From Dietzia cinnamea NBRC 102147 (GTDB lineage: Bacteria > Actinomycetota > Actinomycetes > Mycobacteriales > Mycobacteriaceae), in contig NZ_BCSW01000018.1 in assembly GCF_001571065.1 (NCBI RefSeq), positions 1 through 58,229 on the forward strand: 58,229 nt of DNA, given 5' to 3'. Below, piece by piece: positions 1 through 58,229 of this stretch. The notes under the pieces were generated by a model. That model searched no databases, was not told the DNA's origin, and saw only the letters and a program-made list of their open reading frames with translations. Position 1 is the first letter of the stretch; every line of letters starts with the position of its first letter. The position numbers and the translations under genes were made by a program.

Positions 1-1
1 G

Positions 2-1228
<1,227 letters not shown>

Positions 1229-1251
1229 CTGGACTGACAAGACCGCTGCAG

Positions 1252-1290
1252 CGGGCCTTCGCCGGACGACCGGCGGGGGCCCGTTCTCGT
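1252..1290 (+). terminator. Rho-independent-like terminator after sigA
   Basis: A long hairpin starts 23 bases after the sigA stop: outer arms CGGGCC/GGCCCG, inner arms CGCCGG/CCGGCG and a four-base loop, followed by the T-rich tail TTCTCGTCT. It lies between two genes that converge on it (sigA and the helicase on the other strand). Confidence 0.75.
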
Positions 1291-1383
1291 CTGTGCGGAC
1301 CGGCTCAGGTGTGCCTTCCGTGTACACCGCCCTCTGCCATCGCGCGTCCTCCGGCGCGGCACCCGACCCCGGAGTAGGGGCGT

Positions 1384-3222
1384 TCACCAGCTGCGGAGCA
1401 GGCTGATCCGTTCCCGGATCTGCTCGGCGGAGGCCATCGGCACGGGCGGGCCACCACACGCGTTGCGCAGCTGGGTGTGGATCGCGCCGTGCGACTTGCC
1501 CAGCCGGCCTGAGTACACCGACACGAGGGTGTTGAGCTGGCGTCGCAGGTCCTTGAGTTCGGCGGCGGAGGCCACCCGGTCCGCGGCGGCCCCGGCATGG
1601 GCACCGGGCCCGGCCGCGTTCCCGGGAAGCGTCGTGCCTGCCACCGACGGGTCGGAGCCCACGACGGCGACCGCGCCGGGTCCGGAGGAAGACTCCGCGG
1701 ACGCCCGCTTGATCTGCTCCTTCTCCCGCTGCCGCAGGAGCGCCTTGACGTCGTCGGCTCCCAGCAGTCCGGGCAGGCCGATATAGTCGGCCTCCTCCTC
1801 GCTGCCGGCGAAGGTCGCGGTCCCGTAGGAGGACCCTTCGTACACGATCTGGTCGAGTTCCGCGTCGGCGCCGAGGGAGATGTAACCTCGGTCCTCCTCG
1901 TCCTCGGTGTTCTCGTCCTGCTGCTGGTTCGCCTGGGCGAGGAGCTGGTCCTCCAGCCCCTCCTCCCGGTGTGGCTTGCCCAGGACGTGGTCGCGCTGGG
2001 CCTCCATCTGCGAGGCCAGCTGCAGGAGTACAGGCACGGACGGCAGGAACACCGAGGCGGTCTCCCCCGGCCGGCGGGAGCGCACGAAACGGCCGATGGC
2101 CTGGGCGAAGTACAGGGGCGTGGAGGCGCTGGTGGCGTAGACGCCCACGCACAGCCGGGGGACGTCGACGCCCTCGGACACCATCCGCACGGCGACCATC
2201 CACTCGTCGGTCGAGTCGGAGAAGGTGCCGATCCGGCTGGAGGCCGTGGGGTCGTCGGACAGGACGAGCGTCGGCGGCGTGCCCGTGATCTCGGTGAGCA
2301 GCGCCGCGTAGTCGCGCGCGCGTTCCTGGTCGGTCGCGATCACCAGGCCGCCGGCGTCGGGCACCCCGCCCGCACGGATCTGCCGCAGGCGCGTGTGGGC
2401 GGCCTGCAGGACGGCCGGCATCCAGTCGCCGTGGGGGTCCAGCGCGACGCGCCAGGCGCGGGACATCTGGTCGGCGCTCAGGGGCTCGCCGAGGCGGGCC
2501 GAGAACTCCTCCCCGGCGTTGCTCCGCCAGCGGGCCTCGCCCGAGTAGGCGAGGAAGACGACCGGCCGGACGACGCCGTCGGCCAGGGCGTCGGCGTAGC
2601 CGTACGAGTGGTCGGCCTTGGAGCGCTGGTGCCCCTGCCCGTCGGGTTCGTAGGTGACGAACGGGATCGGGCTGTCGTCGGAACGGAAGGGGGTACCCGT
2701 CAGCGACAGGCGCCGCTCGGCGTCCTCGAACGCCTCGCGGATCGCGTCACCCCAGCTCTTCGCGTCGCCGCCGTGGTGGATCTCGTCGAGGATCACCAGT
2801 GTCCGCCTCGAGGCGGTGCGTTCGCGGTGTTTGAATGGGTGCGCGGCCACCTGGGCGTACGTCACCACCACCCCGTGGTACTCGGGAGCCAGGGCGCCCG
2901 AGGAGTTGGAGTGCTCGGGGTCGAGCGCGATGCCGGATCGCGCGGCTGACGCAGCCCACTGGTACTTGAGGTGCTCGGTGGGGGCGACGACGGTGATGGC
3001 GTCGACTGTGCGGTCGGCGAGGAGCTCGGAGGCGACCCGCAGACCGAAGGTCGTCTTACCGGCGCCCGGCGTTGCCACGGCCAGGAAGTCCTTCGGCCGC
3101 GCCATGAGGTACTTGCGCAGAGCGGTCCGCTGCCAGGCGCGCAGCGAACCACCCCCGGCGGGGCGGGGGGCGGATTCTGCGGTCGTCTCGTCTGGGCCCG
3201 GGACCGCGCCGGGGTCACTCAC
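1384..3222 (-). CDS. DEAD/DEAH box helicase
   Basis: Superfamily 2 ATP-dependent nucleic acid helicase of 612 residues. Visible motifs: Walker A ATPGAGKTT (residues 50-58), DEIHH (146-150), LTGTP (174-178) and motif VI QAIGRFVRSRR in the second RecA domain. The C-terminal third is charged, then Ala/Gly-rich, and ends with a conserved-looking basic segment. The GTG start overlaps the end of the DUF3039 gene by 8 bp, so the two are probably translated together. Actinobacteria commonly keep this helicase and a DUF3039 gene side by side between sigA and sigB. The substrate is not known to me. Confidence 0.85.
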   Translation of the reverse strand: MSDPGAVPGPDETTAESAPRPAGGGSLRAWQRTALRKYLMARPKDFLAVATPGAGKTTFGLRVASELLADRTVDAITVVAPTEHLKYQWAASAARSGIALDPEHSNSSGALAPEYHGVVVTYAQVAAHPFKHRERTASRRTLVILDEIHHGGDAKSWGDAIREAFEDAERRLSLTGTPFRSDDSPIPFVTYEPDGQGHQRSKADHSYGYADALADGVVRPVVFLAYSGEARWRSNAGEEFSARLGEPLSADQMSRAWRVALDPHGDWMPAVLQAAHTRLRQIRAGGVPDAGGLVIATDQERARDYAALLTEITGTPPTLVLSDDPTASSRIGTFSDSTDEWMVAVRMVSEGVDVPRLCVGVYATSASTPLYFAQAIGRFVRSRRPGETASVFLPSVPVLLQLASQMEAQRDHVLGKPHREEGLEDQLLAQANQQQDENTEDEEDRGYISLGADAELDQIVYEGSSYGTATFAGSEEEADYIGLPGLLGADDVKALLRQREKEQIKRASAESSSGPGAVAVVGSDPSVAGTTLPGNAAGPGAHAGAAADRVASAAELKDLRRQLNTLVSVYSGRLGKSHGAIHTQLRNACGGPPVPMASAEQIRERISLLRSW

Positions 3223-3460
3223 CAGGCTTCAGAGTCTCGTAGACGCGCTTGCACTCCGGGCACACCGGCGAGCCGGGCTTGGCGGAGCGGGTGACCGGGA
3301 AGACCTCACCACACAGGGCGATCACATAGGTGCCCATGACCGCGCTCTCCGCGATCTTGCTCTTGTCCACGTAGTGGAAGAACTTGGGCGCGTCGTCCTG
3401 CGTCTCCTCGGTCGTGGTGACCTCGGGGCGCTCGAGTGTCTTGGTCCGGGTGGTGCTCAC
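3215..3460 (-). CDS. DUF3039 family protein
   Basis: Small conserved actinobacterial protein of 81 residues, first gene of a pair with the helicase. It has a polar N-terminus and then a compact core containing PKFFHYV and two cysteine motifs, ALCGEVFPV and PVCPECKRVYETL, which look like a metal-binding ribbon (one Cys, then CxxC). The GTG start at 3460 (VSTTRTKTLERPE) fits related N-termini; a GTG some 24 bases upstream is possible because the purine-rich stretch sits very close to 3460. The function is unknown. It reads divergently from the DUF3099 gene. Confidence 0.8.
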   Translation of the reverse strand: MSTTRTKTLERPEVTTTEETQDDAPKFFHYVDKSKIAESAVMGTYVIALCGEVFPVTRSAKPGSPVCPECKRVYETLKPGE

Positions 3461-3518
3461 CCCCTCATGATGCCGCACCCGGGCGTCGCCGCGCCAACGC
3501 CGGAGTACCTTGGGCCCC

Positions 3519-4103
3519 ATGGCACCCGACTTCCGCCGTCATCGATCCGGCGAACGGGACGACACCTCGAGCCCCGTGCTCATCACGGGCGCGCGTGAGT
3601 CCTACAGGGACGAGCTCGCGGCCCGGAAGAAGCGCTACTTCGTGCTGATGAGCGTGCGGATCCCCGCGCTGCTCCTGGCCGCGGGGTCGCTCGCCCTCTG
3701 GAACAACCCGTGGATCGCGTTGGCGATCGTGGCGGGGTCCATCCCGATCCCGTGGATCGCCGTCATCGGGGCCAACGACCGACCGCCCCTGCCCAAAGGG
3801 CAGGCCCGGAAGTACACCGCCGGGAGCCTGCCCTCGAACGCCCCCTACGCGTTGCCGTCCAGCCTCACCGGCGCCGCGGGCGGCTCCGGTCCGGATGCCG
3901 ACACCGGGGGCCGCCGCGCGATCGGCCCGCCGCCGGGTGCGACCGGCCAGGACGGCGGCCCCCACGGCCGGACCGAACGTGGGCCCGATTCGACCCGGAC
4001 CGACAGCGCCCCCCACGACCGGACCGACCCCGGGCCCGACTCCCCCGGCTCCGGGTCACCCCGCAGCCACCCCACCCCCGACGAGAGCGACTCCGACCAG
4101 TGA
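3519..4103 (+). CDS. DUF3099 family membrane protein
   Basis: Predicted inner-membrane protein of 194 residues. A basic N-terminus (RKKRYFVLMSVRIP) leads into two adjacent hydrophobic helices at about residues 45-60 and 64-84, separated by WNNPW. The C-terminal half is long, hydrophilic and rich in Gly, Pro, Thr and Asp, so probably disordered. I chose ATG 3519 over the TTG nine bases upstream. It overlaps the methyltransferase gene by four bases (GTGA), so it is the first gene of a three-gene run with the methyltransferase and dtd. The role is unknown. Confidence 0.8.
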   Translation: MAPDFRRHRSGERDDTSSPVLITGARESYRDELAARKKRYFVLMSVRIPALLLAAGSLALWNNPWIALAIVAGSIPIPWIAVIGANDRPPLPKGQARKYTAGSLPSNAPYALPSSLTGAAGGSGPDADTGGRRAIGPPPGATGQDGGPHGRTERGPDSTRTDSAPHDRTDPGPDSPGSGSPRSHPTPDESDSDQ

Positions 4104-5695
4104 CGAGCCCGCCCCCTACCCTCGCCGATCTCGCGCCCGCGCTCGCGGACGCCTTCCGCCGGCACGACTACACGGTCGAGGGCCTCGAGCGCAGGCTCGG
4201 GCCGGAGGCGGTCGCGGCGCTGGGCAGGTCGGACGCCGCGACGGTGCGCCGATACGCGTGCTCGGCAGGTCCGGCCGGGCTGCTGGTGCGCCTGTTCGCG
4301 CTGGGTGATCCGCTGCCGACGTCCGCGGTGACGGACGCGCTCCCCGGCGTCGAGCCGCGCGCAGGCGTGGACGCCGGCCTGTGGGAGCCGGCCGACGGCG
4401 GTGCGGCACTGCGCGCGGTGGTCGACCTGCGCCCGGTGGACACCGGCCACGGGACGCGGTGGGTGTTCGCGGATCCCGACGGGTCGATGGTGCGGACCGT
4501 CACCCGGCCGGACCACGTGCTGGGGGTCGGCCAGGCGACGCTCTCGCTGCTGCGGGTCACGCCCACCTCGCCGACCGGGTCGGTTCTGGACGTGGGCACC
4601 GGGTGCGGCATCCAGATGGTCCACGCGTTGGACACCGCCGGATCCGCCACCGGGACCGACATCACCCCGCGGTGCCTCGAACTGGCCGCCGCGACGCTGG
4701 CGATCAACGACCTGCGGGCCGAGCTACTGCGGGGCTCGTGGTTCGAGCCGGTGGCGGGCCGTCGATTCGACCGGATCGTCGCCAATCCCCCGTTCGTGGT
4801 GGGGCCGCCGGAGACCGGGCATTCGTACCGCGAGTCGGGCCTGGCGCTCGATGGTGCGAGTCGGACGGTGGTGTCCGGCGCCGCCGACCATCTGGCGGAC
4901 GGCGGGACGGCCGTCATGTTGGCGTCCTGGGTGGAGCGCGAGGACACCGATTGGCGGAGCCGGGTGGCGTCGTGGGTGCCGTCCGAGGGCGTGGACGCCT
5001 GGATCCTCCGCCGGGACGTCTCCGAGCCGGGACTGTATGTGTGGACGTGGCTCACGGACGAGGGCATGGATCCGCGGGACGAGTCCACGTGGCGGGCGAC
5101 GGACCGCTGGCTGGACCACTTCGAGGCCGAGGACGTCGCCGGGGTCGGGTTCGGCTACGTGTATCTCCGCCGCGTCGAGGGACCGTCGTCGGTGTTGTGC
5201 GAGGACCTCACCCATCCGTTCGGCGAAGGCCTCGGGGACGAGGCGGAGGCGTATTTCGCGCGCACCGCGTGGCTGCGCGCGGCCGCCGGGCGCCACGGCG
5301 GGCAGGACCGCGCACTGGACGCGACCGTGTTCACGGTCTCGCCCGACGTCCACCTGCACGTCTCGGAATCCCTCGCACCGACCGACCCGGAGGGGGCGGG
5401 CGCGCCGGGCGCGTCGACCGTGGTGGTGGAGCGCGTGACCGGCGCCCGCTGGCGCCACGAGATCGACCCTCTCACCGCGGCGGTGCTGAAGGGCGCCCGG
5501 ACAGGCGCGCTTCCGTTGGAGGACCTGGTGGTGCTCGCCGCGGCCGGCGCCGGTGAGGATCCGGACGAGCTGGCCGCACCCGTCCGACGGGTGATCGCGG
5601 ACCTGTTCGTGCACGGGTTCGTGGTGCCGGTCGGTGTGCCGGGCCTCCTGCCGCCGGGGGCCGTCGCCGCCGCGCCCGGGGGGCCGCGCGGGTGA
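4100..5695 (+). CDS. Class I SAM-dependent methyltransferase with NPPF motif
   Basis: A 531-residue methyltransferase. The central Rossmann core has the SAM-binding [11 protein letters not shown] loop and the catalytic-type motif IVANPPF, which in related enzymes methylates an amide or exocyclic nitrogen (protein Gln, rRNA or DNA adenine). The N-terminal ~150 residues form a winged-helix-like region, and a C-terminal ~200-residue extension has no motif I recognise. The GTG start overlaps the DUF3099 stop by four bases, and the end overlaps the dtd start by four bases. The family is conserved in actinobacteria, but the substrate is not known to me. Confidence 0.82.
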
Positions 5696-6129
5696 GGGCG
5701 GTCATCTCGCGCGTCACCGAGGCGTCGGTGACCGTCGACGGAGAGCTCGTCGGGTCATTGTCGGCGCCCGGCCTCCTGGTATTGCTGGGGGTCTCGAACG
5801 ACGACGACGAGGCGGACGTCGCGACGATGGTCCGCAAGATCTCGGAACTCCGGATCCTGCGGGAGGAGCGCAGCGTCGCGGAGGTGGGCGCCCCGGTGTT
5901 GGTCGTCAGTCAGTTCACGCTGATGGGCTCGACCGCCAAGGGCAGGCGACCGTCGTGGGCGAGGGCGGCTCCCGGGGACAGGGCCGAGCCCGTGGTCCGG
6001 GCGGTGGTGGCCGGTCTGCGTGAGCGGGGACTCGAGGTGTCCACGGGCGTGTTCGGCGCGATGATGCAGGTCCACTCCGTCAACGACGGCCCGTTCACGG
6101 TGTTGGTGGAGACGCCGGGCTCGGCCTGA
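5692..6129 (+). CDS. dtd: D-aminoacyl-tRNA deacylase
   Basis: Hydrolyses D-amino acids (and misacylated Gly) from tRNA, protecting translation. The 145-residue length is typical. The two active-site signatures are present: SQFTLMG at residues 73-79 and the cross-subunit Gly-Pro motif as NDGPFT at 131-136 (usually NxGPVT, so Val is replaced by Phe). The GTG start is inside a GTGA overlap with the methyltransferase gene, which gives translational coupling. It is the last gene of that run; 183 bases then lead to sigB. Confidence 0.92.
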
Positions 6130-6172
6130 GCCGCCGACGCGGCAGGGTGACGGCCTTTACGGCACGGTCCGT

Positions 6173-6189
6173 GACCGAAATCATCGGTC
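6173..6189. promoter_or_regulatory. Perfect 6-5-6 inverted repeat upstream of sigB
   Basis: GACCGAAATCATCGGTC is a perfect inverted repeat (arms GACCGA/TCGGTC, spacer AATCA) ending two bases before the -35-like element of the proposed sigB promoter. The position would suit an activator or repressor site. No known regulator motif was matched. Confidence 0.45.
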
Positions 6190-6190
6190 G

Positions 6191-6217
6191 GGGAACATTG
6201 CCGGCACCCCCGTCGTT
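6191..6217 (+). promoter_or_regulatory. ECF-type (SigE/SigH-like) promoter candidate for sigB
   Basis: GGGAACA at 6191-6197 is followed by GTT at 6215-6217 (CGTTG context), about 18 bases after the GGAAC core. This fits the GGAAC...GTT pattern of mycobacterial SigE/SigH promoters, which are known to drive sigB in M. tuberculosis. It lies about 95 bases upstream of the sigB ATG. Confidence 0.6.
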
Positions 6218-6312
6218 GTAGGTGTACGTGACCGTGACCCGGGCACGCGCCTGATCCGTCCACCAGCAACCGAACGCCGGCCTCGTCACAAGGCCAGGCA
6301 GGAGGAGGAGAC

Positions 6313-7281
6313 ATGACGTCAGCCATCACCCGATCGGACCGTCGGACGGAGGCGGATCCGGAAGGCCAGAGCCCGAGCGCTGACCTGGTCCGTGTCTACC
6401 TCAACGGGATCGGCAAGACGGCTCTGTTGAACGCCGAGGACGAGGTGGAGCTGTCCAAGCGGATCGAGGCCGGTCTCTATGCCAAGCACCTGTTGGAGAC
6501 CAAGAAGCGTCTCGGCCCGGTGAAGAAGGCGGATCTCAAGACGATCGTCGCCGAGGGCGAGGCCGCCCGCGCCCACCTCCTCGAGGCCAACCTGCGTCTG
6601 GTGGTCTCGCTGGCCAAGCGCTACACGGGCCGGGGGATGCCGCTGCTGGATCTCATCCAGGAGGGCAACCTGGGCCTGATCCGTGCGATGGAGAAGTTCG
6701 ACTACGCCAAGGGCTTCAAGTTCTCGACCTACGCCACGTGGTGGATCCGCCAGGCCATCACGCGCGGCATGGCCGACCAGTCGCGCACGATCCGTCTCCC
6801 GGTCCACCTGGTCGAGCAGGTCAACAAGCTCGCGCGCATCAAGCGTGAGCTGCACCAGCAGCTGGGCCGCGAGGCCACACTCGAGGAACTGGCCGAGGAG
6901 TCGGGGATCCCCGCTCACAAGATCGAGGAGCTCCTCGACCACTCGCGCGACCCGGTGAGCCTGGACATGCCGGTCGGCGCGGACGAGGAGGCCCCGCTCG
7001 GCGATTTCATCGAGGACGCCGAGGCCACCAGCGCCGAGAACACGGTGGTGTCCAACGTCATGCACTCGGACGTGCGCGCCGTGCTGGCCACTCTCGAGGA
7101 GCGTGAGCAGCAGGTCATCACCCTGCGGTTCGGGCTCGACGACGGGCAGCCCCGCACCCTCGACCAGATCGGCAAGCGCTTCGGCCTGTCCCGTGAGCGC
7201 GTCCGCCAGATCGAGCGTGAGGTCATGGCCAAGCTCCGTGAGGGCCGTCGCGCCGACAAGCTGCGGTCCTACGCGGTCTGA
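6313..7281 (+). CDS. sigB: Principal-like sigma factor SigB
   Basis: Group 2 sigma-70 factor of 322 residues that redirects transcription under stress and in stationary phase. It shares region 1.2 ([20 protein letters not shown]), region 2 ([20 protein letters not shown]) and region 4.2 ([18 protein letters not shown]) with the SigA gene 5 kb upstream, but lacks SigA's repeat-rich acidic N-terminus. A strong ribosome-binding site (AGGAGGAG, about 5 bases from the ATG) supports the start. The upstream ECF-type promoter and inverted repeat suggest control by an extracytoplasmic sigma factor. A perfect hairpin follows the stop. Confidence 0.96.
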
Positions 7282-7306
7282 TCCTCCCCGACCCCGGTCA
7301 CACTCC

Positions 7307-7337
7307 GGCGGCCCCGCCCACGAAGGGCGGGGCCGCC
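7307..7337. terminator. Bidirectional-type hairpin between sigB and the acetyltransferase gene
   Basis: A perfect 13-bp stem (GGCGGCCCCGCCC and its complement) with the five-base loop ACGAA lies 25 bases after the sigB stop, between two converging genes. On the plus strand it is followed by GCTCGTCT. No long T-run is present on either side, as is usual in high-GC actinobacteria. Confidence 0.75.
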
Positions 7338-7405
7338 GCTCGTCTGTGCCGGTGCCCGCGTGGTCGTCGCCGCGGCCACCGGGCACCGGGCACCGGGCAC
7401 CGGCG

Positions 7406-10174
7406 TCAGCGGAGCCTGCGGGGCCCCTCGTTCCCGCTGAAGCGGGGCGGCGGACCGAGCCGCACAGTGGCGTAGAGCACGGAGAGCCCGTCGGGTGCGG
7501 CCAGTCCGGGGTCGATCGCCAGGCGGCGCAGTTCGGGGACGTCCTCCACCAGACATGACACCCGCCCCATGAGTTCCACAAGTGCGTCGCGGTCGACCGG
7601 CGCGTCCCCCGCGTAGCCGTCGAGGATCGGCGCCGCCCGCGGTCTGCCGAGGAGCGCCGACGCCTCGGAGGGGGAGATGGGCAGTGTGCTGAACGCCCGG
7701 TCGGCGAGCAGGTCGGAGAGCATCCCGGACAGTCCGAACGAGATCAACGAGCCGAAGATCGGGTGGTCCGCGACGCGGATGGTCACCGCGACGCCCTTCG
7801 TGGCCATCTTCTGCACGTGCAGCGACCGCGACCCGGTCGTGGACTGGAGCAACGCGAAGGCGTGCCGCACCGCCGCGGAGTCGGCGAGGTCGAGGCGGAC
7901 CCCCGACTGGTCGCTGCGGGTGCGCCACCGGTCACTCATCGCCTTGACCGCTACCGGGTAGCCCAGCTCGTCGGCCGCCATCACGGCCTGATCGACGTCG
8001 GTGACGACGCGGTAGTCGACGATGTCGATCCCGTAGCACTCGAGCAGGGCCCGGACCTGGCCCTGCGTGAGCTCGAACGACTCGGTCCCGGCGTGGAGCT
8101 GGGACAGCGAGTCCACGAGCTCGCGGGCCCGAGCGCGGTCGATATCGGAGTATTCGGCGGGCTCCTCGGCCGGCCGGTCGAGCCACTCGGCGTACCGCCG
8201 GGCCCGCACGAGCGCCGACACCGCGCGTTCCGGGTAGGGGTAGGACGGGATCGAACCGCGGGCCGCCACGCCCGACTCGTCCGTCACGGTCAACCCCTCG
8301 GGCAGGCCCTCGCCGGCGAGGAACGTACTCACCACCGGCTTGGCGCTCTCCGCCGCCGCCGCGCGGATCGCCTCGGCATAAGAGTCCGGATCCGTGGCGA
8401 CCGGCGGGACGAACACCGTGAGAACCGAGTCGACCTCGTCTCGCGCGAGCGCGTCCGCGATGGCCTCGCGGAACTGTTCGGGCGACGCCCCGGCACCCAG
8501 GTCCACGGCGTGGGAGACGGTGAACCCCTGCTGGCGGGCGGAGTCCGCGCCGAGCCTGCCGACGGCCGAGGAGTTGCCCACGATCCCCAGGCGACCGCCG
8601 GTGGGCAGCGGTTGGTAGGCGAGCAGGGTGGCGGTGTCGAACATGTCGGTGATGGAGTCCACCTGGATGAGGCCGGAGTCGCGGAACAGTCCCCCGATCG
8701 CGTTCGCGGTAAGCCCCTCCACGCCGGACTCCAGGTCGTCCACGGCCCGCCGCACGACCACGACCGGCTTGTTGCGGGCCACGCGCCGCGCGATCCGCGA
8801 GAACTTGCGGGCGTTACCGAAGCTTTCAAGGTAGAGCAGGACCACCTCGGTCGAGGTGTCCGTGTCCCAGTACTGCAGCAGGTCGTTACCGGACACGTCC
8901 GCGCGGTTGCCGGCGGAGACGAACGTCGACAGCCCGAGCCCGCGCCGCGCCGCGGCGGCGAGGATCGCGATGCCGAGCGCACCGGACTGGCAGAAGAATC
9001 CGGCCCGGCCCGGGCCGGGGACGACCTCGGCCAGCGTGGCGTTGAGCTTGACGTCGGCGGAGGTGTTGATCACACCGAGCGCGTTGGGGCCGACGACGCG
9101 CATCCCGTGCGCCCTGGCCTCGCTGACCAGTCGTCGCTCCGAGACGACTCCCGCGCTCCCCACGTCGGAGAACCCGGCGGAGATGACGACGAGCGTCGAC
9201 ACCTCCTTGGACAGGCAGTCGTCGAGGACCTCCGACATCGAGGCGGCGGGCACGGCGACGACGGCGAGGTCGACAGGATCCGGGATGTGCCGGACGCTCG
9301 CGTACGCGCGGACCGACTGCACCGAGGTGGCGTCCGAGTTGACGGGGTAGACGGGGCCGGCGAACCCGTTGCCGATGAGGTTGCGCATGACGGTGTGGCC
9401 GATCTTGCCCACCTGGTCGGACGCGCCGATCACGGCGACCGATCCCGGGTTCAGCACCCGCGCCAGGCTCCGGGCCTCCGCCGCGGCCTCCCGCGAGTTC
9501 CGGACGTTCGTCAGCGCCTCGGTGGGATCGATGGCGAACTCGAGGTGCAGCGTGGAGCCGTCGAAGGACCGTGAGATCTCGTACCCGGCTCGGCGGAACA
9601 CCTGGATCATCGACCGGTTCTCGGAGAGGACCTCAGCCTCGAAGTGGTCGATCCCGCACTCGGCCGCCGCGCCGGCCAGGTGCTCGAGGAAGATCGAGCC
9701 CAGCCCCCGGCCCTGGTGCTGATCGGAGATCGTGAAGGCGACCTCCGCGAACGTGGAGTCCGGCAGCCGTTCGTAGATCGCCATCCCGATGATCTCCGCG
9801 CCCAACTCGGCGACGAACGCCATCCGGTCGCGGTAGTCGACGTGGGTCATCCGCCGTAGTTCCCGATCGCTCAGGACGTCCCGGGATCCGAAATAGCGCA
9901 GGTAACGGGTGCGTTCGGACAGGCTGGTGTGGAAGCGGGCGATCTTCTCGGCGTCGTTGGGCAGGATCGGGCGGATCCGCACCGCCCGGCCGTCCGAGCC
10001 GAGGACGTCCGCGGCCCACTCGTGCGGGTAGCCCTCGGGGTACTCGTCGACCGAGGTGTCGGTCGAGGCGTGCTCGGGCGGATCGACCGCGGGGGGCGGA
10101 TCGCCCGGACGCCCGCCGGGTTCCGGGGTCTCGGTTGCGGTGGGGCCGGTCGCGGGGTCGCCGGGGTGCGCCAT
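7406..10174 (-). CDS. GNAT acetyltransferase fused to acyl-CoA-synthetase (NDP-forming)-like domains; Pat-type protein acetyltransferase
   Basis: A 922-residue fusion. After a Pro/Asp-rich tail, residues ~65-215 form a GNAT domain with acetyl-CoA loop QHQGRGLG (152-159). Residues ~240-370 form a CoA-binding Rossmann domain (VAVIGASDQVGKIG), followed by succinyl-CoA-ligase-like flavodoxin domains and a C-terminal ATP-grasp-like domain. The usual catalytic-His segment of the NDP-forming synthetase (SHTGALAG type) is replaced by EGLTANAIGG at 486-495, and the ATP-grasp GGxxxE is replaced by SGMLSD, so this half is probably a ligand sensor. This is the Pat (PatA-like) family that acetylates lysines of acyl-CoA synthetases. 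ATG 10174 has a GGAGG site 5 bases upstream. It lies 46 bases downstream of acuC. Confidence 0.85.
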   Translation of the reverse strand: MAHPGDPATGPTATETPEPGGRPGDPPPAVDPPEHASTDTSVDEYPEGYPHEWAADVLGSDGRAVRIRPILPNDAEKIARFHTSLSERTRYLRYFGSRDVLSDRELRRMTHVDYRDRMAFVAELGAEIIGMAIYERLPDSTFAEVAFTISDQHQGRGLGSIFLEHLAGAAAECGIDHFEAEVLSENRSMIQVFRRAGYEISRSFDGSTLHLEFAIDPTEALTNVRNSREAAAEARSLARVLNPGSVAVIGASDQVGKIGHTVMRNLIGNGFAGPVYPVNSDATSVQSVRAYASVRHIPDPVDLAVVAVPAASMSEVLDDCLSKEVSTLVVISAGFSDVGSAGVVSERRLVSEARAHGMRVVGPNALGVINTSADVKLNATLAEVVPGPGRAGFFCQSGALGIAILAAAARRGLGLSTFVSAGNRADVSGNDLLQYWDTDTSTEVVLLYLESFGNARKFSRIARRVARNKPVVVVRRAVDDLESGVEGLTANAIGGLFRDSGLIQVDSITDMFDTATLLAYQPLPTGGRLGIVGNSSAVGRLGADSARQQGFTVSHAVDLGAGASPEQFREAIADALARDEVDSVLTVFVPPVATDPDSYAEAIRAAAAESAKPVVSTFLAGEGLPEGLTVTDESGVAARGSIPSYPYPERAVSALVRARRYAEWLDRPAEEPAEYSDIDRARARELVDSLSQLHAGTESFELTQGQVRALLECYGIDIVDYRVVTDVDQAVMAADELGYPVAVKAMSDRWRTRSDQSGVRLDLADSAAVRHAFALLQSTTGSRSLHVQKMATKGVAVTIRVADHPIFGSLISFGLSGMLSDLLADRAFSTLPISPSEASALLGRPRAAPILDGYAGDAPVDRDALVELMGRVSCLVEDVPELRRLAIDPGLAAPDGLSVLYATVRLGPPPRFSGNEGPRRLR

Positions 10175-10220
10175 GGGGTCCTCCAATGCGAGGTCGTGCC
10201 GGACGGGGCTCGAGAAGCGG

Positions 10221-11453
10221 TCAGTCCCGGGGGTCGTCGGGATCGAGCCCCAGCAGGGGGTAGACCGTGCGACGGGTGTCGAGGATCGACTGGTCCAGCC
10301 GGGCCAGCGAGCGGTCCATCTCGACCCCGCGGTCGGCGCCCGCCGGCTCCCACGGTGCGAACGTCGGCATCTCGCCGTCGCCCATCACCTTCGGGACCCG
10401 ATCGGGAACGGTGAGCCGACCGGCGGCGGACCGCCACCCCTCCGGGATCGCCGTGCCCGGGTCGACCGGCGCCCCGAGAACCGCCGCGATGAGGTGGGTC
10501 CACGAGCGCGGGACCACCCGCACCAGCTCGTAGCCACCGCCGCCGACCGCGATGAGGCGCCCCTCGCAGAGCTCGTCGGCCAGGGCGATGACGTCAAGGT
10601 ATGAACGCCGGTGTCCGTCGACGGTCAACGACAGATCGGCGAGGGGGTCCTCGCGGTGCGAGTCGCACCCCGCCTGCAGGACGATGATCTGCGGTTCGAA
10701 CGCGCGCAGGACGCCCGGGACCACGGCGTGGAAACCGCGGAGCCAGAGGTCGTCGGTGACCGCGGGCAGGAACGCGAGGTTGACGGCCGTGCCCTCCGCG
10801 CGGCCCACGCCGGCCTCGGACGCCCAGCCCGTCGACGGCCAGAGGGTCGCGGGGTGCTGGTGCAGTGAGACCGTGAGGACGCGGGGATCCTCGTAGAACG
10901 CGGTCTGGACGCCGTCGCCGTGGTGGACGTCGAGGTCGACGTAGGCGATGCGGTCGAAACCGTTGTCCAGCAGCCAGCTGATCGCCACGGCCGCGTCGTT
11001 GTACACGCAGAATCCGGCGGCGGCCGCGGGCATCGCGTGATGCATCCCGCCGGCGACGGAGACCGCGCGCGTCGCGGCCCCGCTGGCCACCGCGCGGGCG
11101 GCCGTCAGCGTGCCGCCGGCGACCGCCGCGCTGGCCTCGTGCATCGCCGGGAACGTCGGGTTGTCGGCCGTGCCCAGACCGTGGCTCATCCCGACGTGCT
11201 CCCCCGGCGACAGGTCGCCGGCCGCCTTCACGGCGTCGATGTAGCGCGAGGTGTGCACCCGCAGCAGCTCGTCGTCACCGGCCGTGCCGGGATCGAGCAA
11301 CTCCACCCCCTGCAGCACGCCGAGTTCGGTGGCCAGCGACATGGTCAGGTCGAGGCGCCTCGGACTCATGGGGTGATCGGCGGAGTGTCGGTACTCGAGC
11401 AGCGACGGGCTCCACACCACCTTCGCCTCGACGCCGTCCGCGATCCCGGCCAT
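10221..11453 (-). CDS. acuC: AcuC-type lysine deacetylase
   Basis: Zinc-dependent class I/II-like deacetylase of about 410 residues that removes acetyl groups from lysines, classically of acetyl-CoA synthetase. Visible catalytic features: the paired histidines in AGGMHHAMP, the metal-binding YVDLDVHHGDGVQ, the second metal aspartate in QAGCDSHREDPLADL, and the GGGGY loop with the active-site Tyr. I chose ATG 11453; an in-frame GTG at 11498 is an alternative. It lies just upstream of the Pat-like gene and is divergent from ideR. The pair resembles the acuA/acuC logic of Bacillus. Confidence 0.87.
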   Translation of the reverse strand: MAGIADGVEAKVVWSPSLLEYRHSADHPMSPRRLDLTMSLATELGVLQGVELLDPGTAGDDELLRVHTSRYIDAVKAAGDLSPGEHVGMSHGLGTADNPTFPAMHEASAAVAGGTLTAARAVASGAATRAVSVAGGMHHAMPAAAAGFCVYNDAAVAISWLLDNGFDRIAYVDLDVHHGDGVQTAFYEDPRVLTVSLHQHPATLWPSTGWASEAGVGRAEGTAVNLAFLPAVTDDLWLRGFHAVVPGVLRAFEPQIIVLQAGCDSHREDPLADLSLTVDGHRRSYLDVIALADELCEGRLIAVGGGGYELVRVVPRSWTHLIAAVLGAPVDPGTAIPEGWRSAAGRLTVPDRVPKVMGDGEMPTFAPWEPAGADRGVEMDRSLARLDQSILDTRRTVYPLLGLDPDDPRD

Positions 11454-11676
11454 GGCCACCGCCCTCTCGTCGGACCGGGTCTCTCCCGGCCCGCGCACCC
11501 CGCCAGATCCGTGGGGTACATCACCTCAACAATCTACGCGGCGACGACGGGGGCGGCCGATGAACGTCGGCTCCCCACCCCGGTCGGTGGCCCGACGGTA
11601 GTCTCGGTGTGAGAACCCGGTCGGTGTCGTCACCCACCGGGATGTCGATTCGAATCCAGACGTGGAGGACTGCAGC

Positions 11677-12366
11677 GTGAAGGACCTGGTGGACACCACC
11701 GAGATGTACCTCCGCACCATCTACGAACTCGAGGAGGAGGGCGTGATCCCGCTGCGGGCGCGGATCGCGGAGCGCCTCGAGCAGAGCGGCCCGACCGTGA
11801 GCCAGACGGTGGCCCGGATGGAGCGCGACGGGCTGGTGCTCGTCGCACCCGACCGGCACCTCCAGCTCACCGCCACCGGGCGCGAGCTCGCGGTGGACGT
11901 GATGCGCAAGCACCGCCTGGCCGAGCGGCTCCTGGTGGACGTGATCGGGCTCGAGCTCGAGAAGGTCCACGCCGAGGCGTGCCGGTGGGAGCACGTGATG
12001 AGCGACGACGTCGAACGGCGTCTCATCGAGGTGCTCGACGACCCCCGGACGTCGCCCTACGGCAATCCGATCCCCGGTCTGGACCGCATCGGCTACGCCG
12101 AGTCGACGCTCGACCACGGCGACCACGTCCGGCTATCCGCGCTGCCCACCGACACACCGCACACCGTGCGCATCCGGGCGATCGGCGAGAACGTGCAGAT
12201 CGACACGGACCTGATCTCCGAGTTCCGCGCCGCCGGCGTGGAGCCGCTCAAGACCGTCACCGCGACCCGCCGCGGGCACCTCGTCGAACTCGACTCGGGG
12301 GACGGCCGCACCGTCGAACTCGACGGCGACCACGCCCACGCCATCCAGGTCGAGATCCTGTCGTGA
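11677..12366 (+). CDS. ideR: Iron-dependent transcriptional repressor IdeR/DtxR
   Basis: Fe(II)-activated dimeric repressor of iron uptake and activator of storage genes, 229 residues. With the GTG start at 11677 (GGAGGA site 7 bases upstream) every metal ligand falls at its usual IdeR number: Met10, His79, Glu83, His98, Cys102, Glu105 and His106, which confirms the start. An N-terminal winged helix ([17 protein letters not shown]) is followed by dimerisation and a C-terminal SH3-like domain. The stop overlaps the galE start by four bases (GTGA). The same dtxR-galE order occurs in corynebacteria. Confidence 0.96.
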
Positions 12367-13343
12367 AACTCCTCGTCACCGGCGGGGCCGGGTACGTCGG
12401 CGGAGTGTGCGCCACCGTCCTCATCGAGCGCGGGCACGAGGTGGTGATCCTCGACGACCTGTCCACCGGTAACCGGGACGGCGTCCCCGAGGGGGCGACC
12501 TTCCTCGAGGGTGACGTCGCCGCCCGCGCGGGCGAGGTCCTCGACCCGTCCTTCGACGGCGTGCTGCACTTCGCCGCGCGCTCGCTCGTCGGCGAGTCCG
12601 TCGAGAAGCCCGAGGAGTACTGGCAGGGCAACGTGGTCACGTCGCTGGCCCTGTTGGACGCCATGCGGGCGGCCGGTGTCGGGAACCTCGTGTTCTCCTC
12701 CACCGCGGCCACCTACGGCGAGCCCGAGCAGGTGCCCATCACCGAGGACATGCCCACCCGGCCGACCAACACCTACGGGGCGACCAAGCTGGCGATCGAC
12801 CACGCCATCACCTCGTACGCGGTCGCGCACGGACTCGCCGCGACCAGCCTGCGCTACTTCAACGTCGCCGGCGCCTACCACGGCGCGGGTGAGAACCGGG
12901 TCGTGGAGACCCACCTCATCCCGCTGGTGCTCCAGGTCGCCCTGGGTCACCGGGACCACATCAAGGTCTTCGGCGACGACTGGCCCACCCCCGACGGCAC
13001 CTGCATCCGCGACTACATCCACGTCGCGGACCTCGCGGACGCCCACCTGCTGGCCCTGGAGTCCAACGCCCCGGGGGTCCACCGTGTGCTCAATCTCGGC
13101 AGCGGCGAGGGATTCTCCGTCCGCGAGGTGATCGACGTGTGCCGCGAGGTCACCGGGCACCCGATCCCGGACGTCGTCGCCCCCCGGCGCGCCGGCGACC
13201 CCGCGGTCCTCGTGGCCTCGAGCGCCCGGGCGATCGCCGAGCTCGGTTGGAACCCCACCCGGACGGACCTGCGCACGGTGGTCGAGGACGCCTGGGCGTT
13301 CACCGGGGCGCTCGGCGACCGCGCCCACTCGGCCCCCCGCTGA
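12363..13343 (+). CDS. galE: UDP-glucose 4-epimerase
   Basis: Interconverts UDP-glucose and UDP-galactose, supplying galactose (and so galactofuranose) for arabinogalactan. The 326-residue extended SDR protein has the NAD-binding TGGAGYVGG at residues 6-14, the catalytic Ser/Thr in [11 protein letters not shown], the Tyr-x3-Lys pair in [11 protein letters not shown], and the substrate-binding LRYFNVAGA. The GTG start is fixed by the four-base overlap with ideR and the immediate glycine-rich loop. It is convergent with the DUF4192 gene, 27 bases away. Confidence 0.94.
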
Positions 13344-13370
13344 CGGGCGGCCTCCCGCCGCGGACACGGC

Positions 13371-14618
13371 TCACGCGGTCGCCGCCACCCTCCTGAGCCG
13401 CTCGGGCGCCATCCCGTGGTGCAGCCCCTGGAGCAGCAGCCGGGCCAGGTTGTTCCCCGGGTCGGCGTCGACGGCGGCCGACAGCGCCGACCACGCGTGC
13501 ACCCCGCTGCCCGCGAAGTACGACGCCGCACCCAACAGCAACAGCGCCACCGAGCGTTCGCGCGCGGGCCGACGACGCGCGACCGCCCACCACACGAGCC
13601 GCCGACCGTCGCGATCGCCCAGCCCCCGCTGCGCGAGACGTCGGTAGATCTCGTCACGAACGGCGATCACCAGCAGGTCCCGCCCGATGGCGGCGAGCTC
13701 GTCGTCGTCGACCTCCTCCCCCACTCCCAGCCGACGCGCGGCGTCGTCATGGCGCTCCACCGCCGCCGCGACCGCGCGCGCCCGCTCCGCGCGCCGGTCG
13801 CGTCCCCCTGCGGACCCGCCACCCGGGTCGGCCGCGTCCACCTCTCCCGCACCGCCCACGACGGCGTCATCCGGGCGGTCCTCGTCGCACGCGTCGGGGT
13901 CGCGGACGAGGTACAGCCGGTCGATCTCGTCCCTCGAGCCGGCCCGGACGCGGCCGTCGTACGCGTGTACCGCGGCGATCTGCGTCGTGTCCGGGTCGAT
14001 CTGCACACCCCGGGTCATCCCGAACAGATCCACCCACGGCTCCCCCTCGGCGAACTCACCGACCCCGTAGGCCGCCTCCACCCCGGTGCCCGCCTCGCCC
14101 AGCCAGTATTCGAACGCCGACGCGGCGTCCTCCGCACGCAGCCCCGCCAGATACCCGTCCGCACAGTTCTCGTGGACCACCACCAGGTGCACCGAGTCGA
14201 TGCCCTCCCGCGCGCAGAACCGCGCGAGTCCCCGCGCCGGGCCGGGGTCGATCGCCGGACGGGCACGACCGATCGCGGCGTCGCCGGGGTCGCCCGCGTC
14301 ACCGGGGAGGCCGTCCAGCGGGTCCTCGACTAACGGATCGTCGAGGTCGGCGAGGTCGTCGGGGTCGTCTGGGTCGTCGAGGAGGTCGTCGGCCCCGGGG
14401 AATCCACGGCCGTCGTCCAGCAGCCGGTCGACGTCCATCCGCACCACCGGCCCCTGTCCACCGTCCGCGGTGCGACCGCACAGGATCACCACCGACCCCG
14501 GCCCCGGCGGGAAGCCGAGCATCGCCGGTATCGAGGCGATCAGCTCCTCCGGCGAGGTGATCACCACCGTCGCCCGCCCGTCCGTGCCGCCCTCGTCCTT
14601 CAACTCGCCCGTCGTCAT
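13371..14618 (-). CDS. DUF4192 family protein with aspartate-rich insert
   Basis: A 415-residue conserved actinobacterial protein of unknown function. The N-terminus has the family pattern SPEELIASIPAMLGFPPGPGSVVI, and the C-terminus is a helical, Ala-rich segment resembling TPR repeats (ALLLLGAASYFAGSGVHAWS). Between them sits a low-complexity acidic tract (DDLLDDPDDPDDLADLDD near residues 75-95) encoded by GTC-rich tandem repetition, and a second Asp-rich linker near residue 260. ATG 14618 was chosen over an upstream GTG. The same neighbour lies near ideR in mycobacteria, as I recall. Confidence 0.82.
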   Translation of the reverse strand: MTTGELKDEGGTDGRATVVITSPEELIASIPAMLGFPPGPGSVVILCGRTADGGQGPVVRMDVDRLLDDGRGFPGADDLLDDPDDPDDLADLDDPLVEDPLDGLPGDAGDPGDAAIGRARPAIDPGPARGLARFCAREGIDSVHLVVVHENCADGYLAGLRAEDAASAFEYWLGEAGTGVEAAYGVGEFAEGEPWVDLFGMTRGVQIDPDTTQIAAVHAYDGRVRAGSRDEIDRLYLVRDPDACDEDRPDDAVVGGAGEVDAADPGGGSAGGRDRRAERARAVAAAVERHDDAARRLGVGEEVDDDELAAIGRDLLVIAVRDEIYRRLAQRGLGDRDGRRLVWWAVARRRPARERSVALLLLGAASYFAGSGVHAWSALSAAVDADPGNNLARLLLQGLHHGMAPERLRRVAATA

Positions 14619-14895
14619 CGCTCGCCGCCCGTTCGTCTCGCGCGTCCACGCCCCGTCGTGGCGTGGTCCGCGGGTGTCGTGCACCGGACCCACCATCGGC
14701 CACCCCGGCGGCCGCTCCCCGCCCCGGGACGCCGGACCGACCGCCGCCTGTGGAGGGAGACGGGGCCTGTGGGGATCGCGCGGGAATCATCTCGCGGGTG
14801 GTGACGTTGTGACAGTGGTGAACCCCCCGTCCCGGATGGACGACCGGGCGAGCCCCGCCACCGACGGACGGGGTGTGGTGACGAGAGGAGTCGAC

Positions 14896-15846
14896 ATGGC
14901 CAGGCACAGCGATCTGTACCGACTGATCGAACCCGTTCCCGACCTGCGTTCCGAGGACGGCCGCGGGCCGGTCCTCGTGCACGGACTGGAGGGCTTCTCC
15001 GATGCCGGACTGGCGATCCAGGGCGTGTCCGAGCATCTCCGCGAGAGCCTGGACTCCCAGCTCATCGTCGAGTTCGACGTCGACGAGCTCGTGGACTACC
15101 GCTCGCGCCGCCCGCATCTCAAGTACTCGTTCGACCGCTTCGCGGACTACAACGAGCCGACCATCCAGATGCACGCGGTCAAGGCCTCCGACGGAACGTC
15201 CTTCCTGCTCCTGTCCGGGCTCGAGCCGGATCTCAAGTGGGACGGCTTCACCGAGTCCGTGATCGACCTCGCCGGGTCCTTCGGGGTCCGGATGTCGATC
15301 GGGCTGGGAGCGATGCCCCTCGGCGTCCCCCACACCCGGCCCACCAACTCGAGCGCCCACGCCAGCGATGTGGACCTCATCAAGGGGTTCTCCGCCTGGC
15401 CCGGCGAGTTCTCGGTGCCCGGCAACGTGACCTCCCTGCTCGAGCTGCGGATGGCCGAACACGGGATTCCCTCCGCGGGCTTCACCGTGCACGTGCCGCA
15501 GTACCTGTCGCAGACGGCCTACCCGGCAGCCGTGCTGCACCTGGTCGGCAGCATCGCCGAGATCGCCGACCTCGAGCTGCCCACCGCCGAGCTGGAGAAG
15601 GCCGCCGAGGAGTTCACCGCCCAGGTCAACGCGCAGATCGCGCAGAGCCCCGAGATCCTCACCGCCGTGGAGCTCATGGAGAAGCAGTACGACGAGTTCA
15701 TGGAGACGCGCCTCGGTTCCGACTCCCTCAACCCGGGCGGCAAGCCACTGCCGTCGGGCGACGAGATCGGAGCGGAGTTCGAGCGGTTCCTCGCCCAGCA
15801 GACGGGCGACGGCGGGCAGGGCGACGACCCGCAACGCGACGGGTGA
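14896..15846 (+). CDS. PAC2 family protein (proteasome assembly chaperone-like)
   Basis: A 316-residue member of the PAC2 superfamily, related to the eukaryotic proteasome-assembly chaperone 2 fold and to Rv2714. Visible family features are VLVHGLEGFSDAGLAIQG near the N-terminus, DVDELVDYRSRRP, the GLGAMPLGVPHTRP segment, and HVPQYLSQTAYP. The C-terminus is acidic and helical. ATG 14896 follows GAGAGGAG by five bases. The 277-base gap before it may hold promoters, but I could not identify one confidently. The function in bacteria is unproven. Confidence 0.85.
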   Translation: MARHSDLYRLIEPVPDLRSEDGRGPVLVHGLEGFSDAGLAIQGVSEHLRESLDSQLIVEFDVDELVDYRSRRPHLKYSFDRFADYNEPTIQMHAVKASDGTSFLLLSGLEPDLKWDGFTESVIDLAGSFGVRMSIGLGAMPLGVPHTRPTNSSAHASDVDLIKGFSAWPGEFSVPGNVTSLLELRMAEHGIPSAGFTVHVPQYLSQTAYPAAVLHLVGSIAEIADLELPTAELEKAAEEFTAQVNAQIAQSPEILTAVELMEKQYDEFMETRLGSDSLNPGGKPLPSGDEIGAEFERFLAQQTGDGGQGDDPQRDG

Positions 15847-15873
15847 CGCCCGCCGGCGACTAGGCTCGGCCGG

Positions 15874-18420
15874 GTGCAGCTGCCCCAACTCCTCACCGAT
15901 CTCGACGACGTCCCCGCCGACCTCCACGAGGAGGCGGTGTTCGACGCGTTCGTGGCCTGGGCCGCGGACCGGGGTCTGACGCTGTACCCGGCCCAGGAGG
16001 AGGCCGTACTCGAGATGGCCGCCGGGAGCCACGTCGTGCTCGCCACCCCCACCGGGTCAGGCAAGTCCCTGGTCGCCCTCGGCGCCCACTTCGCCGCGAT
16101 GGCCCGCGGTCAGCGCAGTTACTACACCGCGCCTATCAAGGCGCTCGTGAGCGAGAAGTTCTTCGCGCTGTGCGAGGTGTTCGGGGCCGAGAACGTCGGC
16201 ATGCTCACCGGCGACGCCGCCGTCAACGCCGACGCCCCCATCGTCTGCGCGACGGCCGAGATCGTCGCCAACATCGCGCTGCGCGAAGGGGCGGGCGCCG
16301 AGATCGGGCAGGTGGTGATGGACGAGTTCCACTACTACTCGGAGCCCGACCGGGGCTGGGCGTGGCAGGTCCCGCTCATCGAGCTGCCCGACACCCAGTT
16401 CCTGCTCATGTCCGCCACGCTCGGCGACGTGGACTGGCTGCAGGAGGACCTGCACCGGCGCACCGGTCGGCAGTGCGTCTACATCGGCGGCACCGAGCGC
16501 CCGGTGCCGCTCTCGTTCGAGTACGCGCTGTCCGGCGTCCACGAGTCGGTCGAGCTGCTGCTGCGCGACGGCAAAGCCCCCGTCTACATCGTCCACTTCA
16601 CCCAGGCCGCCGCGCTCGAACAGGCCCAGGCCCTGACCTCGCTCGCCGTGGCCGACAAGGATCGGAAAGCCGCCATCGCCACCGAGATCGGCGGCTTCCG
16701 CTTCACCACGAACTTCGGTAGGACGCTCCGCAAGCTCCTCCTCCACGGCATCGGCGTCCACCACGCCGGGATGCTGCCCAAGTACCGCCGGCTCGTCGAG
16801 AGGCTGGCCCAGGACGGCCTGCTCACCGTCATCTGCGGCACCGACACCCTCGGCGTGGGCATCAACGTCCCCATCCGCACCGTCCTGTTCACCGGCCTCA
16901 CCAAGTTCGACGGCCGCCGACAGCGCGTGCTCAAGGCGCGCGAGTTCCACCAGATCGCTGGCCGTGCGGGCCGCGCAGGCTTCGACACCGAGGGATTCGT
17001 CGTGGTGCTCGCCCCCGAGCACGAGATCGAGAACGCCAAGGCCGCCGCGAAGGCCGCCGCGAGCCCCAAGAAGAAGGCCAAGGCCGCCAAGAAGAAGCCC
17101 CCGGAGGGCTTCGTCAACTGGTCGCGCTCCACCTTCGACAAGCTCGTCGGCGCCCAGCCCGAGCAGCTCACGAGCCGCTTCGAGGTGAGCAACTCGATGC
17201 TGCTCAACATCATCTCCCGACCCGGCAGCTGCTACACCCACATGCGGCACCTCCTGCTGTCCTCGCACGAGACCCGCGCGCGGGTGCGCCACCACGTCCT
17301 GCGCGCGATCGAGCTGTTCCGGGGGCTGGAGGCCGCCGGGATCGTCGAACGACTGGCCGAGCCCGACGACGACGGGCGCCACGTACGGCTGACCGTGGAT
17401 CTCCAACGGGACTTCGCCCTGAACCAACCGCTGGCCCCGTTCGCGATCGCCGCGATGGAGGTCCTCGACCCCGACTCCCCGACCCCCGAGCTGGACCTGG
17501 TCTCCGTCATCGAGGCGGTGCTCGACGACCCGCGCCCGATCCTCTACGCACAGCAGCGCGAGGCCCGCGGCGAGGCGATCGCCGCCCTCAAGGCCGACGG
17601 CGTGGAGTACTCCGAACGGATGGAGCTGGTCGAGGACATCTCCTGGCCCAAGCCCCTGTCCGACCTCCTCGCCGACGCGTACGACGCCTACCGCGCAGGG
17701 CACCCGTGGGTGTCGGGGATCGAGCCGTCCCCCAAGTCGGTCATCCGCGAGATGGTCGAGCGCGGGATGACCTTCTCGGACCTCGTCTCGGCCTACGGCC
17801 TCGGCCGGTCCGAGGGCGCCGTCCTGCGCTACCTCACCGACGCCTACCGCGCGCTGCGTCAGACCGTCCCCGCCGACCGCCGTTCCGAGGAGTTCGACGA
17901 CCTCGTGGAGTGGCTGGGCGAACTGGTCCGGCAGGTCGACTCCAGCCTGCTCGACGAGTGGGAGCTGCTCACCGATCCCGACGTATCCGCTGAGCAGGTC
18001 GCCGAACTGGCCTTCGGCGAGAGCGCGGGCGCGGCCCGCCCGGTGACGGCGAACCGGCGTGCGTTCCGGGTGATGGTGCGCAACGCGATGTTCCGCCGCG
18101 TCGAACTGCTCGCCCGCGACGACATCGAACGGCTCGCCGAGCTGGACACCGACGTGCCCGAGCACCCCGACTGGGACTCGGAGATCGACGCCTACTGGGA
18201 CGAATACGACGAGATCGGGACCGGGCCCGCCGCGCGGGGCCCGGCGCTGTTCACCGTGAGCGAGTCGGGCCCCGCGGTGTCTCCGGGGACGTGGCGGGTG
18301 CGCCAGGTGCTCGACGACCCCGAGGGCGACCACGGCTGGGCGATCGAGGGGGTGGTGGATCTCGCCGCCAGTGACGAGGCCGGGGAGGTCCGCTTCGCCT
18401 CGCTCGCACTCCACGGGTGA
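15874..18420 (+). CDS. DEAD/DEAH box RNA helicase with DUF3516 C-terminal domain
   Basis: Ski2-like superfamily 2 helicase of 848 residues. Motifs: Walker A ATPTGSGKS (57-65), IKALVSEKF (Ia), DEFHYY (150-155), MSATLGD (III), GTDTLGVGIN (V) and HQIAGRAGRAG (VI). After motif VI a basic Lys/Ala-rich insert (about residues 385-411, with KKKAKAAKKKPP) precedes the DUF3516 region. The GTG start is 27 bases after the PAC2 stop, so the two are probably cotranscribed. Likely acts on RNA; the specific substrate is unknown. Confidence 0.88.
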   Translation: MQLPQLLTDLDDVPADLHEEAVFDAFVAWAADRGLTLYPAQEEAVLEMAAGSHVVLATPTGSGKSLVALGAHFAAMARGQRSYYTAPIKALVSEKFFALCEVFGAENVGMLTGDAAVNADAPIVCATAEIVANIALREGAGAEIGQVVMDEFHYYSEPDRGWAWQVPLIELPDTQFLLMSATLGDVDWLQEDLHRRTGRQCVYIGGTERPVPLSFEYALSGVHESVELLLRDGKAPVYIVHFTQAAALEQAQALTSLAVADKDRKAAIATEIGGFRFTTNFGRTLRKLLLHGIGVHHAGMLPKYRRLVERLAQDGLLTVICGTDTLGVGINVPIRTVLFTGLTKFDGRRQRVLKAREFHQIAGRAGRAGFDTEGFVVVLAPEHEIENAKAAAKAAASPKKKAKAAKKKPPEGFVNWSRSTFDKLVGAQPEQLTSRFEVSNSMLLNIISRPGSCYTHMRHLLLSSHETRARVRHHVLRAIELFRGLEAAGIVERLAEPDDDGRHVRLTVDLQRDFALNQPLAPFAIAAMEVLDPDSPTPELDLVSVIEAVLDDPRPILYAQQREARGEAIAALKADGVEYSERMELVEDISWPKPLSDLLADAYDAYRAGHPWVSGIEPSPKSVIREMVERGMTFSDLVSAYGLGRSEGAVLRYLTDAYRALRQTVPADRRSEEFDDLVEWLGELVRQVDSSLLDEWELLTDPDVSAEQVAELAFGESAGAARPVTANRRAFRVMVRNAMFRRVELLARDDIERLAELDTDVPEHPDWDSEIDAYWDEYDEIGTGPAARGPALFTVSESGPAVSPGTWRVRQVLDDPEGDHGWAIEGVVDLAASDEAGEVRFASLALHG

Positions 18421-18503
18421 GTCGTCGCCGACCGGGGGGCCGCCCACCGGGCCGGGGACCGTACGATGTCCGACGAACCCCACCCGATGACTGGAGGCCT
18501 GCC

Positions 18504-18962
18504 GTGACCCCCCGCGTTCTCTACAAGCGACTCGCTCTGGCGGAGGTGGTCACCTGGACTCTCCTGATTCTGGGGATGATCGGCAAATACGGCTTCGGGC
18601 AGGACTGGGCCACCTCGGTGGGTGGCGGCATCCACGGATTCGTGTTCCTGTGCTACGTCGTGGCGACCCTGGCGGTGTGGACGGACAAGCGCTGGTCCGC
18701 CGGCACCGGGATCCTCGGTCTGGCCTCGGCGGTGATCCCGTACGCCACGGTCCCGTTCGAGCGGTCGGTCGAGCGACGTGGCCTGCTCGAGGGCCCGTGG
18801 CGGCTCGGCCCGGGCGGCGACCGGCCCGACGGCCCGGCGGACCGGGTCCTCGCCTTCGCACTGCGCTCGCCCGTCGTGGCGCTGGTGGTCACCCTGATCG
18901 TGGTGGCGATCGTGTTCTCGCTACTGGTCACCGCCGGCCCGCCCACCGAGTGGTTCTCGTGA
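18504..18962 (+). CDS. DUF3817 family membrane protein
   Basis: Integral membrane protein of 152 residues with the family start VTPRVLYKRLALAEVVTWTLLILGM. Hydrophobic helices lie near residues 10-28, 42-60, 68-86 and 120-145. GTG 18504 is preceded by GGAGG six bases away. Its end overlaps the TetR start by four bases (GTGA). The function is unknown; in other actinobacteria the domain also appears in proteins annotated as integral membrane proteins beside regulators. Confidence 0.82.
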   Translation: MTPRVLYKRLALAEVVTWTLLILGMIGKYGFGQDWATSVGGGIHGFVFLCYVVATLAVWTDKRWSAGTGILGLASAVIPYATVPFERSVERRGLLEGPWRLGPGGDRPDGPADRVLAFALRSPVVALVVTLIVVAIVFSLLVTAGPPTEWFS

Positions 18963-19615
18963 GTCAGACCCGAGAGCCGGGCCGCCGCGAGCTCAACAAG
19001 GCCGACAAACAGCGGCGCATCCACGCCGCCGCCCTCGAACTGTTCTCCCGGCACGGGTACTCGACCGTCACCACCCAGCAGGTGGCCGACCGCGCCGAGG
19101 TCGGAACGGGGACGCTCTTCCGCTACGCCCAGTCCAAGGGCGAACTCCTGTGCATGGTCGCCAACGAGGAGTTCCGCGCGATGGTCGAGACCGTTCCCGA
19201 GACCGGGGACGCGGTCGAGGACCTGGTCGTCCTGTGCGAGCCCCTGCTGGTGGCGCTCGACAGGCAGCCCGAGAACATCGCCGCCTATCACCGCGAGACG
19301 TTGTTCGGAGAGGCCGGCCCCCACCGGGCCGAAGCGCAACGCATCCTCGGCGAGCTGCGGGAGCTCATCGCCGCCGTACTCGCGGGGTACGCGGGCGGCG
19401 CGGTGACGCCCGCGGACATGGCCGGCGCCGCCCAGACCGTGTTCGACGTCCTCTACATGACCATCGTGCGGTGCGGCGTCGAGCGCTCCTCCGCCAGCGA
19501 GGGACGCAGGGAACTCGAGGTGCACGTCCGGCGGGTCCTCTACGGCGTACTGACCGACCGCCCCGAGGGCGGCACCACGTCGGACCCCGGCGACGGCGTC
19601 GGCTCGACGGTCTGA
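18959..19615 (+). CDS. TetR family transcriptional regulator
   Basis: A 218-residue TetR repressor with an N-terminal DNA-binding domain: the helix LELFSRHGYSTVTTQQVADR and the turn AEVGTGTLFRYAQSKGEL are the classic TetR pattern (residues ~22-65). The ligand-binding half is helical with no recognised effector. It is translationally coupled to the DUF3817 membrane protein, which is a likely regulatory target, or the pair may respond to a common stress. No palindromic operator was spotted immediately upstream. Confidence 0.88.
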   Translation: MSQTREPGRRELNKADKQRRIHAAALELFSRHGYSTVTTQQVADRAEVGTGTLFRYAQSKGELLCMVANEEFRAMVETVPETGDAVEDLVVLCEPLLVALDRQPENIAAYHRETLFGEAGPHRAEAQRILGELRELIAAVLAGYAGGAVTPADMAGAAQTVFDVLYMTIVRCGVERSSASEGRRELEVHVRRVLYGVLTDRPEGGTTSDPGDGVGSTV

Positions 19616-19674
19616 CGGCGCCGTGAGCGGACCCCGGTGGCGCGTGTCACTATGCGGCGGGCGAGACTGACCTC

Positions 19675-20490
19675 ATGACCGAGGTTGACCAGACCACCGC
19701 CCGCCCCGTCAAGGACGCCTCCACCGTGATGGTGATCCGCGACTCCGATGCCGGCCCGGAGGTGTTCGTCGCGCGCCGCGTCAAGGGCATGGCCTTCGCC
19801 GGCGGGATGACCGTGTTCCCCGGGGGTGGCGTCGACGCCGCCGACGACGACCCTGACCTCGCCTGGACCGGCCCCTCCCCCGCGTGGTGGGCCGAGCGCC
19901 TCGGCTGCGACGAACCGCGCGCACGGCGGCTGGTCTGCGCCGCGGCCCGCGAGACCTTCGAGGAGTGCGGCGTCCTCCTCGCCGACCACCGGGACGGCGC
20001 GCCCGTCTCCGACGCGGGGCGGTACCACGCGGCGCGCACCGAGCTCGAGGCCCACGAGCTGTCGTTCAGTGCCTTTCTGGCCCGCGAGGAGCTGTCCCTC
20101 GCCGCGGATCGCCTGCGCCCGTTCGACCACTGGATCACCCCGTCGGTCGAGCCCCGCCGGTACGACACCCGGTTCTTCCTCGCCGCGTTGCCCGTGGGTC
20201 AGGAACCCGACGACCAGACCACCGAGGTCGACCTCACCATGTGGGCGCGCCCGGTCGACCTGCTCGCCGACTTCCGCGCGGGGCGCTCCATGCTCCTCCC
20301 GCCCACCTGGACCCAGCTCCGTCACCTGTCGGAGTTCCCGGACGTCGCCGCCGCCCTGGCGGCGGAACGCACGATCTCACCGATCGAGCCGGAGATCATC
20401 GAGCACCGCGGCGGCATCCGGGTGGGCTTCGACGGTTCCGACGAGTACTGGGCGGACCACCAGGCGGGGCACGCGCGCGAGAACGCCTGA
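19675..20490 (+). CDS. NUDIX hydrolase (NUDT19-like)
   Basis: A 271-residue NUDIX protein. The Nudix box is split in the way seen in NUDT19/RP2-like enzymes: the glycine part is VFPGGGVDAADDD (residues ~46-58), and the catalytic part AARETFEECGVLL follows some 35 residues later instead of directly. Such enzymes hydrolyse CoA or other nucleoside diphosphate derivatives; a CoA-type substrate is inference only. The gene lies alone between TetR and a YbjN-like gene. Confidence 0.85.
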   Translation: MTEVDQTTARPVKDASTVMVIRDSDAGPEVFVARRVKGMAFAGGMTVFPGGGVDAADDDPDLAWTGPSPAWWAERLGCDEPRARRLVCAAARETFEECGVLLADHRDGAPVSDAGRYHAARTELEAHELSFSAFLAREELSLAADRLRPFDHWITPSVEPRRYDTRFFLAALPVGQEPDDQTTEVDLTMWARPVDLLADFRAGRSMLLPPTWTQLRHLSEFPDVAAALAAERTISPIEPEIIEHRGGIRVGFDGSDEYWADHQAGHARENA

Positions 20491-20577
20491 CCGGGCGCCG
20501 ACGATCCCTGGCCCCTGTGGGTCGGACACCGCCCGAACCGCTGACGGGCGCGGTGACTCGATGGTTGACTGCCAAGC

Positions 20578-21579
20578 ATGCCGGCATTCGAGTTCGACGT
20601 GGACGCGTCGATCGCCGCCGGGTGGGACCGGTTCGCCTCCCGCCTGGCGGATCTCCTGCGTGACCTGATCCCCGGTGCCACCTTCGACCTGGCGGTGCCC
20701 GTCTTCGGCGCGCCGTCGCCCCTCACGCCGTTCATCCGCTTCACCGCGGTGGGACAGCGGCGACTCGAGGCCGAGGTCTCCGGGGGTGGATCGGACGACG
20801 CCCCCGCCCCGCTGCGACCCGCGCAACTCGCGCAACTGGCCGCGCTCGGCTGGCGGGCCGCGGACGCCGAGGCGACGGCGATGCCGACACCCGGGCCCCA
20901 GGTCGCCCTGCCCACGGACCGGGCCACCGAACTCACCCACCTCGTCGCCGGCACGCTCGAGCAGGTCTTCGGAATCCGACATCCGGTCTTCCTCCACGAC
21001 GTGGCCGACGTCGACGACCCGGACGCCCGGGCTGCGGCGTCCGGCCCGGATCCCGCGGACGCGAGCGCGGCACGCCCCGGCGGCCCCACGGAACCACACG
21101 GGAGCGGCGACGAGGACGACTTCCGCCCGCAACCCATCACCGACCCCGACCAGGCGACCAGGGCGGTGGGCGCGGCGCTCGCCGCGGTCTACCGCAGGCG
21201 CATGCACCCCGACGAGCACGACGTGTTCACCGTTCCCGCAGGCTGTGTCCTGCTCTTCGTGCGCGCACACCGCTCCCTCCCCCTCATCGTGTTCCGCAGC
21301 CCGCTGGTGACCGGGGTGCAGGACGCGGCGGCGGCCGAGACCGAGGTCGCGATCCTCAACCGCGACTCACTGTGGTGCCGGTACGTGTTCGACGGCTCGA
21401 CCATCACGGCCGAGTCGGAGTTCGTCGACAGGGTGTTCGTCCCCGTCAACTTCAAGATCCACCTCGCCGAGATCACCGCCGAACTCGACGACGTCTACCC
21501 CGATCTCGCGCGACGAGTCGCCGGCGGGAACTCCCGCGACCTGCGCGCCTCCGACGATCCCGGCACCGGTGAGACGTAG
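20578..21579 (+). CDS. YbjN/T3SS-chaperone-like (TY-Chap) protein
   Basis: Conserved protein of 333 residues, resembling the actinobacterial group related to YbjN and type III secretion chaperones. Two alpha/beta halves (residues ~1-140 and ~195-320) flank a Gly/Pro/Asp-rich linker. Clear landmarks are the N-terminal helix AGWDRFASRLADLLRDL and the C-terminal WCRYVFDGSTITAESEFVDRVFVP. No catalytic motif is visible. The assignment is by general resemblance only; the 53-base gap to the lipoprotein gene downstream suggests cotranscription. Confidence 0.55.
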   Translation: MPAFEFDVDASIAAGWDRFASRLADLLRDLIPGATFDLAVPVFGAPSPLTPFIRFTAVGQRRLEAEVSGGGSDDAPAPLRPAQLAQLAALGWRAADAEATAMPTPGPQVALPTDRATELTHLVAGTLEQVFGIRHPVFLHDVADVDDPDARAAASGPDPADASAARPGGPTEPHGSGDEDDFRPQPITDPDQATRAVGAALAAVYRRRMHPDEHDVFTVPAGCVLLFVRAHRSLPLIVFRSPLVTGVQDAAAAETEVAILNRDSLWCRYVFDGSTITAESEFVDRVFVPVNFKIHLAEITAELDDVYPDLARRVAGGNSRDLRASDDPGTGET

Positions 21580-21631
21580 GATCGGCACCGCCGGGAAGGG
21601 CCCGGCGCCCGATCCCGCCACAGGAGTGCCC

Positions 21632-22165
21632 ATGCGTCGCGCCGCCCTCGTCGCCGTGGTCACCGCAGCGACCATGCTCACCAGTTCCTGTTCGCTCGTC
21701 GGAGGCGACGAACGACGCGGAGTACCCGCCCCAGCCGCCGCACCGAGCGGGCCGCTGCCCACTTCCCAGCAGTTCGACCGGCCGTTCCCGGTGTCCGCCG
21801 AGAACTGGGACGCCACCGTCACGGTGTCGAACCTGCGGTTCGTGCAGTCCTACTCGTACCCGGACCCCGTCCTCGTGGTGGACGTGCGCGCGGTCCAGTC
21901 CGCCGGCCAACCGGAGATCGGCCCCGAGGACCTCACCGCCTATGACCCGTCGGGCCGGCCGTTCGAGCGGATCACCGACCCCTCCGGGACAGTGCCCGAC
22001 CCGCTCGTCCCGTCGGTGATGACGACCCCCGGGCAGGAGATCAACGGCATGGTGGCGTGGACCGTGCCCCGTGGAGCCAGGGTCGGCCGCATCGACCTGA
22101 CGAGCCCGTCCACGATCGGATCGATCACGGTGACGCGACAGCCCGTCGATCCGACGCCGTCCTAG
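21632..22165 (+). CDS. Predicted secreted lipoprotein
   Basis: A 177-residue exported protein. The signal peptide MRRAALVAVVTAATMLTSSC ends in a Cys that could be lipidated, though the lipobox (TSSC, with Leu at -4) is weak. The mature part is Pro/Ala-rich at first and then beta-rich (WDATVTVSNLRFVQ), like the DUF4352 immunoglobulin-like lipoproteins, but I cannot assign a family. AGGAG sits five bases before ATG 21632. The stop overlaps the convergent gene's stop within CTAG. Confidence 0.72.
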   Translation: MRRAALVAVVTAATMLTSSCSLVGGDERRGVPAPAAAPSGPLPTSQQFDRPFPVSAENWDATVTVSNLRFVQSYSYPDPVLVVDVRAVQSAGQPEIGPEDLTAYDPSGRPFERITDPSGTVPDPLVPSVMTTPGQEINGMVAWTVPRGARVGRIDLTSPSTIGSITVTRQPVDPTPS

Positions 22166-22557
22166 GCACCCGCCGGGCCCGCTCCCGCCGGATCCGCCGC
22201 GACGTACGTCCACCGCCCTCCCCTGCGCTCGAACAGGGAACGCTCACGCATCACCCCCCGGTCGCCGGGCTCGACGTACCTCGCCTCGAACTCGACCACC
22301 CCGTCGTCGTCACCCTCGCCCCCGGCGACCACCTCCAGGACGGTGAGCCCGGTCCACTCCACACCCGACGCCTCCACGACCGGCGGACGCGTCCGCGGAT
22401 GCCACGTGCGCCAGAGGTGGTCCGTCCGTCCGAGCGCGAACGCCGTATAGCGCGAGCGCATCAGCTCCTCCGCCGTCCGCGCGGGCACCCCGTCCTCCAC
22501 GAGCGGGCCGCAACACGCCCCGAGATCGATCCCACTGCCACACGGGCACGCACTCAT
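22162..22557 (-). CDS. YchJ family protein (UPF0225, SEC-C motif)
   Basis: A 131-residue protein starting with the SEC-C-like zinc motif CPCGSGIDLGACCGP, followed by the YchJ core (AEELMRSRYTAFALG, then HLWRTWHPRTRP and a beta-rich NTF2-like domain with VEFEARYV). The function of YchJ is not established. Its stop (TAG) and the lipoprotein's stop (TAG) share the palindrome CTAG, so the two converging genes overlap by a few bases. Confidence 0.85.
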   Translation of the reverse strand: MSACPCGSGIDLGACCGPLVEDGVPARTAEELMRSRYTAFALGRTDHLWRTWHPRTRPPVVEASGVEWTGLTVLEVVAGGEGDDDGVVEFEARYVEPGDRGVMRERSLFERRGGRWTYVAADPAGAGPAGA

Positions 22558-22670
22558 CCGTCTGCTCCGTTCCCCGATGATCCGCCCAGGTTACCGACGC
22601 ACGAGGCCACCCCTGCCGACCCCCGCGACGCGGACCCCGCTGCCCCCGCCGGACTATCGTGAACGGTGAC

Positions 22671-22919
22671 ATGTCTGGACTAGCCTCCCTCCGTTCCCTC
22701 GCGCGGCGCCGCGCCGACCCGGACCTCGCCGCCCTGCGGGTACGGTCCTGCCGCGACCTGTGCAACTGGAACCGCACGCCCGTCGAGCGCCGCGGCGAGC
22801 CCCTGTTCGCGTGCCGGGGCTGCGGCTCCCAGTGGGTCCCCAGCGAGCAGTGGACGCCGCGCGAGGCCGACGGCGCCATCCCACCGGCCGTCCTCGAGCT
22901 GCTCCGCTCGGACGACTGA
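22671..22919 (+). CDS. Small CxxC protein, unrecognised
   Basis: An 82-residue basic then acidic protein. It contains two cysteine pairs: CRDLC in the first half and ACRGCGSQWVPSE in the second, which suggests a zinc ribbon or rubredoxin-like knuckle. ATG 22671 is chosen over an in-frame GTG 12 bases upstream. I recognise no family. It lies 41 bases upstream of the acyl-CoA ligase gene and may be cotranscribed with it. Confidence 0.6.
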   Translation: MSGLASLRSLARRRADPDLAALRVRSCRDLCNWNRTPVERRGEPLFACRGCGSQWVPSEQWTPREADGAIPPAVLELLRSDD

Positions 22920-22960
22920 CTTCACGACCCGGCCGCCGCACGCCGCTATAAGGTCAGACC

Positions 22961-24517
22961 ATGACCGACACCCCCTCACTCGCCCCCTCCACCGCCGCCT
23001 CCGACACCATTGACGCCACCCTGCGCCGATCGGCGTCCCGGTTCCCCGACCGCGTCGCCCTGACCTTCGCGGATCGTCGCTGGACCTACGCCGCCCTCGA
23101 CGCCGCCGTCGACCGCGTCGCCACCCTGCTCGCCGGGCACGGTCTCGAGGACGGCGCCCGCATCGCGGCATACGGCGTCAACTCGGACGCCTACCTCATC
23201 GCCTTCCTCGCGACCTCGCGGGCGGGTTACATCCACGTACCCGTGAACTACGCCCTCACGGGGGGTGAGCTCGAGTACCTGCTCACCGACTCGGGGGCCT
23301 CGCTCGTCCTGGTCGACCCCGCCCAGGCGCCCACTCTCGATGCGGTCCTCGACAGCCTGCCCGCCCTGACACCCCTCGCGCTGCAGCCCGCCGCCGGCGA
23401 GGCACCTGACGGCACCGTGTTGGGTACCGCACTCGAGACCGGCGACGTCACGCCCGTCGACTCGCTCGCCTCCGGCGACGACCTCGCCCAGCTGCTGTAC
23501 ACCTCGGGTACCACCTCGCGGCCCAAGGGCGCGATGATGACCCACTCCGCGCTGGTCCACGAGTACCTCAGCTGCATCTTGTCCCTTGATCTGACCGCCG
23601 ACGATGAGCCGCTCGTGACCATGCCGCTCTACCACTCCGCGGCGATGCACGTGTTCGCGATGCCGTATCTGTCACTGGGCGCGACCGTGCACCTGATGGC
23701 CGCCCCTGACGTCCCCGAGATCCTGCGCCGCATCGAAGAGGACGGGATCGGCTCCCTGTTCCTCGCACCCACCGTCTGGGTCCCCCTCGCGTCCCACCCG
23801 GACCTCGAGCGTCGCGACCTGTCGAGCCTCCGCAAGGCCCAGTACGGCGCCTCGATCATGCCCGTGACCGTTCTGCAGCGCCTGCGGGCCAGGTACCCGG
23901 AACTGGGGTTCTACAACTGTTTCGGCCAGTCCGAGATCGGCCCGCTCGCCTGCGTCCTGCGCCCCGAGGAGCACGACGACAGGCCGGCCAGCGCGGGTCG
24001 ACCGGTCTTCTTCGTCGAGGCCCGGGTGGTCGACGAGTCGGGACTCGAGGTCGCCGACGGCGAGCGGGGCGAGGTGGTCTACCGCTCCCCGCAGCTGTGC
24101 AGAGGCTACTGGAACAAGCCCGACTCCACCCGCGAGGCGTTCCGTGACGGGTGGTTCCACTCCGGGGACCTGGTCGTGCGGGACGCCGGGGGGTACATCG
24201 AGGTCGTCGACCGCATCAAGGACGTCATCAACACCGGCGGTGTCCTGGTGGCCTCCCGCGAGGTCGAGGACGCCGTGTACCAGGACGAGCGGGTCGCGGA
24301 GGTGGCGGTCATCGGTACGCCCGACCCGAAGTGGATCGAAGCGGTGACCGCCGTCGTGGTCCTCAAGGACGGCGCGGAGGCCACTGAGGACGAGATCATC
24401 GCGGGCGCGCGAGAGTACCTGGCACCGTTCAAGGTGCCCAAGCGCGTCGTGTTCGTCGACGAGTTGCCCCGCAACCAGTCCGGCAAGTTGCTCAAGCGCG
24501 AACTCCGGCAGGGGTGA
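22961..24517 (+). CDS. Acyl-CoA synthetase / AMP-dependent ligase (FadD type)
   Basis: Activates a carboxylic acid to acyl-AMP and then to acyl-CoA, 518 residues. The AMP-binding signature is YTSGTTSRPKGAMMTH (P-loop), with the adenylate motif NCFGQSE, the hinge region DRIKDVINTGG, and the C-terminal catalytic lysine in PRNQSGKLLKREL. The alpha/beta hydrolase gene downstream reads the other way. Substrate length cannot be told from the sequence; the best description is a fatty-acyl-CoA synthetase of the FadD13-like medium/long group. Confidence 0.88.
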   Translation: MTDTPSLAPSTAASDTIDATLRRSASRFPDRVALTFADRRWTYAALDAAVDRVATLLAGHGLEDGARIAAYGVNSDAYLIAFLATSRAGYIHVPVNYALTGGELEYLLTDSGASLVLVDPAQAPTLDAVLDSLPALTPLALQPAAGEAPDGTVLGTALETGDVTPVDSLASGDDLAQLLYTSGTTSRPKGAMMTHSALVHEYLSCILSLDLTADDEPLVTMPLYHSAAMHVFAMPYLSLGATVHLMAAPDVPEILRRIEEDGIGSLFLAPTVWVPLASHPDLERRDLSSLRKAQYGASIMPVTVLQRLRARYPELGFYNCFGQSEIGPLACVLRPEEHDDRPASAGRPVFFVEARVVDESGLEVADGERGEVVYRSPQLCRGYWNKPDSTREAFRDGWFHSGDLVVRDAGGYIEVVDRIKDVINTGGVLVASREVEDAVYQDERVAEVAVIGTPDPKWIEAVTAVVVLKDGAEATEDEIIAGAREYLAPFKVPKRVVFVDELPRNQSGKLLKRELRQG

Positions 24518-24533
24518 GCCGGGCGGGCGGCGG

Positions 24534-25382
24534 TCAGCCGAGCCGTTCCAGGACCTCGCGCGCGACCAGCGCGGGGTCCTCCTCGGGCAGCCAGTGGCCC
24601 CGGTCGGTGAGCGGGACGAACCGGTACTCCCCCGTCATCCTGGCCGCCGTCGCCTCGGCCCCGCTCCGCGCGATCGCCGGATCCTGCCCGCCCCACAGAT
24701 AGGTGGTGGGGACGGAGACGTCGGGCAGCTCGTAGCGTCTCATCGCGCGGTACCAGTTGAGCGCTCCCGTCAGGGCGGACCGGTCCCCGAGCACCTCGAG
24801 GTGTCGGCCCACGAGATCGTCCGGGACCTGCCCGTCGAACATGGCGCGCAGGCGGCGGGCCCCGCCTTCGAGCAGCACGTCCTCGGCCTTGCCCTCCTGC
24901 CGGAACAGTCCGAAGTAGGCCGACCGCGCCTGCTGGTCGGGATCGGACTTGATCGCGTGGCCGAACGCCCCGAGATGCGGCACGGAGATGGCCGTGAGGC
25001 TCGCGACCCGGCTCGCGTGGTGGGCGGCCAGCCACCACGCGACGCACGCGCCCCAGTCGTGCCCGAGGACGTGCCCGCGCTCCAGCCCGAAGCGGTCCAT
25101 CACCGCCAGCGCGTCGTCGGCCAGGTGCTCGATCGCGTACGCATCGACGCCTTCCGGCCGGGCATCGGGTGAGTACCCGCGCTGCATCGGGGCGATCACC
25201 CGCACGCCCTGCCCGGCGAGACTCTCCGCGACACCCTTCCACTCCCACGCCGATTCGGGGAAACCGTGCAGTGCCAGCACCGTGCGCGCCGGCTCCTCGG
25301 CCGGCGCCCCGCCGTTCCCCTCCCAGACCAGCACGTCGAGCGCGCCGACCGGGACGTCCACTGAGACTGTGCGTGGTTCCAT
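24534..25382 (-). CDS. Alpha/beta hydrolase, epoxide-hydrolase-like
   Basis: A 282-residue alpha/beta-hydrolase. The nucleophile elbow is GHDWGA with Asp rather than Ser, as in epoxide hydrolases and haloalkane dehalogenases. HGFPES supplies the oxyanion/halide-binding HGxP, WGGQDPAI the acid Asp, and DRGHWLPEEDP the catalytic His. A cap domain lies between residues ~135 and 215. The physiological substrate is unknown. It converges with the acyl-CoA ligase, leaving 16 bases between stops. Confidence 0.85.
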   Translation of the reverse strand: MEPRTVSVDVPVGALDVLVWEGNGGAPAEEPARTVLALHGFPESAWEWKGVAESLAGQGVRVIAPMQRGYSPDARPEGVDAYAIEHLADDALAVMDRFGLERGHVLGHDWGACVAWWLAAHHASRVASLTAISVPHLGAFGHAIKSDPDQQARSAYFGLFRQEGKAEDVLLEGGARRLRAMFDGQVPDDLVGRHLEVLGDRSALTGALNWYRAMRRYELPDVSVPTTYLWGGQDPAIARSGAEATAARMTGEYRFVPLTDRGHWLPEEDPALVAREVLERLG

Positions 25383-25391
25383 ACGCGGACC

Positions 25392-26195
25392 CTAACCGGT
25401 CCGGGGCTCACCGCGGGCGACTTCCCGGGCGCGCCGTTCGTTCCAGTCGTGGACCAGCCACATCTCCACTACCAGCGGATCGACCGCGGCCTCGCTCGCC
25501 CACGTGGCGACCACGTCGAGGTAACGCTGGTAGCGCCGGGGCGTCAGCCGCGCGGAGGACTCGATCTCGGTCCACCCGGCGTGCACCAGAGTCCCGATCC
25601 CGGCGGGGTCGACCGGCACGATGCTCTCCGCAGACCACGCCATGCCCAATGAGGACAGGTAGAGCGAGGCGAGCGGATACCCCAGGTCCGGGACGCCGCG
25701 GCCCGCGCCCCCGGGCGCGCCGTGACGCAGCAGGTTCATGGCCTCCACCGGCGCGTCGAGCCAGTCCACGACCTCGTGCAGCACCAGGGGAAAACCATGG
25801 GGTGACACCGAACGCCACCCGGCACGGTCCCTGGCGGGGACACGGAAGTCGGGTAGCCCCCGCCTCACGCCGGACCGCAGCGGGTGGGCGGATAGCCAGG
25901 CCGCGCACATGTAGAGCGTCACCACGGATTCCTCCAGGCTACCGCGGGCGCGGCGGCCCGCCGCCCACAGATCACTCCTGCGCAGGTAGCCCGACCCGGA
26001 CTGCACGATCCCGCCGTCGGGCCCTCCCGCGACGAGACGAAGGTCGATCCCCCTCTCCGCGAGCCGGAGGTTCCAGCGGTCGAGGTCGATCTCCACGTAC
26101 TCGTCCGCGACGAGCAGGGCGGGCGGCTGGGCGCGGCACCAGTCGAGACAGTCCGCGGGTAGTTCGGGCGCGAGGCGGGGTCCGGTGGTGGTCAT
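25392..26195 (-). CDS. Hypothetical protein, unrecognised
   Basis: A 267-residue cytosolic protein without transmembrane segments. It is helical, with several Trp residues in helical-looking contexts (DLWAAGRRARGSLEESVV, VVDWLDAPVEAMNLL, DPLVVEMWLVHDWNERRAREV). No catalytic or metal motif was found. A distant resemblance to OGG-fold DNA-repair-like proteins came to mind but is not supported by any recognised motif. ATG 26195 is used; an in-frame GTG at 26225 is the alternative. It sits between the epoxide-hydrolase-like gene and gcvP on the same strand. Confidence 0.6.
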   Translation of the reverse strand: MTTTGPRLAPELPADCLDWCRAQPPALLVADEYVEIDLDRWNLRLAERGIDLRLVAGGPDGGIVQSGSGYLRRSDLWAAGRRARGSLEESVVTLYMCAAWLSAHPLRSGVRRGLPDFRVPARDRAGWRSVSPHGFPLVLHEVVDWLDAPVEAMNLLRHGAPGGAGRGVPDLGYPLASLYLSSLGMAWSAESIVPVDPAGIGTLVHAGWTEIESSARLTPRRYQRYLDVVATWASEAAVDPLVVEMWLVHDWNERRAREVARGEPRTG

Positions 26196-26258
26196 GCCCC
26201 GCACGGTGTCATACGGGTACGACACTTCCCGGACCCCGAGCCCGGCCGCGGCCGCCGC

Positions 26259-29135
26259 TCAGTCCTGCGCGAACGCCTCGAGGGGCGGGCAGGAGCAGAC
26301 GAGGTTCCGGTCTCCGTGCGCGCCGTCGATCCGGCGGACGGCGGGCCAGACCTTCGGCCGCCAGGCCGAACCGAGGGGATAGCCGGCGACACTGCGCGGG
26401 TACGCGTGGTCCCACTCGTCGGTGGAGACGCTCTCGGCCGTGTGGGGCGCACCGCGCAGCGGGTTGTCCTCCACGGTCCACTCGCCGGCGGCGACGCGGT
26501 CGATCTCCGCGCGGATGGCCGCCATCGCCTCGCAGAACGCGTCGAGCTCGGCCAGGTCCTCGCTCTCCGTCGGCTCCACCATCAGGGTGTTGGGCACCGG
26601 GAAGCTCATGGTGGGCGCGTGGAACCCGTAGTCGGCAAGCCTCTTGGCGACGTCGTCGATCGAGATGCCGACCGAGTCGATGAGCGGGCGCAGGTCGAGG
26701 ATGCACTCGTGCGCGACCCAGCCCCCCTCGCCGGAGTACAGGACCGGGAATTGCTCGCCGATGCGTCGGGCCAGGTAGTTGGCGCTCGCTATCGCGGTCA
26801 GCGTGGCCGTGCGCAGGCCGTCTGCGCCCATCATCCGGATGTAGGCCCAGGTGATCGGCAAGATCGACGCGGAGCCGAAGGCCGCCGCCGAGACCGCGCC
26901 GCCCGAGCCCAGCCCGGACTCGTGCGGATGGCCGGGGAGGAACTCGCGCAGGTGCTCGGCTACAGCCACCGGACCGACGCCCGGTCCGCCGCCACCGTGC
27001 GGGATGCAAAAGGTCTTGTGCAGGTTCAGGTGGCTCACGTCGCCGCCGAACCGGCCCGGACGCGCGACGCCCACGAGCGCGTTGAGGTTCGCGCCGTCGA
27101 TGTAGACCTGGCCGCCCGCGTCGTGGACGATCGCGCAGATGTCCTCGATGTCGTGCTCGTACACGCCGTGGGTCGACGGGTAGGTGATCATGATCGCCGC
27201 CAGCTCGGAACCGTGCTTGTCGACCTTCGCCCGCAGGTCGTCGACGTCCACGTCGCCGTTCTCGCGGCAGGCCACCACGACCACCTTCATGCCGGCCATC
27301 ACGGCCGACGCCGCGTTCGTCCCGTGCGCCGAGGACGGGATGAGGCAGACCGTCCGGTCGTCGTCGCCGCGGGAGCGGTGGTACTCGCGGATGGCCAGCA
27401 GGCCCGCGTACTCGCCCTGGCTGCCGGCGTTGGGCTGGAGGCTGACGGCGGCGTAACCGGTGATGTCGACCAGCCACTGCTCGACGTCTCCGATCAGCTC
27501 GCGGATCCCGGCGGTCTGCTCGGCCGGAGCGAAGGGGTGGAGCCGGTTGAACTCCGGCCACGTGATCGGTTCCATCTCGGTGGTGGCGTTGAGCTTCATG
27601 GTGCACGAACCGAGCGGGATCATGGTCCGGTCCAGCGCCATGTCCTTATCGGACAGCGCCCTGAGGTACCGCAGCATGGCCGTCTCGGTGCGGTAGCGGA
27701 CGAACGCCTCGTGCTGCAGGAACTCGCTCGTGCGGTCACCGTGGGTCGGGTCGACCGTGATCTCGGTGCGGGCGGCGTCGGCACCGAACGCGTCGAGGAC
27801 GATCCCCACGTGCTCGGCGGTGGTGGCCTCGTCACACGAGACGGACACCGTGTCGTCGTCGACCTTCCACAGGTTCACGCCGCGCGCGGCGGCAGCGCCG
27901 AGCACCTCGTCGGCGCGGCCCGGCACGCGGGCGCGGACGGTGTCGAAGAACGCGTCGTGCAGCACCTCCACCCCGGCGGCGCGGAGTCCGTCGGCGAGCG
28001 CGGCGGCATGGGCGTGGACGCGCCGGGCGATGGCCGTGAGGCCCTCCGCGCCGTGGTAGGAGGCGTACATCGCCGCGAGGACGGCCAGCAGGACCTGCGC
28101 GGTACAGATGTTGGACGTGGCCTTCTCGCGACGGATGTGCTGCTCCCGCGTCTGCAGGGCCAGTCGGTAGGCGACGCGCCCGTCCTCGTCCGTCGAGACA
28201 CCGACCAGCCGGCCGGGGAGATTGCGTGCGTGCGCGGAGCGACACGCCAGGAACCCGGCGTGGGGCCCGCCGAAACCCATGGGGACGCCGAACCGCTGCG
28301 TGGTGCCGAAGCACGCGTCCGCGCCCTTCTCCCCCGCCGGCGTGTGGACCGTCGCGGCCAGCAGGTCGACGCCCGCGGCGACCATGACGCCGCGCTCGTG
28401 GCACTTCTCGATGAGGGGCGCCACGTCGGCGACGCGGCCGGAGGCACCGGGGGTCTGGACCAGGGCCCCGAAGAACTCGCCGTCCGGGAGCCCGTCGTCG
28501 ACGAGGTTCGCCGTGACCAGTTCGATGCCGAGGGGCTCGGCGCGGGTGGCGAGGATCGCCGCGGTCTGGGGGAAGATGTCGGCGTCGACGGCGAAGCGGG
28601 GGCTCTTGGACGAGCGGTTGGCCCGTCGCAGCATCGTCATGGCCTCGGCCGCGGCGGTCCCCTCGTCGAGCATGGAGGCGTTGGCCATGTCCATGCCGGT
28701 CAGGTCCGAGACCATCGTCTGGAAGTTCAGCAGCGCCTCGAGACGGCCCTGGCTGATCTCCGGCTGGTACGGGGTGTAGCCGGTGTACCAGGCCGGGCTC
28801 TCGATGATGTTGCGAATCAGCACCGGCGGCGTGAGGGTGTCGTAGTAGCCCTGCCCGATCATGGACACCGCGACGGTGTTGCGGTCGGCCAGCGCCCGCA
28901 GCGCCGCGAGGGTGTCGGCTTCCGACAGCGGCTCCGGGAGCGCGTTGATGCCTGCCGCCCGTCCGTCCGAGCCGACCTCGTCGAGGATGACCGAGGGGAC
29001 GGCGCGCTCGGCGAGCTCGTCCAGGGAGCCGACGCCGATGGTGTCCAGGATCCGCGCGAGTCCGTCGGCATCGGGGCCCAGATGGCGGGCGACGAACTCG
29101 CCTCCGGTCCGGGCAGTGTGGGGGGTCGTCGTCAC
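26259..29135 (-). CDS. gcvP: Glycine dehydrogenase (decarboxylating), P-protein of glycine cleavage
   Basis: Pyridoxal-phosphate enzyme that decarboxylates glycine and hands the aminomethyl group to lipoylated GcvH. The 958-residue length matches the single-chain (fused PA-PB) type. The PLP lysine sits in [14 protein letters not shown], with [10 protein letters not shown] and [12 protein letters not shown] as further conserved blocks. GTG 29135 follows GAGGAG by six bases. The leader contains a tandem glycine riboswitch. gcvH lies about 3 kb upstream in the same transcriptional direction; gcvT is not in the window. Confidence 0.97.
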
Positions 29136-29155
29136 AGGTGCTCCTCAGGTGGCGG

Positions 29156-29175
29156 GGCCGCCCGGACAGGCGGCC
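29156..29175 (-). promoter_or_regulatory. Hairpin in the gcvP leader, possible riboswitch expression platform
   Basis: A perfect 7-bp stem (GGCCGCC/GGCGGCC, six-base loop) lies between the second glycine aptamer and the gcvP ribosome-binding site. It has no U-run after it, so transcription termination is unlikely, and control of ribosome access or Rho-dependent termination is the better guess. Confidence 0.4.
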
Positions 29176-29186
29176 TGCGGGCCGGT

Positions 29187-29400
29187 GCTCCCTCTCCGCT
29201 CTGTCCCCTGCCGGACGGGTGCCGGCGCCTGAGAGATTCGCGGGACCCTCACGACGGACCCCCGCTTTCCCCGTGGGCGGGTGGTCTGTTCCACCGCTCT
29301 CCAGAGGCGTTCGACGACCGCACGGTCCGGGTGCCTGAGAGATTCTCGGAGAGGAGTTGCTCCTTCGGCGCCCGCGGCCATGGCCGCGGAGCTCTCCCGT
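29187..29400 (-). ncRNA. Tandem glycine riboswitch upstream of gcvP
   Basis: Two glycine aptamers lie in the gcvP leader. The conserved 3' box CTCTCAGGC occurs twice on the minus strand (29333-29341 and 29227-29235), each preceded by GAAT. The first aptamer also has the 5' GGGAGAG near 29390-29400 and the CGCCGAAGGAGCAA core (29357-29370); the second ends in GGACAGAG...GGAGAGG near 29190-29208. This is the standard glycine-sensing arrangement that turns on glycine catabolism when glycine is abundant. Confidence 0.92.
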
Positions 29401-29443
29401 GGGACGCGTGAACGCACCGCCGAGTCTAGACGACGACGGCCGA

Positions 29444-30085
29444 CTAGCCGGTACGGCGTGAGGCGCGGGCCCGGCGGCGAGCGGCGAGCTCGTCCTCCAC
29501 GGGCGCGACGATGTCGTCCTCGGTCACCGTCTCCGCGGGGAACTCGGAGATCGAGCCGGCGAGCTCACGCATCGCGCCGCCGATCCCGATGCCGAACACC
29601 CCCTGGCCGCCCTGGAGCAGGTCGAAGACCTCCTCCTTGGACGTGCACTCGAATACGGTCCGGCCGTCGGAGAACAGGGTGATGGTGGCCAGGTCCTCCA
29701 CACCCCGCGACCTGATCTGATCGACGGCCTTGCGGATGTTCTGCAGGGAGATCCCGGTGTCCAGCAGCTGCTTGACGATCTTGAGGACCAGGATGTCCTT
29801 GAACGAGTAGAGGCGCTGGCTGCCCGATCCGGCGGCGTTCCGGATCGACGGCACGACGAGGTCGGTGCGTGCCCAGTAGTCGAGCTGACGGTAGGTGATA
29901 CCGGCGATCTGGCACGCGATGGGCACCCGGTACCCGCTGGTGCCGTCCGGGATCCCGTCGTCGGGGAACAGTCCGGGCTGCACCTCGTCGAAGGACGCCT
30001 GCGTCCCCTCGACGGCGTCACCGAAGAGGCTCGGCGTGTTCGGTACGGCGTCGGACGGCTCCGAGACCCGGGTGTGGTCGGCCAC
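29444..30085 (-). CDS. MerR family regulator (Rv1830-like)
   Basis: A 213-residue MerR regulator. The N-terminus is polar, then the winged helix starts at YRVPIACQIAGITYRQLDYWARTDLVVPS, followed by YSFKDILVLKIVKQLLDTGISLQNIRKAV and a domain with LFSDGRTVFECTSKEEVFDLLQGGQGVF. GTG 30085 follows GAGGGAG by five bases. In M. tuberculosis the equivalent gene (Rv1830) keeps the same place next to gcvB (gcvP). A MerR-type palindrome lies upstream, suggesting autoregulation. Confidence 0.85.
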   Translation of the reverse strand: MADHTRVSEPSDAVPNTPSLFGDAVEGTQASFDEVQPGLFPDDGIPDGTSGYRVPIACQIAGITYRQLDYWARTDLVVPSIRNAAGSGSQRLYSFKDILVLKIVKQLLDTGISLQNIRKAVDQIRSRGVEDLATITLFSDGRTVFECTSKEEVFDLLQGGQGVFGIGIGGAMRELAGSISEFPAETVTEDDIVAPVEDELAARRRARASRRTG

Positions 30086-30244
30086 GATTGCTCCCTCAAG
30101 CTGCGGGTGCCGCCTCGTTCGGGGCGGCACGGTACCGGGACGAGACCCGGATCCTGGACGCGTGAACACCATCGGTGTAGTTCACTGGGGGCAACGCTAT
30201 GCCCGCCGCGGTCCACTATCAATAGGACACGCGGTAAACCTCAA

Positions 30245-30263
30245 CCTCAAGTTGAACTTTAGG
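30245..30263. promoter_or_regulatory. 19-bp near-perfect palindrome, MerR-type operator candidate
   Basis: CCTCAAGTTGAACTTTAGG reads the same on both strands apart from one mismatched pair and the central base. A further ACCTCA half-site flanks it on the left. A promoter-like TTGAGG at 30239-30244 (minus strand) with GATAGT about 18 bases downstream would place the palindrome against the -35 region of the MerR gene that begins at 30085. The local AT content is unusually high for this genome. Confidence 0.6.
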
Positions 30264-30322
30264 CTCATTCGTCACCTGCGAGTTGGTGCAGCAGTGACTG
30301 GAGGGACCGCCGAATCCGCTGC

Positions 30323-30835
30323 TCAGGAGGTGGATCCGCCGGGATTCTCGGCCGGCCCGCCGCCTCCGAGGAAGTCGTCCGGGCTCACCTGGTCCAGGAA
30401 CTCACGGAAGGCCTCGACCTCTTCCTCGCCCTGCTCGACGAGCGAGATGCCGACCTCGTCGAGCACCTCGGGACTGACCAGGACGGGCGAGGCCGTGCGG
30501 AGCGCGACAGCGACCGCGTCGGACGGGCGCGCCGACACACGGGTGTTCGCGAACACCAGTTCCGCGAAGAACGTCCCCTCCGACACCCCGATGATCTCGA
30601 CCTTCTCCAGAGGGTGGGAGAACGTCTCGAGAAGCGTGGCCAGCAGGTCGTGGGTCAACGGCCTGCTCGGCTGGACCCCCTGCTGCTGGAGACTGATCGC
30701 CGCGGCCTCGGACGCGCCGATCCAGATCGGCACGTACCGCCCACCGTCCTTCTCGTGCAGGATCAGTACGGGCGCGTACTCCGGCTCCTCGAAACGGATA
30801 CCGACGACGTCGACCTCTCGCATGTTCTTCCCCAT
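30323..30835 (-). CDS. Bifunctional nuclease family protein (DUF151, Rv1829-like)
   Basis: A 170-residue DUF151 protein, related to Arabidopsis bifunctional nuclease and Thermotoga TM0160. Family blocks: REVDVVGIRFEEP, the substrate-pocket-like PIWIGASEAAAISLQQQGVQPSRPLTHDLL, and NTRVSARPSDAVAVALR. The tail is Gly/Pro-rich. Either ATG 30835 or ATG 30823 could be the start; GGCGGAG precedes the former. It is flanked by the two MerR genes in the order conserved in mycobacteria. The biochemical role is unproven in actinobacteria. Confidence 0.83.
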   Translation of the reverse strand: MGKNMREVDVVGIRFEEPEYAPVLILHEKDGGRYVPIWIGASEAAAISLQQQGVQPSRPLTHDLLATLLETFSHPLEKVEIIGVSEGTFFAELVFANTRVSARPSDAVAVALRTASPVLVSPEVLDEVGISLVEQGEEEVEAFREFLDQVSPDDFLGGGGPAENPGGSTS

Positions 30836-30902
30836 GTTCTCCGCCTCTCCCACGTCACCAGCGTAGCCCTGATCCGGTTCGGCGCGAGCGGACGCGGGGC
30901 CC

Positions 30903-31640
30903 TCAGGGCTCCAGTGCGTGCCTCACGGCCACGGTCACCAGGGTCGAGTGCAACGACACCGACAGTGCGGCGATCTCCCGCGCCAGCTCGGCGGCCCGGT
31001 CCCGGGCGTCCGCGTCGCCCTGGCGGGCTACCGGGCCGGCGATCTGGGTGATCAGCCCGGTCTGACGATCGGCCGCGGTCCTGAAGCTCCGCAGGTGGCG
31101 TACGTCCACCCCGTGGGTGGCGAGATCGTGCGCGGTGCGGGCGATGAGGACCGCCTCGGGATCATAGAACCCACCGGGCCCCGCGGCGATCAGGCCGGCG
31201 TCGACGAGAGCGTCCACGAGCCCGGCGTCGACGCCGGACTGTTCGATGACGTTCTCCCGGGTGAGACGCTTGACGGTGTCGCTGCGGAAATCGTCCGGCG
31301 TCGACCCGGGCACGCCGTCTGCGCCGGGCCGCGGCCGGAGCGCCGTGGTCGACCCGTCGGCGATCGCCGCGTCGAGGGCGTCGAGCTCCTGGCGGATCAC
31401 CTTCAACGGCAGGTACCTGTCGCGCTGGGCGGTCAGGACGTACCGCAGGCGCTCCCGATCCTCGACGCTGAAGCGCCGGTAACCGCTCGCCGTGCGCTCA
31501 GGGGTGACCAGCCCCTCGTTCTCGAGGAACCGGACCTTCGACACCGTGAGGTCCGGGAACTCCGGACTCAGAAGTGCGATGACACCTCCGATGGAGAGGA
31601 ACTCCTCCTCTTTCGGGGCGCCCTGTCCGGCGGCTGTCAC
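30903..31640 (-). CDS. ftsR: MerR family regulator FtsR-like (Rv1828-like)
   Basis: A 245-residue MerR regulator. The winged helix is FLSIGGVIALLSPEFPDLTV-SKVRFLENEGLVTPERTASGYRRFS (residues ~14-60), followed by a helical dimer and a C-terminal effector-like domain with FYDPEAVLIARTAHDLATHGVDVRHLRSF. The equivalent corynebacterial protein, FtsR, activates ftsZ. GTG 31640 is inside a GTGA overlap with garA, so both are made from the same mRNA. Assignment to FtsR rests on the gene order next to garA. Confidence 0.8.
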   Translation of the reverse strand: MTAAGQGAPKEEEFLSIGGVIALLSPEFPDLTVSKVRFLENEGLVTPERTASGYRRFSVEDRERLRYVLTAQRDRYLPLKVIRQELDALDAAIADGSTTALRPRPGADGVPGSTPDDFRSDTVKRLTRENVIEQSGVDAGLVDALVDAGLIAAGPGGFYDPEAVLIARTAHDLATHGVDVRHLRSFRTAADRQTGLITQIAGPVARQGDADARDRAAELAREIAALSVSLHSTLVTVAVRHALEP

Positions 31641-32074
31641 TGCCCGGGCGTACCCGTCAGGAACACCAGGCGGAACTTGCCGATCTGGACCTCGTCACCA
31701 TTGGACAGCGACGCGGAGTCGACGGGCTCACGGTTGACATAGGTGCCGTTGAGCGAGCCCACGTCGACGACGGTGAAGGTCTCGCCCTCACTGCGGAACT
31801 CCGCATGCCGACGGCTCACGGTCACGTCATCGAGGAAGATGTCGCTGTCCGGATGACGACCGGCGGAGGTGGTGCTCTGGTCGAGAAGGAACCGCGAACC
31901 CGCGTTGGGGCCGCGCTTGACGACGAGCAGGGCCTGCCCCTCGGGGAGACCCTCGACACCCGTCACCGCGGAATCGGACTGCGCCGACTGCTGATCGGAC
32001 TCGTTGAGGAGTTCGGCACGGAACACGGAGGTGGTCTCGGCGGTCGCCTCGGGCATGTTCTTGTTCTCGGTCAC
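31637..32074 (-). CDS. garA: FHA-domain glutamate metabolism regulator GarA/OdhI
   Basis: Small phospho-controlled inhibitor of 2-oxoglutarate dehydrogenase and glutamate dehydrogenase, 145 residues. The N-terminal phospho-site ETTSVFRAE (Thr14/Thr15; targets of PknG and PknB in relatives) is intact. The FHA domain has LLVVKRGPNAGSRFLLDQ, GRHPDSDIFLDDVTVSRRHAEF and VGSLNGTYVNREPV, nearly identical to M. tuberculosis GarA. GTG start with GAGGAG upstream. It overlaps the FtsR-like gene by four bases. Confidence 0.96.
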   Translation of the reverse strand: MTENKNMPEATAETTSVFRAELLNESDQQSAQSDSAVTGVEGLPEGQALLVVKRGPNAGSRFLLDQSTTSAGRHPDSDIFLDDVTVSRRHAEFRSEGETFTVVDVGSLNGTYVNREPVDSASLSNGDEVQIGKFRLVFLTGTPGQ

Positions 32075-32092
32075 GTTGGTCTCTCCTCGTCC

Positions 32093-32110
32093 GAGCCCGT
32101 CAGCGGGCTC
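32093..32110 (-). promoter_or_regulatory. Hairpin in the garA leader
   Basis: A perfect 7-bp stem GAGCCCG/CGGGCTC with a four-base loop sits just upstream of the garA ribosome-binding site. Further upstream, TAGAAT (32128-32133, minus strand) is a -10-like element for garA; the -35 is weak. The hairpin could affect translation; this is a guess. Confidence 0.35.
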
Positions 32111-32178
32111 ACCGTACGGTGCAGTTGATTCTATGTCGGAGTCGTCGCCCGCGGGGTCCGGGGGCGTCGGCGATCCGC

Positions 32179-32583
32179 TCAGCTCTCCGTGATCTTCGCG
32201 TACCCGTCGGAGTCCAGCGTCTGCTCGAGCTGGGCCTCAAGGTCCTCGATATCGGCGATCTCGAGAACGACGATCCATCCCTCCCCGTACGGGTCGGAGT
32301 TGACCAGCTCGGGGGACGTCTCGAGCGCGGTGTTCACCTCGACGACCTTGCCGCTGAGCGGCGCGTACAGGTCGGAGACGCTCTTGGGTGACTCGACCTC
32401 GCCGAACGGCTCACCCGACTCCGTCTCGCCCCCGACGTCGGGCAGCTGGACGAACACGATGTCGCCGAGCTTCGACTGCGCGTACTCGGTGATGCCGATA
32501 CGCACCCGCGTGTCCGACACCCGTTCCACCCACTCGTGCTCATCGGTGTACCGGAGCTGGTCGGGGATGTTCTGATCGCTCAC
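32179..32583 (-). CDS. gcvH: Glycine cleavage system H protein
   Basis: Lipoyl carrier of the glycine cleavage system, 134 residues. The lipoylated lysine is Lys67 in EVESPKSVSDLYAP, with the typical HEWV and GITEYAQSKLGDIVFVQLP flanking strands. GTG 32583 starts VSDQNIPDQLRYTDEHEW. It lies 104 bases upstream of garA and 47 bases downstream of the phosphatidyltransferase gene. It is separated from gcvP by garA, two MerR genes and the DUF151 gene, and no riboswitch was found next to it. Confidence 0.95.
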   Translation of the reverse strand: MSDQNIPDQLRYTDEHEWVERVSDTRVRIGITEYAQSKLGDIVFVQLPDVGGETESGEPFGEVESPKSVSDLYAPLSGKVVEVNTALETSPELVNSDPYGEGWIVVLEIADIEDLEAQLEQTLDSDGYAKITES

Positions 32584-32630
32584 TGACGCGCCCTTCTCGA
32601 GTGGCTCACTACGAATTCCATCTGGCGACA

Positions 32631-33395
32631 TTACACACCGTCGCGCCCGCCCACAGCAGCCGATCGAGCCCGGCGGAGGGGAACCGCGCGGACGATGTTC
32701 AGTGCCTGCCACAGGTAGATGCCACCGCTCCAGACGTACAGACCGACACCCCAGTAGAGGCATGCCTCGCCGATGATCTGGAACCCCTCGCCGCCGGGCG
32801 CGTCCGCGTAGCCGGCCAGCAGCAAGGGGAACGACCAGAACAGCGCGAACGTCGCCGCCTTGCCGAGGTACGTGACCTCCGGGTCGAGGCCGCGCCGGCG
32901 GTAGACCGGCAGGGTGGTCACCAGCAGCAGGTCGCGGGCGACGAGCACGACGACGATCCACGCGGGGATGAAACCCGCCAGCGCGAACGTGACCGGAACC
33001 GCCGCCACGAGGATCCGGTCGGCGATGGGGTCGAGCCGCTCCCCCCACGTCGAGCGCATGTTCCACAGTCGCGCGATCTTGCCGTCCAGCCAGTCCGAGA
33101 CGACCAGGACGCCGAGGAGCCACAGCGCCAGCATCGCGTCGTCCCACACGAGGATGCTGACGATCAGCACGGGGATGAGGGCGATCCGACCCAGCGAGAT
33201 CGCGTTGGGCAGGGTCCAGAAGCGGTCGCTGACCCGCGGGTCGCGCGATGGGCTCTCGGGCCCCAGGCCGGGCGGGACCGCCGCGGACAGATGCCCGCCC
33301 CGCGGTGGCGGGATGCGGGCGCCCAGAACCCGAGCCTCGCCGGTTCGCCACTCCCTCAGGTCGGTCTCGCGCCCTCCCTCGCGTGCCGCACTCAT
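32631..33395 (-). CDS. CDP-alcohol phosphatidyltransferase (PgsA-like)
   Basis: Integral membrane phospholipid synthase of 254 residues. The full family signature D-G-x2-A-R-x8-G-x3-D-x3-D is present as Asp104-Gly105, Ala108-Arg109, Gly118, Asp122 and Asp126. About six hydrophobic helices follow (residues ~62-100, 128-165 and 185-235). The N-terminal ~57 residues are Arg/Pro-rich, unlike the short N-terminus of PgsA2 (Rv1822), but no later start codon fits. Its ATG overlaps the secA2 stop (ATGA). Confidence 0.87.
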
Positions 33396-35689
33396 CGGAA
33401 CGTCGACATCATCCCGGAGAAGACGCTACCGCCGGCAGCCATCGGGTTGTCGTGCACCATGTACGTCCAGGTCGACGTGGGGCGCGCCATGGAATTGGCC
33501 TCCAGATCGACTCCGTCGGCAGTGAACTCGATCTCCGCGAACGTGGCCTCCGACTCGCGGACCGCGTCTGCCGCGAGATCGCGGAAGTGGTCGATCGCGA
33601 TGCGGTGGAATTCGTCGAGGGGGTTCTCCCGGCCGAGGGCGCGGAGGTGGATCGACTCGCGGACGTCGGTCATCGTCTCCAGGTGACGAGCCCAGCCACG
33701 GTCGAGGTGCCACAGCATGATCTCGCGGCACCCCCGGACCACCGCGTCGCGTCCGTGTGCCTCCACCAGCCGCGCACTCCGCTCGGGATCATGCGCGGTG
33801 AGCTCCTCGAACGCCTTCTCCGTGCGGAGCAGAGCGCTCCTGCGCTCGGCGAGGATCTCGCGCTGCTCGGCGAGGAGCCGACTGTACCGCCAGGTGTTGG
33901 CGTGGATCTCCAGCATCTGCCCCTCGGTGACCCGCTGCGCGTGGTCGACGGCGTCCCGCCCCCGATTGCCCTTGAGCAGCCCGGTGATCCTGTCGTGGGC
34001 GGTGGGGATCTTCTCCGGCTCGAGCGCCGACGTCACCACCGGATCGTCCATCGCTGCGAAGAAGACAGAACTGCCCGGATCGCCCTGACGCCCGGCCCGG
34101 CCCCGCAGTTGGTTGTCCAGCCGCTCGGTGCGGTGCCGGCCCGTGCCCACGACGTGGAGTCCGCCGAGCGCGACGACCTCGTCGCGCCGGGCCTCGTCGG
34201 ATCCGCCGAGCCGGATGTCCGTCCCGCGGCCGGCCATCTGCGTGGAGACGGTGACGTGCCCGACGTCGCCGGCCTCCGCGATGATGGACGCCTCCTCCTC
34301 GTCGTTCTTGGCGTTGAGAACCGAGCACCGGACGCCCTTTTCCGCGAGCCGGGCTGCCAACGCCTCGGACTCGGCCACGTCGTGGGTGCCGACCAGCACC
34401 GGCTGCCCGGTGGCGTGGACGGCGGCGATGTGCTCGACCAGCGCGCGGTTCTTGCTGTCGTTGTCGATGTAGGTGCGGTCGGCTTCGTCGACACGGATGT
34501 TGGGCGTGTTCGGCTCGATCTGGGACACCCCGAGGGAGTAGAACTCGCGCAGCTGCGCACCTGCGGCCAGCGCGGTGCCGGTCATGCCGCACACCTTGTC
34601 ATATCGGCCGATGAACGCCTGGACCGTGAGGCTGTCGAGGATCTGTCCCGCCTCGGAGACCGCGACGCCCTCCTTGGCCTCCACCGCGGCCTGGAGCCCG
34701 TCCGGCCATCGCTGGAGTTCGGCCACGCGTCCACGGGAGGCGTTGACGAGCTGGACCCGGCCCTCGCGGACGATGTAGTCGACGTCCCTGCGCAACAGGA
34801 AGCACGCGTGCAGGGCGACGTTGACCTGGACCAGGGTCGTGCCGACGTGGTCGGCGTCGTAGAGGTCCTCGATCCCGAGTTCGGTTTCGATGGCCTCCGC
34901 CCCGTCGTCGGTGAGGAAGATGTTGCGACGCTCTGAATCCGTCTCGTAGTGGCGGCCGGGTCGTAGCTTCCGCACCGCCGCCAGGACCTCCCCCGTCGGC
35001 GCCTCACCGGACGTGGATCCCGCGAGCACCAGGGGAACCAACGCCTCGTCGACCAGGACGGAGTCCGCCTCGTCCACGAGGGCGACGTCGGTGGTCGGCG
35101 AGATGAGGTCGGCGGGATCGGTCACGAGTTGCTCGCGCAGGACGTCGAACCCGATCTCGGACACCGAACCGTAGGTGATGTCGCAGGCGTAGGCCGCGCG
35201 GCGCTCGTCACGCGTCGACGACTCCGTGACGTGGCCGACCGACAGGCCCAGCAGCTCGAGCATCGGTCCCATCCACCGGGCGTCGCGGGCCGCGAGGTAG
35301 TCGTTGACCGAGATGACGTGGACGGTGTGTCCCTGCAGTGCGTACCCGGCCGCCGCCACGGCGCCGGACAGCGTCTTGCCCTCGCCCGTGGCCATCTCCA
35401 CGACGTCGCCGGCGAACATCCGGAGAGCGCCCTGGAGCTGTACGTCGAACGGGCGTAGGCCGACGGCCCGGCCGGCCGCCTCCCTCGCCAGGGCGAGGAA
35501 CCGCGCGAGATCCTCCGGCGCATCACCGAAGAGGCGCAGGCCGTGGGCGGCGTCCGCGAACTCGCCGTCGTCGAGTCCCGCCGCCCAGTCGTCCAACCCG
35601 TGCGAGGCCTCGACCGCGCTCTGGGCGCGCGACGTGTCGCGTCCCTGGGTGGAGCCCATCAGCTTCCAGAAGCGGTTGGCCAGTCCCAC
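33392..35689 (-). CDS. secA2: Accessory preprotein translocase ATPase SecA2
   Basis: Export motor for a subset of proteins, 765 residues, shorter than SecA1. Walker A is [11 protein letters not shown] (99-109) and Walker [15 protein letters not shown]. The DEAD-like second nucleotide-binding fold has [10 protein letters not shown] and [13 protein letters not shown]. The C-terminal zinc-binding tail of SecA1 is absent, as expected. Start ATG/GTG at 35689 gives [13 protein letters not shown]. It is followed, overlapping, by the phosphatidyltransferase gene, as in mycobacteria (Rv1821-Rv1822). Confidence 0.93.
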
Positions 35690-35776
35690 GCGTGGAGTCC
35701 TTCCCGGTCACGAACAGTTGCCCCCACCGTACGCAGGGCCCGGCACCGTCGGGGCCGCGGCCCGCCGGTCGCCGCA

Positions 35777-36916
35777 TCAGCGATCGGGGTCGATCTGCCC
35801 CCGTAGTCGGCGCATGGCCTCGGTCGAGAGCATCCGGTCCCCCGCGCGCGCCGCGAGGTGCTCGGCCGCGAGGTCGGCGGGCGTCGGGCGGTGGGCTGCG
35901 GTCGGGGGCCGGACGCCGTTGTCGCGGGCGATTCCGGCGAGCCTCTCCGCCTCGGCCACCGCGGTCTCGGCGCGGGTCTCCACCGACTCGACGAGCTCAC
36001 GGAACGCGACCGCGCGATCGACCACCTCGGCCCACACTCCGTCGATGGAGGCGCCGAGTCCGGTCAGCGTGGTGAAGCCGTCGCGAGCCGGAGGCACACC
36101 CGCCGAGGCGGAGGCCTCGCGCAGTCGGCACAGATCACCCGCGAGTCCCACGACCTCGGTCTCGGCGTCGAACTGCAGGCGGATCTCCTCCACCGCGCGT
36201 CCGCCCCGGCCGTACGCCCGTTGTAGCCGGTCGTAGAGCCCGCCCACCTCCATCAACATCGCGGTGTACATCTCCGGGATCCGGCGACGGTCCGCGCGGA
36301 TCCGTGGCAGCGACGGTAGCGACGCGACTGCGTTCTGCACGCGCTGCGGCAGCACCACCCGGCCCATCTCGCGCTGGCCGTAGGCCGCGGCGACCGTGCC
36401 CAGTTCGCCGAGCGTTCGGGGCACCAGGGGCACCGGCGCCATGGTCGGCGTCGAGGCCAGCGCGTCGAAGAGCCGCCCGCGGTCATCGGTGTCCAGATGC
36501 ACGCCGCGGCGGCGGTCGGCGCGGATGTCCTTGACCCGGAACGCCCACACCCCGGTCCCCCGGGTGAAGCCCGTGCGCATCACCAGGTATCTGCGGTCGA
36601 GGTCGGCCAGGCGGGTGCGGAGGGCCATCCGCAGCATCGACGGCGCGGGGCTGTCGATCGTCCTCCTCAGATCGTGCCGTTGCTCCTCGATGATGCGCAC
36701 CTGGTGGAAACCACCGACCGTGGGGAACGGGAGGTTGCGGTGGAGCCGGGCCAGCACCACATCGCAGATCCGCGGTTCGACGAGGCCGCAGGCGACGAGC
36801 AACGCCGACCGGTCGGACAGCTCGGCGACCGGTGGTCGGCCCTCGCCCCGGCACATGAGGTCGACATCGGACACGATCCGGTCCCGTGCGGTCCGTGGCC
36901 CGCGCTCATCCGCCAT
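35777..36916 (-). CDS. Hypothetical protein upstream of secA2, unrecognised
   Basis: A 379-residue soluble, strongly helical, Arg-rich protein. The C-terminal half looks like coiled coil (RAVAFRELVESVETRAETAV-AEAERL) and ends with a basic segment. No enzymatic motif or signal peptide is visible. ATG 36916 follows GAGGAGGGGCAC. An 87-base gap separates it from secA2, so cotranscription is plausible. Its place beside SecA2 makes an export-related role conceivable, but that is inference. Confidence 0.7.
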   Translation of the reverse strand: MADERGPRTARDRIVSDVDLMCRGEGRPPVAELSDRSALLVACGLVEPRICDVVLARLHRNLPFPTVGGFHQVRIIEEQRHDLRRTIDSPAPSMLRMALRTRLADLDRRYLVMRTGFTRGTGVWAFRVKDIRADRRRGVHLDTDDRGRLFDALASTPTMAPVPLVPRTLGELGTVAAAYGQREMGRVVLPQRVQNAVASLPSLPRIRADRRRIPEMYTAMLMEVGGLYDRLQRAYGRGGRAVEEIRLQFDAETEVVGLAGDLCRLREASASAGVPPARDGFTTLTGLGASIDGVWAEVVDRAVAFRELVESVETRAETAVAEAERLAGIARDNGVRPPTAAHRPTPADLAAEHLAARAGDRMLSTEAMRRLRGQIDPDR

Positions 36917-36974
36917 GTGCCCCTCCTCGCCCGTGTCCACTCTGTCGGCCCGCCTTCATCGGGGTACAACGGTC

Positions 36975-37060
36975 GGGCCGCGCCCCGTGTTCCCCCGCGG
37001 GCCACGCCCCGTGTTCCCCCGCGGGCCGCGCACCGTGTTCCCCCGCGGGCCGCGCACCGG
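36975..37060. repeat. 24-bp tandem repeat, about 3.6 copies
   Basis: A 24-bp unit runs three times from 36975 to 37046, with a partial fourth copy to 37060 that ends before the spermidine-synthase-like gene's stop. Copies differ at two positions. Each unit contains CGTGTTCCCCCGC and can pair with neighbours through GGGCC and GCCCG-like segments. It lies between the stop of the spermidine-synthase-like gene and the start of the gene at 36916, so it is both the 3' UTR of one and the upstream region of the other. Confidence 0.85.
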
Positions 37061-37071
37061 CGCCGCGTCGG

Positions 37072-38703
37072 TCACCGTTCATAGCCCAGCCGGGCGTCGT
37101 CGAGGATCCGTGGCCGGTCGAGTGTGGAGGGCTCGAGCCGCATCGGCGCCACGTCGCGCCCGAAGCGGCCGGCGGCCTCGAGGGTTCCGGGGTCGAGGAA
37201 CCTCAGTCCACCGACGTCGGGGCGTAGCCGGAGATCCGGGGCGTCACCGTCGGCCGAGGCCAGGACGAAGCCCCAGTCCCCGAACGTCGGGACATGGACG
37301 TGATACGGGGTCGTCCCCCACCCGGCCGAGCCCACCGTGGCCACCGTCCTCCAGAACTGCCGCGGCGTGGAGAACGGGCTCCCCGACTGGACGACCATCA
37401 GACCGTTCTCGCCGGTCACCCCGCGTACGAGGCCGTAGAACTCCTCGGAGTACAGGCGGGACAGGGCGGCGTTGCGCGGGTCGGGCAGATCCACGAGCAC
37501 CGCCCCGAAACCGCCCGGCGGCACCGCCCTGTCGCCGCCCCGGCGCAGCCACGCGAAGGCGTCGTCCACCACGACCTCCACCCGCGGGTCGTCGAGAGAC
37601 CCCCGGTTGTCCGGGAGCAGTTCGGTGCGGGCGATATCCAGAACGGCCGGGTCGAGCTCCACCTGGACCACCCGCCGGACCCCGGGCACGGCCAGGAGGT
37701 CCCGGGCCGCCAGACCGTCGCCGCCCCCGAGCACCAGGACGTCGCCGGGCCGGTTCGCCACGGCGGGCTGGACCAACGCCTCGGTGTACCGGTACTCGTC
37801 GAGGCTCGAGTACTGGAGGGTGCCGTCGAGGTACAGTCGGCGGTCGGTACGCCCGTTGTAACGCGCCCTGGTGACGACGATCTCCTGGTACGCGGACTGG
37901 GTGTGGGAGAGCACCGGGTCCGGGTAGAGCTTGGCCCTCGACCACTCGGTGACGCCGTCGAGAGCGACGACCAGCGTGCCCAGCAGGGCCGCGACCAGTG
38001 TCAGCGACAGCGCCGCGACGACGGTCTGCGCCCGGGACAGCAGGCCCCGTAACGCGAGCGTGAGCAACACCGCCGCGGCGGCGACGTTGACCAACCCCGT
38101 GATGGCGGCGGCCTGCTGCATCCCTAACGACGGCACGAGCAGGAACGGCCACAGCAGTCCCCCGACGAGCGCGCCCAGGTAGTCGGCGGCGTTGAGATCG
38201 GCCAGCACCCGACCGGCTTCGGCCGACCCGGTCCGCCGACCGGTCTGCAGCAGGGACATGAGCAGCGGGACCTCTGCGCCCACCAGCATCCCGATCGCGG
38301 CGGTGGCCACCACGAGCGTGACCATAGATGCCGCGTCCGACCCGAGGGTCGTGAACGTCACGTAGAGGGCTGTCGCCGATACTCCTCCGACGAGCCCCAG
38401 CGTCGCCTCGACGCCGATGAAACTCGACGCCGGGCGGTCGACGAACGGCTTGGCCAGCAGCGCGCCGAGACCGAGGGCCGCGACGTACCCGGCCACCACG
38501 AGACTCGTGGCGACGATCCCGCCGCCCTGGACGGTGGTCGCGAGCGTGAGGAGAGCGAGTTCGTAGATCAGCCCGCAGGCGGCGCACGCGGCGACGGAGG
38601 CCAGGACGATCGGGCGCCACCAGCGGCCCGCACGCGGCGCGGGACGTCCGGCGGGCTCGGCCCCGGTCCGCACGGGGTCCGCCGTGCGGACCTCGTCAGG
38701 CAA
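37072..38703 (-). CDS. Membrane-bound spermidine-synthase-like (polyamine aminopropyltransferase-like) protein
   Basis: A 543-residue protein with about seven hydrophobic helices in residues ~28-255, fused to a C-terminal SpeE-like Rossmann domain. That domain has the SAM/dcSAM loop LVLGGGDGLAARDLL, VELDPAVLDIA, and VLVDLPDPRNAALSRLYS in place of the usual DSTDPxGP catalytic loop. It resembles Rv2601. Whether it makes polyamines is unproven; the altered loop argues for care. The TTG start overlaps the DUF350 gene by 8 bp; GTG 38673 is an alternative. It is the last gene of the five-gene operon. Confidence 0.83.
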   Translation of the reverse strand: MPDEVRTADPVRTGAEPAGRPAPRAGRWWRPIVLASVAACAACGLIYELALLTLATTVQGGGIVATSLVVAGYVAALGLGALLAKPFVDRPASSFIGVEATLGLVGGVSATALYVTFTTLGSDAASMVTLVVATAAIGMLVGAEVPLLMSLLQTGRRTGSAEAGRVLADLNAADYLGALVGGLLWPFLLVPSLGMQQAAAITGLVNVAAAAVLLTLALRGLLSRAQTVVAALSLTLVAALLGTLVVALDGVTEWSRAKLYPDPVLSHTQSAYQEIVVTRARYNGRTDRRLYLDGTLQYSSLDEYRYTEALVQPAVANRPGDVLVLGGGDGLAARDLLAVPGVRRVVQVELDPAVLDIARTELLPDNRGSLDDPRVEVVVDDAFAWLRRGGDRAVPPGGFGAVLVDLPDPRNAALSRLYSEEFYGLVRGVTGENGLMVVQSGSPFSTPRQFWRTVATVGSAGWGTTPYHVHVPTFGDWGFVLASADGDAPDLRLRPDVGGLRFLDPGTLEAAGRFGRDVAPMRLEPSTLDRPRILDDARLGYER

Positions 38704-39148
38704 TGGCGGCCGCGTTGACGGCGGCGACGGCGAGCAGCGTGGCGGCGACGGCGAGCACGGTGGTGCTGAACCGTGGGGCGCTGACGAGGTCGCGGAATCG
38801 ACCGGGGACCAGCAGTTCCAGGATCACCAGCGTGACGGCCTGGAAGATCACCCCGAGCAGGCCGTAGACGGCGACGTCGATCAGCCCCAGCACGAGAGAG
38901 TCCGACGCGTTCGTCATCACCGTGACGACGATGATCGCGAGGGAGATCGCCGAGGCCGCGAACAGCGCGGCCGCGTTGGGACGGTGGTCGACGAACACGT
39001 GGTGTCGCAGGCTTCCGGGCGTGAGCAGATCGAGCATGACGAACCCGAGCGTGAGGACCAGGGCGCCGACGCCGAAGTAGGCCAGCGACACCCCGATCCC
39101 GTCCAACAGTTCGGGTACGTGGTCGGCGGGTCCGGCGGCGAATGTCAC
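38696..39148 (-). CDS. DUF350 (YjfL-like) membrane protein
   Basis: A 150-residue four-helix membrane protein of the DUF350/YjfL family: helices at ~16-38, 56-78, 84-106 and 128-148, with LVLELLVPGRF-like polar ends. GTG 39148 follows GAGGAG by six bases. Its stop overlaps the start of the spermidine-synthase-like gene. The mycobacterial equivalent is Rv2600, in the same order. The function is unknown. Confidence 0.83.
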   Translation of the reverse strand: MTFAAGPADHVPELLDGIGVSLAYFGVGALVLTLGFVMLDLLTPGSLRHHVFVDHRPNAAALFAASAISLAIIVVTVMTNASDSLVLGLIDVAVYGLLGVIFQAVTLVILELLVPGRFRDLVSAPRFSTTVLAVAATLLAVAAVNAAAIA

Positions 39149-39191
39149 CGTGTCTCCTCGGGTTTCGGGTAGTGAGAGGGCGTCTCGCGGG

Positions 39192-39611
39192 TCACTTCGC
39201 GCCGACCCCGCCGGAGCTTCCTCCGGCGGACCGGGCGGGGCTGCCGGGTCCGAAGGCTCCACCGAGGAAGATGAATCCCCCGGAGCGGAGCGTGCGGGAG
39301 TTCTCATCGAGCTGGACGCGACACGGGAGATCGCCGGACCGGCCGACGACGATCATGTCGTCCCCGTACCTCAGGTACCGGGTGTCCTCGTTCAGCTGGT
39401 CGGCGTCCGGCCGCTCGTGGTCGCGGATGTCCCTCGCCGTGGCGTCGCGGTCGCCCCGACACTCGTAGGTCTGGGAGGCGCCCGCCACCGGGGAGTAGTT
39501 CTCCCGGACGTAGTGCACCGCGTTCTGACCGGTCCCCACGAGGACGAGTCCCAGCAGGACCGCGCACAGTCCGGCGGCCAGCGCGATGATCCAGCCGCGG
39601 TACGCCTTCAC
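39192..39611 (-). CDS. DUF4247 family membrane-anchored protein
   Basis: A 139-residue protein with one N-terminal membrane helix (WIIALAAGLCAVLLGLVLVG), then an extracytoplasmic-looking domain with CRGDRDATARDIRDHERPDA and YLRYGDDMIVVG, typical of DUF4247 (Rv2599-like). It ends with a Gly/Ser-rich tail (GGSSGGVGAK). The GTG start at 39611 shares one base with the DUF2617 stop (TAGTG). The role is unknown. Confidence 0.82.
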   Translation of the reverse strand: MKAYRGWIIALAAGLCAVLLGLVLVGTGQNAVHYVRENYSPVAGASQTYECRGDRDATARDIRDHERPDADQLNEDTRYLRYGDDMIVVGRSGDLPCRVQLDENSRTLRSGGFIFLGGAFGPGSPARSAGGSSGGVGAK

Positions 39612-40183
39612 TAAGCCACCTCCGCCGGCGCGCCGAGCCCGGCGACCCGGAGTCGGGACGAGGTGGCGACGACGTCGCCACCTCCGCGCCCGGCGGGGTC
39701 GTCCGCCGGGTAGAGATGCCAGGTGTCCCACGACCAGCCCGCGTCGTCGGGAGTCGGGGCCACCACCGTGAGCGCCCCCTCTGCACCGGGGAACCGTCCC
39801 GCGAGAACGGCGGGATCGGCCGCGGCGAGCGCGGTCAGACGATTTACCAGCTCCACGAAGGGACCAGCGGGCAGGGTCTCGGTGGCCCCGCGAAGGTGGT
39901 GGGCGCCCCACGGGCCGGGGCAGGACACCTCGGCCGGCAACGGTGCACCCCCGGCGGCCGTCGCCCGGCAGGACACCTCCTCGGTCATCGCGTCGCGACC
40001 GTCGATCACGAGCGTCACCGCGTGCGACGCACCGAGGATGGACAGGCGTAGAGCGATGTCGTGCGTCGGGTGCGCCAGAACGGTCGAGACGAGGGCGTCC
40101 CGCTCGGGTGTGACGCCGATCCGGTAGCCGAGTGCCGCGGCCGCCACGTCACTCGGCTCCGCGACGAGATCGTGCACGGTCAC
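39611..40183 (-). CDS. DUF2617 family protein
   Basis: A 190-residue soluble protein of the DUF2617 family (Rv2598-like), opening with DLVAEPSDVAAAALGYRIGV. Its sequence is rich in beta-strands with a WSWDTWHLYPADD motif near the C-terminus. No catalytic residues are evident. The GTG start lies within a GTGA overlap with the DUF4178 gene; the stop overlaps the DUF4247 start. Translational coupling on both sides points to a fixed stoichiometry. Confidence 0.82.
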   Translation of the reverse strand: MTVHDLVAEPSDVAAAALGYRIGVTPERDALVSTVLAHPTHDIALRLSILGASHAVTLVIDGRDAMTEEVSCRATAAGGAPLPAEVSCPGPWGAHHLRGATETLPAGPFVELVNRLTALAAADPAVLAGRFPGAEGALTVVAPTPDDAGWSWDTWHLYPADDPAGRGGGDVVATSSRLRVAGLGAPAEVA

Positions 40184-40806
40184 CGCCTGTAGTCCGGGTC
40201 GCCGGCCGCGGGCGGCGCCGGGTAGACCGTCAGCTCGCCCCGGGACACCGGGCGGCCGGATGAGACCTCCCAGCCGGCGCCGTCCCAGTTCTCGAACGAC
40301 AGCAGCGAGCTACCGTCCCCCGTGCGCATGTCCTGATACCGCATCCGTCCGCGCTCGGGCAGACCTGTGGTCCCCTCGCACGAGTACTCCGCCTCGCCCG
40401 ACTCCTCGAGACGGTGCACACGATCGTCGACGATCACCTCGGACCCGGGGCTGACGCCGAGGCCCTTGCGGGTGGTCCACCAGGTCAGCTCCAGGGTCCC
40501 CTCGTCCTCCTCCACACCGAGCCACTGCGCACCGTCCCCGCCCTCGAGCAGGTGCTCCCACCAGACGTACGGGCCCTGGCGCAGGGTGATCGATCCACGC
40601 ACCACGTAGTCGACACCGCCGTAGGCGACGATCGCACCGGGGCCGAGCTCACGCGGTCCGAATCCGTGAATCGGCTGGTCGGCGGCCAGCGGGTCGCGGC
40701 GGGGCGCGGCCGTGGCAGGCCTCGTCCCGCCCCGGGCCTTGACGATGATCCCGATGATCGCGACCACCGCGACCACCAACCCCACTATGACGAGTAGCTC
40801 TCCCAC
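40180..40806 (-). CDS. DUF4178 family membrane-anchored protein
   Basis: A 208-residue protein with one N-terminal membrane helix (LLVIVGLVVAVVAIIGIIV) and a cytosolic DUF4178 domain containing ELGPGAIVAYGGVDYVVRGSITL, WWEHLLEGGDGAQWLGVEEDEG and YWTTRKGLG-like strands, as in Rv2597. It is the first gene of the operon; GTG start. Upstream sequence carries a weak IdeR-like box and hairpins that may belong to the tRNA. The domain also occurs near membrane stress and polyamine-like genes in other bacteria, but its function is unknown. Confidence 0.82.
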   Translation of the reverse strand: MGELLVIVGLVVAVVAIIGIIVKARGGTRPATAAPRRDPLAADQPIHGFGPRELGPGAIVAYGGVDYVVRGSITLRQGPYVWWEHLLEGGDGAQWLGVEEDEGTLELTWWTTRKGLGVSPGSEVIVDDRVHRLEESGEAEYSCEGTTGLPERGRMRYQDMRTGDGSSLLSFENWDGAGWEVSSGRPVSRGELTVYPAPPAAGDPDYRR

Positions 40807-40862
40807 CGCGCATCCACTCCCGGATCGATGATCGACGGTCGACCCGGGCCGCCGCTTCGTGA

Positions 40863-40881
40863 CCAGGAAAGGCTAACCCAC
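40863..40881. promoter_or_regulatory. Weak IdeR/DtxR-box-like sequence upstream of the DUF4178 operon
   Basis: CCAGGAAAGGCTAACCCAC matches the 19-bp IdeR consensus (TTAGGTTAGGCTAACCTAA) at 13 positions, including the complete AGGCTAACC half. It lies 57 bases upstream of the DUF4178 start. The left half is poor, so function is uncertain. Confidence 0.25.
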
Positions 40882-40916
40882 CCGGCTCCGTGCGAGGCGC
40901 CCGGTTCACGCGAGGC

Positions 40917-40974
40917 GAGTCCATCTCCCCGAAATGGACTCAGGGCCGGCTCCCCGCTCGGGAAACCGACCCTG
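40917..40974 (-). terminator. Two adjacent hairpins downstream of tRNA-Pro
   Basis: On the minus strand a 34-base hairpin (40974-40941; 15 pairs with three G-U, four-base loop GAGC) begins 18 bases after the tRNA 3' end. It abuts a second hairpin (40941-40917; GAGTCCAT/ATGGACTC, nine-base loop) which contains TTTC. Together they are a good terminator for the tRNA, although no long U-run follows. Confidence 0.6.
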
Positions 40975-40991
40975 ATCTCGTCCACTCTGTG

Positions 40992-41065
<74 letters not shown>

Positions 41066-41138
41066 TCACCGTCTCCGCGGCTCGCGCGGCGACTGGATCA
41101 GACTAGCGCACCCCCTCGCCCGGACCGAAATCGCCTGG

Positions 41139-42605
41139 TCACTTGCGCTGTCGACGCTCCTTGACGCGGACGTTGACCCGCACCGGGGAGCCGTCGAAAC
41201 CGAACGTCTCACGCAGACGACGCTCGAGGAACCGGCGGTACCCGGCCTCGAGGAAGCCCGTGGAGAAGAACACGAACGTCGGCGGCCGGGTGGTGGCCTG
41301 CGTGCAGAACCGGATGCGGGGCAGACGCCCGCCGCGCATGGGCGGCGGCGTCGCCGCGACGACCTCGTTCATCCAGGTGTTGAGCGGCCCGGTGGGGATC
41401 CGCTTGTCCCACGAGTCGAGCGCGGTCTCCATCGCCGGCACCAGCTTCGCCAGCGCACGGCCCGTCTTGGCGGAGATGTTGACACGGTGCGCCCAGGAGA
41501 GGACCCGTGACAGCTCGCGGTCGATCTCCTTGTCCAGGTCGTAGCGGCGGTCCTCGTCGACGAGATCCCACTTGTTGAACGCGATCACCAGCGCGCGCCC
41601 GGCGTCGGCGACCATGGAGATCACCCGCAGGTCCTGCTCGGTGATGGGCTCGGAGGCGTCGAGGAGCAGCACCACGACCTCGGCGGCCTCGATCGCACCG
41701 CGGGTGCGCAGCGAGGCGTAGTACTCGTGCCCGTAGGCCTGGTTGACCTTGCGCCGCAGCCCGGCCGTGTCGACGAACCGCCACGTGCGGCCCCCGAGCT
41801 CGACCAGCGAGTCGACGGGGTCGACCGTGGTGCCGGCGACGTTGTCGACCACGGCGCGGTCCTCGCCCGTGAGCTTGTTGAGCAGGCTCGACTTGCCCAC
41901 GTTGGGCTTGCCCACCAGGGCCACCCGGCGCGGCACGTCGGCCGCCTCGCGCATCCTCGCCTTGGAGGGCAGCTGCCTCAGGATCTCGTCGAGCAGGTCG
42001 GCGGTGCCGCGCCCGTGTGCCGCGGAGATGGCATAAGGCTGGTCGAGCCCGAGCCCCCAGAACTCGGCGGCCTCGAGCTCGGCCTTATCGCTGTCGACCT
42101 TGTTGACGGCGAGGATCACCGGGGTCTCGGCGCGGCGCAGACTCCTGGCCACCGTCTCGTCGGCCGCGGTGATCCCCACGGTGCCGTCACAGACCAGCAC
42201 GATGAGGTCGGCGGTCCCCATGGCGATCTCGGCCTGCTGGGCGATCGAGCGGTGCATGCCCTTGGCGTCCTGCTCCCAGCCGCCGGTGTCCTGGACCATG
42301 AAGGTCCGGCCGTTCCACAGCGCCTCGTAGGAGACGCGGTCGCGCGTGACCCCCGGGACGTCCTCGACCACGGCCTCGCGGCGGCCGATGATCCGGTTGA
42401 CCAGCGTGGACTTGCCGACGTTGGGGCGGCCGACGATCGCGACGGTGGGGAGGATCTCCACGCCCTCGGTCACCGCCCCGATCTCGTCGGCGAACTCCGC
42501 GGCGACCGCGTCCCAGTCGGTGTCGTCGTTCCAGGCGTCCTCGACGGTCTCCTCGCCGGGGCCGGTCGGCAGGTCGAAGTCGGTGGTGTCCTCGTTGCTC
42601 GTCAC
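41139..42605 (-). CDS. der: Ribosome-assembly GTPase Der (EngA)
   Basis: Double-GTPase needed for 50S subunit maturation, 488 residues. Two G1 P-loops are visible: GRPNVGKST and GKPNVGKSS. Each is followed by its DxxG (DTGG, DTAG) and NKxD (NKVD, NKWD) motifs, then a C-terminal KH-like domain. An acidic N-terminal extension of about 50 residues precedes the first domain. The GTG start overlaps the cmk stop by four bases (GTGA). Confidence 0.95.
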
Positions 42606-43354
42606 TGTGCGTTCCCTTCTGCGGTGGCGCCGTGCGACGCGTGGGTGCCCTCGGCGAGCGCGACCAGCCGGTCGAGCACCTCGTCGAGGGTGAGGTCGGA
42701 GGTGTCGATGACGACCGCGTCGGCGGCCGGCCGCAGGGGGCTCGCGGCGCGCGTGGAGTCCTTGCGGTCGCGCTCGATGACGGCGGCGAGCACCTCGTCG
42801 TAGTCGGCCGCGCGTCCGGCGGCCAGGTCCTGGTCGGTACGGCGGCGCGCGCGGACCTCCGGGCTGGCGGTGAGATAGATCTTCACCTCGGCGTCCGGCA
42901 GGACGACGGTCCCGATGTCCCGGCCCTCGAGGACGACCGTGCCGCCGTCGGACGCCAGGCGCCGTTGGAGCCGGACGAGGTTCTCGCGCACCTCGGGCAC
43001 GGCGGAGACCGCGGAGACGTCCGCGGTGACGCGTGCGGTGCGGATCTCCTCGCTCACGTCCTCGCCGCCGAGCAGGACGCACTCGGCGCCGGCGTCGGTG
43101 CCGATCTCCAGGGGTAGATCCGCGGTCGCGGCGATGACGGCGGCGGAGTCCTCGGGGTCGATCCCGGCGCGCAGGACCTGCAGGGTGGCGACCCGGTACA
43201 TGGCGCCGGTGTCGAGGTAGGCGCCGCCGAGCCGGCGCGCCAGCGTCCGGGCGAGCGTGGACTTACCGGTACCGGCCGGCCCGTCGATGGCGATACGGCG
43301 ACGCGGCGCGGGCGCGGGCCCCGTCGCGGAGGCGGAGGCGGGGACGGCGCTCAC
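42602..43354 (-). CDS. cmk: Cytidylate kinase
   Basis: Phosphorylates CMP and dCMP, 250 residues. The P-loop is [13 protein letters not shown] (23-35), with the substrate-binding LDTGAMYR and [15 protein letters not shown], and the LID motif RRRTDQD. GTG 43354 shares four bases with the rluB stop. It is second in the rluB-cmk-der chain; in some actinobacteria cmk and der are fused into one protein, here they stay separate. Confidence 0.95.
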
Positions 43355-44109
43355 AGGCCCACCGCCTCGTAGAGGTCGGAGACCTCTCTGCGGTTGAGCT
43401 TGCGGAAGGTGCCCGCGCGCTGGTCGCCGAGCGCGACCGAGCCGAAGCGGGTCCGCACGAGTGACTCGACCGGGTGGCCGACCTCGGCGAGCAGCCGACG
43501 GACGATGTGCTTGCGCCCCTCGTGGAGCACGACCTTGACCAGCGACCGCCCGTCGTGGACGTCGAGGAGCGAGAACTGGTCGACCTTCGCCGGACCGTCC
43601 TCGAGCTCGACGCCCTCGCGCAGCTGCTTGCCGATGCCCTTGCCGACCACGCCGGTGACGGTCGCCATGTACGTCTTGGACACCTCATATGACGGGTGCA
43701 TGAGGCGGTGCGCCAGCTCGCCGTCGTTGGTCACCAGGAGCAGGCCCTCGGTGTCGGCGTCGAGGCGGCCGACATGGAACAGCCGCTGTCCCGCGTCGAT
43801 GCGGTCGGCCACGAGGTCGCCCACGCAGGGCCGACCCATCTCATCGGACATGGTCGTGTGGTACCCGCGGGGCTTGTTGAGCGCGAGGTGCACGAGGGTG
43901 TCGTCGAGCACGATGCGGGTGCCGTCGACGCGGATCACGGCGGTGGCGGGATCCACCTTGACGCCCATCTCGCGCACGATCTTCCCGTCGACCTCCACCC
44001 GCCCACGGGCGATGAGGTCCTCGGAGGCCCGGCGGGAGGCGACCCCGGCCTGCGCCAGGATCTTCTGCAGGCGGACCGGTGCGCCGTCTCGGCCAGCGGA
44101 TTCAGTCAT
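43351..44109 (-). CDS. rluB: Ribosomal large subunit pseudouridine synthase B
   Basis: Pseudouridylates 23S rRNA in the 2605 region, 252 residues. It has an N-terminal S4 RNA-binding domain ([27 protein letters not shown]) and the RluB/RsuA catalytic Asp in [16 protein letters not shown], with [11 protein letters not shown] and [11 protein letters not shown] as conserved blocks. ATG/GTG at 44109. Seven bases separate it from the scpB stop. Confidence 0.93.
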
Positions 44110-44116
44110 GGGTGAG

Positions 44117-44845
44117 TCACATCTCTTCGTCGTCGTCTCGGGGGGTGGGTTCGGGCGCCGCCGCGCGGCGCCGCCCCAGGGGGATCCGCGGATCCTCCGC
44201 GGGGTCGTCGCTCATCTCGTCGACCAGGTCGACATCCGGTAGCAGCGGGGCGATGTCCGGCAGCTCGTCGAGCGACGCGAGCCCCAATCTTTCCAGAAAT
44301 AGTTCCGTCGTCCTATACAGCATGCCCCCGGTGTCGGCGTCGGTGCCGCATTCGACCGCCAGTCCGCGCGCCACGAGGGTCCGCATGACGCCGTCGACGT
44401 TGACGCCGCGGACCGCCGCGATGCGGGAGCGGGTCACCGGCTGGCGGTAGGCGATCACCGCGAGCGTCTCCAACGCGGCGCGGGTCAGCCGCGAGCTCGT
44501 CCCGTCCGTGAGGAGCCGCTCGACGTACGGCGCCAGCTCGCGACGCGTGTAGAGGCGCCAGCCGTCACCGGTGCGTCTCAGGTCGATCCCACTGCCCGCC
44601 GCGGTGAGCTCCTCGCGCCACGCCTGCAACTCCGCCTCGACCTCCGTGACCGTGGACCCGGCAGCCGCCGCCAGCGCGTTCTCCGCCGTCGGCTGGTCCA
44701 CCACGAGCAACAGGGCCTCGAGCCGCGCCCGCAGGGGCGGGACGTCCGTTCCGGGGCCACCGGGCTCGTCGTCGTCGCCGTCCGGTCCCACCGCGCCCAC
44801 CCGACCCACGTCGCCGGGAGCGCCCACGTCACCACTCACGTCCAC
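44117..44845 (-). CDS. scpB: Segregation and condensation protein B
   Basis: Kleisin-associated subunit of the SMC-ScpAB condensin, 242 residues. Two winged-helix domains are visible; the second has LTRAALETLAVIAYRQPVTRSRIAAVRGVN, the most conserved ScpB segment. N- and C-terminal tails are Asp/Gly- and Asp/Glu-rich. The GTG at 44845 overlaps scpA by 10 bases, and an in-frame GTG at 44839 would give the more usual four-base GTGA overlap. Confidence 0.92.
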   Translation of the reverse strand: MDVSGDVGAPGDVGRVGAVGPDGDDDEPGGPGTDVPPLRARLEALLLVVDQPTAENALAAAAGSTVTEVEAELQAWREELTAAGSGIDLRRTGDGWRLYTRRELAPYVERLLTDGTSSRLTRAALETLAVIAYRQPVTRSRIAAVRGVNVDGVMRTLVARGLAVECGTDADTGGMLYRTTELFLERLGLASLDELPDIAPLLPDVDLVDEMSDDPAEDPRIPLGRRRAAAPEPTPRDDDEEM

Positions 44846-45690
44846 TCGTCCCTCCCCCTCGTCACCTCGTCGGCCTCGCCGCCGGTCCAGCTCACCGACA
44901 ACTCCCCCAGCGCCTCGTCCTGGGAGAGCGCGACCGCGCGCGCCCGGTACAACTCCAACAAGGCGAGGAACCTGGCGACGACGACGAGGGAGTCGTCACA
45001 ACCCGAGATCAGTTCGCGGAAATCCACCCACCGGCCCTCGCCGTGGAACCGCAGCAGCTCGAGGACGCGGGCAGCCTGCTCGGGGACCGAGACCACGGGA
45101 GCGTGGACGTGCCCCACCCCCACCTCCTCCACCGGCCGCGGCCGGAACGCCACCGCGGCGATGGTGGCGAACTGCTCCGGATCCACCCCGAGCTCGACCT
45201 CGGGCAGCAGTCCGAGGAACTCCTCGTCCGGCCCGGCGGTCCGGGGATACGAGTGCCGCGCGGTCCGGTCGAGCTCGGCGAACAGCTCCGCCACCCGTCT
45301 GAACGCCCGGAACTGCAGCAACCGCGCGAACAGCAGGTCGCGGGCCTGCAGCAGCGCCAGGTCCTCGGGGTCCTGCACCTCACCCGACGGCACCAGCCGC
45401 GCGGTCTTGAGGTCCAACAGCGTCGCCGCCACCACGAGGAACTCGGTGACCTCCTCCAGCCCCGCCTCCTCGCCCAGCCGGCGCGTGTGGGCGATGAACT
45501 CGTCGGTCACGGCGTGGAGCGCGACCTCGGTGACGTCCAGCCTGCGCGAGTCGATGAGCCCCAGCAGCAGGTCGAACGGGCCCGTGAAGTTCGTGAGGTG
45601 AACGGTGAACGCCCGCGGGTCGCCGGCCTCCGGGGCGGTGATGTCCCCGGCGCCTTCCCTCTCAGGGGACCGCGCCCCCGCCCCGGTCAC
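44836..45690 (-). CDS. scpA: Segregation and condensation protein A
   Basis: Kleisin subunit of the SMC complex, 284 residues. The N-terminal domain shows FTGPFDLLLGLIDSRRLDVTEVALHAVTDEF, then TEFLVVAATLLDLKTARLVP, and a C-terminal winged helix with DDSLVVVARFLALLELYRARAVALSQ. GTG 45690 lies seven bases after the parA stop; a longer frame into parA exists but is implausible. scpA, scpB and parA together suggest a chromosome-organisation operon. Confidence 0.92.
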   Translation of the reverse strand: MTGAGARSPEREGAGDITAPEAGDPRAFTVHLTNFTGPFDLLLGLIDSRRLDVTEVALHAVTDEFIAHTRRLGEEAGLEEVTEFLVVAATLLDLKTARLVPSGEVQDPEDLALLQARDLLFARLLQFRAFRRVAELFAELDRTARHSYPRTAGPDEEFLGLLPEVELGVDPEQFATIAAVAFRPRPVEEVGVGHVHAPVVSVPEQAARVLELLRFHGEGRWVDFRELISGCDDSLVVVARFLALLELYRARAVALSQDEALGELSVSWTGGEADEVTRGRDEWT

Positions 45691-45697
45691 CGCGCGC

Positions 45698-46594
45698 TCA
45701 CCTGCCGCGTTGGATGACCTCGCGCGCCAGGGCACGGTAGGCCTGGGCACCCGCGGACCTCGGGGCCCACGTGGTGATCGGTTCCCCGGCGACGGTGGTC
45801 TCCGGGAAGCGGACCGTGCGGGTCACGAGCGTGTCGAAGACCTTGTCGCCGAACACCTCGACCACCCGGCCCAGGACGTCGCGGGCGTGGACCGTGCGCC
45901 GGTCGAACATCGTGATGAGGATGCCGGTCAGGTGCAGCCGCGGGTTGATCCGGTCGCGGACCTTGTCGATCGTGTCCGTCAGCAGCGCGAGCCCGCGCAG
46001 GGAGAAGTACTCGCACTCCATGGGGATGAGCACCCCGTCCGAGCAGGCCAGCGCGTTGACCGTGAGCAGGCCCAGCGACGGCTGGCAGTCGATCAGCACG
46101 TAGTCGTAGCGGTCGAGAACCGGGTACAGCGCCCGGCCCAGGGCCTGCTCGCGCCCCACCTCGTTGACCAGCTGGATCTCCGCGGCCGACAGGTCGATGT
46201 TCGCGGGGATGAGGTCCACGCCCTCGACGCGCGTCCGGACCAGGACCTCCTCGGTGGACACGGAGTTGTCCACGAGCAGGTTGTAGACGGTCAGGTCGAG
46301 CTGGTGGTGCGGGATGCCCAGACCGGCCGACAGCGCGCCCTGCGGGTCGAGGTCCACCACGAGCACGCGACGCCCGTACTCGGCCAACGCGGCGGCGAGG
46401 TTGATGGTGCTGGTGGTCTTCCCGACGCCGCCCTTCTGGTTGCACATCGACACCACCACGGCGGGCCCGTGCGAGGTCAGGGGCTCGGGCTCGGGGATCG
46501 CGGAGAAGCCCTCACCGGCGGCGGGGTCGTCCGCGCCCAGCAGCTCCGCGCGCGAGAACAACGCGGGATCCATCGCCCCAGTGTCCTGCGCCAC
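45698..46594 (-). CDS. parA: ParA family ATPase
   Basis: A 298-residue Walker-type partition ATPase. The deviant Walker A is KGGVGKTT (54-61), with DLDPQGALS (A' motif) and VLIDCQPSLGLLTVNAL (Walker B). The N-terminus is a ~45-residue Ala/Glu-rich extension. Equivalent to Rv1708, beside scpAB; no ParB gene is nearby, so this may be an orphan. GTG start preceded by GAGAGGAG. It is distinct from the origin-proximal ParA. Confidence 0.9.
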   Translation of the reverse strand: MAQDTGAMDPALFSRAELLGADDPAAGEGFSAIPEPEPLTSHGPAVVVSMCNQKGGVGKTTSTINLAAALAEYGRRVLVVDLDPQGALSAGLGIPHHQLDLTVYNLLVDNSVSTEEVLVRTRVEGVDLIPANIDLSAAEIQLVNEVGREQALGRALYPVLDRYDYVLIDCQPSLGLLTVNALACSDGVLIPMECEYFSLRGLALLTDTIDKVRDRINPRLHLTGILITMFDRRTVHARDVLGRVVEVFGDKVFDTLVTRTVRFPETTVAGEPITTWAPRSAGAQAYRALAREVIQRGR

Positions 46595-46665
46595 CCGCGT
46601 CTCCTCTCGTCACCGTCTCACCCGGACCCGCCTGTCTCGCGGCCCGCGCCGTACCCACGGTCACG

Positions 46666-47616
46666 TTACCGTGCGCGGGGGTGGCACTCGGCCCAGACCT
46701 CGCGGAGCGTGTCGACCGTGACGAGGGTGTACACCTGCGTGGTGGTGACCGAGGCGTGTCCCAGCAGCTCCTGCACCACACGGATGTCCGCTCCGCCGTC
46801 GAGCAGGTGGGTGGCGAACGAGTGCCGGAACGAGTGCGGGGACACCTCCTGCGTCACGCCCGCGCGTGCCGCGGCCGCCGAGACCACGTTCCACAGGGTC
46901 TGCCGCGAGACCCGGCCGCCGCGCGTGTTGAGGAACAACGCGGGTCCACCTCGCTTCGCCAGCGCGGGCCGGGCGCGCGTGAGGTAGGCGCCCACCGCCT
47001 CGCACGCCGGGCGGCCCACGGGGACGAGTCGCTCCTTGCCGCCCTTGCCGCGCAGGATCACCGTCCCGCCGTCGGGGTGGTCCAGGCCGTCGAGGTCGTC
47101 GACGTCCAGGCCGATCAGCTCGGCGGCCCGGGCCCCGGTCGCGTAGAGCAGTTCGAGCATCGCCCGGTCCCGCAGTCGCGCCGGGTCGGTGTCGACGCCC
47201 GTGTCGCCCGCCGCCTCGATCACGGCGATCATCCGATCGACGGGCAGCGCCTTGGGCAGCCGGCGCGGCGGGCGGGGCGGGGTGACCGCCGCCGCGACGT
47301 CGGTGTCGGTCACTCCGTCGTGGGTGGCGAACCGGTGCAAGCCGCGGACCGCCGCGAGGGTCCGCGCGACCGAGCTCGGGGCCAGCGGGGGGCGGCCCTC
47401 GTCCGGGTCACCGGTGGCCAGCCGGGCGCGGAAGTCCTCGACGTGCGCCTCCGTGACGGCGGTGAGGTCGTCGACGCCCACCGCGGCGAGGTGGCGGCGG
47501 TACCTGTCCAGGTCGCGACGGTAGGCGGCGAGGGTGTGGGCCGACGCGCCCTTCTCGACGGCGAGGTGGTCCAGGTACTCACGGATCCGAGCGGTCGCCC
47601 CGCCCCCGGAGGTCAT
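46666..47616 (-). CDS. xerD: Tyrosine site-specific recombinase XerD
   Basis: Resolves chromosome dimers at dif with XerC, 316 residues. The catalytic set is complete: Arg163 (TGARAAEL), Lys192 (RGKGGKERL), His261 and Arg264 ([10 protein letters not shown]), His287 (LLGHASV) and Tyr296 (QVYT). The N-terminal SAM-like domain is [28 protein letters not shown]. Length and position next to a NUDIX gene and pyrG match Rv1701. Confidence 0.95.
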
Positions 47617-47633
47617 CGACGATGCCCGCCGCG

Positions 47634-48203
47634 TCAGGGCCGGTCGATCACCGCGCGGGCCGCGAGGATGCCGGCCACCGCGATGCCGTTGACGATCCGT
47701 CCGTCGAGGACGGAGTCGACGGCCTCCGCGAACGGGATGCTCGCGACCTCCATGTCCGCCTCCTCGTGTTCGGCCTCAGGGCGCCCGACCTCGCGCAGAC
47801 CCGTGGCCAGGTACACGTGCACGCGCTCGGTGCAGAACCCCGGCGAGGGGATCATCTCGATGACCGGCCGCCAGTGCTCGGCCTCGAGCCCGGTCTCCTC
47901 GACGAGCTCGCGGCGCGCGGTCCCCAGGGGGTCCTCACCCTCGACGTCGCACAGGCCGGCGGGAAGCTCCCAGAGTCGCTCCCCCACCGCGTGACGGTAC
48001 TGCCGCACCAGCGTGATGCGCTGCTCGTCGTCCAGCGCCACCACCGCGACCGCGTCGTCGTGGCCGCAGACCTCCCGCTCGGCGGTGCCCCCGCCCGGCA
48101 TGGTCAGGGTGTCGACACGGAGGCGCACCACCCGACCGTCGAAGATCTCCCGGCTGGAGACGGTCCGGTAGTCGTGGGACCCGGGGGCACCGCTGTCGGT
48201 CAT
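47634..48203 (-). CDS. NUDIX hydrolase, ADP-ribose pyrophosphatase-like
   Basis: A 189-residue NUDIX enzyme. The box is complete: [27 protein letters not shown], fitting GX5EX7REUXEEXGU. The preceding [19 protein letters not shown] is typical of ADP-ribose pyrophosphatases, as in Rv1700. It lies six bases downstream of pyrG's stop and 17 bases upstream of xerD's start, so is cotranscribed. Confidence 0.9.
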
Positions 48204-48209
48204 CTGCGC

Positions 48210-51026
<2,817 letters not shown>

Positions 51027-51030
<4 letters not shown>

Positions 51031-52199
51031 CGGACGAGCCCCTGGACCCACAGCGCGAAGGAGTTCCAGGTCTCGATGGCCCAGAGCAGGAGGTCCTGGG
51101 CGGCGTCGCGGGCCACCACGACGGCGGCGACAGCGACCAGGGCGGCGAGCACGATCAGCGCGAGGCCGATCCCCGAACCGCGGGAGCGGTAGAGGGTGGC
51201 GCAGGCGTGGGCGTGCACGAGTCGCGAGGAGACGGTCGTGTCGACCATGGTCGACGACGGCGCGGAGGCCGGGCGGAAAACGTTCTCCAGGCCCCGGTCG
51301 TCCCCGGTGACCACGATCATCTCCGCCCCGCCGTGGTAGGCCAGCAGGAGCGCCATGTCCCGCGCCGTCGCGGCGGCCGGGAACGTCGTGGCGCCGACCC
51401 CGAGCTCGGTGATCTTCTCCAGCCCCTCGGCCCGGCCGTCACGATCCGCCGGCACGACGAGGACGGCGCCGTCGGTGAGGACCTCGTCGGAGACCTCGGT
51501 GGGGGTGGCGACGACGACGTCGGCCGCCAACCGGGCCGAGCGCAGCAGCTCGGCGCCCCCGTCGACGCCCACGAGGAGCGGGCGGTACTCCCGGATGAAC
51601 GGCTTGAGCTCGGCCAGCTGGGCACGCGAGGACGCGTCGCCCGTGACCACCACGACGTGACGGTCGGTGAACTCGACATCGATCTCGGGCAGCCCCTCGC
51701 CGTCGAGCAGGAGTGGATGCTCGAGGCTGAGGAACTCGGTCGCGTTGGCCAGGTGCGCCAGCGCCGACTCGACGTAGTTCTTCTCCGCGCGGTCGACCTC
51801 GGCGAGCAGGGTCGCGGAGTCGACCTCGCGGCCACCGGCGAGTTCGTCCTCGGACTTGACGGAGTAGATGACCCCGTCGTCGATGCGGACCCGGGTCCCG
51901 TCGGTGACATCGGCCAGGTCGGCGTCCTCGATGACGGGCACCGTCGAGGCGGCCAGGGTGCGGAAGGCCGCCCGGGGCAGCATCTCCTCACCCGCGGCGG
52001 GGACGTGCACCACGGCCGCCACCTCCGCCTCGACGAGTGCGTGGGCCGTCTCCGCCGTGGTGCGGTTGAGGTCGAGGACGGCGACGTCCTTGGCGCCGAG
52101 CCTCCTCGGTACCGGAGTCCCCGGCTCGATCCGGCGCACGGTGCCCACGACACCGGCGAGGTCCTGGGAGCGACGATTGAGCAGACCCGACATCTTCAT
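51027..52199 (-). CDS. steA: SteA-like cytokinesis/cell separation protein
   Basis: A 390-residue protein similar to Rv1697. The N-terminal cytosolic domain has VVGTVRRIEPGTPVPRRL and the thiamine-pyrophosphokinase-like block HVVVVTGDASSRAQL-AELKPFIREYRPLLVGV. A C-terminal membrane helix (GIGLALIVLAALVAVAAVVVARD) ends in LWAIETWNSFALWVQGLV. In corynebacteria SteA supports daughter-cell separation. ATG 52199 (MKMSGLLNRRSQ) chosen by comparison with the mycobacterial MRMSALLSR; ATG 52193 also fits. Confidence 0.85.
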
Positions 52200-52258
52200 G
52201 CGCACGAGTATCACGCGTGTGATTCGAGTGACGAGGGAGGTCACCCCGGCGTGTCGCC

Positions 52259-54019
52259 TTAACGGTCGATCTCAGCTTGAGACTTTTCGTACTGGGCCTT
52301 CTCCAGCAGCTCCCTCGCGTGGGCGAGTCCGGTATCGGTGTCCTCGAGTCCCGCGAGCATCCGTGCCAGTTCGGTTACGCGGTCGGCGTCCGCGACCGCC
52401 GTGACCCCGGAGACGACGACACCGGAACTCCCGGTGTCGGCGCCCGCGGGGTCGGCGTCCTTGTGAACGACCAGGTGGGTATCGGCGTAGGCCGCGACCT
52501 GCGCGAGGTGGGTGACGGCGATGACCTGGTGGGTCCGCGCCAGGCGGGCCAGTCGCTTGCCGATGCTCAACGCGGCCCGGCCTCCGACGCCGGCGTCGAC
52601 CTCGTCGAACACCAGCGTGCCCCCGCCCGAGCGTTCGGCCAGGACCACTTCGAGCGCGAGCATGACCCTCGACAGCTCGCCGCCTGACGCGCCCTTGCCG
52701 AGAGGCACCGGCCCCGAGGGCCCGTCGAGCGCCAGTTCGACGTCGTCGAGCCCGCTCTCGGTGGCGCCGTCGAGCCCGTCCCCCGACGGGGTGACGCGGA
52801 CGGTGAGGCGGGCGCCACCCATCGACAACTCGGCGAGCTCGGCCGTCACCCGGGCGGCGAGGTCCTCCCCCGCCGCGCGCCGGACGGCGGTCAGCGCGGC
52901 GCCGCGTTCGCACAGTTCCGCCGCGAGCCGCTCCACCGTGGCGCGCAGCTCGGCGACGGCGGTCTCGGAGGTGTCGACCTCCCCCAGTCGGGTCCGGGCT
53001 CTGGCGGCCCAGGCGATGACGTCGTCGACGTCCGTACCGTACTTGCGCGTCAGCGCGCGGAGATCGTGTCGTCTCTCCATCGCCGAATCCAGGTCGGCGG
53101 AGTCGACGGGCAGCTCGGCGAGGTACAGGCCGAGCTCGGTGGCCGCGTCCCCGAGCGCGGCGACGGCCTGTCCGATGCTCGTGGCGATGGGGTCGAGCGC
53201 AGGGTCCCCGGCGCCTGCCAGCCGCTGCCGCAGCTGGTCGAGCACACCCACCATCGGCTCAGTGGTCTCGCCGTCACCGGTGAGCGCCTCGTGGGCCCGC
53301 CCGGCCACCTCGCGTAGCTCCTCGGAATCGGTCAGGCGGCGGATGAGCGCATCGAGTTCGGCCTCCTCGCCAGGCTGTGGGTCGAGGGAGTCGATCTCCT
53401 CGAGCCCCATGCGCAGCAGGTCCGCCTCGCGGGCGAGCTCGCGGGCCCTACCGGTGCGCTCGGCCAGTGAGCGTTCGGCCTGACGCCACCGCCTGTAGGT
53501 CTCGCGGTACGCCTCGAGCGCGGCGCGGGCGTCGTCACCGCCGTGCGCGTCGACGGCGTCGCGCTGCCGGTCCGGGCGCAGCAGACGGAGTTGGTCGTTC
53601 TGTCCGTGTACGGCGAGGACCGGCGCGCAGAAGCGGGCGAGGGTGCCGGCAGGGACGGAACGACCGCCGAGCCGGGCGCGCGAGCGACCGTCCGCGCCGA
53701 CCCGTCGGGCGGCTATCACGCTGCCGTCCTCGTCGAGGTCGACGTCGGTGTCCTCGAGGAGGTCGTCGAGATCCCGGCGATCGGCCGGGTCCATCGTGGC
53801 GGTCGCGGACAGGTCGAAGCGCCCCTCGACGACCGCCTTGTCCGTTCCCCGGCGCACACGGCCGGGGTCGGCGCGACCCCCGGCCAGCAGCCTCAGACCG
53901 GTGACGACCATCGTCTTGCCCGCGCCCGTCTCTCCGGTGAGGACGGACAGTCCTGGCGAGAAGTCGGCGACGGCCTCGTCGATGACGCCGAGGCCGCTGA
54001 TCCGGAGTTCCGTGAGCAC
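52259..54019 (-). CDS. recN: DNA repair protein RecN
   Basis: SMC-like ATPase in double-strand break repair, 586 residues. It opens with LTELRISGLGVIDEAVADF, Walker A GETGAGKTMVV, and the C-terminal ABC signature GASGGELSRVMLALEV with Walker B TLVFDEVDAGVGG. The central region is helical coiled coil, flanking a hinge-like segment. GTG 54019 shortly after nadK. No LexA-box-like sequence was found upstream, so it may rely on the operon's own promoter. Confidence 0.93.
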   Translation of the reverse strand: MLTELRISGLGVIDEAVADFSPGLSVLTGETGAGKTMVVTGLRLLAGGRADPGRVRRGTDKAVVEGRFDLSATATMDPADRRDLDDLLEDTDVDLDEDGSVIAARRVGADGRSRARLGGRSVPAGTLARFCAPVLAVHGQNDQLRLLRPDRQRDAVDAHGGDDARAALEAYRETYRRWRQAERSLAERTGRARELAREADLLRMGLEEIDSLDPQPGEEAELDALIRRLTDSEELREVAGRAHEALTGDGETTEPMVGVLDQLRQRLAGAGDPALDPIATSIGQAVAALGDAATELGLYLAELPVDSADLDSAMERRHDLRALTRKYGTDVDDVIAWAARARTRLGEVDTSETAVAELRATVERLAAELCERGAALTAVRRAAGEDLAARVTAELAELSMGGARLTVRVTPSGDGLDGATESGLDDVELALDGPSGPVPLGKGASGGELSRVMLALEVVLAERSGGGTLVFDEVDAGVGGRAALSIGKRLARLARTHQVIAVTHLAQVAAYADTHLVVHKDADPAGADTGSSGVVVSGVTAVADADRVTELARMLAGLEDTDTGLAHARELLEKAQYEKSQAEIDR

Positions 54020-54028
54020 GCACCCACC

Positions 54029-54958
54029 CTAGGTGAGCGGCCGGACACCCGATCGTCCGCGCCACCCGGTCACCGGCAACTGGAACTTGGTGACCAGGCG
54101 ATCGGTGAACGGCGAATCGTCGAGCCGCACCCACTTGACCGGGCGTCGACCGCGGACCACTTCGACGCGGCTACCCGGCGGTGCGTCGACCAGGCGCCGC
54201 CCGTCGAGGACGACCACGGCCGGGCCCGAGTGCACTCCGGTCTCCACCGCGACCCTGGAGGTGGGCGCCACGACCATGGGCCGGGCGAAGAGCGCGTGGG
54301 CGTTGTTCGGCACGACGAGGATGGCGTCGAGCTCGGGCCAGACGATGGGGCCCCCGGCGGAGAACGCGTATGCGGTGGATCCCGTGGGGGTGGAGACCAA
54401 CATGCCGTCGCAACCGTAGTCGCTGACGGGGCGGCCGTCGATCTCGACGGAGGCCTCGAGCACGCCCTGTCGTGCCACCTTCTCGATGCTGACCTCGTTG
54501 AGCGCCCAGTCGTGCGCGAGCCGGGTCTCGCCGTTGATGACCGTCGCCTCGACCGTCATCCTCTCCACGACGCGGTAGTCGCGTGCGGCGATCTGCTCCA
54601 CGACGCCGCTCAGAGAGGAGACCTCGGACTCGGCGAGGAAGCCGATGTGTCCGAGGTTGACCCCTAGCACGGGCACGTCCGCTGCGTGGGCGTACTGGCA
54701 GGCGCGCAGGAACGTCCCGTCCCCGCCCAGGACCAGGACGAGCTCGCATCCCTCAGCGGCGGCGGGCGTGTCGGGGACGCACTCCACTCCACCGCCGGTG
54801 GCGACCCGGTCCCGGGTGTCCTCGAGAACCCGGACGGCGATGCCCCGCTCCGCGCACGCGTCGACCACCTGCGCGACCGTCGCGACGATGTCCGGTCGGG
54901 CGATGTTGGGTTCGAGCAGGATGCGCCGGGGCTGCTCGGATCCGGGGATGTCATTCAT
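54029..54958 (-). CDS. nadK: NAD kinase
   Basis: Phosphorylates NAD to NADP, 309 residues. The GGDGT motif (78-82) binds ATP, and the NE/D segment (ALNEVSIEK), and the glycine-rich CDGMLVSTPTGSTAYAFSAGGP are both characteristic. ATG 54958 overlaps the tlyA stop (ATGA), coupling the two. The recN-nadK-tlyA order is conserved in mycobacteria. Confidence 0.95.
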   Translation of the reverse strand: MNDIPGSEQPRRILLEPNIARPDIVATVAQVVDACAERGIAVRVLEDTRDRVATGGGVECVPDTPAAAEGCELVLVLGGDGTFLRACQYAHAADVPVLGVNLGHIGFLAESEVSSLSGVVEQIAARDYRVVERMTVEATVINGETRLAHDWALNEVSIEKVARQGVLEASVEIDGRPVSDYGCDGMLVSTPTGSTAYAFSAGGPIVWPELDAILVVPNNAHALFARPMVVAPTSRVAVETGVHSGPAVVVLDGRRLVDAPPGSRVEVVRGRRPVKWVRLDDSPFTDRLVTKFQLPVTGWRGRSGVRPLT

Positions 54959-55776
54959 CGTGGGCCCTCCTCGACTGCCGTGCGGATCGCGTGTCGCGAC
55001 TCGTCGGTGAGGTCCGCCGGCTCTCCCGATGCGGACCTGCGCAGGTGCAGGAAATACTCGACGTTGCCGGACGGGCCGGGAAGCGGACTGGCCACGCAGC
55101 CCAGGAGTTCGAGCCCCAGTCCCGCGGCCGCGTGGGCGACACCGGTGACGGCCTCGATCCGCAGCTCGGGGTCACGGACGACGCCGCCCTGCCCGACGCG
55201 GTCGCGCCCCACCTCGAACTGTGGCTTGACCATCGGGAGGAGATGCCCGCCCGGCCGCGTGCACAGAGCGAGCGCCGGCAGCACGAGCGGCAGGGAGATG
55301 AACGACAGGTCGGACACCACGAGATCGACCTCCCCACCGATGTCCCCCGGGGTGAGCGACCGGACGTTGGTCTTGTCGTGGACGCCGACGCGCTCGTCGC
55401 TGCGCAGTCGCCACACCAGTTGTCCGTACCCCACGTCGACGGCTTCGACACGGGCTGCGCCCCGGCTCAACAGCACGTCGGTGAAGCCGCCGGTGGAGGC
55501 TCCGGCGTCGAGACAGCGCGCCCCGTCGACGGTCACGCCGGCGAAGGTGTCGAGGGCGCCGACCAGCTTGTGGGCGCCGCGGGACGCCCAGTCCGGCTCG
55601 TCGGATGCGGTGAGCGCGATCGAGGTGGTGGGTTCGACCTGGGTGGCGGGTTTGGTGGCGGCCACCCCGTTGACGATGACGCGCCCGGAGTCGATGAGGT
55701 CCCGCGCCCGTTCGCGACTGTCGCACATCTTGCGACGTACCAGTTCGGCGTCGAGCCGCATGCGTCTGGCCGCCAT
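54955..55776 (-). CDS. tlyA: TlyA family rRNA 2'-O-methyltransferase
   Basis: Methylates 16S and 23S rRNA 2'-hydroxyls in mycobacteria, where loss gives capreomycin resistance; 273 residues. An S4-like RNA-binding N-terminus (MRLDAELVRRKMCDSRERARDLIDSGRVIVNG) precedes the FtsJ-type methyltransferase with DAGASTGGFTDVLL (SAM), DLSFISLP (Asp of the K-D-K core) and LLPMVKPQFEVG (Lys). ATG 55776 shares a base with the preceding gene's stop. Confidence 0.94.
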   Translation of the reverse strand: MAARRMRLDAELVRRKMCDSRERARDLIDSGRVIVNGVAATKPATQVEPTTSIALTASDEPDWASRGAHKLVGALDTFAGVTVDGARCLDAGASTGGFTDVLLSRGAARVEAVDVGYGQLVWRLRSDERVGVHDKTNVRSLTPGDIGGEVDLVVSDLSFISLPLVLPALALCTRPGGHLLPMVKPQFEVGRDRVGQGGVVRDPELRIEAVTGVAHAAAGLGLELLGCVASPLPGPSGNVEYFLHLRRSASGEPADLTDESRHAIRTAVEEGPR

Positions 55777-55988
55777 CAGCGTCGGTTGTCCAGGGCCGTG
55801 AGAGCCTGCGCGAGGAGCTCGTGGGCGGCGTCGAGCGCGGCGACCTGGTCGTCGCGGACCGCCCCGCCGCCGGCGTCGGTCCCCGGCGCGCCGACCGAGT
55901 CGCCGAGCAGGTCGTCGAACGCCGAGCGGAGCTCGTCGATGTCGGGCCCCGTGGGCCCGGGACGTGGATGGGGTCCGGGGGTGGTCAC
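55776..55988 (-). CDS. Small acidic conserved hypothetical protein (Rv1693-like)
   Basis: A 70-residue acidic protein: a Pro/Gly N-terminus, then helical DIDELRSAFDDLLGDS and a C-terminal helix VAALDAAHELLAQALTALDNRR. Kept at the same position between tlyA and the HAD gene in mycobacteria, as I recall. It shares one base with the tlyA start. No function known. Confidence 0.72.
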   Translation of the reverse strand: MTTPGPHPRPGPTGPDIDELRSAFDDLLGDSVGAPGTDAGGGAVRDDQVAALDAAHELLAQALTALDNRR

Positions 55989-55998
55989 GGCCTACACG

Positions 55999-56997
55999 CT
56001 AGCCGACGACGAGTCCCGCATCCGCGAGCCGGGATCGGAGGCCGTCTCCGCCCGCGGACACCTGCGACACGTCGTGACGCCACGCCAGTGCGATCACGGC
56101 TCGGGCCAGATCCAACCCGTGCAGATGGTCCGGGACTACGGAGAGGTGTAGCACCCCGGCCTCGACCGCGCCGTCGAACTCAGCGGTGTGCGGGATCCGG
56201 GACGCGTCGGCGGGCTCGGCGAGAGCCGACAGGTCGGGCGCGAGATGGGTGGGGCGCCGGTGCGGATCCGCCGACAGCAGGTGGGTCTGGTCGTGGACGC
56301 CGGTGAGGACCATCAGCGCGGGCATCCCGGCGGCGACGGCTCCCTCAATGTCCGTGTCGAGTCGGTCGCCTATCACCAGGGGGCGTGTGGACCCGACGCG
56401 GTCCGCGGCAGCACGCAGCACGCCAGCCGCGGGCTTCCCGGCGACGACGGGCTCGCGATCCGTGGCGGCCCGCAAGGCAGCGACGAGGGATCCGTTGCCG
56501 GGGAGCAGACCCCGTTCGGTCGGAAGGGTCGTGTCGACGTTAGAGGCGATCCAGGGCACGCCTCGGCGGATCGCGAGGCAGCCCTCCGCGAGGTCGGCCC
56601 AGGTCAACTCTCGCGACAGGCCCTGCAGCACGGCGTCGGGCCGGTCGTCGGCGGAGAGGACGACATCGTAGCCGCCCTCCCGGGCGAGTTCCCGGAAACT
56701 ATCGTGACCGACGACCAGGACCCTCGAGCCCGGGGCGACGTGGTCGCGCAGCATGACCACGGCGGCCTGTGCGCTGGTCATGACCTCGTCGGGCCGCGTG
56801 GTGAATCCCAGTTCGCGGAGGTGGGCGGCGGTGTCCTCCGGGGACCGGCTAGCGTTGTTGGTCACGTACACCACGGGCAGGCCCGCCCGCTCGAGCGCGT
56901 CGGCGGCGCCGGGGATCGGCTCAGTGCCGCGGATCAGTGTGCCGTCGAGGTCCACGAGGAGTGCATCGTGGGCCTCGGCCAGGGTGGTGACGCTCAC
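55999..56997 (-). CDS. HAD-superfamily phosphatase (NagD/phosphoglycolate-phosphatase-like)
   Basis: A 332-residue HAD-IIA hydrolase. Motif I is LLVDLDGTLIRGT, with the NNAS motif VVYVTNNASRSP (motif II), Lys in VAGKPAAGVL (III) and DRLDTDIEGAV (IV). Similar to Rv1692, which is reported to act on glycerol 3-phosphate. GTG 56997 follows the TPR gene's stop closely, with GGAGG ten bases upstream. The C-terminal ~70 residues form an extra domain. Confidence 0.88.
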   Translation of the reverse strand: MSVTTLAEAHDALLVDLDGTLIRGTEPIPGAADALERAGLPVVYVTNNASRSPEDTAAHLRELGFTTRPDEVMTSAQAAVVMLRDHVAPGSRVLVVGHDSFRELAREGGYDVVLSADDRPDAVLQGLSRELTWADLAEGCLAIRRGVPWIASNVDTTLPTERGLLPGNGSLVAALRAATDREPVVAGKPAAGVLRAAADRVGSTRPLVIGDRLDTDIEGAVAAGMPALMVLTGVHDQTHLLSADPHRRPTHLAPDLSALAEPADASRIPHTAEFDGAVEAGVLHLSVVPDHLHGLDLARAVIALAWRHDVSQVSAGGDGLRSRLADAGLVVG

Positions 56998-57002
56998 CGC
57001 GA

Positions 57003-58136
57003 TCAGTCCTCCAGTTCGGCCAGACGAGGCGCGGCGCCGGTGACGTCCTCGGGGTCGGCGGAGAGTGCGTGGCGGAACCACTCCGCCGCCTCGTCCCTGC
57101 GGTCGGAGGCCAGGAGGACCTCCGCGTAGGCGTAGTCGAGCCGGGCGGCGGACTCGCCGCGGGCGTCGGCGTCGACGCCGGCGTCCTGCAGGGTCACGAG
57201 GGCGGCGTCGAGCTGGCCCATGTCGACACGGGCTCCCGCCTCGACGATGCGCAGTTCGATCAGCTCGTCGGCGTCGAGCATCCGCGACTCGTCACCGCGG
57301 GCGAGTTCTATGGCGCGCTGCGGGCGCTCGAGCCCGCGCTCGCAGTCGGCCATCATCGCGAGCAGACCGGGCCCGCCGGAGATGCGTCGGGCGGCCCGGA
57401 GCTCGCTGAGCGCCTCGGACCACTCGCCGGCACGGTAGGCCAGGACGCCGAGGGTCTCGCGGACGACGCCGATGCGGCCGGCGCGGTTCTTGGCGGCGCG
57501 GCCGTGCGCCAGAGCGAGCTGCGGGTCGTCGTCGACGAGGTGCATGGCGGCGACCAGGTGCTTGGCGACTGTTTCCGCGTTCGACTTGTCAAGGCTGCGC
57601 AGGTCGCGACGGACGTCGGCGTCGAGGTCGGCGGCCTCGATATCGTCGGGCAGGGCTGGCTCATCGGCGCGGGCTGCCTGACGTGCGTCCTGACCGGGGC
57701 GGCCTTCGCTCCTGCGGGCGCCCACCGGCCGATCCCCGCGTCCGGTGACTCCGCGTGGGCCGCCGCCCCGCCGGTCTCCGCTCGGGGCGCCACCACTGCG
57801 CTCACCGCCGGAGGCGCCGGTGCGTCGATCGCCGCCGGCGCGGCCACTGGCCGTGGCCCTCCGGGGACTGCCCGCGGCGCGGGGAGCGCCGTCCCCTCGA
57901 CGCGGGTCCCGGTCGGAGGATGAGCGCTCGCCGCTACCGCGCCGTTCGCCGGACTCGCTCCTGTCGGGGCGGGGGGTGTCGGAACCGTCGTATCGCTTCC
58001 CGCGGCGCTCCCCGTAGGAGCTGTTGTCGCGTCGCTGCTCTCGCGGGGCCCGGTCGCCCCGGCGGGGTACGTCGCGGTCGCCGCGTCGGGGCGAGCGGTC
58101 TGCGTTCTCGGACCGGGGTTCGTTCACGTCGTTCAC
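57003..58136 (-). CDS. TPR-like protein with Arg/Gly/Asp-rich N-terminal half (Rv1691-like)
   Basis: A 377-residue protein. The first ~165 residues are low complexity and strongly charged (repeated RRGDR, GERR, GGDRR, RRGGGP), hence disordered and probably nucleic-acid or phosphate binding. The rest folds as helical TPR-like repeats (VAKHLVAAMHLVDDDPQLALAHGRAAKN, AYRAGEWSEALSELRAARRI). GTG 58136 chosen (VNDVNEPRS); a GTG nine bases downstream is an alternative. The first gene of the array at this end. Confidence 0.8.
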   Translation of the reverse strand: MNDVNEPRSENADRSPRRGDRDVPRRGDRAPREQRRDNSSYGERRGKRYDGSDTPRPDRSESGERRGSGERSSSDRDPRRGDGAPRAAGSPRRATASGRAGGDRRTGASGGERSGGAPSGDRRGGGPRGVTGRGDRPVGARRSEGRPGQDARQAARADEPALPDDIEAADLDADVRRDLRSLDKSNAETVAKHLVAAMHLVDDDPQLALAHGRAAKNRAGRIGVVRETLGVLAYRAGEWSEALSELRAARRISGGPGLLAMMADCERGLERPQRAIELARGDESRMLDADELIELRIVEAGARVDMGQLDAALVTLQDAGVDADARGESAARLDYAYAEVLLASDRRDEAAEWFRHALSADPEDVTGAAPRLAELED

Positions 58137-58188
58137 CTTACGTGCGCCGGTTGGTCCGGCACGGAGTGGGTAGAAGGGGCACAAATGC

Positions 58189-58226
58189 GACCAGCGGGAG
58201 GAACTGTGAAGTCCCTCCCGCTGGTC
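58189..58226 (-). terminator. Hairpin at the right edge of the window
   Basis: A perfect 13-bp stem (GACCAGCGGGAGG and complement) with a 12-base loop. On the minus strand it is followed by GCATTTGTGCCCC, so it probably terminates a gene lying to the right (tyrS in mycobacterial order) before the TPR gene. It is cut close to the window end. Confidence 0.6.
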
Positions 58227-58229
58227 ATG

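Follow-up and report, generated by a model that had tools for sequence, protein, structure and literature searches.

Closest described systems

The closest described arrangement is the PspA-less polyamine variant of Ravi et al. 2024, in which the families DUF4178, DUF350 and SpeE are grouped with DUF4247 and DUF2617, and the last two replace the PspA-CesT pair (PMC11237479). The available part of that paper predicts that DUF2617 is a beta-sandwich enzyme with two His, an Asp and a Glu, gives CCP45394.1 (DUF2617) and CCP45395.1 (DUF4247) as examples, and cites Li et al. 2019 (Biochem J) for gene linkages of AdoMet decarboxylases. It also lists, as a second variant, loci of the type band-7/SpeD/DUF4178/DUF350/SpeE/amine oxidase (PMC11237479). 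Such a locus in Acidobacteriota (L177), and a similar one in Bacteroidota (L176), share DUF4178, DUF350 and membrane SpeE with the operon studied here, but SpeD and an oxidase are present and DUF2617 is absent; band-7 was seen in L177. The two example accessions belong to M. tuberculosis.

SpeE-type enzymes require decarboxylated SAM, and the usual maker of this donor is SpeD. The decarboxylase and aminopropyltransferase logic of the two-gene SpeD-SpeE pair, which resembles the reduced loci of Streptomyces, is probably common to the present operon, whose SpeE keeps the catalytic residues. In contrast to the pair, however, the operon's SpeE is fused to membrane helices, SpeD is absent, extra membrane partners are encoded, and DUF2617 matches no SpeD model. 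The eukaryotic class 2 AdoMet decarboxylase has been proposed, in the available part of PMC10407285, to descend from SpeD fused to a degraded SpeD homologue. DUF2617 may share this two-half layout, with Ser in the N-terminal half and Thr and His in the C-terminal half. The eukaryotic enzyme is much longer than DUF2617.

All five genes lie on the minus strand (37072..40806) of the window, which is the whole 58,229-nucleotide stretch of Dietzia cinnamea NBRC 102147 DNA analysed here (Table 1). Because the arrangement is already listed in the available part of PMC11237479, the operon is not the undescribed system that a preliminary description took it for. What is new here is probably the likely role of DUF2617 together with its mutual exclusivity with SpeD, which comes from the present analysis and is not remarked on in the available part of that paper. 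We propose, with a probability of about 0.55, that DUF2617 takes the role of SpeD and would supply decarboxylated SAM for a membrane aminopropyl-transfer system.

Table 1. Features of the operon and its upstream flank in the Dietzia cinnamea window
Feature	Position	Strand	Evidence and remarks
DUF4178 protein, 208 aa	40180..40806	-	PF13785, 6e-35; one N-terminal membrane helix, residues 4-22
DUF2617 protein, 190 aa, proposed decarboxylated SAM supplier	39611..40183	-	PF10936, 3.7e-35; no membrane helix
DUF4247 protein, 139 aa	39192..39611	-	PF14042, 3.9e-18; one N-terminal helix, residues 8-26; presumed extracytoplasmic domain
DUF350 protein, 150 aa	38696..39148	-	PF03994, 6e-19; four membrane helices; start codon read as GTG by inspection
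Membrane polyamine aminopropyltransferase (SpeE-like), 543 aa	37072..38703	-	PF01564, 8e-26; NF002956; TTG start
tRNA-Pro(ggg)	40991..41065	-	Flank, directly upstream of the operon; outside the operon
DUF2617 Ser53-His54 codons (G-A-S-H)	40022..40027	-	Candidate pyruvoyl-forming Ser; identical in 93/93 aligned; putative role
DUF2617 His156 codon (W-H-x-Y-P)	39716..39718	-	H156, Y158, P159 identical in 93/93 aligned
GGGDG nucleotide-binding motif, SpeE residues 326-330	37714..37728	-	Invariant in 14/14 aligned
DLPDP catalytic loop, SpeE residues 405-409	37477..37491	-	Both Asp kept; aligns to D-L-T-D-P of solved aminopropyltransferases

Operon structure and conservation

Three of the four gene junctions are overlaps, of 4, 1 and 8 bases; the fourth, between DUF4247 and DUF350, is a gap of 43 bases (one DUF350 profile scan used a longer open frame, 39307-38699). 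Profile matches, overlaps and kept gene order confirm the tightly coupled five-gene operon of the preliminary description. Its helix counts were reproduced by hydropathy for DUF4178, DUF2617, DUF4247 and DUF350 (1, 0, 1 and 4); for SpeE, hydropathy gave six at the threshold used, versus the seven claimed.

In an 81-genome family sample that included the window's genome, 24 genomes carry DUF2617; 23 of them have all five genes in the same order, and the remaining one (L056) is missing DUF4178. The order is also kept in all 46 of the complete loci among the 80 kept from a SpeE profile search; the operon is therefore not a chance arrangement. The order is spread over many actinobacterial families, so that co-occurrence extends beyond close relatives, and inheritance as a single operon with membrane SpeE is supported. 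Some Streptomyces loci have shrunk to a DUF2617-SpeE pair, paralleling the SpeD-SpeE pairs of other actinobacteria. Where DUF2617 is absent and SpeD present, DUF4178, DUF350 and DUF4247 usually remain, and in L176 and L177 SpeD itself lies inside the operon, overlapping a DUF4178 gene in L177. Extra genes inserted in six operons (L097, L110, L132, L117, L126 and L127) gave no family match over cut-off.

The window's SpeE matched NF002956 over its whole length (573.8 bits; curated cut-off 472) and has all of the nucleotide-binding and catalytic acidic residues (GGGDG, D-x-x-D-P, DE..Y.E). Its catalytic loop had been called altered, and we dropped this claim because both Asp are kept. Among 107 membrane SpeE sequences, the loop reads D[LMF]PDP in 97 and DLPGP in one, with nine missed by the pattern; DLPDP is thus the family norm, which rules the loop out as a mark of new chemistry.

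Distribution of DUF2617 and SpeD

The donor-enzyme search used PF02675 only, and its matches in the class and second samples were compared with the NCBI cut-off for AdoMet decarboxylase (TIGR03330, 75.65). Membrane SpeE was called in a class sample of 325 genomes by NF002956 at E <= 1e-100; membrane-fused SpeE-like proteins under the NF002956 cut-off (for example in G148 and G048) were excluded from the counts. Both SpeD and DUF2617 are missing from G148. Membrane SpeE occurred in 79 genomes, DUF2617 in 77 and both in 76, and 81 of 82 DUF2617 copies lay within 2 kb of membrane SpeE (a split match in G357 being counted once). One genome (G491) carries DUF2617 and no membrane SpeE over threshold; in G144, a weak hit to DUF2617 that stays below cut-off (19.9 bits) and has no member of the five families next to it was dropped.

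DUF2617 and SpeD over TIGR03330 were mutually exclusive in the sampled genomes. All three membrane-SpeE genomes of the class sample without DUF2617 (G050, G194 and G341) have SpeD, scoring 98.3, 98.1 and 81.6 on TIGR03330, as against no SpeD over this cut-off in the 76 with DUF2617. Among the actinobacterial membrane-SpeE genomes of a second sample, the eight without DUF2617 all have SpeD over TIGR03330, and the 38 with DUF2617 gave no PF02675 match; genome-wide, DUF2617 was found in 0/8 of the SpeD genomes and 38/38 of the others. The 81 genomes of the family sample included 10 with SpeD, 24 with DUF2617 and none with both, and in a 57-genome set DUF2617 was absent wherever SpeD matched and present wherever it did not, except in the metagenome-assembled genome G234, where membrane SpeE occurs with neither. 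Of 14 control genomes, 10 encode SpeE-like proteins, and C. glutamicum alone has one above the membrane-type cut-off; eight of the 10 also have SpeD, and DUF2617 occurred in precisely the two that do not, namely C. glutamicum and Haloferax volcanii, the one genome representing haloarchaea.

The samples overlap. On the SpeE tree, four switches between SpeD and DUF2617 are required, and the two genes are opposite in all four independent pairs, for which a sign test gives only p 0.125; with so few switches, shared ancestry accounts for a large part of the raw counts. Among the sampled actinobacteria, all four lineages without DUF2617 have SpeD over the cut-off. From this exclusivity we infer equal function.

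PF02675 matches did occur in six of the 76 DUF2617 genomes of the class sample, all below TIGR03330 (60.9-74.5). These six SpeD relatives pass Pfam's own cut-off, and three fall 1.2-1.5 bits short of TIGR03330. The active-site Cys is missing in four and the second His in two. SpeD relatives of DUF2617-bearing streptomycetes include L071 and L162-L164. A missing Cys is an unsafe criterion, because the in-operon SpeD of L160 lacks it and passes TIGR03330 (83.9), whereas that of L161 has it and fails (68.2). The six appear to be non-AdoMet decarboxylases.

Sequence features of DUF2617

Neither Pfam nor NCBIfam connects DUF2617 with AdoMet decarboxylases; none of 24 DUF2617 members matched PF02675, and neither the window's DUF2617 nor that of L045 had an NCBIfam match. 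H54, E68 and H156 are invariant in 93 DUF2617 sequences and D12 is kept in 92, while Cys72 is absent from seven. With hhalign, 63 DUF2617 sequences aligned weakly to SpeD, with a probability of 20.7% against 16 SpeD sequences and 8.1% against 33. By halves, the probability was 44.7% for the C-terminal and 0.4% for the N-terminal half, and shuffled sequences scored as high in 0/150 (whole), 0/150 (C half) and 22/150 (N half) trials. The weak match thus involves the C-terminal half only, depends on which sequences are aligned (2.3 to 20.7%) and shows no consistent rise with alignment depth. In the weak profile alignment, H156 sits on the His of SpeD I-H-T-Y-P-E. The N half, which contains Ser53, did no better than shuffles against SpeD, and a tandem SpeD-SpeD profile did not score above a single domain; a two-half model therefore lacks statistical support in the N half. 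Remote homology of DUF2617 to SpeD is only hinted at by these comparisons.

A search for solved structures resembling DUF2617 or DUF4178 returned just weak matches to unrelated proteins, and a plasmid search with one DUF2617 sequence (L045) and a viral contig search with the DUF2617 profile led nowhere. No link to SpeD was found in the literature on DUF2617, represented by the available parts of PMC11237479 and PMC13118837 and otherwise by titles and abstract openings; DUF2617 also appears in PMC9505326. Papers carrying the M. tuberculosis locus tags, in their available parts, gave no function beyond 'speE (Rv2601)' (PMC11841054).

Proposed function and alternatives

The guess of the preliminary description that the operon is connected with polyamine-type chemistry of the membrane is supported. 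We suggest that the operon encodes a putative membrane-bound aminopropyl-transfer system with its own donor supply. DUF2617 would decarboxylate S-adenosylmethionine and pass the product to the SpeE domain in the cytoplasm; this domain would then move the aminopropyl group from decarboxylated SAM to a membrane-associated acceptor such as a polyamine, the head group of a lipid or an amine on a protein; DUF4178, DUF350 and DUF4247 may form membrane and outside parts that position or regulate this chemistry. In keeping with such a role, DUF2617 is encoded with an aminopropyltransferase that is otherwise accompanied by SpeD. Speculatively, DUF2617 could be a compact pyruvoyl enzyme acting through the invariant Ser53. 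We offer only tentatively the fuller version, in which it would represent a diverged second class of AdoMet decarboxylases, namely a compact enzyme of two halves self-cleaved at Ala52-Ser53 to give the pyruvoyl cofactor, with Thr139 and His156 contributed by a degenerate second half, and would serve as donor enzyme in SpeE-bearing actinobacteria without SpeD (many mycobacteria, corynebacteria and streptomycetes) and possibly in haloarchaea. Mycolicibacterium smegmatis is said, in the available part of PMC8503589, to have no detectable polyamines, which we counted against our reading of DUF2617; the operon product need not be spermidine.

DUF2617 might instead be a metal-dependent enzyme, or a partner in a membrane-stress device, with its exclusion of SpeD an accident of ancestry. 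H54, E68, H156 and D12 form a plausible metal set, the independent switches are few, and the available part of Ravi et al. (PMC11237479) makes such a prediction; yet the presence of SpeD over the cut-off in all four sampled DUF2617-less actinobacterial lineages and in no sampled DUF2617 genome, as well as the two-gene DUF2617-SpeE loci, would be left unexplained, and we regard this account as unlikely. Transfer of 3-amino-3-carboxypropyl from SAM occurs in betaine-lipid or nicotianamine synthesis, and membrane SpeE could likewise use SAM itself, leaving DUF2617 to decarboxylate or finish the product. SpeD would then be unneeded, in keeping with its absence over TIGR03330 from 76/76 and the lack of PF02675 matches in 38/38 DUF2617 genomes, and a membrane-bound SpeE fits a lipid acceptor. 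This seems decidedly improbable, given that the residues of aminopropyltransferases are retained in SpeE, which can be aligned with solved enzymes of this kind, and that the sampled DUF2617-less actinobacterial lineages mostly keep the other genes together with a SpeD that would be superfluous.

A donor made by an unrecognised decarboxylase that is encoded elsewhere in the genome, feeding an ordinary spermidine-synthase operon with DUF2617 as chaperone or regulator, would agree with a search spanning PF02675 only; we consider it very improbable, since 81/82 DUF2617 copies sit with SpeE and DUF2617 tracks the absence of SpeD in the 57-genome set, G234 excepted. Many actinobacteria encode a 'spermidine synthase' while the recognised substrate-making enzyme is absent. 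If DUF2617 fills this gap, as we propose, a widespread family of unknown function would gain a testable one, polyamine-type metabolism in actinobacteria would need redrawing, and a simple complementation approach could be applied to the membrane operon. Anti-phage defence was rejected as a role, the sole PADLOC result being SpeE against mads_2 at 45.9 bits.

Operon structure and distribution

The window carries five genes, DUF4178, DUF2617, DUF4247, DUF350 and membrane SpeE, and neighbouring genes overlap by 4, 1 and 8 bases, with a single 43-base gap. The preliminary description of this operon was sound overall and erred in small points: it gave SpeE seven helices where the hydropathy count is six, and it called the SpeE loop altered, although DLPDP is the norm within the family and has one residue changed relative to solved aminopropyltransferases, which read DLTDP. 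The 3.6 Mb genome (G000) contains one DUF350 match, and a genome search for SpeD gave no match.

Locations of the operon and of nearby or inserted features
Feature	Sequence	Position	Strand	Remarks
Five-gene operon	window	40806-37072	minus	
24-base tandem repeat	window	36974-37059		3.6 copies, just 3' of SpeE stop codon
Open frame, 387 aa	window	35777-36940		downstream of operon; no Pfam or NCBIfam match
SecA-family gene, 765 aa	window	33392-35689		Pfam SecA domains; presumably accessory SecA2 type
Open frame	Actinomadura madurae locus L103	4097-5206	minus	between DUF4247 and DUF350; transposase-associated-like by eye

The operon is ordinary insofar as it is widespread and in print. Ravi et al. 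2024 (PMC11237479) report operons where the genes for membrane SpeE, DUF350 and DUF4178 surround PspA-CesT, as well as versions that lack the PspA-CesT pair and carry DUF4247 and DUF2617 instead, so the arrangement is already known. DUF2617 was present in 24 of the 81 family-sample genomes, and 23 of these loci, the window included, had the five genes in one order, the sole exception (L056) lacking DUF4178. A SpeE profile search with one genome per species gave at least 585 relatives, of which the best 80 were retained; among these 80 loci, 46 had all five genes in order, DUF4178 alone was missing in 7, DUF4247 alone (by the profile used) in 6 and DUF2617 alone in 6, while 6 were DUF2617-SpeE pairs, every one in Streptomyces, and 9 had fewer genes, a group that includes the four loci from outside the actinobacteria and some truncated at a contig end.

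Two copies of DUF2617 occur in some Streptomyces-type genomes (G128, loci L065 and L066; G255, G257, G260, G264, G266); G128 has one copy within a DUF2617-DUF4247-DUF350-SpeE operon and the other within a DUF2617-SpeE pair. Six loci (L097, L110, L132, L117, L126, L127) hold an additional open frame within the operon, placed ahead of either DUF350 or SpeE. Its product has an N-terminal hydrophobic segment and an [IV]-C-[YF]-G-W motif, and a family search gave nothing over the cut-off. The SpeE gene of L063 is divided over two reading frames, either because the gene is broken or through an error in sequencing.

Occurrence of DUF2617 and SpeD

Decarboxylated SAM, the donor of SpeE-type enzymes, comes from SpeD (PMC10407285), and we therefore counted SpeD across genomes. 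The exclusivity of DUF2617 and SpeD, of which we found no earlier report in the literature searched, allows a loose 'membrane stress' guess to be replaced by a single complementation test. In the family sample SpeD occurred in 10/81 genomes, DUF2617 in 24/81 and both in none (hypergeometric p 0.023). Membrane SpeE exceeded the cut-off in 8 of 149 phylum-sample genomes, seven with DUF2617 and the eighth (G050) with SpeD; one DUF2617-bearing genome, G023, additionally holds a SpeD relative. The class sample (n=325) gave membrane SpeE in 79, DUF2617 in 77, both in 76 and matches to the SpeD model PF02675 in 13; all three genomes with membrane SpeE but without DUF2617 had SpeD.

A second sample comprised 49 searched genomes from among the best 80 SpeE loci of at least 585 relatives. 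Of its actinobacterial genomes, all 8 that lack DUF2617 had SpeD (four Nocardia, two Saccharopolyspora, Actinopolyspora and one Acidimicrobiales MAG, L114, where a contig end cuts the locus and DUF2617 absence rests on the genome search), against 0/38 of those that carry DUF2617, and all eight SpeD exceeded the cut-off of TIGR03330, NCBI's model for AdoMet decarboxylases (92.2-115.3 bits). The search also covered three genomes from other phyla: SpeD lies within the operon in Sporocytophaga and Bryobacteraceae, and none was found in the deltaproteobacterial MAG G234, whose fetched stretch stops 1.8 kb from SpeE. A genome-wide search of the 49 and of 8 SpeD-bearing family genomes found DUF2617 in precisely the 38. 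The samples overlap (SpeE is identical in L053 and L080, for instance), and their counts are not to be summed. The pattern also holds in fourteen named control genomes, which included 10 with SpeE-like genes, eight having SpeD and the remaining two DUF2617; only C. glutamicum exceeded the membrane-type SpeE cut-off.

PF02675 also matched in 6 of the 76 class-sample genomes with membrane SpeE and DUF2617. Four of these proteins, of streptomycete type, read S-A-S-H...A-Y-G and lack the Cys, and the other two read E-S-H...V-S and lack the second His. Scored on the matched domain only, the six reached 60.9-74.5 bits against the TIGR03330 cut-off of 75.65, compared with 98.3, 98.1 and 81.6 for SpeD of the three membrane-SpeE genomes without DUF2617; this line is thin, because three of the six miss by just 1.2-1.5 bits and only the matched domain was used. 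PMC10407285 calls the active-site Cys required for decarboxylation and documents SpeD homologues without AdoMet-decarboxylase activity. Judged by model scores, however, the Cys is no safe marker of the decarboxylase: the SpeD encoded in the L160 operon exceeds the cut-off (83.9) despite having no such Cys, and that of L161 has it yet falls below (68.2).

Four Streptomyces-type genomes (L071, L162, L163, L164) carry a SpeD-family protein with one common motif and no active-site Cys, possibly a neofunctionalised decarboxylase; no SpeE was seen near these genes in the fetched flanks. In two class-sample genomes (L165, L166) SpeD-family proteins have Ser in place of the second His.

The SpeE tree was built from 78 actinobacterial rows for which SpeD status was known, leaving off rows with an unsearched genome, other-phylum loci and L067 (from G023, the genome that also holds a SpeD relative). 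The DUF2617 and SpeD labels each switched four times (DUF2617 bootstrap 4-4), in opposite directions in 4/4 independent pairs. The lowest p that a sign test on four pairs can reach is 0.125, and the tree is therefore consistent rather than conclusive. One close, well-supported pair sets Nocardioides luteus L111 (DUF2617, no SpeD) against G341 (SpeD, no DUF2617).

Sequence comparison of DUF2617 and SpeD

Ten residues (G51, S53, H54, E68, T139, W152, H156, Y158, P159, V172) were invariant in 93 DUF2617 sequences and likewise in a 63-sequence alignment; among the 93, D12 was absent once and C72 substituted in seven. As far as profiles can tell, the match to SpeD is weak and set-dependent, with probabilities of 2.3% (24 vs 16 sequences), 8.4% (93 vs 33), 20.7% (63 vs 16) and 8.1% (63 vs 33). 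Against the 16-sequence SpeD profile, 0/150 column shuffles reached the observed 25.9, and the best of 20 other same-locus families scored 16.3; these are conserved reading frames of the same loci, some probably shadow frames, with two that were DUF2617 itself excluded. The C-terminal half alone gave 44.7% (E 0.0002; shuffles as high 0/150), aligning T139 and H156 with the conserved T/S and H of SpeD. The best N-terminal-half alignment places S53-H54 on the SpeD S-H and C72 on its C, and is a lead only, because 22/150 shuffles score as high. In T. maritima SpeD the active-site residues are numbered Ser55, His68 and Cys83; structure 1TMI shows a change at the Ser of E-S-H.

Operon context without DUF2617

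Comparison of operon contexts with and without DUF2617, including L177 and L176, makes DUF2617 and SpeD look interchangeable. DUF4178-DUF4247-DUF350-SpeE is kept in 9 of 11 actinobacterial loci without DUF2617; of the other two, L100 also lacks DUF4178 and L114 ends at a contig end. Within 1-1.5 kb flanks, SpeD adjoins or is fused to soluble SpeE in 6/11 genomes, and no SpeE was seen beside SpeD in L018, L157, L158, L159 and L167; the ordinary spermidine pathway could thus feed membrane SpeE in at least about half of the 11. L177 has the order band-7, SpeD, DUF4178, DUF4178, DUF350, SpeE, amine oxidase, with a 4-base overlap between SpeD and the first DUF4178 gene, and L176 resembles it, a protein without assignment adjoining SpeD.
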